In this document: piece by piece, positions 1 to 64,000 of the stretch
How positions within the stretch are numbered: the stretch's first letter is position 1
How the letters are laid out: every line of letters starts with the position of its first letter
NCBI GenBank assembly: GCA_018666775.1
Contig: JABIXC010000007.1
Coordinates: forward strand, 1-64,000
DNA: 64,000 bases
Reading direction: 5' to 3'
Source: Rhodospirillales bacterium
Lineage (GTDB): Bacteria > Pseudomonadota > Alphaproteobacteria > SMXQ01
Position numbers and translations under genes: made by a program
Notes under the pieces: generated by a model
Told to the model about the DNA's origin: nothing
Seen by the model: the letters and a program-made list of their open reading frames with translations, nothing else
Database searches by the model: none

Positions 1-120
1 GACCATGCCGGAATGTTCCGGGGCATTGCTATCAAAGTAGCGGGGGTCTTCACGCATCATCTGCGCCAGGCCACCATGGGCCAGACGTTTGCGGCGGGTT
101 TTGTCAGGGTGTTCGGTCAT
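1..120 (-). CDS. Hypothetical small basic protein, partial at left edge
   Basis: On the minus strand an ATG at 118-120 opens a frame of 40 sense codons that runs off the left edge. The visible N-terminus begins MTEHPDKTRRKRLAHGGL and is rich in Lys and Arg. An AGGAGT Shine-Dalgarno sequence lies six bases upstream (127-132), which strongly supports this start. I do not recognise the family. The gene is oriented like the pnt operon, but two terminator-like hairpins lie between them, so it is either served by read-through or controlled by attenuation. Confidence 0.6.
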   Translation of the reverse strand, partial: MTEHPDKTRRKRLAHGGLAQMMREDPRYFDSNAPEHSGMV

Positions 121-134
121 TGCAGGACTCCTAT

Positions 135-164
135 AAAAAAAGGCCCGGCAATTGCGGGGCCTTT
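135..164 (-). terminator. Hairpin plus U-tract directly upstream of the edge gene
   Basis: Read on the minus strand this is a GGCCC/GGGCC stem extended by A-T pairs and followed by seven T residues, a textbook intrinsic terminator. It ends only a few bases before the AGGAGT ribosome binding site of the gene at 1-120. It is therefore either the last terminator of the pnt transcript or an attenuator in the leader of the small gene. Confidence 0.6.
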
Positions 165-190
165 TAGGGGGTGGGTTAAATTTCAGATAC

Positions 191-232
191 AAAAAAACCC
201 GCGAGGGCCAAATGAATTTGGCGAGCTGCGGG
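191..232 (-). terminator. Intrinsic terminator downstream of pntB
   Basis: On the minus strand an outer CCCGC/GCGGG stem encloses a perfect GCCAAAT/ATTTGGC inner stem and is followed by seven T residues. It lies about 105 bases past the pntB stop and is the best candidate for the end of the pnt operon transcript. A weaker CCTGCG/CGCAGG hairpin at 244-265 precedes it. Confidence 0.7.
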
Positions 233-337
233 ATGATCAAAACCCTGCGTCAGTTCTTTCGCAGGATACAAAAAAACTTATACTTTAGGTCCCCGTTTGA
301 CAAGTAATACTTACGCTCGGGTATTTATGCGGCGTTC

Positions 338-1732
<1,395 letters not shown>

Positions 1733-1741
1733 GATGGCCCC

Positions 1742-2044
1742 CTATTTCCGTTCTTTTTTCTTGTACATGGCGAGCATCCGTTGGGTCACCGCAAAGCCGC
1801 CAAAGATGTTGATGGCAGCCAAGGCAATGGCGATCAGGCCAAAGATTTTGGAAAGTTCAAACCCCGTCGGCCCGGCGGCGATCAAGGCGCCAACAATAAT
1901 GACGGAAGAAATGGCGTTGGTGACGCTCATCAACGGGGTATGAAGCGCCGGGGTCACCGACCACACCACATAATACCCGATAAAAATCGCCAGCACGAAA
2001 ATGGCCAGACGAAAGACGAACGGATCAACCACGGTTGCTTCCAT
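1742..2044 (-). CDS. pntAB: NAD(P) transhydrogenase subunit alpha part 2
   Basis: This 100-residue protein carries the membrane segments that are fused to the C-terminus of PntA in E. coli but are separate in Rhodospirillum-type transhydrogenases. Three hydrophobic helices are visible, including the conserved VWSVTPALHTPLMSVTNAIS stretch. It sits two bases from pntAA and nine from pntB in one operon. The three-gene arrangement is typical of alphaproteobacteria. Confidence 0.94.
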   Translation of the reverse strand: MEATVVDPFVFRLAIFVLAIFIGYYVVWSVTPALHTPLMSVTNAISSVIIVGALIAAGPTGFELSKIFGLIAIALAAINIFGGFAVTQRMLAMYKKKERK

Positions 2045-2046
2045 GA

Positions 2047-3186
2047 TCAGGCCCCTTTTTCTGTCAACAGCGGGTGAATAACCTTGCCGTCATGGCAAAG
2101 TGCGGAACCCGTAATGATTTCATCTTCCCAATTAATCTCCAGCGCACCGGTTTCAGAATTGATCAGGGGGGTAAGAAAATTCAACAAATTCCGGGCATAG
2201 AGTTGGCTGGCGTCTTCGGCCAGGCGGGCGGGAACATTGGTATAGCCAATCAGGGAAACACCGTGCTTCACGACAACCGTGTCTGCTTCTGAAATCGGGC
2301 AATTGCCGCCCGCTTCGACCGCCAGATCATTGATCACGGAACCAGCCCGCATGGTTTTGACCATGTCTTCGGTCACCAGAACCGGGGCCGGGCGGCCGGG
2401 GATCAATGCGGTGGTAATGACGATGTCTTGTTTTGAAATGGTTTCAGCGATCAGTTCTGCCTGGGCGCGTTTGTAATCATCGGACATTTCTTTGGCGTAC
2501 CCGCCTGCAGTTTCTGCATCTTCTGTTTCGTCACTTTCTACCATGACAAATTTGGCGCCCAGGCTTTCAACCTGTTCTTTCGTCGCGGCGCGCACATCGG
2601 TGGCCGATACAATGGCACCCAACCGTCTAGCCGTGGCAATGGCCTGAAGCCCGGCAACGCCAACGCCCATTATAAAGACCCGCGCCGGTGCAATAGACCC
2701 TGCCGCTGTCATCATCATCGGGAACGCCCGGCGATATTCATGGGCGGCATCCAGCACTGCTTTGTATCCGGCAAGATTTGATTGGGATGATAAAACATCC
2801 ATGCTCTGTGCCCGGCTGATGCGCGGCACCAGTTCCATGGCAAAGGCCGTCAGGTTATGGGCGGCATAGGTGCTGGCAGCGTCCTTATTAGACATAGGGG
2901 CCAACATGGCGATCAGAACCGCGCCCTTTTTCATCAGGGAAACTTCTGCGTCATTGGGGCGTTGCACCTTGAACACGATGTCAGCATCGCCCAGGGCAGC
3001 GCCACAATCCGGCGCGATTGCAGCGCCAGCGTCTTTGAACGCATCATCGGAAAGAGAGGAGCCAGCACCGGCCCCGGCCTCAACCACAACGTCAAGACCC
3101 AGAGCCGCCAATTTTTTTACGGTTTCTGGCGAACACGCAATGCGCGTTTCACCGTTGGCCGTTTCCTTTGGGATCGCAATTTTCAT
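2047..3186 (-). CDS. pntAA: NAD(P) transhydrogenase subunit alpha part 1
   Basis: This 379-residue soluble subunit binds NAD(H) at the cytoplasmic face of the transhydrogenase. The N-terminus MKIAIPKETANGETRIACSP is the classic AlaDH/PNT N-terminal domain, and the Rossmann motif GVGVAGLQAIATARRLGA lies near residue 174. It is first in the operon. The 115-base gap upstream, shared with the divergent hydrolase gene, should hold the promoters of both. Confidence 0.96.
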   Translation of the reverse strand: MKIAIPKETANGETRIACSPETVKKLAALGLDVVVEAGAGAGSSLSDDAFKDAGAAIAPDCGAALGDADIVFKVQRPNDAEVSLMKKGAVLIAMLAPMSNKDAASTYAAHNLTAFAMELVPRISRAQSMDVLSSQSNLAGYKAVLDAAHEYRRAFPMMMTAAGSIAPARVFIMGVGVAGLQAIATARRLGAIVSATDVRAATKEQVESLGAKFVMVESDETEDAETAGGYAKEMSDDYKRAQAELIAETISKQDIVITTALIPGRPAPVLVTEDMVKTMRAGSVINDLAVEAGGNCPISEADTVVVKHGVSLIGYTNVPARLAEDASQLYARNLLNFLTPLINSETGALEINWEDEIITGSALCHDGKVIHPLLTEKGA

Positions 3187-3301
3187 GGCACTTAAATAGC
3201 CTGATTACCTAATGTTTGCCAAGGGCAAGTATAGTTAACAATATATTAACGCAGCCCCTATTCCATGGAAGATAATCTGGAAGAATAAAGGATCGCTAAA
3301 G

Positions 3302-4138
3302 ATGCCGCCAAAAAGCGTTCGCTGCCCGATCAATTCCTCCGGCCTGTTTGCCTTTCTGTTTGCAGTGCTGCTTTTCCCGGCCCCGGCATTGGCAGAAGAT
3401 GTGGTAACCATCAAAACCCGACCCGGCGTTACCCTTAAATTCATCTTGCGTGGTGCGCGCGCGGGCAATCTGCCCATTGCCATTTTGTTTGCCGGTGGCG
3501 GTGGGGATATCAATCTGGACAATTGGGATGGGTCCGGGAATCCGGCCGGGAATTTTTTGGTGCGCACCCGGAAACATTGGGTGAAGCACGATTTGTTGGT
3601 CGCCGTCCCCGATGCCCCATCAGACCAAAAAAGCGGCATGTTTCGGTGGCGGACCAGCAAGGATCACACGACAGACATCCGCGCCTTGATCAAACATCTT
3701 CGCAAATACACCTCCGGGCCGGCCTTCCTGATCGGCACCAGCCGGGGCACCATTTCTGCAGCGGGCATTGCGGGTAATATGGCCCCGAATAAATTGGGCG
3801 GTATTGTTTTGACAGCCACCGTCACGCGTTACAATGCGGGCGGTGATAAGGACCGGCTGGAAAGCGCCAATCTTGCCAACATCAAAGTCCCGGTGCTGTT
3901 TGCCCACCACAAAGACGATGCGTGCGATGTCACCCGGTTTGAAGACTTGCCCGCATTGGCCAAAAAAATCACCCGCGCACCAAAGGTGGCAATCAGGGGC
4001 TATAGCGGTGATGGCGGAAAAAGTTATCGCGGGTCTGAATGTGCCTCAAAAACTGCCCACGGTTTTCGCGGCATCGAAAAACAGGTGGTCCGCGAAACCG
4101 CTGAATGGATTCACGAAATCGCGGGCACGCCCCGTTAA
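3302..4138 (+). CDS. Exported alpha/beta-hydrolase-like protein
   Basis: The 278-residue product has a clear Sec signal peptide: a hydrophobic stretch around residues 15-25 ends in PAPALAED, with likely cleavage after ALA. The mature part shows an AGGGGDIN oxyanion-type loop and the nucleophile elbow GTSRGT near residue 147, so it is probably a periplasmic serine hydrolase or esterase. A late histidine in AHGF could complete the triad. Substrate unknown. Its TAA stop overlaps the pepF stop on the other strand through a shared TTAA. Confidence 0.75.
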   Translation: MPPKSVRCPINSSGLFAFLFAVLLFPAPALAEDVVTIKTRPGVTLKFILRGARAGNLPIAILFAGGGGDINLDNWDGSGNPAGNFLVRTRKHWVKHDLLVAVPDAPSDQKSGMFRWRTSKDHTTDIRALIKHLRKYTSGPAFLIGTSRGTISAAGIAGNMAPNKLGGIVLTATVTRYNAGGDKDRLESANLANIKVPVLFAHHKDDACDVTRFEDLPALAKKITRAPKVAIRGYSGDGGKSYRGSECASKTAHGFRGIEKQVVRETAEWIHEIAGTPR

Positions 4139-5928
4139 TCTTCTAATTCGTCAATCAAGCCTGAGACCATTTCCAATCCCCGGCCCCAAAAGGCAGGGTT
4201 GGCGGCATTTAAACCAAAGGGCTTTAGCAATTCGCCATGGCGCAATGTGCCGCCGGAACGCAGCATGGTCAGGTATTTCTCCCTGAAGCCATCGGGTTTG
4301 GCTTCGAAGGTTGCGTAAAGGGAATTCACCAGACAATCGCCAAAGGCATAGGCATAGACATAAAATGGCGAATGGATGAAATGGGGAATATAGGCCCAGT
4401 ACCACCGGTAATCCCCATCCAGTTTCAAGGCCGGGCCCAAACTTTCGCGCTGCACCGCAAGCCAGATGTCAGACAAGGCATCGGCCGTTAATTCGCCATC
4501 CCGCCGAGCCCCATGCACGCGGCGTTCAAAATCGTAAAAGGCGATCTGGCGCACCACCGTGTTCAACATGTCTTCGACCTTGCCCGCGATCAACGTTCTG
4601 CGCACCGCACCATTGGTTTCTTCTGCCAACATTTTACGGAACGTCAGCATTTCTCCGAACACCGATGCGGTTTCGGCGAGGGTCAGGGGGGTATCAGACA
4701 TCAAATGGCCCTGGGGGCCTGCCAGAACCTGATGAACCCCGTGGCCCAGTTCATGGGCAAGGGTCATCACATCACGGCTTTTGCCCTGATAGTTCATCAA
4801 GATATAGGGATGCACACTGGGCACAGTTGGATGGGAAAAAGCCCCCGATTCCTTACCCGCCCGGACGCCCGCATCAATCCAGCGTTTATCAAAAAAGCCT
4901 TTGGCAACAGATGCCATTTCCGGTGAAAAATCCCCGTAGGCCGACAGCACCATGTCTCTCGCGCGGGTCCAGGGGATGGTTTTGTCTGCCGATTTTGGAA
5001 GCGGCGCATTGCGGTCCCAATAATCCAGACGTTTCTTTCCCATCCAGCCCGCCTTCATCCGGTAATAGCGGTGCGACAATTTGGGGTATGCCTTTTTGAC
5101 CGAATTAACCAGCGCATCCACCACCTTGTCTTCAACATAATTGGACAGGTTTCGCGATGATTGCGGTTCTTTGAATCCGCGCCAGCGGTCTTCCACTTCC
5201 TTGTCTTTCGCCAAGGTGTTGGTGATCAGCGCAAAAGTCCGGGCATTTTCACCCATGACCTTGCCCACCACCTGAGCGGCGCGCTTGCGCACTGGGGCCT
5301 TTGGGCTTGAAAGCAGGTCCAGCGCTTCTGCCTCGGTCAATTTTTTATTGCCAATGGGAAAGCGCAGCGATGCCTGGGTTTCATCGAACAGGCGCACCCA
5401 TGCAGCACGCCCGGATGGTGATTTTTCATGGAGCAATTTTTCCATGTCGTCTGAAAGTTCATGGGCCCGCCAGGCACGCACATCGCGCAGCCATGATGCG
5501 TAATGCTTAAGGGCCGGGGATTTTAATTTCTGTTTGATGGCCTGATTAGGCAAGCGGTTAATCTCAAGGGTGAAAAACAACAACCGGGTGGCAATGGCAT
5601 TCACCCGTTCCGACGTGGTCTGAAAGAACTGGCCGATAGACGCATCGGTGACCGAGCAGGCATACAGCAATTGGGCGTAAGACATGATTTTGGAAAGGAT
5701 TTCATCCAGTGCTTCAAATTCAGCCACGCTTGCGCCCAGTTTGGCACCCGAAAGTGATTTAATCCGGCCCTTATTGACCTTTTCAAATGCCACGGCCAAT
5801 TTTTCCGCCCGGGCGAGATCACGGGCCATCACCTTTGAACCGGGGCCTGAATACAAATCATCCAGATTCCAGCGTGGTAAGGTTCCAATACCACCGCTTC
5901 TTTTTGCAGTTTTTGCCTGTTTTGCCAT
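4135..5928 (-). CDS. pepF: M3 family oligoendopeptidase (PepF type)
   Basis: This 597-residue zinc metallopeptidase degrades short peptides in the cytoplasm. The catalytic HELGHGVHQ motif (HExxH) is near residue 391, and the downstream LAETASVFGEML provides the third zinc ligand. Length and the N-terminal helical domain fit the clade-3 PepF/M3 family. It is monocistronic and convergent with the hydrolase gene, sharing the stop-codon bases. The N-terminus KQAKTAKRSGG is Lys-rich and is not a signal peptide. Confidence 0.92.
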   Translation of the reverse strand: MAKQAKTAKRSGGIGTLPRWNLDDLYSGPGSKVMARDLARAEKLAVAFEKVNKGRIKSLSGAKLGASVAEFEALDEILSKIMSYAQLLYACSVTDASIGQFFQTTSERVNAIATRLLFFTLEINRLPNQAIKQKLKSPALKHYASWLRDVRAWRAHELSDDMEKLLHEKSPSGRAAWVRLFDETQASLRFPIGNKKLTEAEALDLLSSPKAPVRKRAAQVVGKVMGENARTFALITNTLAKDKEVEDRWRGFKEPQSSRNLSNYVEDKVVDALVNSVKKAYPKLSHRYYRMKAGWMGKKRLDYWDRNAPLPKSADKTIPWTRARDMVLSAYGDFSPEMASVAKGFFDKRWIDAGVRAGKESGAFSHPTVPSVHPYILMNYQGKSRDVMTLAHELGHGVHQVLAGPQGHLMSDTPLTLAETASVFGEMLTFRKMLAEETNGAVRRTLIAGKVEDMLNTVVRQIAFYDFERRVHGARRDGELTADALSDIWLAVQRESLGPALKLDGDYRWYWAYIPHFIHSPFYVYAYAFGDCLVNSLYATFEAKPDGFREKYLTMLRSGGTLRHGELLKPFGLNAANPAFWGRGLEMVSGLIDELED

Positions 5929-5997
5929 AATCTATCTGTGCCTTTTCCTGTTTGAACCTGCATTATAAACCATCAACGTTGGTAAAAAGAGAAACCC

Positions 5998-7782
5998 TTG
6001 GAAAAAAATACTTCCTCTACGCCCTCCAATGATCGTGCCGCCGATCCCGGAGCCATGAATACCCTTGTGGAGATGTTTTTTCATCAGGCTGAAAAGCTGG
6101 GGGATGCACCCTTTCTTCATGGCCGCGAAGATCGCAAGAAGGGCTCTAGAAACCGGGCATGGCGAAGCTTCAGTTGGGAACAAGCGGCCAACCAGACCCG
6201 CGCGCTTGCAGGGAATTTGGCGGCCATGGGCATTAAACCCGGCGACCGGGTCGCCCTTGTCTCAGAAAACCGCCCAGAATGGTTGATCGCAGATCACGCC
6301 ATCATGGCGATCGGGGCCATATCGGTCCCCGCCTACATTACCAACACGCCAGAAGATCATCTTTATCTGTTGACCGATTGCGGGGCCAAAGCGGCAATCG
6401 TTTCCACCGAAGCGCTGGCGGTTCCCCTGATGGCGGCCATTGCCCGAAATGTCGATTGCAAGCATTTGGTCGTCATGGAACCCTTCAAAATTGAGCAGGA
6501 TTTTGGGGCAGAAATCCATGAATGGGATCAACTCTCTATTCCCAAAGCCCCCATGGTATCCCACACCGGGGCGCGCAGTGATGCAGCGTGCATCATCTAT
6601 ACCTCTGGCACCGGCGGTGCGCCAAAGGGCGTGGTGCTGAGCCATGGTGCCATTCTTGCCAATTGCCAGGGCATCCAGAAAATGTTTCGGAATCTGCAAT
6701 GGGGTCAAGAATCCTTTTTGTCCTTCCTGCCGTTATCCCATTCATACGAACATACCGCCGGACAGTTTTTTCCTGTCTCCCTTGGGGCAGAAATTTATTA
6801 CACCCTTGGCACTGACACCATTGTCAGAGACATGGAAGATGCCAACCCAACCATCATGACGGCAGTGCCCAGACTGTACGAAGTGTTCAAAAACCAGATC
6901 AGCGTGGGGCTGAAACGGGGATCCAGATTAAAACAATTGGCCTTCGCACAGGCCGTTAAAATTGGCCGCAAACGATATGAAACGCCGAACCAGTTGACCC
7001 TTTGGGAACGATTAATCGATTGTGTCCTGGACCGATTGGTGCGGGCCAAAGTTCAGGCCCGCTTTGGTGGGCGTTTACGTTTCATGGTGTCAGGCGGCGC
7101 ACCGCTGAATTATGAAATAGGCGTGTTCTTTTTGGCCCTTGGCATCAACGTCCTACAGGGGTATGGCCAAACCGAATCCGCCCCCGTCATCAGCTGCAAC
7201 CCACCTGACGACAACCGCATCGACACCGTTGGCCCACCCCTTGAAGGCGTTGAACTGCGCATTCATGAAGATGGCGAAATTCTGGTTCGCGGCGAGTTGG
7301 TCATGAACGGCTATTGGAACAAACCAGATGCCACCCATGATGCCATTGGGGATGGCTGGCTCCATACCGGGGACATCGGCGTTGTTGATGGTGACGGGTT
7401 TGTTAAAATTACCGATCGGAAAAAAGACATCATCGTCAATTCCGGAGGCGATAACGTTTCTCCCCAACGCATAGAGGGCTTGCTGGCCCTGGAACCTGAA
7501 ATCGCTCAGGCCATGGTCTATGGGGACCGACGCCCCCACCTTGTGGCACTCATCGTGGCATCGGACCTATTAGAAGGCGATGAGGATATCAAATCAAAAA
7601 TAGATGCGGCTCTGGTGCGGGTGAATGCAGGGCTGGCCCCTATGGAACGGGTACGGCGTTGCATTCTGGCCGATGCGCCCTTCACCATCGAAAATGGCCA
7701 GATGACACCAACCCTGAAGGTGCGCCGCCATATTTTAAAAGAAATTTATGAAACCCGCCTTGGGGCCCTGTACCACCAATGA
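5998..7782 (+). CDS. Long-chain acyl-CoA synthetase (AMP-binding)
   Basis: The 594-residue enzyme belongs to the adenylate-forming superfamily and activates fatty acids to acyl-CoA through acyl-AMP. The P-loop-like motif YTSGTGGAPKGV is near residue 200. GYGQTESAPV and the GDIGVVDGDGFVKITDRKKD hinge are present, and the sequence resembles the FadD15/FAA1-like subgroup. The frame opens at a TTG with AAAGAG upstream. An ATG at 6055 (MNTLVEMFF) is an alternative start that would remove 19 polar residues. Confidence 0.9.
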   Translation: MEKNTSSTPSNDRAADPGAMNTLVEMFFHQAEKLGDAPFLHGREDRKKGSRNRAWRSFSWEQAANQTRALAGNLAAMGIKPGDRVALVSENRPEWLIADHAIMAIGAISVPAYITNTPEDHLYLLTDCGAKAAIVSTEALAVPLMAAIARNVDCKHLVVMEPFKIEQDFGAEIHEWDQLSIPKAPMVSHTGARSDAACIIYTSGTGGAPKGVVLSHGAILANCQGIQKMFRNLQWGQESFLSFLPLSHSYEHTAGQFFPVSLGAEIYYTLGTDTIVRDMEDANPTIMTAVPRLYEVFKNQISVGLKRGSRLKQLAFAQAVKIGRKRYETPNQLTLWERLIDCVLDRLVRAKVQARFGGRLRFMVSGGAPLNYEIGVFFLALGINVLQGYGQTESAPVISCNPPDDNRIDTVGPPLEGVELRIHEDGEILVRGELVMNGYWNKPDATHDAIGDGWLHTGDIGVVDGDGFVKITDRKKDIIVNSGGDNVSPQRIEGLLALEPEIAQAMVYGDRRPHLVALIVASDLLEGDEDIKSKIDAALVRVNAGLAPMERVRRCILADAPFTIENGQMTPTLKVRRHILKEIYETRLGALYHQ

Positions 7783-7807
7783 ACCCCCTGCGTGAGGATA
7801 ATTGGCG

Positions 7808-9070
7808 TCAGGAAACCACCTTATAATCCGGATTCAATTGTGTGCCCGTAAGCACCGCATCTCGCAAGGTAGCCTTGGTCAAAACTGTATCGGATAAATC
7901 CACGAGCGTAAGGTTCGCCCCGGTTAGATTGGCCCCGGCCAAATTGGATGGCAAAGACCGTCCCGTGGACTGGCCCAGTGCATTTTTGACCTCAACCAAT
8001 ATAAATGTTGCCCCACGCAGGTCTGCTTTTACCAATTGAGCATCTGACAGGTCGGCGCCATCGAAACAAACATCTGCAAGATTGGCGCTTGTCAAATTCG
8101 CTTTGTGAAGCACGCACATGTTGAATCTAGCACCCTTCAGATTAGCGCCCTGAAACTGGGCACCCGCACATTTTGCGCCGGAAAAATCAAAGCCCTCAAG
8201 ATTCATCTCGGAAAGGTCTTGGCCAGACAGATCCGACGGCGTTCCCTTTGCGCCATTGCTTTCAAGCCACGCTTTATGAGCAGCAAGCAACTTTTCAACG
8301 TCCGTGGGCTCGTCAGAATCTTCCGATTCCAGATCATCGATCATCATGCCTTTGCACATGGCATCTTCCATGTTGGCATCGGCCAAATCCACACCCCGCA
8401 TATTTGCACCTTCAAGAAGGGCACCCCTGAATTTAGCGCCTTCAACCTTGGCCCCTTCTAAATTAGCATTCCGTAAATTGGCATGGTCTAAAACCGCATC
8501 GCTTAAATCCGCACCCCGTAAATCTGCTGCGAAAAGTTCCGCATTGTTCATCTTGGCCCGCACCAAATTTGCCTCAGACAAATTCACGCCGGTCAGGTTG
8601 GCCACCCGTGCACCATCTTTGAAAATTGAAGAATCATCAATGATCCCGGAACCGGAATCATAAATCGCGCCGGGCCGGAAATCGGCTTCGGTCAAAATGG
8701 CCCCGGAAAGACACGTCTCCAGGAAAAAAGCGCCTCGCACGTCCGCTTCGGTCAGATTGGACCAGCGCATATCAGCACGTTCAAAATGGGCCCCGAAAAA
8801 ATCACCCTTGGAAAAATTTGCCCGAAGCAAAGAACAATCCGTAAATTTGGTCCCCGCAGCCATGGCATCGCGAAGATCAATCTTGTTCAGTTTCTTACCC
8901 GTCAGATCAATATTACGCAAATCAGCGCGGCGCCCACCCGTGACGCCCCTCAGAAACCTTTCGTGCAGAACCATTGCGTGTTCAAACACGCTCATCGCTT
9001 TGGTGGTCTTTACCCCCGCCTTTGCGACTTGGCTCTGACTTCGCAACTGTTGCTCGCCATTTTCAGGCAT
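7808..9070 (-). CDS. Pentapeptide-repeat protein
   Basis: Nearly the whole protein is built from A(D/N)LXX pentapeptides, such as ADLRGADLSDAVLDHANL, which fold as a right-handed quadrilateral beta-helix. Two repeat blocks are separated by a non-repeat acidic linker (ESEDSDEPTDVEKLLAAHKA) with a predicted helix. A helical leader containing FEHAMVLHERFLRG precedes the repeats. The start chosen, MPENGEQQ, has GGGGGA nine bases upstream; an ATG at 9127 without a ribosome binding site would add 19 residues. Function unknown; some relatives are DNA mimics that bind gyrase, but nothing here shows that. Confidence 0.85.
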   Translation of the reverse strand: MPENGEQQLRSQSQVAKAGVKTTKAMSVFEHAMVLHERFLRGVTGGRRADLRNIDLTGKKLNKIDLRDAMAAGTKFTDCSLLRANFSKGDFFGAHFERADMRWSNLTEADVRGAFFLETCLSGAILTEADFRPGAIYDSGSGIIDDSSIFKDGARVANLTGVNLSEANLVRAKMNNAELFAADLRGADLSDAVLDHANLRNANLEGAKVEGAKFRGALLEGANMRGVDLADANMEDAMCKGMMIDDLESEDSDEPTDVEKLLAAHKAWLESNGAKGTPSDLSGQDLSEMNLEGFDFSGAKCAGAQFQGANLKGARFNMCVLHKANLTSANLADVCFDGADLSDAQLVKADLRGATFILVEVKNALGQSTGRSLPSNLAGANLTGANLTLVDLSDTVLTKATLRDAVLTGTQLNPDYKVVS

Positions 9071-9256
9071 CACATTCAGTCCCCCAAACATATCAACAAC
9101 CATACAACCACGACTAATTACAATCATAAGATGTAAATAATAAGTCAGGTAAAAACTCGTAATTAATATTGCATATGAAAAGCATTAATTATTTATTGCT
9201 TTTTTGAATATTTGGTTATGAAGGGCACCGCTTGGCAGTGACGTCACATTGCCAAA

Positions 9257-10240
9257 TTAGAGCCCGAAATAATCTCTATACCATTGGACAAAGGCAGGAA
9301 TGCCTTCCTCGATAGAGGTTGTCGGTGCAAAGCCAATATCGCGTTGAATTGCGCTGATATCGGCATAGGTTTCCTTTACATCCCCTGGCTGCATTGGCGC
9401 CATCTGCAAGGTTGCCTTTTTGCCAACGGATGCCTCGATAACCTCAATAAAGTGCTGCAAATGCTCTGACTGGTTGTTCCCTATATTGTAAATCCGGTGC
9501 GGCGCATCATTAGATTTTTCGCTTTGCGGCGGATGATCAAGAACCCCCAAAACACCACGGACCACATCATCGATGTAGGTGAAGTCGCGTTTCATATCAC
9601 CATGATTAAAAACCTGGATGGGGTCCCCGTTAAAAATGGCTTTGGTAAAACTGTAATAGGCCATGTCTGGCCGACCCCAAGGGCCATAGACCGTAAAAAA
9701 CCGAAGACCGGTCGCTGGGATGCCATAGAGATGGCTATAACAATCCGACATCAACTCATCGCTTTTTTTGGTGGCCGCATAAAGCGATACCGGGTGATCC
9801 ACAGGATCGGTTTCTGAAAATGGCAGTTTTTCATTGCCGCCATAGACCGAAGACGATGACGCATAAACAAGGTGGTCCAACCCGTCTATTTGGCGGCAAA
9901 GTTCCAAAATATTGAGATGCCCTGTCACATTGGACTGGACATAGGCATGGGGATTTTCAAGCGAATACCGAACCCCGGCCTGGGCCGCAAGATGCACGAT
10001 GCCTGACACATCCCTAAATCCAGCCGAAGCCGCATCAAAGCCAGCCGTATCAGCCAGATCGATTTGTTTAAACTGAAAGTCCTTATGGGGGGCCAATTGA
10101 TCAAGGCGCGCCTGTTTCAGCGCAACATCATAATAATCCGACAAATTATCGACACCGATCACAGCGTCACCCCGGGCCAACAAGGCCTTGCTTACGTGAT
10201 ACCCGATAAACCCGGCTGCACCGGTGACAAGAACAGTCAT
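9257..10240 (-). CDS. NAD-dependent sugar-nucleotide epimerase (UDP-glucuronate 4-epimerase type)
   Basis: The start MTVLVTGAAGFIG puts the GxxGxxG NAD-binding motif directly at the N-terminus, as is usual; an upstream start at 10306 adds an unlikely tail. The extended-SDR catalytic motif SLYAATKKSDE (YxxxK) and FFTVYGPWGRPDMA match the UDP-glucuronate 4-epimerase group (LspL/WbnF-like), which supplies UDP-galacturonate for LPS or capsule. The length of 327 residues fits. It is a single gene, distant from the large polysaccharide locus. Confidence 0.87.
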   Translation of the reverse strand: MTVLVTGAAGFIGYHVSKALLARGDAVIGVDNLSDYYDVALKQARLDQLAPHKDFQFKQIDLADTAGFDAASAGFRDVSGIVHLAAQAGVRYSLENPHAYVQSNVTGHLNILELCRQIDGLDHLVYASSSSVYGGNEKLPFSETDPVDHPVSLYAATKKSDELMSDCYSHLYGIPATGLRFFTVYGPWGRPDMAYYSFTKAIFNGDPIQVFNHGDMKRDFTYIDDVVRGVLGVLDHPPQSEKSNDAPHRIYNIGNNQSEHLQHFIEVIEASVGKKATLQMAPMQPGDVKETYADISAIQRDIGFAPTTSIEEGIPAFVQWYRDYFGL

Positions 10241-10381
10241 AAACTGGCAATATCCATTCGTTGATGGCGTTAATTGAGAGTTTAGCCCCACCGTATAGCG
10301 CGCCAAAGCATCAAAATCACCCCCGCATCGCGTGGCAGTGATTGATTGCCAAGCCCATGCGTCGTACTTAAGGGGACGAAC

Positions 10382-13300
10382 ATGGGAGAATGGCAGCAGA
10401 TGCCCCCAAAGACTACCCTTGATGATATCCAGTTAGAAGACCGTTTTGAACGTGATTCTGAACGCCTGTTGCTGACCGGTGATCAGGTCCTTGCCCGGAT
10501 ATTGCTGACCCAGTCGTGGTTGGATCACGATCGCGGTTTAAAAACCGGTGGTTTTGTTTCCGGCTATCGGGGGTCCCCCCTTGGGGGATTGGACCGCGAA
10601 CTGACCGCCGCAGCCATGGCCTTTAAGGCCGCCAACATCGTATTTCAACCGGGCGTCAACGAAGAGCTGGCCGCCACCGCCATTTGGGGCAGCCAACAAA
10701 TTGGGCTTTCGCCCGGCGCGCGCTTTGATGGCGTCTTTGGATTATGGTACGGCAAAGGCCCCGGCGTTGACCGTTCAGGCGATGCCTTCAAGCACGCCAA
10801 CCTTGCCGGGACCGCGCCCTTGGGAGGCGTTTTAGCCGTCGCAGGGGATGACCATCGCGGGGCGTCCTCTACCACCGCCCATCAAAGCGAATTTGCCTTT
10901 ATGGATGCGCAAATTCCTGTGTTCGCACCTTCTGATCTTCAAGATGTTCTGGACTTTGGCGTGGCGGGCATCGCCCTTTCCCGGGCTTCGGGTTGTTGGG
11001 TGGGCCTTAAATGCCCATCAGACGTGATTGAACAGGCCGCCAGCATCAAAACCGGGCTATCGCGCTTTATTTTCCCCACGCCCCCAGAATGCACCGATGA
11101 TTTACACATTCGCTGGCCTGACCCGGCATTGGCCCAAGAACGTCGACTGGCTGGGCCAAAAATGGCCATGGTCCGCGCCGCCACGCACGCGCTGGGTCTG
11201 GATCGGCAAATGGGTGCCAAGGACCACCGCCGCATTGGCATCATTGCGGCTGGCAAGCCCTGGGGGAACACCCTTGATGCGCTGGAACTGCTGGGCATTG
11301 ATGAAGCCGCCCTCCAGAAAATGGGCATTGCCCTGTTCAAGCCTGCGCTGGTCTGGCCGCTGGAGCCAACAAAAATTCGTGAATTTTCAAAGGGTCTGGA
11401 AGAGATCATTGTCGTTGAGGAAAAACGCCCCCTGATTGAACCCCAACTGCGCGACATCCTCTATGACCTGCCGGCATCAGTTCGCCCGCGCATCATGGGA
11501 AAATCGAACACCCCCCTGTTTCCCCTTGCAGGCCCCATTGATGCCAGACTCATTGCCCACGGCATTCATGAACGATTGGCCGCACTTGATATCAACCCAC
11601 CCAACACCCCGCCTGAATTGCCTGCACTGGCAAAGCCTGCCCTTCGACGCCCACCGCATTTCTGTTCCGGGTGCCCCCACAACATTTCTACCCGGGTCCC
11701 CGAAGGCCACCGGGCACTGGCGGGCATCGGGTGTCATACCTTGGCGCTGTGGTCAGACCCCAACACCCAAACCCTTACCCAAATGGGCGGTGAGGGCACA
11801 AGCTGGATCGGACAGGCACCCTTTACTGATACCGAACATGTCTTTGCCAATATAGGGGACGGCACCTATTACCATTCCGGATTGCTGGCCATTCGCGCGG
11901 CACTCACTTCCGGAGTCAACATCACCTATAAAATTCTCTACAACGACGCCGTTGCCATGACCGGCGGCCAAAAGGTCGAAGGCGGCCTTAGCGTCGCTGA
12001 GATTGCCCGTGAACTGGACGCCGAAGGCGTCAAACACATCACCGTCATTGCCGAAGAACCGGGGCAATACAAAAAATCAGACCCCCTGCCCGATGGCACC
12101 ACCCTGTTGGGCCGCGACGGGTTTGAATGCGCCCAATTAGAACTGGCCGCAAGCCCCGGTGTGTCGGTTCTGATCTTTGACCAAACCTGTGCCGCTGAAA
12201 AACGAAGACGCCGCAGACGCGGTGAAATGGAAGAACCAACCCGTTTGGTCTTCATCAACGAACGCGCCTGCGAAGGCTGCGGGGATTGCCAAAAAGCATC
12301 GCACTGTTTATCGGTGGTCCCGGTTGCCACCCCGTTTGGGGAAAAGCGCCGCATCGATCATGGCTCATGCAACAAAGACGAAAGCTGCCTTAACGGGTTC
12401 TGTCCGGCCATGGTCACTGTTGAAGGGGCGCAGCCAAAAACCACGCCTTATGGCCCTGATCATGTTGAAATTCCGAACCATCTGGTAGACCTTCCCCTCC
12501 CTAAAGCGCCCGAAGGCCAAAATGCGTGGCGGATTTTGATCACCGGCATTGGTGGCACCGGGGTGGTAACCATCGGGCATTTGATTGCCATGGCCGCCCA
12601 TATGGAAGGCAAACAGGCAAACGTCATGGACCAGACCGGTCTGGCCCAAAAAGGGGGATCGGTCACCAGCCATGTCACCATCGGCCTGAACACAGGTCTG
12701 ACCGGTGCGGGCCGCATTGGGGCCGCTATGGCCGATGTCGTTCTTGGCTGTGATCTGGTGGTTGCCGCCGACACGCCCCAGGCAGCGACCATGGCCCATG
12801 GGCGGACCCGGGCTGTGATCAACACCGAACACGCCATCACCGGCGCATTCCTGCGCGATCCCGAAAAGGCATTTCCCCAAACCCCGTTGCTGGATGCTTT
12901 GCGCACGCAAATTGGCCCCGATGCCCTGACCCTCACCGATGCCACGCGCATGGCCCTTCGCCTGACCGGCAAAGCCATTACCGCCAATATGTTTATTCTA
13001 GGGCTGGCATGGCAACAGGGCCTGATCCCGGTTTCTGAAGCTGCCATCCACCGGGCCATCATCCTGAACGGTGTCGATGCGAAGACCAACACCGAAGCCT
13101 TCACCTGGGGGCGACGCGCAAGCATTGATCCAGATGCCGTCACCACTCTGGCGGGTCTGGAGGCTGATCTGGACACAGCACCCCAAACAGAAGATGGCGT
13201 TTCGCTCCGGCTGGAAACCCTGCGTCAATATAGTGGGGATGGCTTGGCCAACACCTACCGAACCCGCCTTGATGCCATTGCCATGGTCATTCAAGACCGT

Positions 13301-13852
13301 GTTCCAGATGTTGCCGCACAAAATAAATTAAAGACAGCGATCATGGATGCCTATTTCCGTGTCTTGGCCCCCAAGGACGAGTATGAAATCGCCCGGCTGT
13401 ATACCGATGGCGTGTTTGATGCCGCATTGAAGAAAAATTTTGAAGGCGATTTTCAGGTCCATTATCATATGGCACCGGCAGGGCTTTCCCCCATTGATCC
13501 CATTACCATTCATGCCCGAAAACGGCATTTCGGCCCGTGGTTAAAGATTTGTCTGCGCGCGCTGGCAATGGCCAAAGGATTGCGGGGCACCTGGTTCGAT
13601 CCCTTCCAGTGGACATCAGAACGCAGACTTGAGCGAGCCACCCGCACAGCGTATGAAAGAGATCTTGAACGCATCCAATCTATCCTGGCACCACATAATT
13701 TTGACCTCTGTCTGGAACTTGCCCGTCTGCCTATTGCGCTCCGTGGCTTTGGCCACATAAAGATGGGTGCCCAAATTCAGATTGAAACCCGCCGAAAAGA
13801 ACTGATTGCCTTGCTGGAAAATGGCAAATCAGGGCAAATCGCAGCAGAATAA
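10382..13852 (+). CDS. Indolepyruvate ferredoxin oxidoreductase, fused alpha-beta-gamma form
   Basis: This 1156-residue enzyme oxidatively decarboxylates aryl- or branched-chain 2-oxoacids to acyl-CoA with ThDP and iron-sulfur clusters. The N-terminal part is the pyrimidine-binding domain (GFVSGYRGSPLGGLD), followed by the ThDP-binding core with FCSGCPHN near residue 427. A cluster motif CEGCGDC lies near 628, and the gamma-type domain GIGGTGVVTIGHLI near 721. The start MGEWQQM has AGGGGA upstream, which is why I prefer it to the ATG 36 bases earlier. The fused form is common in alpha- and betaproteobacteria. Confidence 0.92.
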   Translation: MGEWQQMPPKTTLDDIQLEDRFERDSERLLLTGDQVLARILLTQSWLDHDRGLKTGGFVSGYRGSPLGGLDRELTAAAMAFKAANIVFQPGVNEELAATAIWGSQQIGLSPGARFDGVFGLWYGKGPGVDRSGDAFKHANLAGTAPLGGVLAVAGDDHRGASSTTAHQSEFAFMDAQIPVFAPSDLQDVLDFGVAGIALSRASGCWVGLKCPSDVIEQAASIKTGLSRFIFPTPPECTDDLHIRWPDPALAQERRLAGPKMAMVRAATHALGLDRQMGAKDHRRIGIIAAGKPWGNTLDALELLGIDEAALQKMGIALFKPALVWPLEPTKIREFSKGLEEIIVVEEKRPLIEPQLRDILYDLPASVRPRIMGKSNTPLFPLAGPIDARLIAHGIHERLAALDINPPNTPPELPALAKPALRRPPHFCSGCPHNISTRVPEGHRALAGIGCHTLALWSDPNTQTLTQMGGEGTSWIGQAPFTDTEHVFANIGDGTYYHSGLLAIRAALTSGVNITYKILYNDAVAMTGGQKVEGGLSVAEIARELDAEGVKHITVIAEEPGQYKKSDPLPDGTTLLGRDGFECAQLELAASPGVSVLIFDQTCAAEKRRRRRRGEMEEPTRLVFINERACEGCGDCQKASHCLSVVPVATPFGEKRRIDHGSCNKDESCLNGFCPAMVTVEGAQPKTTPYGPDHVEIPNHLVDLPLPKAPEGQNAWRILITGIGGTGVVTIGHLIAMAAHMEGKQANVMDQTGLAQKGGSVTSHVTIGLNTGLTGAGRIGAAMADVVLGCDLVVAADTPQAATMAHGRTRAVINTEHAITGAFLRDPEKAFPQTPLLDALRTQIGPDALTLTDATRMALRLTGKAITANMFILGLAWQQGLIPVSEAAIHRAIILNGVDAKTNTEAFTWGRRASIDPDAVTTLAGLEADLDTAPQTEDGVSLRLETLRQYSGDGLANTYRTRLDAIAMVIQDRVPDVAAQNKLKTAIMDAYFRVLAPKDEYEIARLYTDGVFDAALKKNFEGDFQVHYHMAPAGLSPIDPITIHARKRHFGPWLKICLRALAMAKGLRGTWFDPFQWTSERRLERATRTAYERDLERIQSILAPHNFDLCLELARLPIALRGFGHIKMGAQIQIETRRKELIALLENGKSGQIAAE

Positions 13853-13905
13853 ACGAGAATAAAAAGAGTAAGACAAAGAACCGCCACAAGGTAACTTCCC
13901 AAACG

Positions 13906-15201
13906 ATGTTTTCCGACAATCCCATCATCACAGGTTACCGGCGCGCCATGCGCCACCGCCATTACCGCAACTACACCTATGGCAGCACCTTTTCTCTGGT
14001 TGGGACCTGGACGCACCGGGTGGCCATGGGCTGGCTGACATGGGAGCTGACCCATTCATATGCATGGCTTGGGATTATCGCCTTTGCCGATCTTTTTTCC
14101 ATGATGCTGATCACCCCAATTGCCGGGGAACACGCAGACCGCATGGACCGGATCAAACTGGCGACCTGGTCCCAATTTGCCATGATGTGTCAGGCTGCGA
14201 CGGTCGCCATTTTGGTGTTCACGGATTTGATCGAAATTTGGTCGCTGTTAACCCTGACCATTATTTTAGGCCTCATGCATGGCTATCATACGGCATCGAG
14301 GCTTTCCATGGTGCCCAATTTGGTGCCAAGAGAAGACCTGATGCCGGCCCTTGCCATCAATTCCATGATCTTTAATGTGGCGCGCTTTATCGGCCCTGCG
14401 GTGGCTGGATTAATCATTGCCAATTTCGGTATTTCGCCGGCGTTTGCCTTTAACGTGCTTACCTTTATCGGGTTTCTGGCCGTCCTTATCAGTCTGGAGC
14501 CGCTGGAAATTGAACATAAATCTGACAATGGAAAAGGCGCGCTCGCCAATATTGCCGAAGGGGTTCGCTATTCCGTCAATCATGCAGGCATTGGCCCCTT
14601 GCTGATCATGCTGACGATCACATCTTTTTGCGCCCGGTCCCTGCCTGATCTTCTGCCCGGCTTTGCAGATGGTATTTTCCAACGTGGCCCCGAAGGGCTC
14701 GCCTGGCTGACCTCCATGATGGGGCTTGGTGCCATGCTGTCAGGCTTTGTTTTTCTGGCCCGCGACGGCGTGGTCGGTATGACATCCATGGTGACTTACA
14801 GTTTGCTGTTCATGGCGCTTTCCATCATTGCCTTTGCCATCAGCGATGTTTTCTGGGTTTCCACGGTGATTATTGTCTCTGTCGGGTTTTTCATGAGCAT
14901 GACCACCATTGGCACCCTGAACCTGATGCAAACCGCCGTCAGCGGGGAAATTCGGGGCCGGGTGATGTCCATGTATACGTTCCTCCATCAAGGTGGGCCA
15001 GCCATCGGCACCCTTCTGATTGGCGGTGTTGCGGAACATACCGGCCTTCCATGGCCCGTGTCAGTGGGGGCCGGCATCGCAATTTTAGTCTGGGTCTGGA
15101 TGCTGAACCGTCTTCCCGCCATGCAGGCCGCCATGGAAACCGACGCGGTCAAAGCCGCTGACACGCCGTCATCGCCACCCTCATCACCGAGTTCATCATG
15201 A
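13906..15201 (+). CDS. MFS transporter (MFS_3/EntS-like), first of tandem pair
   Basis: A 431-residue polytopic protein with about twelve membrane segments. RGRVMSMYTFLHQGGPAIG is typical of the MFS_3 (enterobactin-exporter-like) subfamily. It overlaps the next gene by ATGA and is clearly its paralogue: both share GWLTWELTHS near the N-terminus and similar P-A-I-NS motifs. The pair may form a heterodimeric or redundant drug/metabolite exporter. It follows the IorAB gene by 53 bases, so co-transcription is possible. Substrate unknown. Confidence 0.87.
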   Translation: MFSDNPIITGYRRAMRHRHYRNYTYGSTFSLVGTWTHRVAMGWLTWELTHSYAWLGIIAFADLFSMMLITPIAGEHADRMDRIKLATWSQFAMMCQAATVAILVFTDLIEIWSLLTLTIILGLMHGYHTASRLSMVPNLVPREDLMPALAINSMIFNVARFIGPAVAGLIIANFGISPAFAFNVLTFIGFLAVLISLEPLEIEHKSDNGKGALANIAEGVRYSVNHAGIGPLLIMLTITSFCARSLPDLLPGFADGIFQRGPEGLAWLTSMMGLGAMLSGFVFLARDGVVGMTSMVTYSLLFMALSIIAFAISDVFWVSTVIIVSVGFFMSMTTIGTLNLMQTAVSGEIRGRVMSMYTFLHQGGPAIGTLLIGGVAEHTGLPWPVSVGAGIAILVWVWMLNRLPAMQAAMETDAVKAADTPSSPPSSPSSS

Positions 15202-16445
15202 TCAAGGTTGGGAACTGGGGCCACATTGCTGAATCGCTCCGCCATCGCGATCACCGTCTGTTCAACACAACTCTGGTGCCCGCACTGATATCGCTTTGGG
15301 CGCAACGCACAGGCATTGGCTGGCTGACATGGGAATTGACCCATTCACCAACATGGCTGGGCATTATCGCTGCCGCCGATCTTTTGCCTGTGGTGATTAT
15401 CTCACCTTTTGCAGGGGCCATCGCCGATCGCGCATCGTCGCTTTTTATGATGCGCCTGACCCAAGCCATCATCATGATCCACGCTTTGGTGTTGTGGGGC
15501 CTGACCGCCGCTGATTTCATCAATATCTGGGGGCTGTTGGTCCTGTCACTGGTCACCGGCATCAACCAACCCTTTTCCACCAGCGGGCGCATGGTGTTCT
15601 TCCCATCTTTGGTGCCAAAAGCGGAACTGGGCACGGCCATTGCCATCAATTCAACCATCTTTAACGGCGGGCGCGCCATTGGCCCTGCCCTTGCCGGTAT
15701 CATGATTGCGCCCTTTGGGGTGGCTTCGGTCTTTCTTCTGAATTTTGCGTGCTTTGCCGCCCATATGGTCAATCTGTTCCGCATCAAATCCGGTGCGGAT
15801 GAACCGGCCTCCGGACAGCGCAAAGGCATGATGGGGGAAATTGCCGAAGGCATCCGCTACACCATTGCCCATCCGGGTATTGGCCCCATGGTCTTGCTTC
15901 TGGTCGTTGCCTCCGTGGCATCCCGACCCATCGCCGACATGATCCCGGGCTTTGCAGATGCCGTCTTTTCCAGAGGCGCCGAAGGGCTCGGCTGGTTGTT
16001 GACCGCCATGGGGATCGGCGGGTTCGCGGCGGCCATCTGGCTGGCCCAACGCGGCCCTGTTGCGGGTCTGACCAAAATCGTTCTGATGAACAACCTGTTG
16101 GTCGGCATTGCCATGGCCGCCTTTGCCCTGATCGGAAATTTCTGGGCAGCGGCCGTATTTTTAGCCGTCGTCGGCTTTGCACAGGTGGTGACCGGCACCG
16201 GCACCCAAACCCTGATGCAAACCGCCGTAGATGGTGCGGTGCGCGGCAGAGTGATGTCGGTTTACACGCAGGTTTACCGAGGGATGCCCGCCCTGGGTGC
16301 CATTGTCATGGGCTGGATTGCAGAACAATACGGGCTGGACATCACCGTTGCCGGGGCTGGCGTGATCTGTGTTCTCATCTGGATGGCCTTCCATCGCCGC
16401 CGCCATGCCATGGCAGATGCTATGGAACGCAATACCCCGACCTGA
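15198..16445 (+). CDS. MFS transporter (MFS_3/EntS-like), second of tandem pair
   Basis: A 415-residue twelve-helix transporter whose ATG overlaps the TGA of the preceding paralogue, which implies translational coupling. It shares GWLTWELTHSPTWLGII with its neighbour and has the same RGRVMSVYTQVYRGMPALG motif near the end. A tandem duplication of one ancestral exporter is the simplest explanation. The substrate cannot be read from sequence. Confidence 0.87.
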   Translation: MIKVGNWGHIAESLRHRDHRLFNTTLVPALISLWAQRTGIGWLTWELTHSPTWLGIIAAADLLPVVIISPFAGAIADRASSLFMMRLTQAIIMIHALVLWGLTAADFINIWGLLVLSLVTGINQPFSTSGRMVFFPSLVPKAELGTAIAINSTIFNGGRAIGPALAGIMIAPFGVASVFLLNFACFAAHMVNLFRIKSGADEPASGQRKGMMGEIAEGIRYTIAHPGIGPMVLLLVVASVASRPIADMIPGFADAVFSRGAEGLGWLLTAMGIGGFAAAIWLAQRGPVAGLTKIVLMNNLLVGIAMAAFALIGNFWAAAVFLAVVGFAQVVTGTGTQTLMQTAVDGAVRGRVMSVYTQVYRGMPALGAIVMGWIAEQYGLDITVAGAGVICVLIWMAFHRRRHAMADAMERNTPT

Positions 16446-16465
16446 GATTTCTCAGCCGCCAGCCG

Positions 16466-16774
16466 CTAGCTATCTGAATGTTCTGTGGCAACGTGATCCT
16501 TGAACGCGGCCTTTTGTTCATCGGTGGCTTCTGTCTGGTATTTGGCCTTCCACTGGTCATAGGGCATGCCGTACACCATTTCTCGGATATCATCGAATTC
16601 GGCTTCGACACCTTGATCATCGGCCGCCGCCTTCATCCACTTTGAAAGACAATTACGGCAGAACCCGGCCAGGTTCATCAATTCGATGTTTTGCACTTCT
16701 GTGCGTTTCTGCAGGTGGCCAACCAGTGTCCGAAAGGCTGCCGCTTCCAGTTCTGTGCGCGTTGCTTGATCCAT
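16466..16774 (-). CDS. DUF1244 family protein
   Basis: This 102-residue protein matches the short DUF1244 family seen across proteobacteria, recognised by the core LMNLAGFCRNCLSKW near residues 34-48 and by the conserved REMVYGMPYDQWKAKYQ segment. The C-terminus is acidic. The CxxC pair in GFCRNC suggests metal binding or redox chemistry, but the function is unknown. It reads in the same direction as glcF, 37 bases downstream of the glcF start region's opposite end, and probably has its own promoter or follows the glc transcript. Confidence 0.85.
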   Translation of the reverse strand: MDQATRTELEAAAFRTLVGHLQKRTEVQNIELMNLAGFCRNCLSKWMKAAADDQGVEAEFDDIREMVYGMPYDQWKAKYQTEATDEQKAAFKDHVATEHSDS

Positions 16775-16811
16775 GATTTGTTCCTCTATTTAGCCTTGTC
16801 GTTGGCGGTCA

Positions 16812-18158
16812 TTATACGCTTTTTTCAGCAATAACGGGTTTCAAATTTTGCGGCACTGGCCCGCCCAGCGCCCAATCCAGCAAGGACACCACATGGACAA
16901 TCGGGGCATCCATCTCTGGTTCCAGCTGCAACATGCACCCAAGATTGGCCGATGCCACCACATCGGGCCTGAGGACGGCAATGGCTACCGCTTTTTTTAC
17001 GCCTAAATTTTTAGCAAGGCCCGGTTTCAAAATATTATAGGTCCCAGCCGAGCCACAACAGGCACCGCCGTCATCAGGGGCGACCACTTCGAAGCCAGCG
17101 CGCATTAAAATACCCGCTGTTCGCCCCGCAACGCCTTGGCCGAATGCCAAAGAACAAGGGGCCTGCCAAGCCACCCGCAAGGGCGGCAGATCGGCCCGAA
17201 AATCCAGACCATCCTCAAACCCATCTAGGGCTTCTATAAATTCGCCCCCGTCGCGCACCATCCCGGCAACCAAGGATGCACGCGTCTGCCACATGGGATC
17301 ATCTGCAAAAAGATCACCATAGTGTTTCATGGCCGTGCCACACCCTGATGCGGTTTGAATAATACCATCAACGCCTGCCCCCGCCATTTCCGCTTCAATG
17401 CGGGCAATGATGGTTTTTGCATGGTTGCGGGCATCATCGGCCCGTCCAAGATGTTCGCTGATGGCACCACAACATGGCGTGCCATCAAGGATCACCACAT
17501 CAAACCCTGCGCGGTTGAGAATCCGCACCATGGCACCATTGATGTTGGGTGCCAGAACCGATTGGACGCAGCCCGGAATCATGGCCATGCGCCCGCGTTT
17601 TTTCTGATCCGTTTCATAAATCCCGGGGGTTAAAAAATCGCCCTCCAACAAGGGCCTGTCCAACCGGGCCAAGGCCGAGCGCAGGCGTCTCCCCAATAAA
17701 CTGCCCCCGAACAATTTATGAAGCGGCCCCAGAAGCCGTGCCAGGACAATGACCCAGGCAAACATTTTCGGACTGGGAAGAATTTTATTCAGAAAACCGC
17801 GCACCCATTGATCAGATAAGGATCGTTTGACCCTTGTTTTATCCGTCTCTGTTATCGCTCGGGTGATGTTCAGAAGACTGCCGTAATCAACCCCTGACGG
17901 GCATGCGGGCATGCAGGCAAGGCAGCCAAGACAGCGGTCAAGATGGGTGATGGTCTTTAAAGGCACAGGCCCATCAGATTCAAGAACATCCCGCATCTGC
18001 CAAATGCGCCCTCTTGGCCCATCCAGTTCATCGCCGGTTAATTGATAGGTCGGACAGACCGGCGCACAAAAGCCACAATGGACACAGGCCCGCAAAATAT
18101 CATTTGCAGCGGCAATTCGCGGATCATTCAATTGTTGTTCGGTGAAATCCGTGCGCAT
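16812..18158 (-). CDS. glcF: Glycolate oxidase iron-sulfur subunit
   Basis: This 448-residue subunit transfers electrons from the flavin subunits of glycolate dehydrogenase to the quinone pool. Two ferredoxin-like [4Fe-4S] motifs are visible, CVHCGFCAPVCPTY and CLGCLACMPACPSG. Two later CCG modules (TPCCGAISEHLGR and GACCGSAGTYN) are of the heterodisulfide-reductase type. It is the last gene of glcD-glcE-glcF with two bases between glcE and glcF. The operon feeds photorespiratory or algal-exudate glycolate into glyoxylate metabolism. Confidence 0.95.
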   Translation of the reverse strand: MRTDFTEQQLNDPRIAAANDILRACVHCGFCAPVCPTYQLTGDELDGPRGRIWQMRDVLESDGPVPLKTITHLDRCLGCLACMPACPSGVDYGSLLNITRAITETDKTRVKRSLSDQWVRGFLNKILPSPKMFAWVIVLARLLGPLHKLFGGSLLGRRLRSALARLDRPLLEGDFLTPGIYETDQKKRGRMAMIPGCVQSVLAPNINGAMVRILNRAGFDVVILDGTPCCGAISEHLGRADDARNHAKTIIARIEAEMAGAGVDGIIQTASGCGTAMKHYGDLFADDPMWQTRASLVAGMVRDGGEFIEALDGFEDGLDFRADLPPLRVAWQAPCSLAFGQGVAGRTAGILMRAGFEVVAPDDGGACCGSAGTYNILKPGLAKNLGVKKAVAIAVLRPDVVASANLGCMLQLEPEMDAPIVHVVSLLDWALGGPVPQNLKPVIAEKSV

Positions 18159-18160
18159 GA

Positions 18161-19408
18161 CTAGAGGCCCTTAAACATGCGACCGGGATTGAGAATATGT
18201 TCCGGGTCGAAATTGTTTTTAATGCGCTTGCTCAGTGCCGCAAGGGGGGCCGGTTCGGGATGAAAGACATCGACTTCGCTGCGAACATCTTCTGATGCCC
18301 GAAACAAGGTAATGTTGCCCCCGGTCGGTGCCGCGTAACGGCGCATCCGCTCTGCCATTGATGTAATACTTTCCCCATCTATAGGCGCATCAAGGGCCAA
18401 CCAGGCGATGCCACCAGCCCAATCAAGCTGAACTTCCCCACTATAGCGCCGGAAGATGCGATCGATGACCAACATCACCTCGCCCGGGGGCATGCTGAAC
18501 CGCCATAGCGTTTCACAAGATTGGCCATCATGCTTTGGCAGCAAAGTGCCATCTGCAATCTCGCGCCAGAAAATCTGGCTGTTATGGGTGTGCAGTTCTT
18601 CGGTTTCAGAAAATTCTGACAGCGTTTTGCGCAGGCCCGCTGCGCGCTCTGCCACCGCACCGGGGGCCCCTTCAAGGCGCATCGCCGTCACCGCACGCCC
18701 GGCACCAGCAACGTAATCAACGCCTGACCGCGCGGCACCTTTTGCTTCCAGATAGGCAGCACCTGAAATTTCCCAAAGCCCTTCCAGGGCCAGCCCGTAT
18801 TCGCCCAACGCTTCATCGGGTTTTTGGCCAAACACCAAAATGGTACGCGCACTTCTGGCCCGGGGCAATACCTTGAAGGTCACCTGAGACAAAACAGCCA
18901 AGGTTCCATAAGACCCCGTCACCAGTTTTGACATGTCGTAGCCGGTGACGTTTTTCACCACCCGCCCACCAGACACGAATACCTCGCCCCGGCCACTGAC
19001 ACACCGAATGGCCAAAATATGATCCCGCGCTGCCCCGGCAAAAGGCCGCCTTGGGCCTGAAAGATTACACGAATATACACCCCCAATGGTGCCCAGATCA
19101 GAACCAGCGCCAAACAGGGGGCCAAAATCCGGCGGCTCAAATGCCAGCTGCTGATTGTGTTCTGAAAGGGCTGCTTTAATCTCAGACAACGGCGTCCCAC
19201 TGGATGCCTCCATCACCAATTCACCCGGTTCATAATACGTAATGCCAGAATGCGCTCCCAAAGAAAGGCGGGCTTTGGCCAACACCGGATGGCCAAGCCC
19301 CCCTTTGGTATCGGCACCGGAAATTGCCAATGGGGTTTTATCTGCCAACGCCGCCTTTACGGCATCGGTCAATTCAGATTCGTTTTTAGGGACGATCGTC
19401 TCGGTCAT
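18161..19408 (-). CDS. glcE: Glycolate oxidase FAD-binding subunit GlcE
   Basis: A 415-residue FAD-binding-4 subunit. LAISGADTKGGLG and GTIGGVYSCNLSGPRRP form the flavin-binding site, and the C-terminus DPEHILNPGRMFKGL is typical. The ATG at 19408 (MTETIVPKNESE) lies seven bases after the glcD stop. The open frame continues upstream to 19543, but that would bury 128 bases of glcD, so I reject the longer form. It works with GlcD and GlcF at the membrane. Confidence 0.93.
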   Translation of the reverse strand: MTETIVPKNESELTDAVKAALADKTPLAISGADTKGGLGHPVLAKARLSLGAHSGITYYEPGELVMEASSGTPLSEIKAALSEHNQQLAFEPPDFGPLFGAGSDLGTIGGVYSCNLSGPRRPFAGAARDHILAIRCVSGRGEVFVSGGRVVKNVTGYDMSKLVTGSYGTLAVLSQVTFKVLPRARSARTILVFGQKPDEALGEYGLALEGLWEISGAAYLEAKGAARSGVDYVAGAGRAVTAMRLEGAPGAVAERAAGLRKTLSEFSETEELHTHNSQIFWREIADGTLLPKHDGQSCETLWRFSMPPGEVMLVIDRIFRRYSGEVQLDWAGGIAWLALDAPIDGESITSMAERMRRYAAPTGGNITLFRASEDVRSEVDVFHPEPAPLAALSKRIKNNFDPEHILNPGRMFKGL

Positions 19409-19415
19409 CTCTATC

Positions 19416-20903
19416 TCAGAAACGGTCGAGTTCGGGATGGGGCAATTTTCCCCCATGAACGTGAAGACGGCCCAGTTCCGCACAGCGATGCAATGTCGGA
19501 AACACCTTTCCGGGATTAAGAATGCCATCGGGATCAAAGGCACATTTCAGGCGTTGCTGATGGGCAAGATCATCGGCGCTAAACACGTCGTCCATCAGAT
19601 CTCGCTTTTCCACACCAACGCCGTGCTCGCCGGTCAGGACACCGCCCACTTCCACGCAAAGCCGGAGAATTTCAGTGCCAAAGGCTTCGGCCTTTTCCAA
19701 TGCCCCCGCTTCATTGGCATCATAGAGAATAAGCGGGTGAAGATTACCGTCGCCCGCATGGAACACATTGGCGACCTGCAGCTGGTAGTGTTCGCTCATG
19801 CCTGCTATGCGACCTAACACCTCTGGTAACCGGCCCCTTGGAATGGTGCCATCCATGCAATAATAATCTGGTGCAATCCGGCCAACGGCTGGAAATGCCG
19901 CCTTGCGCCCCGCCCAAAAAGAAAGTCGTTCCGCTTCGCCTGCACTGGTCCGAAGGGTTGTACACCCCGCAGCCTTTGCTATTTTCTCGATTTCGCCGCT
20001 TGCCACTTTTGCCTCAGATGCGGGGCCATCAATTTCTATAATCAACAGCGCGGCCGCATCGACCGGGTAGCCCACGCCCACAAATGCTTCGGCAGCGCGA
20101 ATGGCAGGCCCATCCATCATTTCCATGCCGCTTGGGATAATGCCCGCTGCAATCACATCGCAAACACATTGGGCGGCATCTTCGACCGATCCAAACCCTG
20201 CTAAAAAGGCGACAGATGTTTCGGGCGTTTTGCGGATGCGAACCGTGACTTCGGTCACGATACCCAGCATGCCTTCGGACCCGGCCATGACCCCCATAAG
20301 ATCAAGGCCCCCTTGTTCCATATGGCGCCCGCCCAGGCGCACGATTTCACCGCCCGGCAATACCACTTCAAGGCCAAGGATATTATTTGTGGTCAGCCCG
20401 TATTTCAGACAATGCACACCGCCGGCATTTTCGGCAACATTGCCCCCAATGGTGCACGCCACCTGACTTGATGGGTCTGGCGCATAATAAAAACCATGTT
20501 CCTGGACCGCATGGGTAATCGCCAAATTGGTGACGCCGGGTTCTGCTGTCACCGTTCGGTTGACGTAATCAATGTCCAAGATGCGGTTGAGCCGTGATAG
20601 CCCGAGGGTAATGCCATCGGCCAGCGGCAACGCCCCACCCGAAAGCGATGTCCCCGCCCCACGGGGAACAATCTTGATTTTTTCAGCAGCACAATACGCC
20701 AATACCGCTGCGACCTCGTCTCGGTTGCTGGGCAGAACCACAATGAGCGGGGCTTGGCGATAGGCCGTTAACCCGTCACTTTCATAGGCTGAAAGTTCTG
20801 CTGCATGGTCAATCACCCCATCCACAGACACCATCGTGCGCAACGCCCGGGCAATCTCATGGCGGCGAGCAAGAATGCTGGCATCTGGCTCAGGCATTTC
20901 CAT
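19416..20903 (-). CDS. glcD: Glycolate oxidase subunit GlcD (FAD)
   Basis: This 495-residue catalytic flavoprotein oxidises glycolate to glyoxylate. PRGAGTSLSGGALP is the FAD-binding loop, and HAGDGNLHP and GEHGVGVEK are the conserved C-terminal active-site motifs. The ATG chosen (MEMPEPDAS) has GAGGAG nine bases upstream; a GTG at 20924 lies upstream of that ribosome binding site. It is first in glcDEF and divergent from pyk, with about 140 bases between them for both promoters. Confidence 0.95.
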   Translation of the reverse strand: MEMPEPDASILARRHEIARALRTMVSVDGVIDHAAELSAYESDGLTAYRQAPLIVVLPSNRDEVAAVLAYCAAEKIKIVPRGAGTSLSGGALPLADGITLGLSRLNRILDIDYVNRTVTAEPGVTNLAITHAVQEHGFYYAPDPSSQVACTIGGNVAENAGGVHCLKYGLTTNNILGLEVVLPGGEIVRLGGRHMEQGGLDLMGVMAGSEGMLGIVTEVTVRIRKTPETSVAFLAGFGSVEDAAQCVCDVIAAGIIPSGMEMMDGPAIRAAEAFVGVGYPVDAAALLIIEIDGPASEAKVASGEIEKIAKAAGCTTLRTSAGEAERLSFWAGRKAAFPAVGRIAPDYYCMDGTIPRGRLPEVLGRIAGMSEHYQLQVANVFHAGDGNLHPLILYDANEAGALEKAEAFGTEILRLCVEVGGVLTGEHGVGVEKRDLMDDVFSADDLAHQQRLKCAFDPDGILNPGKVFPTLHRCAELGRLHVHGGKLPHPELDRF

Positions 20904-21042
20904 AAAGCATGTCTCCTCGGGCACTCGTTACACAGGCCACTATTGGTGGTCACTATACCCGGCCTGCGCGCCCAATCAATCATGGCTATTGGGTGAAAAA
21001 AGATGACTGGCGCAAGCCCTAAACGGGGGGTAGTGTTGCGCC

Positions 21043-22461
21043 ATGTCACAGCGTCGAAATGCAAAAATCATTGCCACCCTTGGCCCTGCAAGCCAAACAC
21101 CCAGCCAAATAGAGGCCCTGCACCGCAAAGGGGCCAATGTCTTCCGGCTCAATTTCAGTCATGGCAGCCATGACATTTTAAAAGACTTAATTGCAATCAT
21201 CCGCGATTTGGAACGAAAATGTGGCCGCCCCATCGGCATCCTCATGGACCTTCAGGGGCCGAAACTCCGCGTTGGCACCTTCATCGATGGCAAAATCACC
21301 CTCAAGACCGGGGATCATTTTCGGCTTGATCGATCAAAAAAGCCCGGCGATCAAACCCGCGTATCCCTGCCCCATCCCGAAGTCTTTTCTGCACTGAAGC
21401 CAAAGCACGACCTGTTATTAGACGATGGTCGCATCCGGCTTCGGGTTGAAAAGAAAACCCGTGATTATATCGATACCCGTGTCATTACCGGTGGGGTGCT
21501 GTCAGACCACAAAGGCCTGAATGTGCCCAATACGGTGTTGGCCTTGCCCGCGTTGACCACCAAAGACAAGCGCGACCTGCGCTTTGCGCTTAAAAATGGT
21601 GCCGACTGGATTGGGCTTAGCTTCGTCCAGCGCCCCAAAGACGTCGCCGAAATTCAGGCCATCGCCAAAGGCCGTGCCAGCATCATGTCCAAGCTGGAAA
21701 AACCTGCGGCAATCCAGGAACTGGACAAAATTATCGCACTTTCTGATGCCGTCATGGTGGCCCGGGGCGATCTGGGCGTGGAAATGCCCCCCGAAGAAGT
21801 GCCAACCCTGCAAAAACGAATCATCCGCCATTGCCATGAGGCAGGCAAGCCTGTGGTGGTTGCCACCCAGATGCTGGAATCCATGATCCAATCCCCGGCA
21901 CCCACCCGGGCCGAAGCATCGGACGTTGCCACCGCCATCTATGACGGTGCGGATGCGGTGATGTTATCTGCTGAAACGGCTGTTGGGTCTTATGGCAAAG
22001 AAGCCGTTGGCATGATGGAACGCATCATTCGCCAGGTCGAACAGGATGACCATTATCTAGATGTCATAGAGACCACCCGGGTTGAAGCCACCGCAACAGC
22101 ATCCGATGCCATCACGGCCGCTGCCGGGGCTGTCGCCCATACCATTTCTGCTGCCGCCATTGTGACCTACACCACATCAGGCTCCACAGCATTGCGCGCT
22201 GCCCGCCAACGCCCCAGTGTGCCAATTATGTGCCTGACCAACCAACGCAGCACAGCACGCCGCATGACAGTGGTCTGGGGGCTTTATCCTGTGGTCACGG
22301 GGGATGTGCGGAACTTTACTGAAATGGTTGCGCGCGCGGCCCGCATTGCTGTGCGCGAACGGTTTGCGCGCAAAGGCCAACAACTGGTCGTCACCGCAGG
22401 GGTGCCCTTTGGAACACCCGGGGCGACCAATGTCCTCAGAATCTTTACCGTTAACGAATAA
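21043..22461 (+). CDS. pyk: Pyruvate kinase
   Basis: A 472-residue pyruvate kinase, which makes pyruvate and ATP from phosphoenolpyruvate and ADP. KIIATLGPASQTPSQI opens the barrel, NFSHG is the substrate loop, MVARGDLGVEMP is the catalytic metal-binding segment, and MLSAETAVGSYG matches the PROSITE region. The C-terminal regulatory domain is present and full length. It is monocistronic and divergent from glcD, so pyruvate formation and glycolate use may be co-controlled from the same intergenic region. Confidence 0.96.
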   Translation: MSQRRNAKIIATLGPASQTPSQIEALHRKGANVFRLNFSHGSHDILKDLIAIIRDLERKCGRPIGILMDLQGPKLRVGTFIDGKITLKTGDHFRLDRSKKPGDQTRVSLPHPEVFSALKPKHDLLLDDGRIRLRVEKKTRDYIDTRVITGGVLSDHKGLNVPNTVLALPALTTKDKRDLRFALKNGADWIGLSFVQRPKDVAEIQAIAKGRASIMSKLEKPAAIQELDKIIALSDAVMVARGDLGVEMPPEEVPTLQKRIIRHCHEAGKPVVVATQMLESMIQSPAPTRAEASDVATAIYDGADAVMLSAETAVGSYGKEAVGMMERIIRQVEQDDHYLDVIETTRVEATATASDAITAAAGAVAHTISAAAIVTYTTSGSTALRAARQRPSVPIMCLTNQRSTARRMTVVWGLYPVVTGDVRNFTEMVARAARIAVRERFARKGQQLVVTAGVPFGTPGATNVLRIFTVNE

Positions 22462-22490
22462 GCAAAATACGCTGCCAAAATTCAGACAAA

Positions 22491-22516
22491 TAAAAACGCC
22501 GCCCCTAAGGGCGGCG
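22491..22516 (-). terminator. Intrinsic terminator of rpmJ, possibly bidirectional
   Basis: A perfect CGCCGCCC/GGGCGGCG stem with a four-base loop. On the minus strand it is followed by five T residues, so it terminates rpmJ. On the plus strand it lies 35 bases past the pyk stop without a U-tract and may still help end that transcript. Confidence 0.75.
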
Positions 22517-22568
22517 ATCATGATGGGCTATCCCCGATCTTGATGGGGGCTGGCCTGATAGGGGCCGA

Positions 22569-22694
22569 TCAGCCTTGGCGTGCCTTGAAACGGGGGTTGC
22601 GCTTGTTAATCACATAAACCCGGCCCCGGCGACGAACGACACGGCAGTTTTTATCACGTGTTTTTGCTGATTTCAGCGAATTCAGAACCTTCAT
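22569..22694 (-). CDS. rpmJ: 50S ribosomal protein L36
   Basis: This 41-residue protein begins [14 protein letters not shown] and contains [15 protein letters not shown]. That is the L36 variant without the full zinc-binding Cys set (type-B/C-minus form) found in alphaproteobacteria. A longer frame from 22796 is open upstream, but the extra 34 residues are not part of L36. AGGAAAG lies upstream of the ATG. It stands alone here, not in the spc operon, as is usual for this form. Confidence 0.95.
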
Positions 22695-22837
22695 GATCCC
22701 GGCTTTCCTAATAAATGTCTTAAAGAAAGGCCCATTTGGGCCCCGTTGATGCGGCGGAACATAAGGGTTTGACCCCGTTGTGTCAACCGTCGCCACAACG
22801 CCTTGTTTCTGCCTGTAAAACCCTTGTTTTAGAAGCC

Positions 22838-23935
22838 TTATTTCTTGATGGCGACCAAGCGATAGACCAGCAAAGCCCCGGAATCCATAGCTTCAACGCA
22901 ATAAGCCCAATCGGTCGCCGTTTCCAGAAGGGCTTGTTGCAATTGCGGGGGAACCCCGTCGCGTTCATGACTGGTAATAAATTTTTCCCAACCCGCAAAG
23001 ATATCGCCACGCACCTGGGCGGTAATATCCTGATCTACCCGCACTTCGAAATTAAGCTGGCGCAGCATTTCCTGGGCTTCGGCAGGACTCCATAAATAGA
23101 TGGGTCTGGATTGGACCTCTTTCCATTTAGCGATCGCCGGATCATCGGCACGACCCTCGGCCACAACATAATCGGTTATCAGCAAGGATGAATCCATTTT
23201 CAGGCCTTCCTGTACGCTGGTCAGCAATTTTTCCTTGTCCTTGACCATGTACAGGGCTTCTCTGGAAAATGCGCAGGCGAAGTGTTCTTCACGCACCGTC
23301 AGGTTTTCCATATCGGCATGCTCAATTTCTGCTTTTTTGCTCAACCCTGCCTTAATGGACATCTCAACGCCCGCCTGGGCCAGCTCGGCATCGGCTTCAT
23401 AAGCAGAAACCCAAACATCAAATTTCTTTGCAATGTCCCGAATGGCACCACCAAGGCCGGCGCCTATATTGAGAACATTGGTTTCCTTCTGAATGCCAAA
23501 AGAAGACACCATTTCCATGGTCCTCTCAGAACCCCCCGGAATAACCTCGCCTTCGCCCCACAAAAGTTCGGCAACAAGAATGCGCGATGGATTCCAATAT
23601 GCCTGGGGGCCTTGATCGGTCTTGTCTTTGCCGCCAGCAACGACCTTTAACGCGGGCTCGCCATCGGCGTCTTCAACCTCTTTCTCAGCATCGGCCACAG
23701 CCTTTAGCTGTTTGTATTCATCGACATCCTGGCCTTCCCACCAAGCCATAATGCGTGTGATCAGATTGTTCTCGCCTTCGTCTTCACCCGGCGCAGGCGC
23801 ATCCCCCTTAGAATCACTGCCACCATCAGCGGTTGGCTCAAGACCAGCCTCGTCGCTTTCCGCGCCGGGTTCTAACCCAGCCGGATCCTTTTTGCCGAAT
23901 GGCAAAACCTTCATTAAGGCTGACGCCACATTCAT
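22838..23935 (-). CDS. Class I SAM-dependent methyltransferase with acidic N-terminal extension
   Basis: A 365-residue protein. Residues 1-115 are a low-complexity acidic region rich in Glu, Asp, Gly and Pro. From about residue 150 a class I methyltransferase domain follows, with [18 protein letters not shown] as SAM motif I and YEADAELAQ as the acidic strand-2 motif. The substrate is unknown; the domain resembles the Methyltransf_11 group acting on small molecules or lipids. A single gene between rpmJ and a long intergenic region. The N-terminal extension probably mediates protein contacts and is not catalytic. Confidence 0.75.
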
Positions 23936-24348
23936 ACCAGGCTACTTCCTTCATTCCAGGCAGTGCTGATGCCAAAAAGCCCCAACCTTGCCCTGCAAGG
24001 GACACAAATACCGGGACAATCTATCGGCAAAATAGGCCCATAGACGTTCCCACATACCTAGAATTCTATAGTTTCACGGTTAATAAAAAACTAAGGAAGC
24101 CAGGCGCGTCATGGAAATTAAAGGGCAGAAACACAACAAAAAAGGCTGTTGGAACCCCTTAGTTGCGGCCAGGTCTTTGATCTCCATCCCTTGATCGCTA
24201 GTGAGGGTTGTGAGGGCTTGATCCAATTCAAACGTTTTCATGACATTGGGGGTTCAACCCTATTGATCAACCCTTTGCGTCGTGCAAAAAAATGATTAGT
24301 ATTCGAAACATCCCTGTATGACCAAGCTTGCTTTGAGGAAATAAAACA
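23936..24348. other. Long intergenic region (413 bases) with a repeated element
   Basis: No convincing gene is visible. It must hold the promoters of the divergent methyltransferase and dioxygenase genes. A direct repeat TCAACCCT occurs at 24254-24261 and 24267-24274 (13-base period), and the first copy lies within the palindrome GGGTTCAACCC; this could be a regulator-binding site. A 53-codon minus-strand frame starts at 24241 (MKTFELDQALTTL), but it lacks a good ribosome binding site and its C-terminus looks non-coding. An A-rich segment with GAGGAAA precedes the dioxygenase ATG. Confidence 0.4.
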
Positions 24349-25281
24349 ATGATCGGACTAGGTTTCGCAACAGCACATGCCCCGGCGGTTTTCTGCCCGG
24401 CGAAATGGTGGCCCAAAGTGTATGAAGGGGTCCCTGATTACATGCGCGATTCCCAACCCCACACAGCAAAGCTGGAAACCCCAGAGGTCATCGAAGAACA
24501 CGTCGCGCGCATCGAGACCGTTTTTAAAAACCTGCGCAAACAAATCACGGATTACAAACCCGATGTCATCATCTATATCGGCGATGATCAGGGCGACATG
24601 TTCAATTCAAGCAACAATCCCATTTTTGCCGTGTTCACGGGCGATGAAGTATGGGGTGCGTCAAAGCCTCGCTACATCGACCAGCCTTTGGAAGATTCCC
24701 ATGTCACCGTCCCGGTCCATACAGACATGGCCAACCGCATTCTCTTTGGTCTGGTCAAACATGGCTTTGATGTCTCTAACCTTGGAAAAATGCAGCCTCT
24801 GGGAAAGCCCAGCCAGGGCATGTCCCATATGCTGATTCACCCCCATCCCCGGATTAATCCAAAACTTGATATTCCGGTGGTCCCAATTTTCATCAATGAA
24901 AACTTTCCACCTTTGCCCACGGCACAGCGGTGCTGGGATATGGGCATTGCCTTGCGCGAAATTCTGGCCGATGCGCCGGAACGCATTGCAATTTACGCTT
25001 CAGGGGGCCTATCCCACGACCCCCGCGGCCCACGATCTGGCTGGATTGATGAACCCCTGGACCGCTGGGTTCTGGAACGGATAGAGCAAAACAAGGGTGA
25101 AGACCTGTGTAATCTATTCACCTTCGATTCAGACACCCTGCGGGGCGGCACCGGTGAAATTCGGGCATGGATCACCGCTGCGGCCATCATGCAGCGCGCA
25201 GGCAAGGTTCTGGATTATATCCCGTCCCATCATGCAAAGACCGGTCTGGGTTTTGCCTGCTGGCCAGAAGAAAACAGCTAG
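24349..25281 (+). CDS. Class III extradiol ring-cleavage dioxygenase (LigB-like)
   Basis: A 310-residue protein of the protocatechuate 4,5-dioxygenase beta-subunit (LigB) superfamily, non-heme Fe(II) enzymes that open catecholic rings. The N-terminal GLGFATAHAPAVF carries a metal-ligand-type His. DVIIYIGDDQGDMF, a His in VTVPVHTD and YASGGLSHDPRGPRS are in the expected order. GAGGAAA is a good ribosome binding site. No LigA-type subunit is adjacent, so the real substrate may be non-aromatic or an uncharacterised catechol. It is probably translated with the next gene, nine bases downstream. Confidence 0.82.
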   Translation: MIGLGFATAHAPAVFCPAKWWPKVYEGVPDYMRDSQPHTAKLETPEVIEEHVARIETVFKNLRKQITDYKPDVIIYIGDDQGDMFNSSNNPIFAVFTGDEVWGASKPRYIDQPLEDSHVTVPVHTDMANRILFGLVKHGFDVSNLGKMQPLGKPSQGMSHMLIHPHPRINPKLDIPVVPIFINENFPPLPTAQRCWDMGIALREILADAPERIAIYASGGLSHDPRGPRSGWIDEPLDRWVLERIEQNKGEDLCNLFTFDSDTLRGGTGEIRAWITAAAIMQRAGKVLDYIPSHHAKTGLGFACWPEENS

Positions 25282-25289
25282 GCCGCGTT

Positions 25290-26099
25290 ATGGATGCCTT
25301 TTCTCTCGCGACGGAACGGACTGAGCGCGCAGCATTGATGGATATTCATGCTGCAGCCCCTTTGGATGCCCGCGCAGCTTTGGGCATGGAAGGGGAAACC
25401 ATTGGCAGCGCATATCTTTCGCTTACACGGAATGATCCCAATGTCATGTTCAACCGCACCATCGGCCTTGGCCTTGAAACAGAAGCAAGCCGCCAGGAAG
25501 TCAGGGATTTGGTTGCCCGTTACAAAGAAGCCGGCATTGCGCGCTATTTTATTCACCTGCATCCCGAATCCCGCCCGGCTGGATTAAAAGACTGGCTGGG
25601 GGAAGAAGGACTGGAGCCAACCCGTGCCTGGGTGAAGTTTCAGCGCGATCCCGGCAATATTCCCAGCGCCAAAACAGATTTGAGCGTTCGTGAAATTGGC
25701 CCGGAACACGGGGCCGACTTTGGCCGTATTGTTGCCACGAGCTTTGGCTTCACAAATCCTATGGCCGAGGTTTATGCAGCCCTTGCAGGGCGCGATCATT
25801 GGCACATTTTCATGAGTTTTGATAAGAACCAGCCCGCCGGGTGCGGGGCCCTGTTTGTTCACGAAGGGCTGGGCTGGCTGGATTGGGGGGCTACTGATCC
25901 CGACCTTCGAGGACGCGGTTCCCAAGGGGCGACCCTTGCTGCACGGATCGAAGGCGCATCCATCCATGGCTGCCAAATTCTAGCGGTAGAAACCGGTGAG
26001 GCTGTGGAAGGGGATCCTCAGCATTCTTATCACAACATCGAACGGGCTGGCTTCAAACCATCCCACGCCCGGGCCAATTTCGCGCCACCAAAAGATTAA
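25290..26099 (+). CDS. GNAT family N-acetyltransferase
   Basis: A 269-residue acyltransferase. The ATG at 25290 (MDAFSLATERTERAAL) follows the dioxygenase stop by eight bases; the frame stays open into the dioxygenase gene, but a start there is improbable. The C-terminal half is a GNAT domain, with DPDLRGRGSQGATLAARI as the acetyl-CoA pyrophosphate loop and YHNIERAGF near the end. The N-terminal half resembles a degenerate second GNAT fold. Substrate unknown; the tight spacing suggests a shared pathway with the dioxygenase. Confidence 0.82.
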   Translation: MDAFSLATERTERAALMDIHAAAPLDARAALGMEGETIGSAYLSLTRNDPNVMFNRTIGLGLETEASRQEVRDLVARYKEAGIARYFIHLHPESRPAGLKDWLGEEGLEPTRAWVKFQRDPGNIPSAKTDLSVREIGPEHGADFGRIVATSFGFTNPMAEVYAALAGRDHWHIFMSFDKNQPAGCGALFVHEGLGWLDWGATDPDLRGRGSQGATLAARIEGASIHGCQILAVETGEAVEGDPQHSYHNIERAGFKPSHARANFAPPKD

Positions 26100-26161
26100 G
26101 CCGCGCCATAAACTGGCTGCCGAGGCTTACCGGGGGCATTCGTTCGAAGGATAGGAAACCG

Positions 26162-26404
26162 CTAGGCGCTTTGCTCTGGCTGTTTCACCTGTTTCGGCTT
26201 TGATGGGGAAAGTGCGGAAGCAACGGCAGAAACGATCCAGGCCGGAATCAAAAGTCCAAGTGCGACCCCACCTGAAACAAACAGTCCATCAATACGACAG
26301 CTCTCAACCGAGAAACAAAGTGTTCCGTTGACGTAAAATACAAATATCGAGATGATCCATGTAAGAACGCCCCAGATAAGTCCCTTGATGTTGATTCTGC
26401 CCAT
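26162..26404 (-). CDS. Small membrane protein, unknown
   Basis: I choose the internal ATG (MGRINIKGLIWG) because GAGG precedes it; the frame extends to 26482 without a ribosome binding site. The 80-residue product has two membrane helices (about residues 5-25 and 40-60) with two cysteines between them (CFSVESC), and a Lys/Pro/Gln-rich tail. No family recognised. It is isolated, with an AT-rich upstream region. Confidence 0.55.
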   Translation of the reverse strand: MGRINIKGLIWGVLTWIISIFVFYVNGTLCFSVESCRIDGLFVSGGVALGLLIPAWIVSAVASALSPSKPKQVKQPEQSA

Positions 26405-26556
26405 TACAGCCTCGAATTGGTTGTTTGCATGTTTAAATGCAAGATGATTATGTCTTTGTTCTGCCAACCATTTAAAAGGCAAGAACGAATATGAGAATGG
26501 TTATTACGTAAAAATTTAAAAAAACTTTTAACATTTGGATGTTTTTTCACCCCCAG

Positions 26557-26579
26557 CAAAATAAAAATAATTTATTTTG
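26557..26579. repeat. Perfect 9-bp inverted repeat in AT-rich spacer
   Basis: CAAAATAAA and TTTATTTTG are separated by five bases. They lie in an AT-rich stretch between the divergent small membrane protein and the glycosyltransferase gene. It may be an operator for a dyad-binding regulator or an AT-rich hairpin; it has no terminator U-tract in a useful place. Confidence 0.45.
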
Positions 26580-26666
26580 TGTGAGCGCAATTCGTAAAAT
26601 GTTAAGTTAACCAACGTCTTTGGGCACTTTCCCGCAACCTTGAAAAATGAATTTTGTTTACATCAT

Positions 26667-27371
26667 ATGACCATGACCCATTCCGTCTATATCGGTTTTG
26701 ACCGCCGCGAACCAGAAGCGACCGAAGTAGCAAGAGCATCCCTGCTTGCAACGTCTTCCATCCCGCTAAACATTCAGGAATTGCGCGAAGAAGAACTGCG
26801 CGCCAAAAACCTGTATGACCGGCCCTTCACCACAGAAGGTAATCAGCGGATTGACACCCGCGACGGCAAACCATTTTCAACAGATTTTTCATTCACCCGG
26901 TTTTTGGTGCCCGCATTACAAGATTATAAGGGCTGGGCACTTTGCACCGATTCAGATTTTCTATTTCGCCGAGACATCAAAGCCCTGTTTGATCTGGCCG
27001 ATGACAAATATGCCGTCATGTGCGTTCAGCATAATCATCGCCCCAAAGAAAACATAAAAATGGATGGGCAGCGCCAGGAGCTTTATTTCCGAAAAAACTG
27101 GTCGTCCATGATTCTGTGGAATTGCAGCCACCCTGCGAATGCAAAATTGACTGTGGAAATGACAAACAATTCCCCAGGCTCATTCCTGCACGCTTTCAAA
27201 TGGCTGGAAGATGAACAGATCGGCGCCCTGCCTGAGGGGTGGAATTGGCTGGATGGATGGTCATCGCCTGAAATTGACCCGGAAATTGTCCACATGACCC
27301 GGGGCATCCCAACCATGAAAGGGTACGAAGACATCCCCTATGCCGATGAATGGCGAAGCTATCTGAAATAG
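26667..27371 (+). CDS. Putative glycosyltransferase, GT8-like
   Basis: A protein of about 234 residues starting MTMTHSVYIGFDRRE; the frame is open 27 bases upstream from a TTG. CTDSDFLFRRDI contains a DxD-type metal and nucleotide-sugar binding motif preceded by an RFLVPAL helix, as in GT-A family 8-like enzymes. HMTRGIPTM near the end may supply the metal-binding His. It is followed after three bases by an FkbM methyltransferase gene, so the two probably make and cap the same glycan. Confidence 0.7.
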   Translation: MTMTHSVYIGFDRREPEATEVARASLLATSSIPLNIQELREEELRAKNLYDRPFTTEGNQRIDTRDGKPFSTDFSFTRFLVPALQDYKGWALCTDSDFLFRRDIKALFDLADDKYAVMCVQHNHRPKENIKMDGQRQELYFRKNWSSMILWNCSHPANAKLTVEMTNNSPGSFLHAFKWLEDEQIGALPEGWNWLDGWSSPEIDPEIVHMTRGIPTMKGYEDIPYADEWRSYLK

Positions 27372-27374
27372 GCC

Positions 27375-28172
27375 ATGAAACTCATCGACCTATTCAGAAA
27401 ACCCAAAAAACACCGCACGGTTGAAGGCAAGACAAGCCTCATTCTTGCACACCACGACGTCGATCTTTTCCTTGATGTTGGTGCCAATGTTGGCCAAACG
27501 GGCCAAATGCTCAGACGCTGGGATTACGCCGGAAAAATTATTTCTTTTGAGCCGGTCATCAGCTGTTACGAACAACTTGTGGCGGCCGCATCCAACGACC
27601 CCCTATGGGAGGTCAATGAGCGCACCGCCCTGGGCGACTGTGACGACATGGTGGAAATGATGGTTTCCGGTGCATCCGACCTCAGCAGCCTTTCCCCACC
27701 GACCGATGCCCTGAAATCAGCATTGCCACGGACTGAAACCATACAACACGACCGGGTTCCCATTCATCGGCTTGATACGCTGTTCCCAAATGGCTTTAAG
27801 GATGCATCGCGCCCTTTCCTCAAGATTGATGCCCAGGGTCACGACATGGCGGTCTTACAGGGTGCGGAAGGAATCATGGATTCCATTTTTGGAATCCAGA
27901 TCGAAATGTCCCTGCTCCCGCTTTATGAAGGGGAGCCCAATTACCTTGAAATTCTGAATTATTTGCACGAATTGGGGTTTGTGCCTCACCTTATGACCGA
28001 ACGAACCTTCGCACGGCGCATCAACCGCCAGCTCCAGATTGACGGCGTGTTATCGGTACGTTTTCTGATCGCGGAACCAGGCCGACAAGAAAACAAAACG
28101 CTTTCCCAATCCTTCGCACAGCTTGAACCAAAACCGGGTCAAAGGATAAAGCCGCCTGGCCCATCCCGTTGA
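27375..28172 (+). CDS. FkbM family methyltransferase
   Basis: A 265-residue SAM-dependent O-methyltransferase of the FkbM family, which commonly methylates sugars of surface glycans. LFLDVGANVGQTGQMLRRW is SAM motif I, followed by ISFEPVISCYEQL and FLKIDAQGHDMAVLQGAEG. The conserved fold ends near DGVLSVRFLI. The last 30 or so residues (from EPGRQENK on) lie opposite the GT25 gene and look like read-through sequence. It overlaps GT25 by 123 bases, tail to tail. Confidence 0.85.
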   Translation: MKLIDLFRKPKKHRTVEGKTSLILAHHDVDLFLDVGANVGQTGQMLRRWDYAGKIISFEPVISCYEQLVAAASNDPLWEVNERTALGDCDDMVEMMVSGASDLSSLSPPTDALKSALPRTETIQHDRVPIHRLDTLFPNGFKDASRPFLKIDAQGHDMAVLQGAEGIMDSIFGIQIEMSLLPLYEGEPNYLEILNYLHELGFVPHLMTERTFARRINRQLQIDGVLSVRFLIAEPGRQENKTLSQSFAQLEPKPGQRIKPPGPSR

Positions 28173-28853
28173 GCGAACCGTCTTGTCAAAACGCACATCG
28201 CCAATGGTAGACACGGCTTCTGGATCGGTCCCCAGAGGGGCAGGATGGACCACCAGCGTTTCCAACCCGGTTTCCCAACACCGCCCCTGCAGCGTATCAA
28301 TGGGCACCCAATTCACACGGGTGTGGGCAACCATGACCCGGGCCGCTTTCAGGGTCATCAAATATGCGTGTGCCCCACCCGGTGCCGTGGGCAAACGTGC
28401 CAACGCATACCGACCCAAAAGGGGTGCTATGATCCGGCACCCGCGATCATAGATTTTCCCTGCACCCAAAAACCGAATGACATCCCACGGACGGGGATCA
28501 TCAATCAGGGCACGAACAACCGCTGGAAAATCGTCTTCGAACATGACGTCATCTTCGAGAACAATGGCGTGCGCCATTCCTTCATCAACCATCTTTTCAA
28601 AAATTTTCCGGTGTGCAAGAAGGCAGCCCAATTCACCCGCCGTCATATCGCGGCCATAACAGCGCCGCCGATGGGCACCATCATAAAAAGGGGATTGCTC
28701 AAGATCGAGGGTCGCCCCGTCCACGCCTTCGATGAATTCAGGAACGATACCAATCGCATCCAGCCTGGAGACCATGGCCGTCTTGCTATCGACATCACGG
28801 GGCAAATTAATGACAAAGACGCGTGGGAAGCTCACAGTTTCAAATCCGATCAA
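28050..28853 (-). CDS. Glycosyltransferase family 25 (LPS-type)
   Basis: A 267-residue protein starting at a TTG, with a GTG at 28835 as alternative. VFVINLPRDVDSKTAM at the N-terminus, GELGCLLAHRKIFEKM and IVLEDDVMFEDDF are the three GT25 signatures, as in LOS beta-galactosyltransferases. The C-terminal 40 residues are aromatic and basic (YPLTRFWFKLCEGLG), as expected for membrane association, and are encoded opposite the FkbM tail. It starts nine bases after the zinc-ribbon gene in one transcription unit. Confidence 0.85.
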   Translation of the reverse strand: MIGFETVSFPRVFVINLPRDVDSKTAMVSRLDAIGIVPEFIEGVDGATLDLEQSPFYDGAHRRRCYGRDMTAGELGCLLAHRKIFEKMVDEGMAHAIVLEDDVMFEDDFPAVVRALIDDPRPWDVIRFLGAGKIYDRGCRIIAPLLGRYALARLPTAPGGAHAYLMTLKAARVMVAHTRVNWVPIDTLQGRCWETGLETLVVHPAPLGTDPEAVSTIGDVRFDKTVRSTGWARRLYPLTRFWFKLCEGLGKRFVFLSAWFRDQKTYR

Positions 28854-28862
28854 ACGATGGGA

Positions 28863-29042
28863 TTACTTCTTTGAGTCAGAAGCCCATTCACGTACAGATC
28901 CACTCCGCCACGATGACGAGGATTTGCATTTTGGACAAATACGCTCACCCGTCCATTCACTGGGAAATGGACGTCGGCAGGCGAGACAATCGCGGACCTT
29001 CGGGGCAATATCCCCATCGGGTTCTGGTTTTTTATAACTCAT
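28863..29042 (-). CDS. Small zinc-ribbon protein
   Basis: A 59-residue protein beginning MSYKKPEPDGDIAP. It carries two CxxC knuckles, CLACRRPF and ICPKCKSSSSW, a classic zinc ribbon, with FPSEWTGERICP between them. Similar short zinc-ribbon proteins recur in alphaproteobacteria without assigned function. The frame is open from a TTG at 29063, but the ATG is more likely. It precedes GT25 by nine bases, though a functional link with glycosylation is not evident. Confidence 0.72.
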   Translation of the reverse strand: MSYKKPEPDGDIAPKVRDCLACRRPFPSEWTGERICPKCKSSSSWRSGSVREWASDSKK

Positions 29043-29400
29043 AAGGGGCAATTTCCCCGCCAAAGGCGGCTCATAGTCGGAAAGAACGTGTTCTTAGCAG
29101 GGTTGAGAATATTTTCATAGGGTGTTCATGTCGAAAATCACCAAAAAATGGGCGAAATGGGTCAATTTCGGAAAAAATAGAAAAATAAGAATAGTTGTTT
29201 TTGCAATAAATGCTTGCATTTCAGGACTATCATGCGCATATGCACGCCGTGATGGCTCCACAGCCCCTACTGGTAATGCCTCCGCAACATAGCGTTTTCG
29301 CTCTGCTGCAGATAATTCTCCCTCAAGTCGTTGTGTGATCTTTCGCCTCGGATAAAAACAAATGTTTTTCCGAATAACCTAAAACTTTGAAAGTAATACA
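29043..29400. promoter_or_regulatory. Intergenic region with cold-shock gene leader
   Basis: This 358-base stretch has no gene. It holds the divergent promoters of the zinc-ribbon and cold-shock genes. The part next to csp has a hairpin at 29349-29372 (CGGA-AAAAC/GTTTTTCCG), ending about 28 bases before the ATG. A long structured 5' leader is known for cold-shock genes, and this hairpin fits that pattern by inference. The segment around 29150-29215 is AT-rich. Confidence 0.5.
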
Positions 29401-29604
29401 ATGACCACAGGTACCGTAAAATTCTTCAATGCCACTAAAGGCTTCGGCTTCATTTCACCAGAAGATGGTTCAAAGGACGTTTTCGTTCACATCTCCGCTG
29501 TTGAAGCAGCCGGCATCGCCAATCTCAATGAAGGCCAGAAGGTCAGCTTTGATGTTGAACCTGATGCCCGCGGCCCTAAGGCTGTTAATCTGCAGGCTGA
29601 GTAA
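29401..29604 (+). CDS. Cold-shock domain protein (CspA family)
   Basis: A 67-residue single cold-shock domain that binds single-stranded nucleic acid. The RNP-1 motif [11 protein letters not shown] and RNP-2 motif DVFVHIS are intact, and [17 protein letters not shown] is typical of alphaproteobacterial Csp proteins. It lies just upstream of a DEAD-box helicase, an arrangement known from other bacteria where both act on cold-stabilised RNA. Confidence 0.96.
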
Positions 29605-29613
29605 CGCCGCAGA

Positions 29614-29706
29614 AGAGGCTTTTTAGCCTCTCTGAGAATCTCCCGCGGTCGCGCAAAGCACTTCTATTAAGAAGCTGTTCGTCGCGGGAGTTCCCTCCCT
29701 TTTTTA
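29614..29706 (+). terminator. Structured csp-helicase spacer with terminator-like hairpins
   Basis: Two stems follow csp. The first is AGAGGCT/AGCCTCT at 29614-29631. The second is a long stem CTCCCGCG/CGCGGGAG at 29640-29690 with an apical CTTCT/AGAAG hairpin, followed after eight bases by a run of six T. The U-tract is not immediately next to the stem, so this may be a leaky terminator that allows some read-through into the helicase. Confidence 0.5.
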
Positions 29707-29823
29707 TATTTCCGTTGTTTCCAGGTGCGCGTGGAAGTGGCAAAAGCGCCCAACGCGGCGCGTGCCGGTTCGAGCTTTTCGCACCCCTGCGCGCGTACTT
29801 GCGCGCGTAGAAAGATTAAACCA

Positions 29824-31104
29824 TTGAATACTCAAGTTAATACTCAAGAAAATACTGTCCCCAGCTTTGCTGAGCTTGGCATTATCGAGCCCCTATGTCA
29901 TATGCTCGCCGCCAAGAATTACACTTCCCCCACCCCCATTCAGGCCAAATCTATTCCTATTTTGCTTGAAGGCCGCGATGTCCTGGGCATTGCCCAGACC
30001 GGCACCGGGAAAACGGCCGCCTTTGCACTGCCTATCCTGCAAATTCTGAAGGCCGGTGGTGGCAAGCGCGCACCCCGAGCACTGATTATGGCGCCTACCC
30101 GCGAACTGGTGATCCAAATCGCCGACGACGTCCGGTCGTATGGTGCCAGCACCAAACTGCGCGTTGCCATGATCTTTGGCGGTGTCTCTCAAAAGGCCCA
30201 AGTGGACAAAATGCGCCAGGGCGTGGACATCATTGTCGCAACGCCTGGACGGTTGCTCGATCTGATGGATCAGGGCCATGTCAAACTTGGCACCGTTGAA
30301 CATCTGGTTCTGGACGAAGCCGATCGCATGCTGGACATGGGGTTCATTCACGATGTCCGCAAAATTATTGCCAAAATTCCAAGGGAACGCCAATCCCTGC
30401 TCTTTTCGGCCACCATGCCGAATGCTGTGGAAAGCCTTTCCAAGGATATTCTTTCCAGTCCCACGCGCATTGATATTGCGCCCAAGACGGTAACGGTCAA
30501 GGCCATCAAGCAATGCGTTCATTTCGTGGAAACAGGTGCAAAAATCAGCCTGTTGCGCGATCTGATGGCCGACCAAAGCTTTAAACGCGTTATTGTGTTC
30601 ACCCGCACCAAACATCGCGCCAACAAGGTTGCAGAAACACTGGTCAAGGCAGGCGTTTTGGCCGAGGCCATCCATGGCAACAAATCCCAAGGTGCACGAC
30701 AGCGCGCGCTGGAAAATTTCCGCAAGGGAAAAGCCCGTGTTTTGGTGGCCACTGATATTGCCGCACGCGGCATTGATGTGCCTGGTGTTACCCACGTCAT
30801 CAACTTTGAAATCCCCAATGAGCCGGAAAGTTATGTCCATCGCATTGGGCGCACCGCCCGGGCAGGAAATACAGGGATTGCACTATCGTTCTGCGATTCA
30901 ACCGAGTACGCTTACCTGCGCGATATTGAGACGCTTATCCGGATGACCATTCCCTCTGAAAATGGTGAACGGCCTGCAAACATCGCCACTGCAAAACCGC
31001 CGAAAAAAGGTGGCGGAAATCGGGGTGGTCAGGGACGCCCCAACAAAAACCAGCGGCACAATCGTCCGCGCAGACAGGGCAAGCCTTCGCGCAGAGCCGC
31101 TTAA
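29824..31104 (+). CDS. DEAD-box ATP-dependent RNA helicase (RhlE-like)
   Basis: A helicase of about 426 residues from TTG 29824; the frame is open from a GTG at 29725, but that part (ARAGSSFSHPCARTCARR) does not resemble a helicase N-terminus. Motifs in order: PTPIQ, AQTGTGKT, PTRELVIQ, VLDEADRMLDMGF, SATMPN, VFTRTKHRAN, ATDIAARGID and HRIGRTARAG. A basic Gly/Arg/Lys-rich tail follows, as in cold-induced RhlE and CsdA-like enzymes. It probably unwinds structured mRNA and rRNA in the cold together with the adjacent Csp. Confidence 0.92.
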   Translation: MNTQVNTQENTVPSFAELGIIEPLCHMLAAKNYTSPTPIQAKSIPILLEGRDVLGIAQTGTGKTAAFALPILQILKAGGGKRAPRALIMAPTRELVIQIADDVRSYGASTKLRVAMIFGGVSQKAQVDKMRQGVDIIVATPGRLLDLMDQGHVKLGTVEHLVLDEADRMLDMGFIHDVRKIIAKIPRERQSLLFSATMPNAVESLSKDILSSPTRIDIAPKTVTVKAIKQCVHFVETGAKISLLRDLMADQSFKRVIVFTRTKHRANKVAETLVKAGVLAEAIHGNKSQGARQRALENFRKGKARVLVATDIAARGIDVPGVTHVINFEIPNEPESYVHRIGRTARAGNTGIALSFCDSTEYAYLRDIETLIRMTIPSENGERPANIATAKPPKKGGGNRGGQGRPNKNQRHNRPRRQGKPSRRAA

Positions 31105-31167
31105 CGTAACGCATCACAATGCACCGGGATAATCCGGTGTGTCTTAATGATAAACCCGGAGAAAGCC

Positions 31168-31323
31168 ATGGCTCGCAAGCCAAATTACAATTTCGAAAAG
31201 AACCAACGCGAAATCCAGAAAAAGGAAAAGAAAGCCGCCAAGGCCGAAGCCAAGAGGCTTGAGGTAGAGGCGCGCAAGGAAGCCAAAGCATCCGAAGCCG
31301 GTGACACCCCCGCTTCTGAATAA
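31168..31323 (+). CDS. Small Lys/Ala/Glu-rich protein
   Basis: A 51-residue frame starting MARKPNYNFEKNQREIQKK, with GGAGAAA as ribosome binding site five bases upstream and a strong terminator downstream. The middle is a charged helical segment of Lys, Ala and Glu, probably a coiled coil; the end is SEAGDTPASE. Similar short proteins with an ARKPNY start recur in alphaproteobacteria without a known role. It follows the helicase by 63 bases and could belong to the same cold-response unit, perhaps binding RNA. Confidence 0.68.
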   Translation: MARKPNYNFEKNQREIQKKEKKAAKAEAKRLEVEARKEAKASEAGDTPASE

Positions 31324-31390
31324 CCCTTTTTTCTATTTCCCTTAAAGCCCAAGGCCCGCAATACTTGGCTGGGTCTGGCTTAAAATACCC

Positions 31391-31425
31391 AAAAATACTG
31401 TGCGCCAAAGCGCGCAGTATTTTTG
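31391..31425 (+). terminator. Intrinsic terminator
   Basis: A near-perfect stem AAAATACTG-GCGC/GCGC-CAGTATTTT with a short CAAA loop ends in a T-tract. It ends the csp-helicase-small protein region. On the minus strand the same hairpin is also followed by T residues, so it may be bidirectional. Confidence 0.85.
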
Positions 31426-31500
31426 TATGGGCCGCATATTTTGGGCCCCAAAAATTAGGAACACTTCAGAAAATTTTCAACCGATGAGGGAGGGGGGAAA

Positions 31501-31576
31501 TGGTGGGCGCGACAGGGCTTGAACCTGTGACCCCTACGATGTCACCGTAGTGCTCTTCCAGCTGAGCTACGCGCCC
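31501..31576 (-). tRNA. tRNA-Val (GAC anticodon)
   Basis: On the minus strand all arms fold: acceptor GGGCGCG/CGCGCCC, D-stem GCTC/GAGC, anticodon stem CTACG/CGTAG with loop GTGACAT (anticodon GAC), T-stem ACAGG/CCTGT with loop TTCAAGC, and an encoded CCA at 31501-31503. The length is 76 bases including CCA. It stands alone between the cold-shock module and cpdR. Confidence 0.96.
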
Positions 31577-31706
31577 CCATGTTCGGGGTGAAGGCCAAAA
31601 TTTGCCTTCGGGGCCGGGTTATACCCTATTGAGGGGGCATGTCCAAGATGATTGATGGATGAAGGCTGGAAAAATGCGGGGGCCGCCAAATGATGGGTTG
31701 GGCGCG

Positions 31707-32081
31707 TTAACCGGTGCTGGCCTGCTTTTTCAGAATCTCTTCTACCCGGTCCACCAATTCACGCAGATGGAAGGGTTTTGACAGAACTTTCGTGCCGCGC
31801 AATTCCTGATCGCGGCCGCGCAGCATAACGGCGGCAAACCCGGTGATAAACATCACCTGAAGCTCAGGATGGGAAATCCGGGCCCTGGCAGCCAGCTGGA
31901 AGCCATCAAGCGATGGCATCACAACATCTGCCACCAACAGATCAAATTGCACTGCCTTGGACGCTGATAACGCTTCCAAGCCATCTCCCACGGCGAACAC
32001 ATCATGGCCCGCCCGTTCCAGGGCTTTGGCTAAAAAGATGCGCATAGTGGCGTCGTCTTCAGCAAGAAGAATGCGGCTCAT
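31707..32081 (-). CDS. cpdR: Single-domain response regulator CpdR
   Basis: A 124-residue receiver domain without an output domain. MSRILLAEDDATMR carries the acidic pocket, Asp52 in LLVADVVMP is the phospho-acceptor, and Lys in KVLSKPFHLRELVDR completes the site. The FITGFAA stretch is characteristic of CpdR, which in Caulobacter is controlled by CckA-ChpT and acts as a ClpXP adaptor for cell-cycle proteolysis. Its presence supports an alphaproteobacterial host with CtrA-type cell-cycle control. AGGA lies upstream of the ATG. Confidence 0.9.
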   Translation of the reverse strand: MSRILLAEDDATMRIFLAKALERAGHDVFAVGDGLEALSASKAVQFDLLVADVVMPSLDGFQLAARARISHPELQVMFITGFAAVMLRGRDQELRGTKVLSKPFHLRELVDRVEEILKKQASTG

Positions 32082-32348
32082 GACGGATTATTTCCTTGTA
32101 CTCAGATCGGCCAAAACGACCAAAATTACAGCTTTTTAAACGCTCCGGAGGTTTCTTATATTGGCCCCCGAAGGCCCTCCCAAAGGCAGGGTTAACCCCC
32201 CACACATCCGAATTATTGCACTAAGGGTAAACCGGACTGGGGGCCGCGTCAAAGGTCCAAAAGTTAAAATTGTATAATTCCAGTAATCCCCCTCAATTCC
32301 AAGACGAACCCTTGGCAGACCCTTGGGTTTAGGGTAAGTCTGTCCATT

Positions 32349-33260
32349 ATGGTTAACCCGACCACACCCCTTATTGACCCCAAAAATGCCCCCGCTGCGT
32401 TGCTAGAAGATGGGGTTTTAGAGATTCTGCGCCCCCGGCAACAGACCTTGCCTGTGGTATTTGCCTCCCCCCACAGCGGCACGAATTACACCCCGGAATT
32501 TACCCAGGCATCGAAACTGGACAGCACCAGTTTGCGCAAATCTGAAGACAGTTTCGTCGATGAAATTTTTGCCGCAGCCCCCGGTCTCGGAGCCCCACTG
32601 CTGAAAGCCCTGTTCCCCCGCGCCTATATCGATCCCAACCGGGAACCCTTCGAGCTGGACCCGGAAATGTTCAAAGATCCTTTGCCCACATACGTCAATT
32701 GCCAGTCTGCCCGGGTCGCCGCCGGGCTTGGCACCATTGCCCGGGTCGTGGCCACGGGCTCTGATATTTACAAAGACAAGCTATTGTTCACGGAAGCCGC
32801 AGATCGCATCAACCGGCTTTACCGCCCCTATCACAAAGCCCTGCAAGGGCTTTTGGAAGAAACCCGGGCTGCCTTTGGCTGGTGCCTGTTAATTGATTGC
32901 CATTCCATGCCATCGGTCGGTGGGCCGATGGATCAAGACCCCGGGATTGGGCGCGTCGATTTTGTGCTCGGTGATTGTTACGGGGCAGCCTGCCACAGCA
33001 CCATTTCTGATCATGTGGAAACAATGCTGACATCTAGAAACCATTCTGTGACCCGCAATATTCCTTATTCCGGGGGCTATACCACCATGCATTATGGCCG
33101 CCCCGATGCCGGGGTTCATGCCCTGCAGATCGAAATCAATCGGGGGCTTTATATGGATGAAGATGCCTATACCCGAAGCGACGGTATGGCGGCACTGACA
33201 GAATCGCTGACCGCGTTGATTGGCTCTTTTCAGGATATAGCGCCCCCCACGGCTCCCTAA
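32349..33260 (+). CDS. N-formylglutamate amidohydrolase family protein
   Basis: A 303-residue protein of the N-formylglutamate amidohydrolase family, which releases glutamate and formate at the end of one histidine-degradation route. VVFASPHSGTNYTPEF, KSEDSFVDEIF, ALFPRAYIDPNREPFELDP and LIDCHSMPS are the family signatures. No other hut gene is in the window, so it may act on another N-acyl amino acid. The gap of 267 bases before it holds no other gene. Confidence 0.9.
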   Translation: MVNPTTPLIDPKNAPAALLEDGVLEILRPRQQTLPVVFASPHSGTNYTPEFTQASKLDSTSLRKSEDSFVDEIFAAAPGLGAPLLKALFPRAYIDPNREPFELDPEMFKDPLPTYVNCQSARVAAGLGTIARVVATGSDIYKDKLLFTEAADRINRLYRPYHKALQGLLEETRAAFGWCLLIDCHSMPSVGGPMDQDPGIGRVDFVLGDCYGAACHSTISDHVETMLTSRNHSVTRNIPYSGGYTTMHYGRPDAGVHALQIEINRGLYMDEDAYTRSDGMAALTESLTALIGSFQDIAPPTAP

Positions 33261-33304
33261 GCTGGCCCCAAAAGCCTGCGCAAGAAAAGCCGGCCCAAAA
33301 AAAT

Positions 33305-33402
33305 CGAAAAAAAAGGCCACGCCGTAGCGTGGCCTTAAGTATAGGGAGGAAACGCCCAAAAAGGGTGTCTGCGGTCCAAAGCCGTAAGGCCCGGCACCGC
33401 AA
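33305..33402 (-). ncRNA. Candidate trans-acting small RNA, MmgR/alpha-r8-like
   Basis: On the minus strand a TTGACA box (33431-33436) is followed by 17 bases and AATAGT, placing a start near 33402. The RNA would have a nested 5' stem GCGGT-GCCG/CGGC-ACCGC, a small ACACCC/GGGCGT hairpin, an unpaired TTTCCTCCCT, and then a perfect GGCCACGC/GCGTGGCC terminator with eight T residues. This order, including the single-stranded decamer, matches what I recall for the alphaproteobacterial MmgR (alpha-r8, Rfam suhB) family. No protein-coding gene on this strand uses the terminator. Expression is not shown. Confidence 0.65.
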
Positions 33403-33506
33403 TTACGACTATTCCATAAGTGCAAAATAGTGTCAAATGTTTTATATAAGACTTGAGTAATAATATTACGTGTCCCTTCTGGCTCAGGGATTGCATCGAG
33501 AATGCT

Positions 33507-34292
33507 ATGAAAGCCAACTTGCCAACCCCAATGTCTCTAAATTGCCGCCGCCTGTTGGCAGGAATGGCCCTGATTTTTGCCCTGGGCATGGGGTCAAATA
33601 CCGTCTGGGCGAGCACGGAAAATGCACTTCAACCCATTGAAGATAATAAGAATTTATGCATGCACGCCGTTGATCGTGCAGAGCAAAAACACAATATTCC
33701 CGGACAAATTCTAAGGGCCATTTCCCTTGCGGAATCGGGCCGATATGACCGCCTGCGCAAGGCAAGTTTTGCCTGGCCATGGACGGTTACATCGGGAAAG
33801 AACAGCCACTACCTGCCAAGCCGGGAAGCGGCCATCGCCAAGGTTAAAGAAATGCGGGCCCAAAATATTCGCAATATTGACGTTGGCTGCATGCAGGTGA
33901 ACCTTGGCTATCACCCCGATGCCTTTGCCAATCTGGATGAGGCTTTCAACCCCGAAACCAACGTTGCTTACGCCGCAGCGCATCTTGAAAAATTATACAT
34001 TGCACGCCATTCATGGACCCTTGCCGTTGGGTACTACCATTCAGCTACCAGGCGCTTGAATCGGTCTTATCGGCGAAAGATTATGGGATTGTGGTGTGTG
34101 GAACGCAGACGCGCCGCAGCGGCCGAGCGTCAACGGGTCATCAAGGTGGGCGCAGAACGGCGTCGAAAGAGCGTTGTGGCCTATGAAGCGCGCCAACGCA
34201 AACACCGCGCATTTATCAAAGCCAGAAAAATAAAAAGAGGGGCGGCCCAAAGAAGTGCCCGACGAAATACCCTAATCGTATCCAACCGCTAA
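33507..34292 (+). CDS. Lytic transglycosylase-like (SLT domain) exported protein
   Basis: A 261-residue protein with a Sec signal peptide (RRLLAGMALIFALGMGSN, likely cleaved after VWAS). The SLT fold shows the catalytic Glu in RAISLAESGRYD, then IDVGCMQVNLGYHPDAF and YAAAHLEKLY and a final VGYYHSA. The last 70 residues are extremely rich in Arg and Lys, unusual for the family and perhaps a wall- or nucleic-acid-binding tail. The frame is open from 33453, but the ATG at 33507 gives a better signal peptide. Its stop overlaps the MFS stop on the other strand. Confidence 0.8.
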   Translation: MKANLPTPMSLNCRRLLAGMALIFALGMGSNTVWASTENALQPIEDNKNLCMHAVDRAEQKHNIPGQILRAISLAESGRYDRLRKASFAWPWTVTSGKNSHYLPSREAAIAKVKEMRAQNIRNIDVGCMQVNLGYHPDAFANLDEAFNPETNVAYAAAHLEKLYIARHSWTLAVGYYHSATRRLNRSYRRKIMGLWCVERRRAAAAERQRVIKVGAERRRKSVVAYEARQRKHRAFIKARKIKRGAAQRSARRNTLIVSNR

Positions 34293-35491
34293 CGCTGTCT
34301 GGAATCAAAGAGCACAAGAAGGGCCCCGGTCAGGCCCATGGCTGAAAGCAATAGAAACCCGCCTTTGTAGCCGAACCCTAATGCAACCAGCCCTGCAAAT
34401 AATGCTGGCGAGATTACAACGCCTGCAAAGGTGACAAAGACCGACCCCCCGGTTGCCACGCCGGCCTGGCCTTTGGGGGCAACCAAGGCCAATTCCGCCA
34501 GAAACACCCCGTTCCAGCCAATGGCCGTGGCACCAAAGACAGCTGCGATGCCATAGATGATCCAAGGATCCCAGGTGGGATCAAAATGTGCGGTTGCGGC
34601 AGCCGCCGCCGACATCAAAAACCCCAACAGCGCCAAAAGAATCCGCGGTGAGACAAGGGTTCCAGAAACGGCCCCCCAGGCAACACGGCCAATCACCCCG
34701 GCAATCTGGGCAACGGCAAGGATGGCACCGGCCGCGATCAGGCTGTAATGCACTTCTGTCACCATGAAGGTGACAAGATAGGCAATCAGGGACATCTGCA
34801 CCGAAGAATAGGTAAACGACAACAAAGACATGCGCCGAAGTCCTGCATCCCCCATAACCAGACGCAGCGGTGCGAACGGATCACGGCCAATCGGCGCATG
34901 GGGATCACGGTCTCCATCCAGATGGCGTCGCAAGGGCTGTAACCCCAGCGCCACACAAAAACAAGCCACTGCCACCGCACTTGCCGCCCCCTGCCAACCC
35001 CAGAGCAAGACAAGCAGTGGCACCACGACGCCCGCCAATGCGCCACCGGCTGGCACCCCGGTCTGTTTCAAAGAGAACACAATCGGAATCAGATGCGGCG
35101 GTGTGGTTCGTGCCAGAATATGGGAACTGACCGGGGTGGGCGGGCCATAGGCAGCCCCAAGAATAAGGGCCGAAAACACCACTGCCACCAAAGTACCGAC
35201 GGTCAACCCCAACAACCCGACACCGGCGAGCACCAAACAAATTTGGGCCAAACGAATAGCGCCGAACCGCTTGACCGCGGGCCCCCCTAAAATGGCCCCG
35301 ATCATGGCAGCAGAAAAGACCACAGACATGTAAATACCAACCCAGGACGCAGGCACCCCAAGATCTGCCCCCAGACGCACGGCAAAGACCGGCAAGGTCA
35401 AGATGGCCATGGTTACCATCACCTGAAAAACTGTCATGGAGATCAGTGGGGCAAGAACGGTCCGAACAGATGGTGACCCCAAATCAGGCAT
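34289..35491 (-). CDS. MFS transporter
   Basis: A 400-residue major facilitator with twelve predicted membrane helices and a short cytoplasmic loop between halves (HLDGDRDPHAPIGRD). The SSHILARTTPPHLIPIVFSLKQTGVP segment resembles the CynX/YbfB-like carriers. Substrate unknown. It reads towards the transglycosylase gene, sharing CTAA as overlapping stop codons, and diverges from a methyltransferase gene. Confidence 0.85.
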   Translation of the reverse strand: MPDLGSPSVRTVLAPLISMTVFQVMVTMAILTLPVFAVRLGADLGVPASWVGIYMSVVFSAAMIGAILGGPAVKRFGAIRLAQICLVLAGVGLLGLTVGTLVAVVFSALILGAAYGPPTPVSSHILARTTPPHLIPIVFSLKQTGVPAGGALAGVVVPLLVLLWGWQGAASAVAVACFCVALGLQPLRRHLDGDRDPHAPIGRDPFAPLRLVMGDAGLRRMSLLSFTYSSVQMSLIAYLVTFMVTEVHYSLIAAGAILAVAQIAGVIGRVAWGAVSGTLVSPRILLALLGFLMSAAAAATAHFDPTWDPWIIYGIAAVFGATAIGWNGVFLAELALVAPKGQAGVATGGSVFVTFAGVVISPALFAGLVALGFGYKGGFLLLSAMGLTGALLVLFDSRQR

Positions 35492-35598
35492 TAGGTGTTC
35501 CCAATATTTTCGCGGTTCATATTTTTCATGACGATGGCACCATTATCCGATAAAAATCATGGAGGCCCAGCAAACAAACTCGCGGAGAAATTAGGATA

Positions 35599-36306
35599 AT
35601 GACCACGGACCAGCAAGTGCGCTATTCATCGAACGTCGAAATTGCGAAAGAATTACTGGACCTTGATGGCAAGAAAGTCGTCGATGTTGGCTGTGGTGAA
35701 GGTCGTTTTACCCGCTTCCTTGCCAAAGCCGGAGCAGAGGTCACAGGCATTGATATCAACCAGACAGCCCTTGATCGCGCCATTGCGAAATCTCTCGATG
35801 AAGGGGTTGATGTCGCTTGGAAAAATGCACGGGCGGAAGCCATGCCATTTAAAGACGGGGAACTTGATATTGTCGTCTTTTCCAATTCATTCCATCACGT
35901 CGCACCAGAACGCATGGCCGATGCGCTCAATGAAGCCGGACGGACTTTGAACCCGGACGGGGTGCTCTACATCATGGAACCTGTCGCTGCCGGGGATTAT
36001 TTTGAAGCAACCCGGTTCGTCAATGATGAAAGCGAAGTGCGCAATCTGGCAATCGGCGCCATCCAAACCTTGGCCCGTGGCCCGTTTGATGCAGTAGAGG
36101 AAGTGACCTACCATTCCCAAAAGGCCTATGAAAATTTTGAGGCATATGCCGACGAACAGAGTCTGCGCGGTGAAAAACGCAAAAAAATCTTCGAAGACCG
36201 TGGGCCGGAAATCAAAGAAAAATTCGTGGCCGCCGCCCAAAAGGAGGATGGAAAGCTCTGTTTCGATCAGATCTTCCGGATTAATCTGCTCAAAAAATCC
36301 ACCTAA
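35599..36306 (+). CDS. Class I SAM-dependent methyltransferase
   Basis: A 235-residue enzyme with SAM motif I VVDVGCGEGRFTRFLAKAG, motif II GIDINQTALDRA and the post motif LDIVVFSNSFHHVAPERMADAL, of the UbiE/Methyltransf_11 type. The His pair in SNSFHH is typical of small-molecule methylation. It is monocistronic and the substrate is not evident. A long inverted repeat begins at its stop codon. Confidence 0.85.
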   Translation: MTTDQQVRYSSNVEIAKELLDLDGKKVVDVGCGEGRFTRFLAKAGAEVTGIDINQTALDRAIAKSLDEGVDVAWKNARAEAMPFKDGELDIVVFSNSFHHVAPERMADALNEAGRTLNPDGVLYIMEPVAAGDYFEATRFVNDESEVRNLAIGAIQTLARGPFDAVEEVTYHSQKAYENFEAYADEQSLRGEKRKKIFEDRGPEIKEKFVAAAQKEDGKLCFDQIFRINLLKKST

Positions 36307-36359
36307 ATATGCCTATTAATTAACCAGCCACAATAGAATGGCTATTTAACAGGCATATT
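36306..36359. repeat. Long imperfect inverted repeat after the methyltransferase gene
   Basis: AATATGCCT and AGGCATATT enclose a second stem AGCCA/TGGCT. It starts at the last base of the methyltransferase stop codon. There is no following T-tract, so it is either a Rho-independent-like stabiliser of the mRNA 3' end or a dyad site. It is one of two structured elements in the 292-base spacer before the porin gene. Confidence 0.55.
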
Positions 36360-36461
36360 AGCCGCTATTACGAACCTGCCGTCCCCCCTTCTGCTTGGGG
36401 CGACCCGCTGCACCCCCTTATATTTAGCCATTTTCTACCAAGAGCCCCTGCTTTGGGGCAA

Positions 36462-36477
36462 TTGGCATGTCTCTTGC
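36462..36477 (+). promoter_or_regulatory. Sigma-54 (-24/-12) promoter candidate for the porin gene
   Basis: TTGGCATG, four bases, then TTGC gives the exact GG-to-GC spacing of 12 bases required by RpoN and differs from the TGGCACG-N4-TTGCW consensus at two positions. The start would be near 36489, leaving a leader of about 110 bases before the porin ATG. A dyad AGCCCC/GGGGC overlaps the upstream edge. No clear NtrC enhancer was found by eye. Confidence 0.6.
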
Positions 36478-36598
36478 GATACTGAGGGTAGGAAACATCC
36501 ACCCTTGAGGCGCCCACACAGGGCTCTGTTTTGACGCAAGAGCGGATTGCTCCACTAGAAAAAACACGTTGGACTGTCGCAACACGAAGGAATAAACC

Positions 36599-37321
36599 AT
36601 GAAATTTAGACTCCTGATTACCCTTATGGCGGTGATGATCGGCTTCGGCTCGACCTCTCATGCCGATGAATTATTCACAGAAAAATCAATGGGCGGAAAA
36701 TTCAGCGCCAATGCTGGTTTTGTCTCTGAATACCTGTGGCGAGGCCTTTCCCAATCGGGCAATGGCAGCCCCGCTGCGCAAGGCGGGTTCGACTTTACCC
36801 ATGATTCCGGGTTTAGTCTTGGCGTTTGGGGTTCCAACATCAACTTTGCCGGCAACCTTGAAATGGATGTCTATGGCGGCTTTTCCAAGGACCTTGGCAA
36901 CAAAATCACCATGGATGTCGGGGCGATCTATTATCACTACCCCGGACAAGCCAATGCTGCGGACCTTGATTTTGTCGAAGGCTCTATCGGTCTTGGCAAA
37001 GATTTTGGTGCCTTCAGCGGCAGTGCTAAAATCAGCTACTCCCCTGATTTCACAGGCTCCGCTGGCAATGCCACCTATCTTGAATTGGGTGCAGGCATTC
37101 CCCTTGGCAAGATTTTCACCCTGAACCTCCATGGCGGCAGGCAATGGATGGAAGAAAACACCACTTCCGGATTTGATGATTATACCGACTGGTCTGCAGG
37201 CATTGGTTTTGCCGGCGCCGGGTTTGATTTTGCAGTCACCTATCTTGGAACCGATCTGCCATCGGGCCAGTGCACCAATGAATGCTCTCGCCTGATCGCA
37301 TCCGTGGGCCGCTCTTTCTAA
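36599..37321 (+). CDS. TorF family putative porin
   Basis: A 240-residue outer-membrane beta-barrel protein. MKFRLLITLMAVMIGFGSTS is a signal peptide with cleavage after HA, and the mature chain starts DELFTEKSM. SANAGFVSEYLWRGLSQS, alternating hydrophobic strands and a C-terminal aromatic (SVGRSF) are features of the TIGR02001/TorF family. Family members often occur near ammonium-transport or nitrogen-regulated genes, and a sigma-54 promoter precedes this one. The transported solute is unknown. Confidence 0.88.
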   Translation: MKFRLLITLMAVMIGFGSTSHADELFTEKSMGGKFSANAGFVSEYLWRGLSQSGNGSPAAQGGFDFTHDSGFSLGVWGSNINFAGNLEMDVYGGFSKDLGNKITMDVGAIYYHYPGQANAADLDFVEGSIGLGKDFGAFSGSAKISYSPDFTGSAGNATYLELGAGIPLGKIFTLNLHGGRQWMEENTTSGFDDYTDWSAGIGFAGAGFDFAVTYLGTDLPSGQCTNECSRLIASVGRSF

Positions 37322-37349
37322 CAAAGCTGCGTTGCTTACCGGTTGATTT

Positions 37350-37399
37350 AAAACCGCTCTTTGTCCCATCCTTTTGATGGCGGCAAAGGGCGGTTTTTT
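37350..37399 (+). terminator. Intrinsic terminator after the porin gene
   Basis: A stem of AAAACCGC and GCGGTTTT, continued inside by CTTTG/CAAAG, closes a 20-base loop and ends in a run of T. It lies 29 bases after the porin stop and separates it from the MerF-like gene. Confidence 0.85.
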
Positions 37400-37479
37400 C
37401 ATGGCCTCACATAAAGGTGATTTCCCTTACGCGAAAATGGCAAATAATATGATCCTTGGATCTATGTCGGAGGTGCATC

Positions 37480-37692
37480 ATGACCCCAAAGAAATTAATC
37501 TGCTCAGGCAGTACAGGCGCATGCGTCAGCGCCGTATGTTGCCTGACCCCCGCTCTCACCTTGCTGCTTGGCGGAACCGCCTTTGGCACCTGGCTTGGCT
37601 TTTCGGATTACGTTCTAATCCCGGCCTTTGTTATGTTCTCAACCCTCACCATCATTGGGGTTACCCGCCTGCGGCGTAACAAGAGAGCCTGA
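37480..37692 (+). CDS. MerF-like membrane transport protein
   Basis: A 70-residue protein with two membrane helices. The vicinal cysteines in VSAVCCLTPALTLLLG match the first Cys pair of MerF, which passes Hg(II) across the inner membrane. The second Cys pair of MerF is absent; the tail RLRRNKRA is basic. GGAGG lies six bases upstream of the ATG, which fixes the start. It is four bases from the GDCCVxC gene. A mercury, copper or related soft-metal role is likely but not proven. Confidence 0.75.
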   Translation: MTPKKLICSGSTGACVSAVCCLTPALTLLLGGTAFGTWLGFSDYVLIPAFVMFSTLTIIGVTRLRRNKRA

Positions 37693-37696
37693 AATC

Positions 37697-37945
37697 ATGA
37701 ACGAAGACCCCCGTCAAGACAGCAAAGAACCTCAACAGGAAATCACCCTGTTCTCAACCCTCACCTGCCCTGAATGCGGGGCAATAAAGCGTGAGGAAAT
37801 GCCAACAGATGCCTGCCAGTATTTCTATGACTGCACTGGCTGCGGCGCGGTTTTAAAGCCCCAAAAGGGCGATTGCTGTGTGTTCTGTTCCTATGGAGAT
37901 ACCCTCTGCCCGCCGATGCAGGAAAATGGCAAAGGCTGCTGTTAG
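37697..37945 (+). CDS. GDCCVxC domain protein
   Basis: An 82-residue Cys-rich protein with LTCPECGAI, YDCTGCGAVL and the signature KGDCCVFCSYGD, plus a final GKGCC. The family is known as GDCCVxC (seleno)protein and usually accompanies MerF-type genes; here all positions are Cys, with no in-frame TGA. It may deliver the metal to or from the membrane carrier. The frame is open upstream from 37628, but ATG 37697 lies just after the MerF-like gene. Its TAG overlaps the ligase stop on the other strand. Confidence 0.82.
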   Translation: MNEDPRQDSKEPQQEITLFSTLTCPECGAIKREEMPTDACQYFYDCTGCGAVLKPQKGDCCVFCSYGDTLCPPMQENGKGCC

Positions 37946-39162
37946 GCGCGCGCCGCATCATCGGTAAACAGCGCCATATAAAATGCCCCCAACGCCAACA
38001 CCACCAGCCACCATGCCTGCCAGATGCCAAATGACAGATTATAAATGACAAATGCTGTTGATATCTGAGCTACCATCAATCCCCGCGCAATCGCATAATT
38101 CATTTTTGCGGCCAATGAAAATAATAGAAATATTCCCACCGCCCCCAACGCAGCGCCTGGAAACCCGAGTTCAAGCCACAACTGCAACGGGCCATTATGG
38201 GTATGCAAGGAGATCAGAGTGCCTTTCGCCGGCACATCCTCAAGGGTCAATGCGACCAGATCCTGACCCCCCGGCACGGCCCGGGCAGCCCCCAAACCAT
38301 GCCCAAGCAGGGGGCGTTCCATGATCTTTTCTGTGGCAAATTTCCAAATGTATAGCCGGTGAACAACTGAAACATTGGAATGGTCACTGACCATGCTTGC
38401 GGGATCAATGTGGGTCAACACCCGGTCCATTGCGATTGGCGCCATCATCACCCAAATCGCCGCAATGCCCCCCAAAAGCTTGGTCATGGGCCGGGGGGTG
38501 ACGGCGGATAAGACAAATGCGATGACACCGAGGGTCAACGCCAGCGAAAAAGCCATGCCATACAACGACCAGAGCGTCACCAAAACCAGCCCTGCCAAAC
38601 CAATCGCCAGAAGTCGCCGCCCCTGATTTTCCAACGCCATCAGTGCTGGCCACAGCAGGACCGCCATGACGGCAAGCCCTCGATTGAAATTAGAAAACAG
38701 TTCTTCCGTACTTAATCCCACGGGGTTTCGTACCTGTTTGATCAAAAACCCGTCGCTCACACGTTCGCCAAGGACGATCAAACAGGCAATCCCAATGCCC
38801 ATGGCAAGCGCCATGCCCACTGCCTTTTGCCCACCCGAATCCAGGCGGCGATGAACGGAAAAAAGAACCAGAATTCCAGACAAAACGGCGAAAAGATCAA
38901 TTCCCTTGCCCAGGGTTCGATCCGGTGCGATGGACCAAATGATGCTTGCCGCCCCCCAGGCCAGAACCCCCACCAGAAAAATCGCAAAACCCTTGGGAAA
39001 CCCGGGAAATTGAGGCTGTTCTTTCCGCTCCATCCAGATCAGAGAGAGCGCCAAACCCAGAACCAGCCAGATCAGTCCCTTGGCGGCATAAAGGCTGGCC
39101 AAGGGTGCTACAAATGCGACAGCGACCAGCCATTTTTCGCGCGATGGTGTTGACCCGGGCAC
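37942..39162 (-). CDS. O-antigen ligase family protein
   Basis: A 406-residue inner-membrane protein with about ten helices, starting at a GTG three bases after the mtnA stop. The large periplasmic loop ends in the Wzy_C motif LISLHTHNGPLQLWLELGFPG with the catalytic-type His-Asn, as in WaaL and Wzy. It would ligate or polymerise the O-polysaccharide made by the locus to the right. It belongs to the mtnA transcription unit. Confidence 0.87.
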   Translation of the reverse strand: MPGSTPSREKWLVAVAFVAPLASLYAAKGLIWLVLGLALSLIWMERKEQPQFPGFPKGFAIFLVGVLAWGAASIIWSIAPDRTLGKGIDLFAVLSGILVLFSVHRRLDSGGQKAVGMALAMGIGIACLIVLGERVSDGFLIKQVRNPVGLSTEELFSNFNRGLAVMAVLLWPALMALENQGRRLLAIGLAGLVLVTLWSLYGMAFSLALTLGVIAFVLSAVTPRPMTKLLGGIAAIWVMMAPIAMDRVLTHIDPASMVSDHSNVSVVHRLYIWKFATEKIMERPLLGHGLGAARAVPGGQDLVALTLEDVPAKGTLISLHTHNGPLQLWLELGFPGAALGAVGIFLLFSLAAKMNYAIARGLMVAQISTAFVIYNLSFGIWQAWWLVVLALGAFYMALFTDDAARA

Positions 39163-39165
39163 GCT

Positions 39166-40260
39166 TTAAGGCCCCACACGTTCAGGATAGAGTGCCGCAA
39201 GCCCAACATCTGAAGCCGCACAAACACCCCGTTCGGTGATCAACCCTGCCACCAAATGGGCCGGGGTAATATCAAATGCCGGATTGGCAGCAGACGTGCC
39301 ATCGGGTGTCAGGCGCAATTTCAAAATCACACCCGCATCATCGACACCCTGAATATGCGTGACCTCTGCCCCATCGCGTTCTTCGATGGGAATATCCATG
39401 CCACACGCCATATCCCAATCAATGGTTGGTCCCGGCAAACCCACATAAAATGGCACATTGTTGTCAAACGCCGCCAAGGCTTTCAGATAGGTTCCGATTT
39501 TGTTACAGACATCCCCATTTCGGGCCGTGCGATCGGTGCCGGTGATGCAAAGATCAACCGCACCCTTCTGCATTAAATGCCCCCCCGCATTATCAGCGAT
39601 AACCGTGTGAGGCACGCCATGGGCACCAAGTTCCCACGCTGTGAGGCTGGCCCCTTGATTGCGCGGGCGGGTTTCATCAACCCAGACATGCACCCCAATG
39701 CCCGCATCATGGGCCATATACACCGGCGCCAGTGCCGTCCCCCAATCCACCGTCGCCAACCACCCCGCATTACAATGGGTAAGGATATTGACCGGGCCAT
39801 CCCCTTTGGCGAGAGCAGCATCAGAAATCAACGTCTTGCCATGTTCCCCGATGGACCGACACATTTCGACGTCTTCGTCGCAAATCTCTGCTGCACGACG
39901 ATACGCAGCCTCCACCCGTTCATTGACCGGGCATTTAATAATCGTCTTTTCCATTTCTGCCAGCGCCCAGGCAAGGTTAACCGCCGTCGGCCGGGTTGCG
40001 CGCAAGACATCACAGGCTTTTTTCAAACCCTGATCCGTTGCATCTTCTCGCAAGGCAAGGCAAACCCCATAGGCCGCCGTTGCCCCGATCAACGGTGCAC
40101 CGCGCACCTCCATGGTGGCAATGGCACGGGCCACATCATCCAAACCCGTCAATTGAACCGTTCGGAATTCATGGGGCAAACCGGTCTGGTCGATAATTTC
40201 CACCGTCCAACCGTCATCGGCCAGCCAGATGGTGCGATAAGGTGTATTTCCAACCTTCAT
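39166..40260 (-). CDS. mtnA: S-methyl-5-thioribose-1-phosphate isomerase
   Basis: A 364-residue methionine-salvage enzyme that converts methylthioribose 1-phosphate to methylthioribulose 1-phosphate. GAPLIGATAAYGVCLALRED, THCNAGWLATVDWGTAL with the catalytic Cys, and CITGTDRTARNGDVCNKIGT with the catalytic Asp are present. The Cys-Asp pair separates it from eIF2B. No other mtn gene is in the window; instead it is tightly linked to the O-antigen ligase. Confidence 0.95.
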   Translation of the reverse strand: MKVGNTPYRTIWLADDGWTVEIIDQTGLPHEFRTVQLTGLDDVARAIATMEVRGAPLIGATAAYGVCLALREDATDQGLKKACDVLRATRPTAVNLAWALAEMEKTIIKCPVNERVEAAYRRAAEICDEDVEMCRSIGEHGKTLISDAALAKGDGPVNILTHCNAGWLATVDWGTALAPVYMAHDAGIGVHVWVDETRPRNQGASLTAWELGAHGVPHTVIADNAGGHLMQKGAVDLCITGTDRTARNGDVCNKIGTYLKALAAFDNNVPFYVGLPGPTIDWDMACGMDIPIEERDGAEVTHIQGVDDAGVILKLRLTPDGTSAANPAFDITPAHLVAGLITERGVCAASDVGLAALYPERVGP

Positions 40261-40295
40261 TTAAGTCTCAAATCCATATTTCCAGTTTTTATTCA

Positions 40296-41669
40296 TCACG
40301 ATTTCAAGCGAAGCTGCCCAATGACCCTTCGTGACACCAGCGGATACAAAACTGCACCCCCAAAAAGATAAACAGCGTTGATGCTGATGAGGTTAGCGCG
40401 ATATCCATATTCTGGAAACAGAAACGCAATGAGGGTTAACTTTAACACCAATTCAACGGCAATGATCAAAATCAGGCGGTCCATATGTGCCAGCGCATAC
40501 AAAAACATGCTTGAATACCGCGCCGTGCCCAGCCACACGATGGCCCCACCCGCAAGGGCGAAAGACAGAGGATCATCGGGCACCCGATCCGGGCCCACCC
40601 ACAGGCCCACAAGATCAGCGCCATAAATGCCATAGCCAATGCCCGCCACCAATGCGACAAACCAAACAGCCCCCAGCCCCTGATGGAAGACCCGGCTCAG
40701 GCGGTCATACTCTTTATTCAAATCCATGTGGATGATCTCTGGCTGCAGGCTTTCCGAAATCCGCCATAATAAAATGATAACGACCTCTGCTATTTTCCAG
40801 ATCAAAACGTAATCTGCCACCATTTTGGTGGTTCCCAAAACACCCACGATCAAGACATCTATCTGCAAAAGCGCGAGCAACCCCCCATAAACAAGGTATT
40901 TCCGGCCCTCTCCATTAACCAGCTGTGCGGCTTTCTGTTTCACCAGGGCAAAAGAAGCCGAAGGACAGTCCCACTGGAACCAACGCTGGCGATACCCAAC
41001 GGCGGCGCAATAAGACAAAAAATTGCTGATCACGAAAACGGTCATGACGGCAACAAGCCCCCCGCCATGGGAAAGCCATGTCAATGCGCCCGCACCAAAG
41101 AGGAAAACGCTCATGATGAAAAATGAATAGGCCTGCACCTGTTTTTTGGCAGCCATCAACATAAGAAATTCAACGTTGAGGCGGCCAAGGGAAAACAAAT
41201 ACGCAACCCCAAGCAAAACAACGGCGATCAGTTCCATCTGGTCAAGCAAGCCCGTGCCCGGGGTCAGAATTGGCCATGGCCCAAGGAAAGAACCGATCAA
41301 GGCCAACCCGACCAACCCCATATAAATGCCATAAATCATCCCAATGGCACGAAAGACAATGATTGTATCCATTGCCCCCTGTTCTTTTCCAATACCCGGC
41401 CCAATACCAATCATAGTCTCGCTCAAAACGCGCATCCCGCGGCCCTGCAGCCCATTCAGGCCAACAACCGCAAAATGCGCGAAAGCGAGGACCATCATTA
41501 AAACGCCAAATCCCGCTTTTCCCAAGGTGGACAGGTAAAGCGGCACAAGGATGAGTTGAAGCAATATTTGAGAGCCCATGACGGCATAGGCACTAACCAC
41601 GCCCCCCAAATAGCCTTTGTTATTTCTGGCTTTATCCAAAAATTCTTTTAAAAAACCCACCGCCGACAT
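40296..41669 (-). CDS. Polysaccharide flippase-like membrane protein
   Basis: A 457-residue polytopic protein of the MOP/Wzx-like type, with twelve or more helices, such as SAYAVMGSQILLQLILVPLY at the N-terminus and LSTLGKAGFGVLMMVLAF after it. It would flip lipid-linked sugar units across the inner membrane before ligation. I chose the ATG at 41669 (MSAVGFLKEF), preceded by CAGGA; the frame is open from 41711. It lies 35 bases from mtnA on the same strand and diverges from the nucleotidyltransferase-kinase gene. Confidence 0.8.
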   Translation of the reverse strand: MSAVGFLKEFLDKARNNKGYLGGVVSAYAVMGSQILLQLILVPLYLSTLGKAGFGVLMMVLAFAHFAVVGLNGLQGRGMRVLSETMIGIGPGIGKEQGAMDTIIVFRAIGMIYGIYMGLVGLALIGSFLGPWPILTPGTGLLDQMELIAVVLLGVAYLFSLGRLNVEFLMLMAAKKQVQAYSFFIMSVFLFGAGALTWLSHGGGLVAVMTVFVISNFLSYCAAVGYRQRWFQWDCPSASFALVKQKAAQLVNGEGRKYLVYGGLLALLQIDVLIVGVLGTTKMVADYVLIWKIAEVVIILLWRISESLQPEIIHMDLNKEYDRLSRVFHQGLGAVWFVALVAGIGYGIYGADLVGLWVGPDRVPDDPLSFALAGGAIVWLGTARYSSMFLYALAHMDRLILIIAVELVLKLTLIAFLFPEYGYRANLISINAVYLFGGAVLYPLVSRRVIGQLRLKS

Positions 41670-41837
41670 GTCCTGAAATTTCCAAATGATGACTGTTCTC
41701 AAACGCACCAAAACGATGCATCAACACGCCATCAACCCCATTAAATGAATTCTATGTATCAAATACCGCATTTTATGATAAAAATCGCTGTTGACGTTTC
41801 AAAGTCACAAGACATGCTGTAAAAAACAAAACATTCA

Positions 41838-41888
41838 AATGCCTCGAGAATTAAGGCATTCCCCTTTCCAACCACCCCTTTGGGTGGT
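41838..41888. repeat. Two inverted repeats upstream of the nucleotidyltransferase-kinase gene
   Basis: AATGCCT/AGGCATT at 41838-41860 and ACCACCC/GGGTGGT at 41872-41888 lie 40 to 90 bases before the ATG at 41931. The second has a three-base loop and could form a hairpin in the 5' leader. No T-tract follows. They are possible regulatory sites for the sugar operon; the region 41670-41837 is AT-rich and otherwise empty. Confidence 0.45.
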
Positions 41889-41930
41889 CCCTGTCGTTAA
41901 AAACCAGAATTAGTGGTGGTTCAAAGATTC

Positions 41931-43508
41931 ATGACAAGCCCTGAAAATCCCTTCGTTCCATCTTCTCCAGAAGATCGCGCTGCATCCTCGCAGAAGATTC
42001 TTTCTGTGGAAGACATTGGTGAAACCATTGCCAAACCAAACAGGCAGGGCAAAACCGTTGTGCTTGCCCATGGGGTTTTTGACCTTATTCATGTTGGCCA
42101 TCTCCGGCATCTCAAAGAAGCAGCCGAGCTTGGCGATATTCTGGTTGTCACCATCACGGAAGATGAAAAGGTCAACAAGGGGCCGGGTCGTCCCGTATTT
42201 TCAGAACAATTGCGTGCCGAAATGCTTGCCGCTTTGGAAATCGTTGATTTTGTCGGCATCAACCGTCATGCCAGTGCGGAAAACATCATCAACACCATCC
42301 AACCAGATATTTATATCAAAGGCCCCGATTACGCCAATGAAGATGATGACATAACGGGCAAAATCAGCGTCGAGCAACAGGCCGTCGAAAAAAATGGCGG
42401 GCGGGTTGTTTTCACCGATGACATCACCTTCAGTTCATCCACACTGATCAACCAATACCTTGATGTCTATGATCCTGAACTACAGGATTTTTTGCACGAT
42501 GCGCGCGGACGGGATGCCATTTCCCAGATCCATACCGCAATATCGGCCATCGAGAACATGAAGGTGCTGGTTGTTGGCGACACCATCATTGATGATTATC
42601 AATATGTCACGCCCATCGGGAAATCCCCCAAAGAAAACATCATTGCAACGCTGCACGAAGACCGTGAAATTTTTGCGGGCGGCGTCATTGCCACCGCCAA
42701 ACACGTTGCCAGCTTTTGCAAACAAGTCGATGTCATCTCATCAATTGGAAGCGTTAACTCTTATGAAGCGCTGATCGAGGAAAACCTTCCGACAAACCTC
42801 AACCTGACCCTTGTTGAACGCGACGGTGCACCGACGGTACGCAAAAGACGCTTCGTTGACCCCACATACATGCGGAAACTTTTTGAAGTCTATTACATGG
42901 AGGATTCACCCTCTCCCAAAGATTACGAAAAAACAATCAACAAGAAAATTGAAGCCGTCATCAAGGATTATGACGTCGTTATCGTCAATGATTTTGGCCA
43001 CGGCATGATCATGCCATCCACCATCTCAATCCTTTGCGAAAAAGCCAAATTCCTTGCTGTTAATTCCCAAAGCAACAGCGGCAATCTGGGGTTCAATCTG
43101 GTTACACGCTATCCCCGTGCGGATTATGTTTCCATTGATGTGCCCGAAGCGCGGTTGGCATTGGCCAATCGACACGATGACATCGAACACCTAGCTGAGA
43201 ATTTGATCCCGGAACGGATCGCGTGCGACCTGCTTGCCATTACCCATGGGAAAAATGGCAGCCTGACCTATAAGTCCGGGGAAACGCCGATTAAAATTCC
43301 AGCCTTCACCAAATCTGTCGTCGACACTGTTGGCGCAGGCGATGCCTTTCTTGCCGTCACATCTCCGGTGGCAGCATCAGGCGCATCTGCTGATATTATT
43401 GGCCTCATTGGCAATGCTGCCGGCGCCATCGCGGTGGGCATTGTTGGCCATCGAAATGCCATTGATAAAATATCTTTGCTCAAATTCCTTACCCGTCTTC
43501 TTAAATAA
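41931..43508 (+). CDS. Bifunctional nucleotidyltransferase (N) - PfkB sugar kinase (C), reversed HldE-like
   Basis: A 525-residue two-domain enzyme. Residues 25-175 form a cytidylyltransferase-type domain: VFDLIHVGHLRHL (HxGH), and the phosphate-loop counterpart FSSSTLINQYL. Residues 195-525 are a PfkB/ribokinase domain: VLVVGDTIIDDYQYVTPIGK, then SVVDTVGAGDAFLAV with the catalytic Asp. E. coli HldE has the kinase first; here the order is reversed. It should phosphorylate a sugar phosphate at C1 and then couple it to a nucleotide. A GTG at 41913 is an alternative start. First gene of the sugar operon. Confidence 0.88.
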   Translation: MTSPENPFVPSSPEDRAASSQKILSVEDIGETIAKPNRQGKTVVLAHGVFDLIHVGHLRHLKEAAELGDILVVTITEDEKVNKGPGRPVFSEQLRAEMLAALEIVDFVGINRHASAENIINTIQPDIYIKGPDYANEDDDITGKISVEQQAVEKNGGRVVFTDDITFSSSTLINQYLDVYDPELQDFLHDARGRDAISQIHTAISAIENMKVLVVGDTIIDDYQYVTPIGKSPKENIIATLHEDREIFAGGVIATAKHVASFCKQVDVISSIGSVNSYEALIEENLPTNLNLTLVERDGAPTVRKRRFVDPTYMRKLFEVYYMEDSPSPKDYEKTINKKIEAVIKDYDVVIVNDFGHGMIMPSTISILCEKAKFLAVNSQSNSGNLGFNLVTRYPRADYVSIDVPEARLALANRHDDIEHLAENLIPERIACDLLAITHGKNGSLTYKSGETPIKIPAFTKSVVDTVGAGDAFLAVTSPVAASGASADIIGLIGNAAGAIAVGIVGHRNAIDKISLLKFLTRLLK

Positions 43509-43686
43509 CCCTGTTTTGACAAATCGCCGAACCGAATGCCGCTCCTAGACCGGAAATGCCCCACCTTTGATCACTTCTTGAGAAAAACCTGAATAGTCGA
43601 TATTTTCGAATGGTGCCATTTTCCGGTCATCAAATATGTTACTGTAACCCTTTCCTATCACGCTTTTTTCTAATGAGGATCGCCCC

Positions 43687-44691
43687 TTGCCAGAGACTTC
43701 CAAACACCATGTTATGATCACGGGCGGTGCCGGTTATGTCGGCGCAGTCCTGACGCCCAAGCTTTTGGAAATGGGACATAAAGTTACGGTTCTAGACCTT
43801 TACATGTATGGCGACGGGGTTCTGGAAGGTGCGCGCCAATATGACGGGTTGAGAGAAATCCACGGCGATATCCGTGACCCCAAGGCGATTGAGGCAGCAA
43901 TGGAAGGCTGCGACACGGTGATTCATCTCGCCTGTATTTCCAATGACCCGTCCTATGATCTTGATCCTGAACTTGGCAAATCCATCAATTATGACTGTTT
44001 CCGCCCCATGATTAAGGCGGCGAAGGCCGCCGGTGTGAAACGCTTCATCTATGCATCTTCATCCAGCGTCTATGGCATCAAGGAAGAACCCAATGTCCAT
44101 GAAGGGCTGGAACTTGACCCGCTGACCGATTATTCAAAATTCAAGGCATTGTGTGAAACTGTTTTGGAAGAAGAACGCGAACCCGGGTTCACCACCCTGA
44201 CCCTGAGACCAGCCACGGTATGTGGATATTCGCCGCGCCTGCGACTGGACCTGTCGGTGAACATCCTGACTAACCATGCCATTAACAATGGCAAAATTAC
44301 TGTTTTTGGTGGCGAACAACTGCGGCCAAACATTCATATCCAGGACATGACGGACCTCTATATCAAAGCGGTAGAGGCTGACGCTTCCGAGATTGACGGT
44401 AAAATCTGGAATGCCGGTTATGAAAACCATTCCATCAACAAAATTGCAGAGATCGTCCGGCACGTCATTGGCGAAGCCGTGGGCATCGAAGTAACCCCCA
44501 CCGATGACAACCGCTCATATCATGTGTCTTCTGAAAAGATCAAAACTGAGTTTGGGTTTTCTGCAAAACACACCATCGAAGATGCCGTGCGCGATATCAA
44601 AGATGCCTTTGATAAGGGCCTTGTCCCCGATTCCATGACGGATTCATTTTATTTCAACATCAAGCGCATGCAGGAAATTGACCTCCATTAA
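43687..44691 (+). CDS. Extended SDR sugar epimerase/dehydratase
   Basis: A 334-residue NAD-dependent enzyme, TTG start, GAGGA upstream. MITGGAGYVGAVLTPKLLE is the Rossmann motif; HLACISNDPSYDLDP and YASSSSVYGI precede the catalytic LTDYSKFKALCE (YxxxK). It resembles SDRs in capsule loci rather than HldD itself. It could epimerise or reduce the nucleotide sugar made by the upstream enzyme. The last 30 residues are a helical tail (RDIKDAFDKGLVPDS). Substrate unknown. Confidence 0.82.
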   Translation: MPETSKHHVMITGGAGYVGAVLTPKLLEMGHKVTVLDLYMYGDGVLEGARQYDGLREIHGDIRDPKAIEAAMEGCDTVIHLACISNDPSYDLDPELGKSINYDCFRPMIKAAKAAGVKRFIYASSSSVYGIKEEPNVHEGLELDPLTDYSKFKALCETVLEEEREPGFTTLTLRPATVCGYSPRLRLDLSVNILTNHAINNGKITVFGGEQLRPNIHIQDMTDLYIKAVEADASEIDGKIWNAGYENHSINKIAEIVRHVIGEAVGIEVTPTDDNRSYHVSSEKIKTEFGFSAKHTIEDAVRDIKDAFDKGLVPDSMTDSFYFNIKRMQEIDLH

Positions 44692-44721
44692 TCACCCATC
44701 TGACGGAACCCACAAACGACC

Positions 44722-45567
44722 ATGCCCACGCAATCCAATCCTTCCCTGACCGATGATGTCGATGCGCTTAAGGCTGTTGCCGCACGCATTCGTGGCAATC
44801 TGGTGAAGATGTCCCATGAGGCAAAAACCCCCCATTTGGGTTCTTCGCTTTCATGCACGGACATTGTGACCACCGCCTATTGGGGGGTTTTGCGACTTGA
44901 TCCCAAAAAACCCCGTGATCCCAATCGTGACCGGTTTATCCTGTCCAAGGGACATGCGGCAACAACGCTGTACACCACACTGAACATGCGCGGGTTTTTC
45001 CCCGACGGCCTTCTTGATAGCTATGCCAAAAATGGCAGCGCGCTACAGGAACATCCCGGCCCTGCCTGTGCACCAGGCATCGAGGCCGCCACGGGTTCTT
45101 TGGGCCACGGCCTGTCCATTGGCATTGGCATGGCTTTGTCGGGGCGCATTCAAAAACAGGATTACCGGGTGTTTGCCCTGTTAAGCGACGGCGAATGCAA
45201 TGAAGGTTCTGTTTGGGAAGCCGCAATGTTTGCAGCCAAACAATCCCTCGACCAGATTTGTGTGATCGTTGATTACAATAAATGGCAGGCAACGGGGCGC
45301 AGCAACGATGTGCTTTCCCTATCGCCGCTCCGTGAAAAGTGGGAAGCGTTTGGTTGGGATGCCCATGAAATTGATGGCCATGACATTGGCGCATTGCTCG
45401 ATATCATGGGCAAGGTTCCCAATGGCAGCGGCAAACCGTTGGCCATCATCGCCAACACCGTCAAGGGCAAGGGCGTTTCCTTTATGGAAGATGACAACAA
45501 TTGGCACTACCGCATCCCCACGGCAGAAGAAGTGGCGACCGCCCATAGTGAATTGGGGCTCAAATGA
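44722..45567 (+). CDS. Transketolase, N-terminal (ThDP-binding) subunit
   Basis: A 281-residue protein, the first half of a split transketolase. ILSKGHAATTLYTTLNMRGF, GSLGHGLSIGIGMALSGR and the ThDP motif LLSDGECNEGSVWEAAMFAA followed by VDYNKWQATG are visible. SDG replaces the usual GDG. It overlaps the C-terminal subunit gene by ATGA, so the two are translated together. Together they move a two-carbon ketol unit, presumably to make or consume a ketose phosphate for the surface sugar. Confidence 0.92.
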   Translation: MPTQSNPSLTDDVDALKAVAARIRGNLVKMSHEAKTPHLGSSLSCTDIVTTAYWGVLRLDPKKPRDPNRDRFILSKGHAATTLYTTLNMRGFFPDGLLDSYAKNGSALQEHPGPACAPGIEAATGSLGHGLSIGIGMALSGRIQKQDYRVFALLSDGECNEGSVWEAAMFAAKQSLDQICVIVDYNKWQATGRSNDVLSLSPLREKWEAFGWDAHEIDGHDIGALLDIMGKVPNGSGKPLAIIANTVKGKGVSFMEDDNNWHYRIPTAEEVATAHSELGLK

Positions 45568-46484
45568 GAAATGCGTTTGCCAAGGAAATGACGGAAATTG
45601 CGGGCAATGATGACAAGCTCGTCTTGCTTTCAGGTGATATCGGAAACATGCTTTTTGATAATTACAAGAAAGTTGCCCCGGAACGGTTTTTCAATTGCGG
45701 CGTGGCAGAAGCCAACATGATGGGCCTGGCCTCAGGCATGGCCATGTCTGGGCTGCGGCCCTTCGTCTATACCATCACACCGTTCACCACCACCCGCGTC
45801 ATGGAACAAATCAGGGTCGATGTTTGCTATCAGAATGTCCCCGTTGTGATCTGCGGCGTCGGGTCAGGGCTTTCCTATGCCTCCCTTGGGGCCACCCATC
45901 ATTCTTGCGAAGACATTGCCATGTTGCGGACCTTGCCGAACATGAACATTCTCTGCCCCGGCGACGCCATGGAAGTCCATGCCTGTATCCGTGCCGCCTA
46001 TGCCCATGACGGGCCTTCTTATATTCGTCTGGGGAAAAAGGGCGAACCGGTTATCCATGATGAAATTCCCGACCTGACCATTGGCCAACCCTTGACCATA
46101 CGCGATGGCAAAGATGTCTCTATTTTGTCCGTTGGCACCATGTTGCCAACGGCGATGGAGGCGTCTGATATTCTATTAAAATCAGGGATCAATGCCGGTG
46201 TAACCAGTTTTCACACCGTTAAACCGCTCAATACCGATACCCTTGCCCGGGCATTTGATACCTGCCGCTTGGTGGTCACCCTGGAAGAACACAGTCTCAT
46301 CGGTGGATTGGGATCAGCCATTGCAGAATGGGTCGTCGATCAGGGTGGAATTACCACACCCCTTTTGCGCATTGGCACCCCTGACAAATTTTTCAGTGAA
46401 GCGGGCGAACAGGAATATGCCCGTGAGCGTTTGGGTCTGGACCCCGCGTCTGTGGCCAAAACCATCACAGCCAAATTAAATTAA
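45564..46484 (+). CDS. Transketolase, C-terminal subunit
   Basis: A 306-residue pyrimidine-binding and C-terminal half of the split transketolase. FNCGVAEANMMGLASGMAMS contains the catalytic Glu that activates ThDP, followed by GSGLSYASLGATHHSCED and LRTLPNMNILCPGD. The C-terminal domain VTLEEHSLIGGLGSAIAEW is typical of transketolase and DXS-like proteins. Sizes match archaeal and polysaccharide-locus transketolase pairs. The locus-specific copy is separate from any housekeeping gene. Confidence 0.92.
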   Translation: MRNAFAKEMTEIAGNDDKLVLLSGDIGNMLFDNYKKVAPERFFNCGVAEANMMGLASGMAMSGLRPFVYTITPFTTTRVMEQIRVDVCYQNVPVVICGVGSGLSYASLGATHHSCEDIAMLRTLPNMNILCPGDAMEVHACIRAAYAHDGPSYIRLGKKGEPVIHDEIPDLTIGQPLTIRDGKDVSILSVGTMLPTAMEASDILLKSGINAGVTSFHTVKPLNTDTLARAFDTCRLVVTLEEHSLIGGLGSAIAEWVVDQGGITTPLLRIGTPDKFFSEAGEQEYARERLGLDPASVAKTITAKLN

Positions 46485-46515
46485 TGATTCCCACCCCAAA
46501 CGAGAGACAGGACCA

Positions 46516-47556
46516 TTGAAAACCTTAGCTGCTGTCCTTGTCGAGACTGGCAAACCGCTTGTTCTCGCTGAGATCGAAATCCCGGCCCTTAAACCCGGGC
46601 AAGTTCTAGTCGAAATCGCCTATAGCGGTGCCTGCCATACCCAGGTTCTTGAAGCCCGGGGTTTGCGCGGCGAAGATCGCTGGGTGCCCCATTGTCTAGG
46701 CCATGAAGGCACCGGAAGGGTTCTGGAAATCGGGCCTGAGGTCACCAAGGTCAAACCGGATCAACAGGTCATCATGAGCTGGATCAAGGGCAGCGGTATG
46801 GAAGCGGGCGGCACGGTGTATTCCTGGGAGGGAAAATACGTCAATTCCGGCGGTGTGACAACCTTTGCCCGCATTGCCGTTGCCAGCGAAAACCGCCTGA
46901 TGCCCCTGACAGAAGGCCTTGATATGCGCCAAGGCATCATGCTGGGCTGCGCCCTGCCCACAGGCATGGGGGCCGTGATCAATTCCGGTGCCGCACAAGC
47001 TGGCGAAAGTGTTGTTGTCTTTGGTGTGGGCGGGGTTGGAACTTCGGCCGTTTTTGGTGCCATTGCGGCCGATTGCACACCAATTATTGCCGTGGATATC
47101 AACCCATCCAAGCTGGCGCTGGCGGCCAAAAGCGGCGCAACCCATACCATTGATGCATCCACCACCGATGTGGCTGAGGCGATCAAGGCGATCTGCCCCA
47201 ATGGGGTTGATCTTGCCGTTGAAGCCACGGGCGTCCCCGAAGTTATGGCCCAGGCGATCGATGCGGTGCGTGCCCAAGGTGGGCGCGCCGTCGTCCTTGG
47301 CAATGCTGCCGAAGGCAAGACCTTGACCATCAGTCCCAAAATTTTTAATGCCGGGAAAAGCCTGATCGGGAGTTGGGGCGGCGATAGCCAGCCAGACCGC
47401 GACACCCCACGATATGCAGCGTTGATGTCCAATGGCCGCATTGATGTGGAACCGATCCTTTCATCTCCATACAGGCTGGCCGATATCAACAACGCCCTTG
47501 ATGATCTTGAAGCTGGCCGTATCGGAAGGCCGCTGATTGATATGTCACTCGATTAG
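46516..47556 (+). CDS. Zinc-type alcohol/polyol dehydrogenase
   Basis: A 346-residue MDR-family dehydrogenase with TTG start preceded by CAGGA. YSGACHTQVLEA and CLGHEGTGRVLEIG carry the catalytic zinc ligands, GVGGVGTSAVFGAIAAD is the NAD(P) motif. The four-Cys structural zinc site of ADHs is missing, replaced by a Gly/Ser-rich loop (IKGSGMEAGGTVYSWEG). It could oxidise or reduce a polyol or a ketose in the sugar pathway. Embedded between transketolase and HAD genes. Confidence 0.85.
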   Translation: MKTLAAVLVETGKPLVLAEIEIPALKPGQVLVEIAYSGACHTQVLEARGLRGEDRWVPHCLGHEGTGRVLEIGPEVTKVKPDQQVIMSWIKGSGMEAGGTVYSWEGKYVNSGGVTTFARIAVASENRLMPLTEGLDMRQGIMLGCALPTGMGAVINSGAAQAGESVVVFGVGGVGTSAVFGAIAADCTPIIAVDINPSKLALAAKSGATHTIDASTTDVAEAIKAICPNGVDLAVEATGVPEVMAQAIDAVRAQGGRAVVLGNAAEGKTLTISPKIFNAGKSLIGSWGGDSQPDRDTPRYAALMSNGRIDVEPILSSPYRLADINNALDDLEAGRIGRPLIDMSLD

Positions 47557-47574
47557 GGGCGATAGGGGGCAATC

Positions 47575-48201
47575 ATGCGCATCGGCATCGATTTCGACAA
47601 CACCATCGTCTGCTACGATCCTGTATTCCACATTGCAGCATGCGAAAAAAAACTGATCCCCGAATCCATCCCTGCCACAAAGGAAGCCGTGCGCGACCAT
47701 TTACGAGAAATTGACCGCGAAGATGATTGGACGGAACTGCAAGGCTATATCTATGGCACCCGGATGGAACTGGCCAAACCGTTTCCAGGCATCTTCGATT
47801 TTCTGAAGCAAACCATCAACCGTGGCATTGATGTCTTCATCATCAGCCACAAAACCCAATTTCCTTATCGGGGCCCGCAATACGACCTGCCTGCTGCGGC
47901 CCGCAGCTGGCTTGAAACCAATGGTGTGTTTGACCCGGAAGGGATAGGGCTTTCCGTTGATCGGGCTTTTTTCGAACCGACAAAAGAATTAAAGCTTGAA
48001 CGCATTGGCGCCCTTGGCTGCACCCATTTCATAGATGATCTGCCTGAATTTCTGGCCGAACCGGGTTTCCCACCCGATACAACAAAGATTTTGTTCGAAC
48101 CCGGCGCTGAACGCCCTGTTGCAACCCCGGTGCATCGCGCAAAATCATGGGCTGACATCACTAATTTTCTGTTTGGTCCAAATGCTGGCGACACGCCATG
48201 A
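47575..48201 (+). CDS. HAD-superfamily phosphatase-like protein
   Basis: A 208-residue protein. GIDFDNTIVCYD is the HAD motif I (DxDxT) at residues 4-10, FIISHKTQFPYRG supplies motif II and CTHFIDDLPEFLAE motif IV. The cap is small and helical. It could remove a phosphate between the kinase and nucleotidyltransferase steps, as GmhB does in ADP-heptose synthesis, though it is not a close GmhB homologue. Its TGA overlaps the next ATG. Confidence 0.78.
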   Translation: MRIGIDFDNTIVCYDPVFHIAACEKKLIPESIPATKEAVRDHLREIDREDDWTELQGYIYGTRMELAKPFPGIFDFLKQTINRGIDVFIISHKTQFPYRGPQYDLPAAARSWLETNGVFDPEGIGLSVDRAFFEPTKELKLERIGALGCTHFIDDLPEFLAEPGFPPDTTKILFEPGAERPVATPVHRAKSWADITNFLFGPNAGDTP

Positions 48202-49244
48202 CCCAATCTGATCCCCGCGATGTGGCTGAAAGCCTTGCTCGGTCTTGCAATCTTGGCAAAGTAGAACACATCGAAGAAATGGACGGCGGGGGCAATAACC
48301 GCCTATTCCGAATGGTTTTCAAGAACCAGACGGTGGTGCTTAAACACTATTTCAGTGACCAAGCAGACAAACGCGATCGACTGGGCAAGGAATTTTCATT
48401 CCTTCAGTTCGCCTGGGGCCACAAAATTGATATTTTGCCCCAACCCCTTGCCAAAGACCCCGACGCCAACATTGCCCTCTACACCATGGTCGAAGGGCGG
48501 GTCATGACACCCGATGACATTACCGATGACATCATGTCCCAGACCCACGCTTTTATCGCCTCGCTCAATGCTTTGCGCACGAAAAAAGACGCCACCGATC
48601 TTTCGGCTGGTTCGGAATCCTGTTTTTCGCTATCGGACCACCTCACCACCGTAGATCAACGCATGGAACGGCTTTCCACCATTGACGACAAAAGCCCGGA
48701 AGGGGCAGAAGCACGACAATTTGTAGCAGACGAATTGATCCCGTTCTGGAAGGCATTATCCAAAAGCACCCGTGAGGCGGCAACCAATGCCGGCATTGTT
48801 CTGTCTGGTGCCATTTCAATGGCAGACCGTTGCCTGTCACCATCGGATTTCGGGTTTCACAATGCCCTTCTGGATCAAGACGGCACCGTTCGCTTCCTCG
48901 ATTTTGAATATGCGGGTTGGGATGACCCAGCAAAATTGGTTGGCGATTTTTTCAACCAGGTTGCCGTGCCCGTGCCCCATTCGTACCTTGATGGCTTCAC
49001 CGATGCCATTGCCGCATTAACGCCCAACCCCGATGCCACAAAAACGCGGGTCAAGCTTCTCTTGCCGATCTATGGATGCAAATGGCTGTGTATCATCCTT
49101 GGCGATTTTCTGCCTGTGGCAACGCGGCGGCGGCAATTTGCTGCTGCCAAATCTCCCGATGAAACGGCCCAGCGCCAGAAAGATCAGCTGGCCAAGGCAC
49201 GACGCAAACTGGATGTGCTTCACAAGGCCATGGCCTTGGAATAG
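48198..49244 (+). CDS. Aminoglycoside-phosphotransferase-like kinase
   Basis: A 348-residue APH/choline-kinase-fold protein. EEMDGGGNNRLFRM is the nucleotide loop, VVLKHYF has the ATP-binding Lys, LSPSDFGFHNALL is the catalytic loop with Asp and Asn (the usual His is Ser), and FLDFEYAGWDDPAKL carries the metal-binding Asp. In a polysaccharide locus it more likely phosphorylates a sugar or polyol than an antibiotic. It is translationally coupled to the HAD gene and is the last of the seven-gene run from 41931. Confidence 0.82.
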   Translation: MTQSDPRDVAESLARSCNLGKVEHIEEMDGGGNNRLFRMVFKNQTVVLKHYFSDQADKRDRLGKEFSFLQFAWGHKIDILPQPLAKDPDANIALYTMVEGRVMTPDDITDDIMSQTHAFIASLNALRTKKDATDLSAGSESCFSLSDHLTTVDQRMERLSTIDDKSPEGAEARQFVADELIPFWKALSKSTREAATNAGIVLSGAISMADRCLSPSDFGFHNALLDQDGTVRFLDFEYAGWDDPAKLVGDFFNQVAVPVPHSYLDGFTDAIAALTPNPDATKTRVKLLLPIYGCKWLCIILGDFLPVATRRRQFAAAKSPDETAQRQKDQLAKARRKLDVLHKAMALE

Positions 49245-49334
49245 AGTAGCTAATTAATTTCATTGATCTAAATTTGTAAAATCAGAAAAGTGTTTGCGCA
49301 GAAATCAAAGAAAATATAGAGGCTCCGTTTAATT

Positions 49335-51185
49335 TTGGAAACATACGCAAACAGATTTTACAAAAGGCGAACCGTTGTTGCCCTGCTATTCCTCTATGTT
49401 CTCGGTTTCATTCTCAATTCGTCTTATCTTTTACCTCAGATTCCGCAAATCAACTTCTTTGATGAAGTCATTTACATTGAAAGTGGGAAAAACCTTTTTC
49501 TTTATCATGCGCTATGGCCATTTCCACGTGGTCCTGCCATCTCTTTCTTCTACGCTGTTATTTTTCCCTTTATTCCAGAATCCGAATTTTGGCTATTAAC
49601 TGCGGATCTTATTGGACGTGTAACAGCCTATACCCTGCTGTTTATCAGTGCGTGGCTAATCGGCACGGAGCTTGCCCATCGCAAGCTCTGTCACCCACTT
49701 GTGCCTGTGGCGCTGCTGACGGCACTGCCGTTTTACCTCATTTTGCTGCCTGGCCCCAGTTACTGGACATTTGTTTGCTTTGTCAGCCTGACATTTTGGG
49801 CCGTACTGAATTACGCGCGCACCCAGAAATTGTCTATGCTGTTATTAGCGGCCATTGGCTCCACTCTTGCCCTCATGTCACGGCCAGATGTGGTCTTCAG
49901 CGTATCTGTCCTAATCGCAGTCATGTTCATCACCCGCCCCTGGCGATCCTCGCGCATGCTGGTTGTGGTCGTCCTTTTGGCTGGCATCCCAACAGCAACG
50001 GTCAGCAGCTACATTTATGCATACGGCCACCAAACAGGGGCTTATATATTTGGCGGCGACCACAAACTGTACGACACCTTCCAGGCATCCAGGCAGGTGC
50101 TATTCGACAAAAAAGACATAAAAGGAAAACTGGATTTTAACCTTGCGAAGGCCGCAAGGCTTGCAAGTGAACGTGATTTCGGCACGGCGGAAGAAAATAA
50201 GTATTCCGTCTTGCGCGCCATAGCCCGAAACCCATCCCAATTTGCACGGATCGTCTGGCAAAATACGATCCAGTACACGGCCCCAAGCCTGATGACAGCC
50301 TTTGGGGTTCGCGTTCCAGCGGTAGGATTAGCAAAGCCCGAGAACCCGCTCAGGTACTTGTCACTCTTCATCTTCTTATTTGCAGCCTTTGGTCTTGCCA
50401 TATTGGTTCGGCGTCGCAAATGGAGTGAACTGATCATTGTCTGCCTGTGGCCGCTTGATATGGGTTTATATCTCTTTACGATCAGCTTTCCTGGCTATTA
50501 CCTGTTTCATGTCATGGTTGTTCTGATGCTTGTCTCCATAGGGTTATGGGCCTGCACATCAAGGCTGAATGATCGAAGAATTACGCTTCTTTTAGGGGCG
50601 GTTCTGATGATCGTTGTCTGGTTGGATTGGGACCACGCAAACCGGGTTGTTTCTTTAGCCAAGGGTGGGGGCATTCTATTTGTCATTGCATATTGGAAAT
50701 ACAGGAAGCTGGAAAATCAGCAAGCCATCTGGGCACCCTTGATCATTGGTGGTCTTGCCCTGATAAACCCACCAACAAACTACCGAATGAATTTAAAAGT
50801 TGAAGACATTGGGTTTTTTTCCCAAGCAAAATATCTGAGAGACCACTATTCCCCTATGTCCCCGGTTTTTGCCTTTCCCGGCGTCGCTCCCATCTCTGCA
50901 AATATGTGGTGGATCCATACATGGGCAGATCTTGGCAAGGTGAAGTCGAAAGAAGATTTCCTGGCGATGATGAAATTGGTGGGCATGCCGGCCATCGCAA
51001 CGGACCCTATGCTTAAGGCACATAACATTTATGGTAGTGGAACAATGGTAGAAAAATATGCACACCATTATTACCGGGTTGTCTGGCGTGGCCCCAATGA
51101 CGCATATAAAATACTGATTCCAAAGGATTTGTCAAAATCGCGTCTAAGACTGTTAGCAAAGCCGTCAGAGGGCGGGTCTAAATGA
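49335..51185 (+). CDS. Polytopic glycosyltransferase-like membrane protein (GT39/GT-C type), copy A
   Basis: A 616-residue protein, TTG start, with about eleven membrane helices in the first 480 residues and a soluble C-terminal region. The first loop INFFDEVIYIESGKNLF contains an acidic residue as in GT-C enzymes, then PFPRGPAISFFYAVIF. It is a paralogue of the gene at 52507-54345, which faces it on the other strand. It would transfer a sugar from a lipid carrier to a periplasmic acceptor, probably with the nearby GT2 enzyme. No exact family assigned. Confidence 0.7.
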   Translation: METYANRFYKRRTVVALLFLYVLGFILNSSYLLPQIPQINFFDEVIYIESGKNLFLYHALWPFPRGPAISFFYAVIFPFIPESEFWLLTADLIGRVTAYTLLFISAWLIGTELAHRKLCHPLVPVALLTALPFYLILLPGPSYWTFVCFVSLTFWAVLNYARTQKLSMLLLAAIGSTLALMSRPDVVFSVSVLIAVMFITRPWRSSRMLVVVVLLAGIPTATVSSYIYAYGHQTGAYIFGGDHKLYDTFQASRQVLFDKKDIKGKLDFNLAKAARLASERDFGTAEENKYSVLRAIARNPSQFARIVWQNTIQYTAPSLMTAFGVRVPAVGLAKPENPLRYLSLFIFLFAAFGLAILVRRRKWSELIIVCLWPLDMGLYLFTISFPGYYLFHVMVVLMLVSIGLWACTSRLNDRRITLLLGAVLMIVVWLDWDHANRVVSLAKGGGILFVIAYWKYRKLENQQAIWAPLIIGGLALINPPTNYRMNLKVEDIGFFSQAKYLRDHYSPMSPVFAFPGVAPISANMWWIHTWADLGKVKSKEDFLAMMKLVGMPAIATDPMLKAHNIYGSGTMVEKYAHHYYRVVWRGPNDAYKILIPKDLSKSRLRLLAKPSEGGSK

Positions 51186-51292
51186 CAGGTGCCGTAGATG
51201 CCTTTGGGTCACAAGCAACTCAAACCACTGCGGAAGTTCTATAAAGATGTCTTGTTTTCATCAGATAAAGGCTCTTTCGATTCAATCCGTGA

Positions 51293-52243
51293 TCAAATCT
51301 TATCAAGGCCGATGGTATCTTTAACAATATAGTTCGGCCTGTTCCGCACATTCTGGTCAATTCTGGAAATATAGAATCCCAGAGCACCAAGAGCCAAAAG
51401 AATGGTTCCCCACATAGATAAGAAGAGTGCCAGAAAGGTGTAAGTTGACATGCCCCCAACTGGACCACTTGTCAGGATCAATGCTGCTATACCAAGCGCC
51501 ATAGAAATCACAAAAAGAAGGCCGCCAAATATAAGCATCAGGTAAATCGGCAATGCGGAATTTGATGTCAGACCATTGAGCAATTGGAAAAGCGCACTTG
51601 TCCCATAAAAGCGAAAATGAGGCGTCCCTCCATAACGGCCATGGCGAACATATTCTACGACGGTTTGGTGTAATCCAACCCAGGCAATCAAGCCCCGGAT
51701 ATAGGGGCGCGATTCCTTCATGGTCAATACGTGTTCAACGGCGCGCCGTGACAAAAGTTTAAAATCACCCGCATCAACTGGCAAATTAATATCAGAACAA
51801 ATATTTATGAACCGATAGGCCAGTGAGGTCAGTGCTGTCCGCGCTCTGGTTTCGCCATCTCGTTGACGACGAACGGTATGAACAACATCGGCACCCTTGT
51901 GCCATTCACCCACAAGCTCTGGGATCAATTCGGGGGGGTCTTGTAGGTCCGAATCCAGAAAAACAACCGCTTGGCCTGATGAATACTTAAGCCCGGCCAT
52001 AAGACATTCTGTTGGGCCGAACCGGCGCGACATATTGAGGACCCTGATGCGGGAATCCTCATCCGAAAATTGCTTGAGTAACTTTAGTGACTCATCGGTA
52101 GAATCATCATTGACAAAAATTATCTCAAACTCAGAAACGGCTGTTTCCAGGGCCTTTCTGGTGCGCTCAATCAGTGTGGGAATGTTTTCTTCTTCGTTGC
52201 GAAACGAATAAACAACAGACAGTTCAATCTTCTTCTCACTCAT
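51293..52243 (-). CDS. GT2 glycosyltransferase, GtrB/DPM1-like
   Basis: A 316-residue enzyme. ELSVVYSFRNEEENIPTL opens the GT-A domain, IIFVNDDSTDESL and VVFLDSDLQDPPELIPEL carry the metal-binding aspartates, and two C-terminal membrane helices follow (YLMLIFGGLLFVISMALGIA and another). This is the layout of bactoprenol glycosyltransferases that make polyprenyl-phosphate-sugar for GT-C transferases such as the two polytopic proteins flanking it. Confidence 0.9.
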   Translation of the reverse strand: MSEKKIELSVVYSFRNEEENIPTLIERTRKALETAVSEFEIIFVNDDSTDESLKLLKQFSDEDSRIRVLNMSRRFGPTECLMAGLKYSSGQAVVFLDSDLQDPPELIPELVGEWHKGADVVHTVRRQRDGETRARTALTSLAYRFINICSDINLPVDAGDFKLLSRRAVEHVLTMKESRPYIRGLIAWVGLHQTVVEYVRHGRYGGTPHFRFYGTSALFQLLNGLTSNSALPIYLMLIFGGLLFVISMALGIAALILTSGPVGGMSTYTFLALFLSMWGTILLALGALGFYISRIDQNVRNRPNYIVKDTIGLDKI

Positions 52244-52506
52244 TCACCCCACCTTGGCGTTCTGTTCTTTGAACAGATTCTAGTTGTGTGTTTACTGGAA
52301 ATACCCTGTTGAGATTCGGTCGGCAGGTGTCAATCGTTCGCACAACTTACGCGACCTTGGTTTGCAGTTCAAGGGCGGGCTTGATGGCATGCTTGGCCTG
52401 ACGCAGACCACAGCGGGGGCAGCAGAGTTCATCCACACCATCCCCTGACACTTGGTGTTAACGTCATTTTCTTGAAAAACAGAGTCATGGGTAAATGCCC
52501 ACAAGC
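52244..52506. other. Intergenic region with a possible gene remnant
   Basis: No complete gene. On the minus strand, a frame from about 52454 to 52350 reads SGDGVDELCCPRCGLRQ and ends TKVA-stop, with a CxxC zinc-knuckle. It resembles the N-terminal zinc-ribbon of some transposases or small DNA-binding proteins, but is too short to name. It lies next to the paralogous gene pair and could mark an old rearrangement. Confidence 0.3.
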
Positions 52507-54345
52507 TTATCGTTTGAGTGGAATAACCAGTGTTTTGAGCCCTTTTTTAGGGATCAAAACAGCATAACCACCATCCCCAAACTCATATCCGGTTCGATAA
52601 TAATGCTTTGCATATTTTTGAATAGAGGAATTGGACTGGTAAAGGTTGTAATCGCGCATAACTGGATCTATCAAAATAAGAGGCATCCCAACCAATTTCA
52701 TTTTGGCCAAAAAGTCCTGTCGGGATTTAATATTGGCAAGATCTGCCCATGGATGCATCCACCACATTTTTGCCGACACAACTGCCGTTCCTGGCTGCGC
52801 AAACGTTGCGGTATGCGGTGGGTAGTGTTGCCTGAGAAAGGTTGCCTGTCCAAGAAAGCCTGCATCCTTTGGCGTAATGTGCCAAGGGGCCCGAAAAGTG
52901 GTTGGCAGATTAAAAATAATGAGCCCGGCAACCAGCACCGATACAGATGCCGCGCGATATTCTTCAATTTTGTGCCGAAATAGGGCCGCTAAAACCAGCA
53001 AAGCTGCCCCACCGATCGCCATCCCTATAATCCGGCCACCTGCGTTCCAATCCAGGGCAACAACCCCCGCCAAAACCAACCCCCACAGGGCCAGCAAGGA
53101 TGGCTGTCTCAGTCGCCCAACCCCTGTCCAAATTCCCACAGCCATCAAAAGAAGAACAATCATAAAATGGAATGGAAAGTAATCTGGGAACCCAATCGTA
53201 ATAAGGTATAGGCCAAGGTCTGCGGGCCATACGGCAAGAATCATCAACAACAGCCATTCACGTCTTCGGAACAATTCGATCAGGCCTAACGCTGCGAAAA
53301 ACAGGACCACAAACGCAAAATATTTTAAACGATTATCAACGACCCGTTTGCCATCAACAATTACCCTGAGCCCAAAAATACGTCGAAGGTTTGGCAAACT
53401 ATACTTGACGGTATTATGCCAGACGATATCGGCAAAAACAGAAGGGTTGCGAACAACGGCACGAAAAACTGAATAATTGTTTTCTTTAGCTGTGCCAAAG
53501 ACACGAGCACTTTCAGCACGCGACTTGGCAGCAATTTCAAAATCATGCAGGCCAGCAATCTCTTTCTCGTCAAAAAGCACCATATGCGAACTTGCAAAGG
53601 TGTCGTAAAGCTTGTGTCCCCCACCAAACAGATAAACCCCCGTTTTCTGTCCATAGTAATAAACATAGCCCCCGACCGATATGGCCGGGATCACCCCCAT
53701 CATCAGCACAACCACACCCATGCGCCATGAGCGCCAGGGACGGGTGACAAGCATCATCCCGATCAAGGCAGATGTTGCAAAAATGACGTCTGGGCGAATC
53801 ATCAGGCAAATTGATGATCCCGCAGCCGCAGCAATCAGGGGTAATAATTTCTGGGTACGGGCATAATTCAGCGCCACCCAAAGCGTCAGGCTCACGAAAG
53901 ACGTGAATGTCCAATAGCTGGGATTGCGCAGAAGGATGATAAAAAATGGCAGTGCTGTAAGCAGCCCGACCATCAAAAGAGCGGGGGCCAAATTGCGATG
54001 GGCAAGCTCCCGCCCAACCAACGCAGAGCTTACAAAGAACACCGTATAGGCAATGAGACGGCCTGAAATATCCGCCAACAACAACCAGAACACAGAATCT
54101 GGCATGAAGGCATAAATCACTGCATAAATGAAGGCAATGCCCGGTCCACGCGGATATGGCCAGAATGCGCCATAGTCAAATAAATCCTTGCCGGCACCGA
54201 GATAGACGATTGCGTCCGAATAATTAATCTCATCAAGATATGGAAACAATGCATTGGCATTAATGACAAGTCCTGCCACGTATAAAAATGCGAAGCCCGC
54301 GATCTGAAGGTTCCGGGCATTAATTAAAAAACCTGAAAAATTCAT
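52507..54345 (-). CDS. Polytopic glycosyltransferase-like membrane protein (GT39/GT-C type), copy B
   Basis: A 612-residue paralogue of the protein at 49335. The conserved stretches INYSDAIVYLGAGKDLFDYG, WPYPRGPGIAFIYAVIY and FWLLLADISGRLIAYTVFF align with copy A in order. The chosen ATG (MNFSGFLINARNL) has AGGGA five bases upstream and gives the same N-terminal length as copy A; the frame is open to 54396. It probably shares the lipid-linked donor made by the GT2 enzyme, with which it is co-oriented. Confidence 0.72.
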   Translation of the reverse strand: MNFSGFLINARNLQIAGFAFLYVAGLVINANALFPYLDEINYSDAIVYLGAGKDLFDYGAFWPYPRGPGIAFIYAVIYAFMPDSVFWLLLADISGRLIAYTVFFVSSALVGRELAHRNLAPALLMVGLLTALPFFIILLRNPSYWTFTSFVSLTLWVALNYARTQKLLPLIAAAAGSSICLMIRPDVIFATSALIGMMLVTRPWRSWRMGVVVLMMGVIPAISVGGYVYYYGQKTGVYLFGGGHKLYDTFASSHMVLFDEKEIAGLHDFEIAAKSRAESARVFGTAKENNYSVFRAVVRNPSVFADIVWHNTVKYSLPNLRRIFGLRVIVDGKRVVDNRLKYFAFVVLFFAALGLIELFRRREWLLLMILAVWPADLGLYLITIGFPDYFPFHFMIVLLLMAVGIWTGVGRLRQPSLLALWGLVLAGVVALDWNAGGRIIGMAIGGAALLVLAALFRHKIEEYRAASVSVLVAGLIIFNLPTTFRAPWHITPKDAGFLGQATFLRQHYPPHTATFAQPGTAVVSAKMWWMHPWADLANIKSRQDFLAKMKLVGMPLILIDPVMRDYNLYQSNSSIQKYAKHYYRTGYEFGDGGYAVLIPKKGLKTLVIPLKR

Positions 54346-54508
54346 GTCATCCCTGTTCCCAGTGGGGCCAATCTGGCCACCTGCCCCGTTTGCCATCGCC
54401 CTTTATGGTCAAATTATCGCGCTCAATGCCTTTATACCCCGTAGCCTATGGTATATAAATCTATTATAGAATACCCAATCAACACACTGACAAAGAGAGT
54501 GCTTTTAG

Positions 54509-55501
54509 GTGCCAAAATACTGCGTTATCGGATCAAATGCATTCTCCGGACAGGATTTAATCGATCTGCTTTTGGAAAATGCTGATGATCCTATCATCGG
54601 GGTTAGCCGGTCCGAAGAAGCCCCACCATTCATGCTGCGGTATCGACAACGCCCCGATACCACGCAATTTCAATTTCACCAGATCGATCTGAACAAGGAT
54701 ATCGATGGGTTTCTGGCCCTTCTGGACCGGGAAAAACCCACCCATATCATTAATTTTGCTGCCCAAAGTGAAGTGGCCCCGTCATGGGAACACCCCGATC
54801 ACTGGTTCCAGACCAATACCGTGGCGCTGGCCCGGTTTGTGAACCACATGCGACAACAAGATTACCTTGAACGCTACCTGCACATTTCCTCGCCCGAAGC
54901 CTATGGCAGCTGCACTGGCACCGTGACCGAAACCACCCCTGATAACCCATCCACGCCTTATGCCGCCTCCAAAGCTGCGGCTGACATGATCAATCATGTG
55001 TATCACCAGCAATATGGCTTTCCGGTCATGACGGTGCGGGGCACCAATGTTTATGGCGCCCGCCAGCAATTGTTTAAGATCATTCCACGCACGGCGATTT
55101 ACATCAAGATGGGCAAAAAATTACAGCTCCACGGCGGTGGGGTCGCGGTAAAATCCTTTATCCATGTGCGCGATATTTCCCGGGGTGAACAAGCCATTCT
55201 GAAACGGGGCACCATCGGCGAACGCTACCATCTTTCCCCCCCATCGGGCGTGAGCATCCACGATATCGTTGCCACAATATGCGAAAAAATGGGCGTTTCT
55301 TTCGAAGACAGCGTCGACATTGCGCCTGAACGCCCGGGCCAGGATGCCGCCTATATTATCAGCTCGGCCAAAGCCCATAAAACCCTGGGCTGGACCCCGG
55401 AAATTTCCCTTGAACAAGGGATTGAAGAAGTGGTGTCCTGGGTTGATCAAAATTGGGATTCGATCACCAAAGCCCCCATCGACTACATTCACAAACCTTA
55501 A
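54509..55501 (+). CDS. SDR sugar-nucleotide dehydratase/epimerase
   Basis: A 330-residue extended SDR, GTG start. The Rossmann motif is GSNAFSGQDLIDLL, unusual in lacking the third Gly at its normal place. ISSPEAYGSCTG and STPYAASKAAADMIN (YxxxK) resemble GDP-mannose or dTDP-glucose 4,6-dehydratases, with a Glu in the catalytic SxEAYG position. ERYHLSPPSGVSIHDIV near the end is substrate-binding. It starts a seven-gene plus-strand run ending at 60764. Confidence 0.82.
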   Translation: MPKYCVIGSNAFSGQDLIDLLLENADDPIIGVSRSEEAPPFMLRYRQRPDTTQFQFHQIDLNKDIDGFLALLDREKPTHIINFAAQSEVAPSWEHPDHWFQTNTVALARFVNHMRQQDYLERYLHISSPEAYGSCTGTVTETTPDNPSTPYAASKAAADMINHVYHQQYGFPVMTVRGTNVYGARQQLFKIIPRTAIYIKMGKKLQLHGGGVAVKSFIHVRDISRGEQAILKRGTIGERYHLSPPSGVSIHDIVATICEKMGVSFEDSVDIAPERPGQDAAYIISSAKAHKTLGWTPEISLEQGIEEVVSWVDQNWDSITKAPIDYIHKP

Positions 55502-55529
55502 ACAATTTACCCCTCAGGAAACCAACCCC

Positions 55530-56195
55530 ATGGCCTATATTGATTTCATTTCAAAAATCCACCAATCAACCAAACGCGATTATGTTCAGCGCGTTGTCGA
55601 ACATGACAAGGCGGAATGCGCAGAAATTGCCTGCCAATTTGAAAAGGACTATTGGGATGGAGAACGCCATGTTGGCTATGGCGGGTATCATTACGATGGT
55701 CGCTGGCGGGTGGTGGCAGAAGACATGGTTCGCCATTATGGACTGGGGCCAGACAGCAAAATTCTCGACGTTGGCTGCGGCAAAGGGTTCTTGCTCTATG
55801 AATTCACCCAGGTCATTCCGGGGTGTGAAATTGTTGGCATAGATATTTCACACCACGGAATTGAGAATGCAAAGGAAGAGGTGAAACCTTTTTTGCAAAT
55901 TGGGTCCGCAGAAAGTTTGCCCTTCGAAGAAGGCAGCTTTGATTTCGTCTTTACCATCAATACCCTTCACAACCTTTATGTTAATGAATTATGGGCAGCC
56001 CTGACCGAAATTGAACGGGTTGGTAAAGGGGATAAAAAGCACATTATCATCGAGGCCTATCGCAATGAACGTGAAAAGGTAAACCTGATGTACTGGCAAC
56101 TGACATGCCGGGCGTTTCACACCCCCCAGGAATGGGAATGGTTATTCCAGAAAACCGGTTACAGTGGCGATTATTCATACATAACCTTCGAATAA
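55530..56195 (+). CDS. Class I SAM-dependent methyltransferase
   Basis: A 221-residue methyltransferase starting MAYIDFISKIHQSTKRDY. SAM motif I is ILDVGCGKGFLLYEF, then GIDISHHGIENAKEEV and FDFVFTINTLHNLYV. The frame is open far upstream into the SDR gene, but the ATG at 55530 is 28 bases past that stop. It may O-, N- or C-methylate the sugar nucleotide of the preceding dehydratase. It is followed after seven bases by the SIS isomerase. Confidence 0.85.
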   Translation: MAYIDFISKIHQSTKRDYVQRVVEHDKAECAEIACQFEKDYWDGERHVGYGGYHYDGRWRVVAEDMVRHYGLGPDSKILDVGCGKGFLLYEFTQVIPGCEIVGIDISHHGIENAKEEVKPFLQIGSAESLPFEEGSFDFVFTINTLHNLYVNELWAALTEIERVGKGDKKHIIIEAYRNEREKVNLMYWQLTCRAFHTPQEWEWLFQKTGYSGDYSYITFE

Positions 56196-56211
56196 ACTGG
56201 ACGTGTCTACA

Positions 56212-56796
56212 ATGTCACATGGCAAAACATATCTTGATGAAGTCGCACAAATAGCCAATGCGATTGACCCCGGTGAAATCGATGCCCTGGCCCAGGACCT
56301 TGTGGCTTTACGCGTGGCAGGCGGGCGCCTGTTCGTGCTTGGGGTTGGCGGCAGCGCTGCAAATGCCAGCCACGCCGTAAATGATTTTCGAAAACTCTGT
56401 GGCATTGAGACCTATGCGCCAACAGATAATGTGTCCGAACTGACCGCGCGCACCAATGATGATGGATGGGAAACTGTCTTTTCAGAATGGCTTAAAACCA
56501 GCCGTGCCGGGGATCAGGATGCACTTTTTATTCTATCTGTGGGCGGCGGCAACCTAGAAATGAATGTCAGCCCCAATTTGGTTTCAGCCATTAAGCTGGC
56601 GAAATCCAGAAATCTCAAGGTTTATGGGGTTGTCGGGCGCGATGGCGGCTATGCAAAACATGCCGGAGACCGGGTTATTGTTATCCCCACTGTTGCCCCG
56701 GATCGTGTCACTCCACATGCAGAGGCATTCCAGGCCGTCATATGGCATTCTCTTGTCTGCCATCCCGATCTGCAAATTCAGGAAACAAAATGGTAA
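56212..56796 (+). CDS. SIS-domain phosphosugar isomerase, GmhA-like
   Basis: A 194-residue SIS-domain protein. FVLGVGGSAANASHAVNDFR is the GmhA-type phosphate loop, followed by ILSVGGGNLEMNVSPNLVSA and VTPHAEAFQAVIWHSLVC. GmhA converts sedoheptulose 7-phosphate to manno-heptose 7-phosphate. By eye, E. coli GmhA His61 and His180 have counterparts here, but Glu65 aligns with Asp and Gln172 with Glu, so substrate or metal may differ. A GTG at 56203 is an alternative start. The transaldolase gene follows. Confidence 0.83.
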   Translation: MSHGKTYLDEVAQIANAIDPGEIDALAQDLVALRVAGGRLFVLGVGGSAANASHAVNDFRKLCGIETYAPTDNVSELTARTNDDGWETVFSEWLKTSRAGDQDALFILSVGGGNLEMNVSPNLVSAIKLAKSRNLKVYGVVGRDGGYAKHAGDRVIVIPTVAPDRVTPHAEAFQAVIWHSLVCHPDLQIQETKW

Positions 56797-56850
56797 CTGG
56801 ATCACGCCGGAACGTTCATAACAGGTAAGAAAAATAGGAATCTTATAATC

Positions 56851-57588
56851 ATGACAACGGTCTCTCATCTTAAAGTAAAGATATTCGCTGACGGTGCTGA
56901 TTTTGATGGCATGGTGAAAATGTATGAAAACCCTTTGATCAAGGGGTTCACCACCAACCCCACCTTGATGAAGGCAGCAGGCGTTTCGGATTACGTAACG
57001 TTTGCCCGTCGCGTTCTGAAAGCCATTCCCGATCGACCTGTTTCATTTGAAGTGTTTGCAGACGAACCAGATGAAATGAAACGCCAAGCCACTGAAATTG
57101 CATCATGGGGAAAAAACGTCAACGTAAAAATTCCCATAACAACAACCAAGGGGGAACTCTTGGCCCCTCTCGTCGGGGAACTTTCAGCAAGTGGCATTGC
57201 CGTCAATGTGACGGCTGTTTTCACACTGGAACAGGTGCAAGCCATTGCCGATGTCCTTAACCCGGAAGTTTTTGCCATCGTTTCCATTTTCGCAGGGCGC
57301 ATCGCCGATTCCGGGATTGATCCGGTTCCCCTGATGGCCAGTGCGGCCAAAATGCTTGAACGCCACCCGAAAGCAGACCTTCTTTGGGCCAGCCCCCGTG
57401 AAATTCTTAATATCTTGCAGGCAGATCAGACCGGGTGCGGGATTATCACGGTCACCAACGATCTTCTCAAAAAACTGCCCCTAGTTGGCAAAGATCAAGA
57501 CGAATATTCTCTGGAAACGGTTCAGATGTTTTACAATGACGCCACGAAGGCCGACTATAAAATTCAACTTCCTGATGCATCTCACTAA
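56851..57588 (+). CDS. Transaldolase family protein
   Basis: A 245-residue short transaldolase. IFADGADFDGMVKMYENPLI, GFTTNPTLMKAAGV and VNVKIPITTTKGEL with the Schiff-base Lys are family motifs, then GIAVNVTAVFTLEQV and IVSIFAGRIADSGIDP. Its length fits the TalA/fructose-6-phosphate-aldolase-like group. It moves a three-carbon dihydroxyacetone unit, so with the transketolase and the SIS isomerase it could build sedoheptulose 7-phosphate or a related ketose. Located inside the locus beside the isomerase. Confidence 0.9.
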   Translation: MTTVSHLKVKIFADGADFDGMVKMYENPLIKGFTTNPTLMKAAGVSDYVTFARRVLKAIPDRPVSFEVFADEPDEMKRQATEIASWGKNVNVKIPITTTKGELLAPLVGELSASGIAVNVTAVFTLEQVQAIADVLNPEVFAIVSIFAGRIADSGIDPVPLMASAAKMLERHPKADLLWASPREILNILQADQTGCGIITVTNDLLKKLPLVGKDQDEYSLETVQMFYNDATKADYKIQLPDASH

Positions 57589-57670
57589 TTATTATCAGAC
57601 AGTAATCTAAGCCGATCTGGATGCTTTCAGACACCGAGTACCATCATTTAAAAAACAGGACCAAACTTAC

Positions 57671-58690
57671 ATGGCAAAAAGTGCGCGCGCAGTCGTAACA
57701 GGGGGGGCTGGCTTCATTGGCTCTCACATGGTCGATCTGCTGCTCGACCGTGGCTTTCAGGTTCATATCATCGATAACCTGACCGGGGGCCGTCCACAGA
57801 ACATTGCCCATCACAGTTCAAACCCCGATGTCACCTTTTCCGAATTCGATATCCGGGATGTTGCTCTGGATGATCCGGCATTTGAAGACGTGCGTTATGT
57901 GTTTCACTTTGCAGGCATTGGCGACATTGTCCCATCCATCGAACAGCCTCTGGAATACTTGTCTACCAATGTGCAGGGAACCGCGCGCATGCTGGAATGT
58001 GCCCGGGCAGCCAACCATGGCAAAGGGGTTGAGAAATTTGTCTATGCCGCATCGTCATCCTGCTATGGCCTGGCCGATACCCCAACCACGGAAACCAACC
58101 CGATTAATCCCCAATACCCTTATGCCTTGAGCAAATACCTGGGCGAAGAAACGGTGATGCACTGGAACAAGGTTTATGGATTGCCGGTAAATTCGGTCCG
58201 CATCTTCAACGCCTATGGCATTCGGTCTCGCACCACCGGTGCCTATGGGGCGGTGTTTGGCGTGTTTTTACGCCAAAAGCTCGCGGAAAAGCCCTTTACC
58301 GTGGTCGGCGATGGCACACAGACCCGCGATTTCATTTATGTAACCGATGTTGCCCGTGGTTTTATGGCCGCTGCCGAAACCGATATTATCGGAGAAGCCT
58401 TTAATGTTGGTGCTGGAAACCCCCAATCGGTGAACCGGTTGGTCGAACTTCTTGGTGGCGATGTAACCTATATTCCCAAACGCCCGGGAGAGCCCGATTG
58501 CACCTATGCCGATATCACCAAAATCAGCACACGCCTTGGCTGGCAGCCGGAAATCTCGTTTGAAGAAGGGGTCCAGCGCATCGTCGATCAAATTGAACAC
58601 TGGCGAGAAGCGCCGCTGTGGGATTCTGAAAACATTGCCGCAGCCACCGGGTCGTGGTTCAAATATCTGGGCAAGCCCCAAGACAGCTAG
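57671..58690 (+). CDS. SDR UDP-sugar 4-epimerase-like
   Basis: A 339-residue extended SDR of the GalE/WbpP type. VVTGGAGFIGSHMVDLLLDR is the NAD motif, YAASSSCYGLADTP and YPYALSKYLGEE (YxxxK) the catalytic segment, and RIFNAYGIRSRTTGAYGAVF the substrate loop. PPEGVQRIVDQIEHW-type ending is a helix. It could provide a C4-epimerised or dehydrated sugar for the same glycan. The following 98 bases contain a short tandem repeat. Confidence 0.85.
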   Translation: MAKSARAVVTGGAGFIGSHMVDLLLDRGFQVHIIDNLTGGRPQNIAHHSSNPDVTFSEFDIRDVALDDPAFEDVRYVFHFAGIGDIVPSIEQPLEYLSTNVQGTARMLECARAANHGKGVEKFVYAASSSCYGLADTPTTETNPINPQYPYALSKYLGEETVMHWNKVYGLPVNSVRIFNAYGIRSRTTGAYGAVFGVFLRQKLAEKPFTVVGDGTQTRDFIYVTDVARGFMAAAETDIIGEAFNVGAGNPQSVNRLVELLGGDVTYIPKRPGEPDCTYADITKISTRLGWQPEISFEEGVQRIVDQIEHWREAPLWDSENIAAATGSWFKYLGKPQDS

Positions 58691-58735
58691 ACGGATCATG
58701 GCCCCCATTTACGGCACCATGGCGAACATGCTATT

Positions 58736-58760
58736 TGGACATAAGGGACATAAGGGACAT
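58736..58760. repeat. Short tandem repeat before the next SDR gene
   Basis: GGACATAAG is repeated, giving GGACATAA-GGGACATAA-GGGACAT, about 2.7 copies of a nine-base unit. It lies 29 bases before the ATG of the SDR gene at 58789 and could change length by slippage. Confidence 0.6.
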
Positions 58761-58788
58761 TACTGCCAGTAAGGCCAAAGGGGGCTTA

Positions 58789-59679
58789 ATGCTCACACAC
58801 GGAAATCCTGATGCCAGACCACCGGAGCGCGTTGTTATGCTTGGTGCCAATGGCTTCATTGCCCAAAATTTGGCGCAGCGCCTTGAGCGTGATGGCATTG
58901 CCTTTCAGGCCATTGGGTCCCGGGATATTGACCTTTCCGGAAAAGGTGCCCACGAACAGCTTGGCCAATTATTGGCCCCGGGTGATACGCTTGTGATCCT
59001 CAGTGCCATCACCCCCGATAAAGGAAGAGATATATCGACCTTCATGCGCAATATGGCCATCGGGGAAACGATTTTCCGGGCGCTGGGCGAACAGCCCGTC
59101 GCGCATGTGGTCTATATCAGTTCCGATGCGGTTTACCCTTTTACCGATGATCCCGTGAACGAAGACAGCCCTGCCGCACCAACCGACCTGTACAGCGCCA
59201 TGCACCGGGCACGAGAGATCATGATTGCATCGTCCACCGATGCCCCCTGTGCAATATTGCGGCCCACCATGGTTTTCGGGCCAGGAGACACCCACAATTC
59301 CTATGGGCCAAACCGGTTTCACAGGCAAGCCACATCGGAGGCCCGGATCACCCTGGGCGGGGATGGCGAAGAAACCCGCGATCATATCTTTGTTGAAGAT
59401 GTGGCAGACCTGATCACCCGGGTTATCCAGCATCGTTCTCATGGCATCCTTAACCTTGTGACGGGCAATTCACTTGCCTTTATTGATCTTGCTAAAATGA
59501 TCAAAGGTCTTATCACCCCGCCTCCTGAGATAGCGCACACCCCACGCCCCCTGCCCATAACCCACCGCCATTTTGATGCCGGGGCCATTCGTGCGGCCTT
59601 TCCCGATTTTAAAGTCACGCCAATGGAAGATGCCCTGGCACGAACCATTGCGGGAAAAACCACAGACCCCCAAGGATGA
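58789..59679 (+). CDS. SDR sugar-nucleotide reductase/epimerase-like
   Basis: A 296-residue protein. VVMLGANGFIAQNLAQRLE is the Rossmann motif, YISSDAVYPFTDDPV and DLYSAMHRAREIM hold the catalytic YxxxR in place of the usual YxxxK. The start ATG has AGGGGG upstream; the longer frame from 58654 overlaps the previous gene. It resembles RmlD-type SDRs. The Lys-to-Arg change could alter or abolish catalysis. It overlaps the GT2 gene by ATGA. Confidence 0.78.
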   Translation: MLTHGNPDARPPERVVMLGANGFIAQNLAQRLERDGIAFQAIGSRDIDLSGKGAHEQLGQLLAPGDTLVILSAITPDKGRDISTFMRNMAIGETIFRALGEQPVAHVVYISSDAVYPFTDDPVNEDSPAAPTDLYSAMHRAREIMIASSTDAPCAILRPTMVFGPGDTHNSYGPNRFHRQATSEARITLGGDGEETRDHIFVEDVADLITRVIQHRSHGILNLVTGNSLAFIDLAKMIKGLITPPPEIAHTPRPLPITHRHFDAGAIRAAFPDFKVTPMEDALARTIAGKTTDPQG

Positions 59680-60764
59680 CCGCGCCCATTGATCCTGTTG
59701 AAGATGCCGCCAGCCGGCTTGGGGTGTTTCTCGCCAATCGGAACCATGCCCCTTTTCTGGCCGCATCCATTGAGGGCCTTTTAAACCAGACCGTCACCCC
59801 TGCAGAAATTCAAATCGTTGATGATGCATCCACCGATGAAAGCCGCGACATCATCTCGCGATATGCAGCAAAACATTCCATCATCAAGCCGGTTTTCCTG
59901 CCAGAAAACAGGGGGGTTGTTGCAAATATGGTGCGTTTCGTTGCGGACAGCGATGCTGAATATGTTTACTTCGCGGCCTCCGACGATGTCACCATGCCCA
60001 ATCTTCTTGAAGAAAGCCTTCGCCTGCTCATCCACCACCCGGAAGCCGGGCTGTGTTCCTCCCTGTGTCGTCTGATGGATGAAGATGGCCATGATCTTGG
60101 GCCTTACAAAAGTTTTATCCCACCATCTGAACTGGGCTATATCCCACCAAACCGCGTGGCGCAGCTGCTTATGAATTTTGATACCTGGATGATTGGCAAC
60201 GCAACGGTGTACCGGAACAAGGCGCTGCGATCCATCGGCAACTTTGACACGTCACTTCATGGGTTTACCGATGGCTTCGCATCCCGTGCCATCGCCCTTG
60301 GCTCAGGGGCGGTCTTTGTTGAAAAAGAACTGTCTTATTGGCGCAAGATGAATTCTGGACAAGCCGCCATCACCAATACAGAACCGGCCCTTGTTCATCA
60401 TGTGGCGGCCAAGGCCCTTCAGCTGATGTCCACGACCCAAGCCGACCGGTTCCCCCAGGCTTATGGCAAGGTATGGAAAAACCGCTGGATATATGGCGCA
60501 CTGACCAGCTGTCTGCGGGGCACACCTGAAAACCCATGGCCGGCAATCGAAGCGATTTTGTCACCTGCGTATTCTATGGATGCTCTGGCTATTTCTCTTT
60601 GTCGGAACCTTGGCGAGCTTGGCCGTATGGCATTCGAGCTCTACCTCATATTTCGGCTCAGGGCCAAAGACCTGATGATGTGTCTTAGCCCGACTAAGAT
60701 AAACAGTCTGGTCAGGCGAAAAATCATTGCCCTGAAAAATCCGGGGAACCGACCGCACGGTTAA
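59676..60764 (+). CDS. GT2 family glycosyltransferase
   Basis: A 362-residue glycosyltransferase. GVFLANRNHAPFLAASIEGL, EIQIVDDASTDESRDI and YVYFAASDDVTMPNLLEESL mark the GT-A fold, with the DxD-like SDD motif. No membrane segment is obvious. It would add a sugar to the lipid-linked repeat unit in the cytoplasm. It is translationally coupled to the SDR and is last in the plus-strand run; the next gene is convergent, ten bases away. Confidence 0.88.
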   Translation: MTAPIDPVEDAASRLGVFLANRNHAPFLAASIEGLLNQTVTPAEIQIVDDASTDESRDIISRYAAKHSIIKPVFLPENRGVVANMVRFVADSDAEYVYFAASDDVTMPNLLEESLRLLIHHPEAGLCSSLCRLMDEDGHDLGPYKSFIPPSELGYIPPNRVAQLLMNFDTWMIGNATVYRNKALRSIGNFDTSLHGFTDGFASRAIALGSGAVFVEKELSYWRKMNSGQAAITNTEPALVHHVAAKALQLMSTTQADRFPQAYGKVWKNRWIYGALTSCLRGTPENPWPAIEAILSPAYSMDALAISLCRNLGELGRMAFELYLIFRLRAKDLMMCLSPTKINSLVRRKIIALKNPGNRPHG

Positions 60765-60774
60765 ATCGACCAGC

Positions 60775-61941
60775 CTATGCAGGCCAGATCGATGGATAAA
60801 GATAGGTTCCAGGGCTTTGTTCAAGGCGCGGCGCAAGGGTGGCAATGGCGCCGGCCAGAAGGGGTGCAAAAATAATCGCATCTTCTGGCACTTGCGAAGG
60901 TGCAATGATGGGAATGCCATCGATCTTGCGCCCGACCCGATCAACATCTTCATCGACAAAGAATTTTACCCGATCTTCAGTCGCCCCCCCAAGCGCCCCG
61001 TACAGCCATTGGCTGGCAATGGATGACCCAAACAGGCCAAACACTGGCTCGGTGCTGGCATCCAAGGCCCCATCAAGCAATGACTTCAGCCATGTCACGG
61101 CGTTTTCGGCCAGTTTTTCTCCGCCCTTTGCCCCAGATGGGAAAGCTTCTGTTTTCCCAAGCCCCCCCAACAACGTCAGCTCCTTTGACAGAACCTGATC
61201 AGACACCATCTCAATGCCCATTCCGGAACGAACCGCCGCATAATGCAGCGTCTCTTTTGTAAAATGTGTCAGATGATCGGCGATCACCAAATCAAACGGC
61301 GATGCCGCAACATTGGGCACTTCCACCAAAATGCAGCCATCGGGGTGCATTAACGCCATAACATCGGCCAAAGTCGCAACAGGCATTGGCACATGTTCCA
61401 GCACATGGATCACCGTTGCCAGATGATAGCGTTCAGAAATGGCAGATAAATCCCCCGTGTGCAGGCTTTGGAAGCCAGAGATTTGGCTGAGGGCATCAAG
61501 CACCTTGTCGGATAATTCGTGGCCATCCAGTGTCCAACCGGGCAGCGCTTTGCCAAAGTTTTTCAGGGCCACCCCATTGCCACAACCGATATCAATCATT
61601 GCACCATGATCGGGACGATCAGGAACGTTTTGAAGAAAGCAATCGACCAAATGGTCTGAACGGGGCCGGGCCACACCATCGGTCTGAAAGACTTTTTGTT
61701 CGCCCCCAGCCGCTTGATGATAAATTTCATAATTGGCATAGATGCGGTCAACTTCATCCATCCATTTTTGATCTGGAATTTTCTGGATGGTGTAGCAGGC
61801 TTGGCAGACTGCCAAAAGCCCCCCTGCTGGCCACGGCCGACAATCCGACGTTACCCGCGAGAGCGTTTCAAAGCCATCAACAACAGCAAGCCGGTCTTCA
61901 ATGCAGATCAGGCAATTATGAGATTTTAGTTCTTTGGGCAT
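60775..61941 (-). CDS. C-methyltransferase-like SAM enzyme with zinc-binding N-terminus
   Basis: A 388-residue three-part protein. Residues 8-50 have Cys pairs (NCLICIEDR and AVCQACYTIQK) that probably bind zinc. A class I methyltransferase domain has motif I MIDIGCGNGVALKNFGKA and VIHVLEHVP. A C-terminal Rossmann-like domain (FGLFGSSIASQWLYGALGG) follows. This is the architecture of sugar C-methyltransferases such as TylCIII and of related capsule methyltransferases. It probably acts on a keto-sugar nucleotide made by the SDR enzymes. Confidence 0.8.
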   Translation of the reverse strand: MPKELKSHNCLICIEDRLAVVDGFETLSRVTSDCRPWPAGGLLAVCQACYTIQKIPDQKWMDEVDRIYANYEIYHQAAGGEQKVFQTDGVARPRSDHLVDCFLQNVPDRPDHGAMIDIGCGNGVALKNFGKALPGWTLDGHELSDKVLDALSQISGFQSLHTGDLSAISERYHLATVIHVLEHVPMPVATLADVMALMHPDGCILVEVPNVAASPFDLVIADHLTHFTKETLHYAAVRSGMGIEMVSDQVLSKELTLLGGLGKTEAFPSGAKGGEKLAENAVTWLKSLLDGALDASTEPVFGLFGSSIASQWLYGALGGATEDRVKFFVDEDVDRVGRKIDGIPIIAPSQVPEDAIIFAPLLAGAIATLAPRLEQSPGTYLYPSIWPA

Positions 61942-62037
61942 TGTTACCGATCACCCTACCTTCATTATTCCCACTGACCAACAACAGTATTCGCGGTTAT
62001 TGGTAGAAACAGAATAAGGGCCTTAAACAACTGAAAG

Positions 62038-62067
62038 ATTAATTGATATTGAAAATTAATTGATATT
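62038..62067. repeat. 13-bp direct repeat
   Basis: ATTAATTGATATT occurs at 62038-62050 and 62055-62067, separated by four bases, in the AT-rich 144-base gap between two minus-strand methyltransferase genes. It may be a regulator site or a relic of slippage. The gap otherwise should contain the promoter of the 60775-61941 gene. Confidence 0.6.
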
Positions 62068-62085
62068 TAAAAAGGTCAACCAGAT

Positions 62086-62922
62086 TTATATAATTCGTTT
62101 GACCTTGAGACCAAGCCCCTTGCCCTTAAATTTTGGATCATGGCCAAGCATGTCAGCATCAGGTTCGCGTCCCTTCCACTTGATATCTGAATAAAGTCCC
62201 TGTTGCGGGATCACATCACAGGTGGAGCCTTCTTTTTTAGAAGCAATAAATATGACGCCATAGATACCATCATCCAAACCACCTAGGCTAACCCGCGTCA
62301 ATGCACCCGGGACATAATCACTAACAACCCATTTACCCTCATAAATACTTTCTGAGCGGTAGCAAAATACCTCACAAACTTTCACGTCATAATTGTTCGC
62401 ATGGTAATAGTCCCAAAATAAGGTCGGGGAAAACATGTACATACCGTGATCAATATGATTGGAACTTGGCGCAATATGAATAATGCGCCCCCCCACCTTT
62501 AACATGCGATGAATATTGGCAAACACGTTCGGAAGGTGGAAAACATGCTCTATGGTTCCCCCGTCAAAAATGACATCCCATGAATCACAAAGCTCCTCAG
62601 GCGTTTTCGGCTGATTAAGATCAAAGATATGATCCGCATTTTCATATTCGGATGCATCCATCGACCGAGACTCATGAAAGCCCAGTGCTGAAAATAAATA
62701 TTCATCAGTGATGAAATTTCCCGCTGCGAAATCTGGCTTGGGTGAGATGACAGGGATATCTTTCGGAACATTCACAGACCGATCGAATTCAGAAAAAATG
62801 CCGCCAAGGTCACCCGCAGTAACGAAGACATCCTGCTTGCCAAGCGTAAGAAGCCTTCCTTCAAAGGATTGCTCCACCGATTCCTGGAGGAAAACTCTAA
62901 CTGCACTTGGATTAATGCCCAT
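62086..62922 (-). CDS. Methyltransferase-like protein of surface-glycan locus
   Basis: A 278-residue protein. LLTLGKQDVFVTAGDLGG stands where SAM motif I is expected but lacks the G-x-G-x-G pattern. IFDLNQPKTPEEL, DVIFDGGTIEHVFHLPNVF and RMLKVGGRIIHIAPSSNHID resemble the later strands of Methyltransf_11-type enzymes. It is either a divergent or an inactive methyltransferase. It lies 23 bases downstream of the gene at 62946 and forms an operon with it. Confidence 0.62.
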   Translation of the reverse strand: MGINPSAVRVFLQESVEQSFEGRLLTLGKQDVFVTAGDLGGIFSEFDRSVNVPKDIPVISPKPDFAAGNFITDEYLFSALGFHESRSMDASEYENADHIFDLNQPKTPEELCDSWDVIFDGGTIEHVFHLPNVFANIHRMLKVGGRIIHIAPSSNHIDHGMYMFSPTLFWDYYHANNYDVKVCEVFCYRSESIYEGKWVVSDYVPGALTRVSLGGLDDGIYGVIFIASKKEGSTCDVIPQQGLYSDIKWKGREPDADMLGHDPKFKGKGLGLKVKRII

Positions 62923-62945
62923 AAAAAGTCCTTAATATTCTGAAA

Positions 62946-63995
62946 TTAAGATACGTCTCGTGAAGCAATTTTCAACTTGGCCTCAACCATTTTGTCGAAT
63001 TCACGCTGAATGACTTCATACGTATCATCCTCCCAAACCCATTTTTGGGTAGGCGTTGCATAGGATGGCGTTTTGTCAATTTTGAACCCCAGAAGTTTTA
63101 TGAACTTGGGGTCCGTCGTTGGTACGTTCGGAACAACCAACTTAAACATAAGGTAGTCAATTTTTTTGCTGAGACTGGCCGCAACACACGGGCCATTATT
63201 GATAAACATGTTAAGGAATGCTTGTTCGTAAAGCGCAAACCGCAAATCAACATCAAAACAGGCTGGCTCGAACATTGGGTAATGCCCAAGGGGTGACTGA
63301 CGAAATTCGGCCACTGCATCCGTATCAGGGATAATCACAACGGTGTATTCTTCTGAATCAAGTCCCTCCAGGAATTGAACCCAAGCGTCCATGTCGTTGT
63401 TTCGTTCCTTGTCAACCTTGTACTGACGCAAAGTCAGCGTGATCACTTTGCGTCCCTTGGCAATTTGATCCAGCCATTTTTTAATGTATCGGTGGGCCTC
63501 CAGGCTGGCTTCGAACCCCTGCATCATTTCAGGATTTTTATTGACCAGTTGGTAGTATTCGCTGTGATGGGGAATGCCATCATCGGGATAAATAACAACT
63601 TCACTACCATATAGCTTGAGTGCATCAGGATCAATTTTGTGACTTTTTAAATGCAAAACATCCACATCTGGCATGAGATCCGTCATCTGAACGAGAATAT
63701 GCGCCATTCGGAACCCACGGGCGTGACCATCTACAATTTCATTAACATCAGCCGCCACACCTGGCTGGTTGTGAATATCCTCCGGGGGCAACATAGCCAC
63801 GACAAGCCGTGAACACCCCAATTGTTGTCGCTTGATTTCGGCCGCTTGCAGAAAAAAGGACACGTCATAGGATATTGGTTGCCCTTGAGTGTTATATTTG
63901 GCCAAAAGAACCCTTTGCCGGGAAGCCCCAATCGAGGCATCTTTTATAGCGACCAGTTTCCGCAATTCCTCAACAATGATTTTAGAACGGTGCAT
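62946..63995 (-). CDS. Unrecognised protein of surface-glycan locus, start near window edge
   Basis: A 349-residue frame from an ATG five bases inside the right edge; the frame is still open at the edge, so the true start may lie outside. No family is recognised with confidence. The core has alternating beta/alpha segments (RLVVAMLPPED, KVITLTLRQYKVDK, YTVVIIPDTDAVAEF), a pattern seen in GT-B-like and ADP-heptose:LPS-transferase folds. Near residue 270, NNGPCVAASLSKK could be a donor-binding loop. I treat it as a putative glycosyltransferase-like protein by context only. Confidence 0.6.
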   Translation of the reverse strand: MHRSKIIVEELRKLVAIKDASIGASRQRVLLAKYNTQGQPISYDVSFFLQAAEIKRQQLGCSRLVVAMLPPEDIHNQPGVAADVNEIVDGHARGFRMAHILVQMTDLMPDVDVLHLKSHKIDPDALKLYGSEVVIYPDDGIPHHSEYYQLVNKNPEMMQGFEASLEAHRYIKKWLDQIAKGRKVITLTLRQYKVDKERNNDMDAWVQFLEGLDSEEYTVVIIPDTDAVAEFRQSPLGHYPMFEPACFDVDLRFALYEQAFLNMFINNGPCVAASLSKKIDYLMFKLVVPNVPTTDPKFIKLLGFKIDKTPSYATPTQKWVWEDDTYEVIQREFDKMVEAKLKIASRDVS

Positions 63996-64000
63996 AACCG

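Follow-up and report, generated by a model that had tools for sequence, protein, structure and literature searches.

A predicted FGase-linked alpha-r8 (MmgR/SisA-type) small RNA gene in a Rhodospirillales genome with no detectable PHB synthase or phasin

Our covariance-model and comparative analyses indicated that the minus strand of the analyzed DNA (a stretch of 64,000 nucleotides from a Rhodospirillales bacterium, hereafter the window) almost certainly carries a small RNA (sRNA) gene of the alpha-r8 family, of the MmgR/SisA type linked to N-formylglutamate amidohydrolase (FGase). Taken as a whole, the data are likely best explained by an alpha-r8 RNA that would act through Hfq-dependent, seed-pairing repression on a regulon consisting mainly of uptake and catabolic genes, and not on PHB storage.

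Identity and architecture of the minus-strand locus

The RF00519 covariance model (suhB, now annotated MmgR; alpha-r8) matched positions 33299-33373 of the minus strand at 61.5 bits (E-value over the window, 3.1e-10), 20 bits above the gathering score of 41 bits, with model positions 1-77 of 77 aligned; one tRNA was the only other Rfam hit in the 64 kb window. Agreement with the consensus was nearly base for base across GUUUCCUCCCUA-ACUU and the terminator. The alpha-r8/MmgR (suhB) assignment of the first-pass annotation, which had named this covariance search as its check, is thus upheld by an end-to-end match, and the decamer and the FGase neighbor agree with the published definition, in which the exact decamer core is common to all alpha-r8 RNAs and the vicinity of FGase is the hallmark of the standard copy (PMC12559287). 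Alongside the model score, the locus displays the exact decamer after a weak hairpin, a Rho-independent terminator, and an adjoining FGase gene. The window gene is a further member of a known family, with an ordinary and well-preserved architecture and position.

At a relaxed E-value, all other Rfam families remained under their cut-offs at this locus. The weak scores of BjrC1505 (RF02356; 27.2 bits, below its gathering score of 50), SorY (22.2 bits), and SorX (20.4 bits), which share a CCUCCCU seed and a strong terminator with the window RNA, might suggest that another anti-Shine-Dalgarno sRNA family (BjrC1505, SorX/SorY, or AbcR) merely resembles suhB here. This is barely credible, as those three scores lie far under their own thresholds, whereas RF00519 lies well above its own, and the exact decamer together with FGase synteny is specific to alpha-r8. 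AbcR1 and AbcR2 (alpha-r15) also have a CU-rich anti-Shine-Dalgarno motif, and their known targets are solute-binding protein mRNAs, the kind predicted here; however, they form a separate family of 114-120 nt with two such motifs and another genomic context (PMC7143759).

The promoter proposed earlier (TTGACA and an AT-rich -10 box), the terminator with eight T, and a predicted RNA of approximately 95 bases were all recovered on the minus strand (Table 1), and the 17-base spacing between TTGACA and AATAGT was kept in relatives as judged by eye. By themselves, such pattern matches were at chance level (promoter, 1 found versus 1.5 expected; terminator, 2 found versus 1.6 expected), so that the significance of the feature comes from the covariance hit. 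These counts leave room for a reading in which the inverted repeat and T run close another transcript and no independent sRNA exists, and a sub-threshold locus (L004) located 3′ of an apparent ribonucleotide reductase gene illustrates that a terminator with CUCCCU can reach 28 bits. Such a reading is very improbable given the full-length 61.5-bit match, its 5′ part included, the lack of an upstream minus-strand gene, the conserved promoter-like sequence, and the covarying 5′ hairpin. The earlier statement that no minus-strand protein gene could be served by this terminator also holds, with three overlapping open reading frames (178, 93, and 88 aa) taken as spurious: they are antisense to the conserved flanking plus-strand genes and overlap the sRNA.

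Table 1. Positions of the predicted sRNA gene, its signals, and its neighbors in the window
Feature	Position	Strand	Basis and remarks
CpdR-like response regulator	31707-32081	minus	PF00072; NCBIfam CpdR 153.9 bits, below the cut-off of 180; conserved second neighbor
N-formylglutamate amidohydrolase (FGase)	32349-33260	plus	PF05013, 4e-73; neighbor in many alpha-r8 loci
Predicted alpha-r8 sRNA, ~95 nt	33307-33401	minus	5′ end deduced from the -10 box, 3′ end placed at the U run
Intrinsic terminator with 8 U after a 10-bp stem; stem-loop 3 and probable Hfq end	33307-33336	minus	pattern match; stem 33336-33313, eight T 33314-33307
Seed decamer UUUCCUCCCU	33343-33352	minus	exact; CCUCCCU single-stranded in prediction
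Small hairpin around ACCCUUUUUGGGCGU, directly before the seed (stem-loop 2)	33351-33370	minus	fold and RF00519 alignment
5′ hairpin (stem-loop 1)	33370-33400	minus	beyond the Rfam model; fold prediction, covariation in relatives
-10 box AATAGT with extended TG	33408-33413	minus	pattern match; position kept in relatives
-35 box TTGACA	33431-33436	minus	pattern match; TTGA kept in relatives (by eye)
Upstream block TCTTATATAAAACATTTGA, running into the -35 box	33433-33451	minus	conserved in FGase-linked same-family copies
Lytic transglycosylase (SLT), opposite side	33516-34292	plus	PF01464, 1.4e-6; conserved in much of the family

The predicted fold of the RNA (-46.6 kcal/mol) was far more stable than that of shuffled sequences (-28.7 kcal/mol; z = -6.05), with none of the 200 shuffles being as stable. 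The nested 5′ hairpin noted in the first-pass annotation was found, and its outer 5-bp stem was paired in 8 of 8 family copies (5 distinct types), with two pairs altered on both sides in this small, hand-trimmed alignment. A review of rhizobial RNAs describes MmgR with three stem-loops (PMC7143759), and we therefore make no claim of novelty for the 5′ hairpin. The decamer, described earlier as unpaired, proved open in its larger part: in the predicted fold, positions 4-10 (CCUCCCU) were single-stranded with a probability of approximately 1, and the first two or three U were mostly paired.

Genomic neighborhood and upstream conservation

The sRNA gene sits between the FGase and lytic transglycosylase genes, with the CpdR-like regulator gene beyond FGase. 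Adjacency of alpha-r8 to FGase, often together with a response regulator and a transglycosylase, was seen again in relatives as well as in numerous named Alphaproteobacteria, whose loci were retrieved with the 17-mer GTTTCCTCCCTANACTT. Because the position next to FGase is the one published for alpha-r8, the window locus is most probably the standard copy, maintained by vertical descent. Among same-family relatives, the CpdR-like regulator shows 72-89% identity, which is above the 64-72% of FGase.

SisA of Caulobacter crescentus (PMC12559287) has in common with the window locus the decamer, the preceding hairpin, the intrinsic terminator, the FGase neighbor, and Hfq in the genome. The window RNA differs in its longer 5′ part, which places the decamer from approximately nucleotide 50, whereas residues 33-45 of SisA are those protected by the RNA CrfA.

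Upstream of the promoter, the 19-base block was almost unchanged by eye in six relatives' loci (L008, L010, L014, L021, L022, and L025) and weaker in a seventh (L026), and the DNA between this block with its -35 box and the TG-extended -10 box was variable and less conserved than the block. The block is a candidate UP element or dedicated operator. It was rejected as a regulon motif, as no second copy was found elsewhere in the genome within three mismatches.

Absence of detectable PHB genes

MmgR of Sinorhizobium is reportedly linked to the control of PHB storage, with PHB granules being limited through phasins. The first-pass annotation had pointed to this link, and an alpha-r8 RNA controlling PHB storage in the same manner would be in keeping with RF00519 membership and with a co-occurrence of alpha-r8 and PhaC above chance (21/31, 61 genomes; Fisher p = 0.01, uncorrected for genome size or relatedness). 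The link was not borne out here, as neither the PHB synthase (PhaC_N) nor phasin (Phasin_2) was detected by profile search in the 98%-complete genome assembly; the same PhaC search did give matches elsewhere, namely in Caulobacter and 31 of 61 genomes. PhaC was likewise not found in seven of the nine same-family genomes with an alpha-r8 copy over the cut-off. Given these two results, a PHB role like that of MmgR is very unlikely in this organism. The window RNA thus resembles MmgR of Sinorhizobium meliloti in its Rfam match, decamer, three stem-loops, and terminator, but MmgR is a 77-nt RNA that limits PHB granules through phasins, which are undetectable here along with the PHB synthase. The locus uncouples the family from PHB, the storage polymer behind its name, in that an organism with alpha-r8 and Hfq has no detectable PHB machinery, and since the genome lacks detectable PHB genes, alpha-r8 must do something else in it.

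Candidate targets and a possible role in nutrient uptake

In Caulobacter, SisA represses translation together with Hfq by pairing its decamer to ribosome-binding sites; repression of a TonB receptor mRNA via the decamer was proven by compensatory mutation, and the sponge CrfA relieves SisA repression upon carbon starvation (PMC12559287). An hfq gene is present in our genome (109 bits). By analogy with these homologues, Hfq would hold the window RNA, and its seed (CUCCCU) would pair with mRNAs at GGGAGG(AAA) ribosome-binding sites, thereby preventing their translation and favoring their decay. Trans-acting repression of this kind at ribosome-binding sites is probable.

The exact seed complement AGGGAGGAAA is found at three sites in the genome. 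One belongs to the sRNA gene, another lies within an rnpB-like RNA, and the third forms the ribosome-binding site (AGGGAGGAAAAAATG) of a TctC-like receptor. The rnpB-like site falls in a conserved RNase P segment and was set aside as a coincidence rather than a sponge. Beyond these three sites, no exact decamer complement that could serve as a CrfA-type sponge was found in the genome, which is a further difference from SisA. The pattern AGGGAGG-N2-10-ATG occurred 30 times in this genome compared with 4 times for the reversed control, an excess that mainly shows a real ribosome-binding motif.

Target classes were compared in a 400 kb stretch of the genome that served as the background, with gene starts called by a simple script. 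Among 30 genes with AGGGAG, 7 were TctC-like, compared with none of the 42 with AGGAG/GGAGG and 8 of the remaining 286 (Fisher p = 0.0014 for AGGGAG versus canonical sites and 6e-5 for AGGGAG versus all others). Across ten related genomes and this one, AGGGAGGAAA-N1-7-ATG was found 32 times, compared with once for the reversed pattern. After removal of a repeated short-ORF element in one genome (G006) and one further short ORF, 21 relatives' genes remained, of which eight encoded solute-binding proteins from unrelated families (TctC, SBP_bac, and DctP); most of the others coded for enzymes that were catabolic or otherwise acted on small molecules. When canonical sites were taken for comparison, AGGGAG sites no longer showed a clear general bias toward catabolism: the looser AGGGAG set includes housekeeping genes (Cpn60, SSB, Nuo, and cold-shock), and catabolic genes occur in the canonical set too, so that only the TctC excess is regarded as solid. 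From these target sites, the regulon would comprise mainly nutrient uptake and catabolism mRNAs, with tripartite tricarboxylate (TctC) transport receptors foremost, a proposal that we place just short of an even call.

TctC-like receptors are strongly expanded in this 2.4-Mb genome, with 46 matches (e.g., L189 and L197), and reach up to 108 in relatives (G006). The TctC genes are paralogues, and their ribosome-binding site may be common by descent. We therefore weighed a real seed-pairing sRNA whose targets are not chiefly uptake or catabolic genes, the TctC excess then reflecting shared leader ancestry, and we lean against this while taking it seriously. The size of the paralogous group and the AGGGAG sites at housekeeping genes agree with shared ancestry, as do the closest tctC orthologues (L190 and L191, in G001 and G005), in which the full complement was not found and AGGGAGA or a similar sequence stands instead. 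The purine run is, however, still common to TctC paralogues of only 35-55% protein identity, and unrelated binding-protein families (SBP_bac and DctP) carry the full complement in other genomes. The counts support a regulon of uptake genes without proving it, considering the possible shared leaders, the simple start calls, and the housekeeping genes in the AGGGAG set. TctC-type receptors are the best candidate targets, and this can be tested.

The window locus and SisA in Caulobacter together point to the control of uptake and catabolism as a shared alpha-r8 function. We tentatively suggest, at a little below even confidence, that alpha-r8, under a conserved promoter of its own, is retained in a PHB-free lineage to restrain, on a global scale, the expanded TctC receptors and other uptake genes. 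If so, the ancestral task of alpha-r8 would be the control of nutrient uptake, and PHB control would be a side effect in some hosts.

The sequence AGGGAGGAAATAATG was present in nine near-identical copies in G006 (L241, L254, L259, L261, L263, L265, and L266), several of them close to the beginning of a contig. A two-codon ORF comes after the sequence, which probably represents a repeated element.

Three weaker RF00519 hits (35.3, 30.8, and 28.5 bits) were found in the genome of the window, and none was accepted as a true alpha-r8 paralogue, as the exact decamer occurred in none of them. The L004 hit looks like a terminator behind the ribonucleotide reductase gene. L003 (1509-1641, minus strand; C18:41677-41768) is better fitted by BjrC1505 (RF02356; 51.5 bits, cut-off 50) with a CCUCCCUGUUAAACUU core, and this match has a GcrA-like gene within a few hundred bases of it. 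L002 (1501-1577, minus strand; C10:185515-185591) combines GCCUCCCUGUUAGACUU with a strong terminator, scores 35.3 bits for RF00519 and 31.8 bits for SorY, all below the cut-offs, and is a candidate sibling sRNA. These other seed-bearing sRNAs, L002 and L003, could also act on the sites described above.
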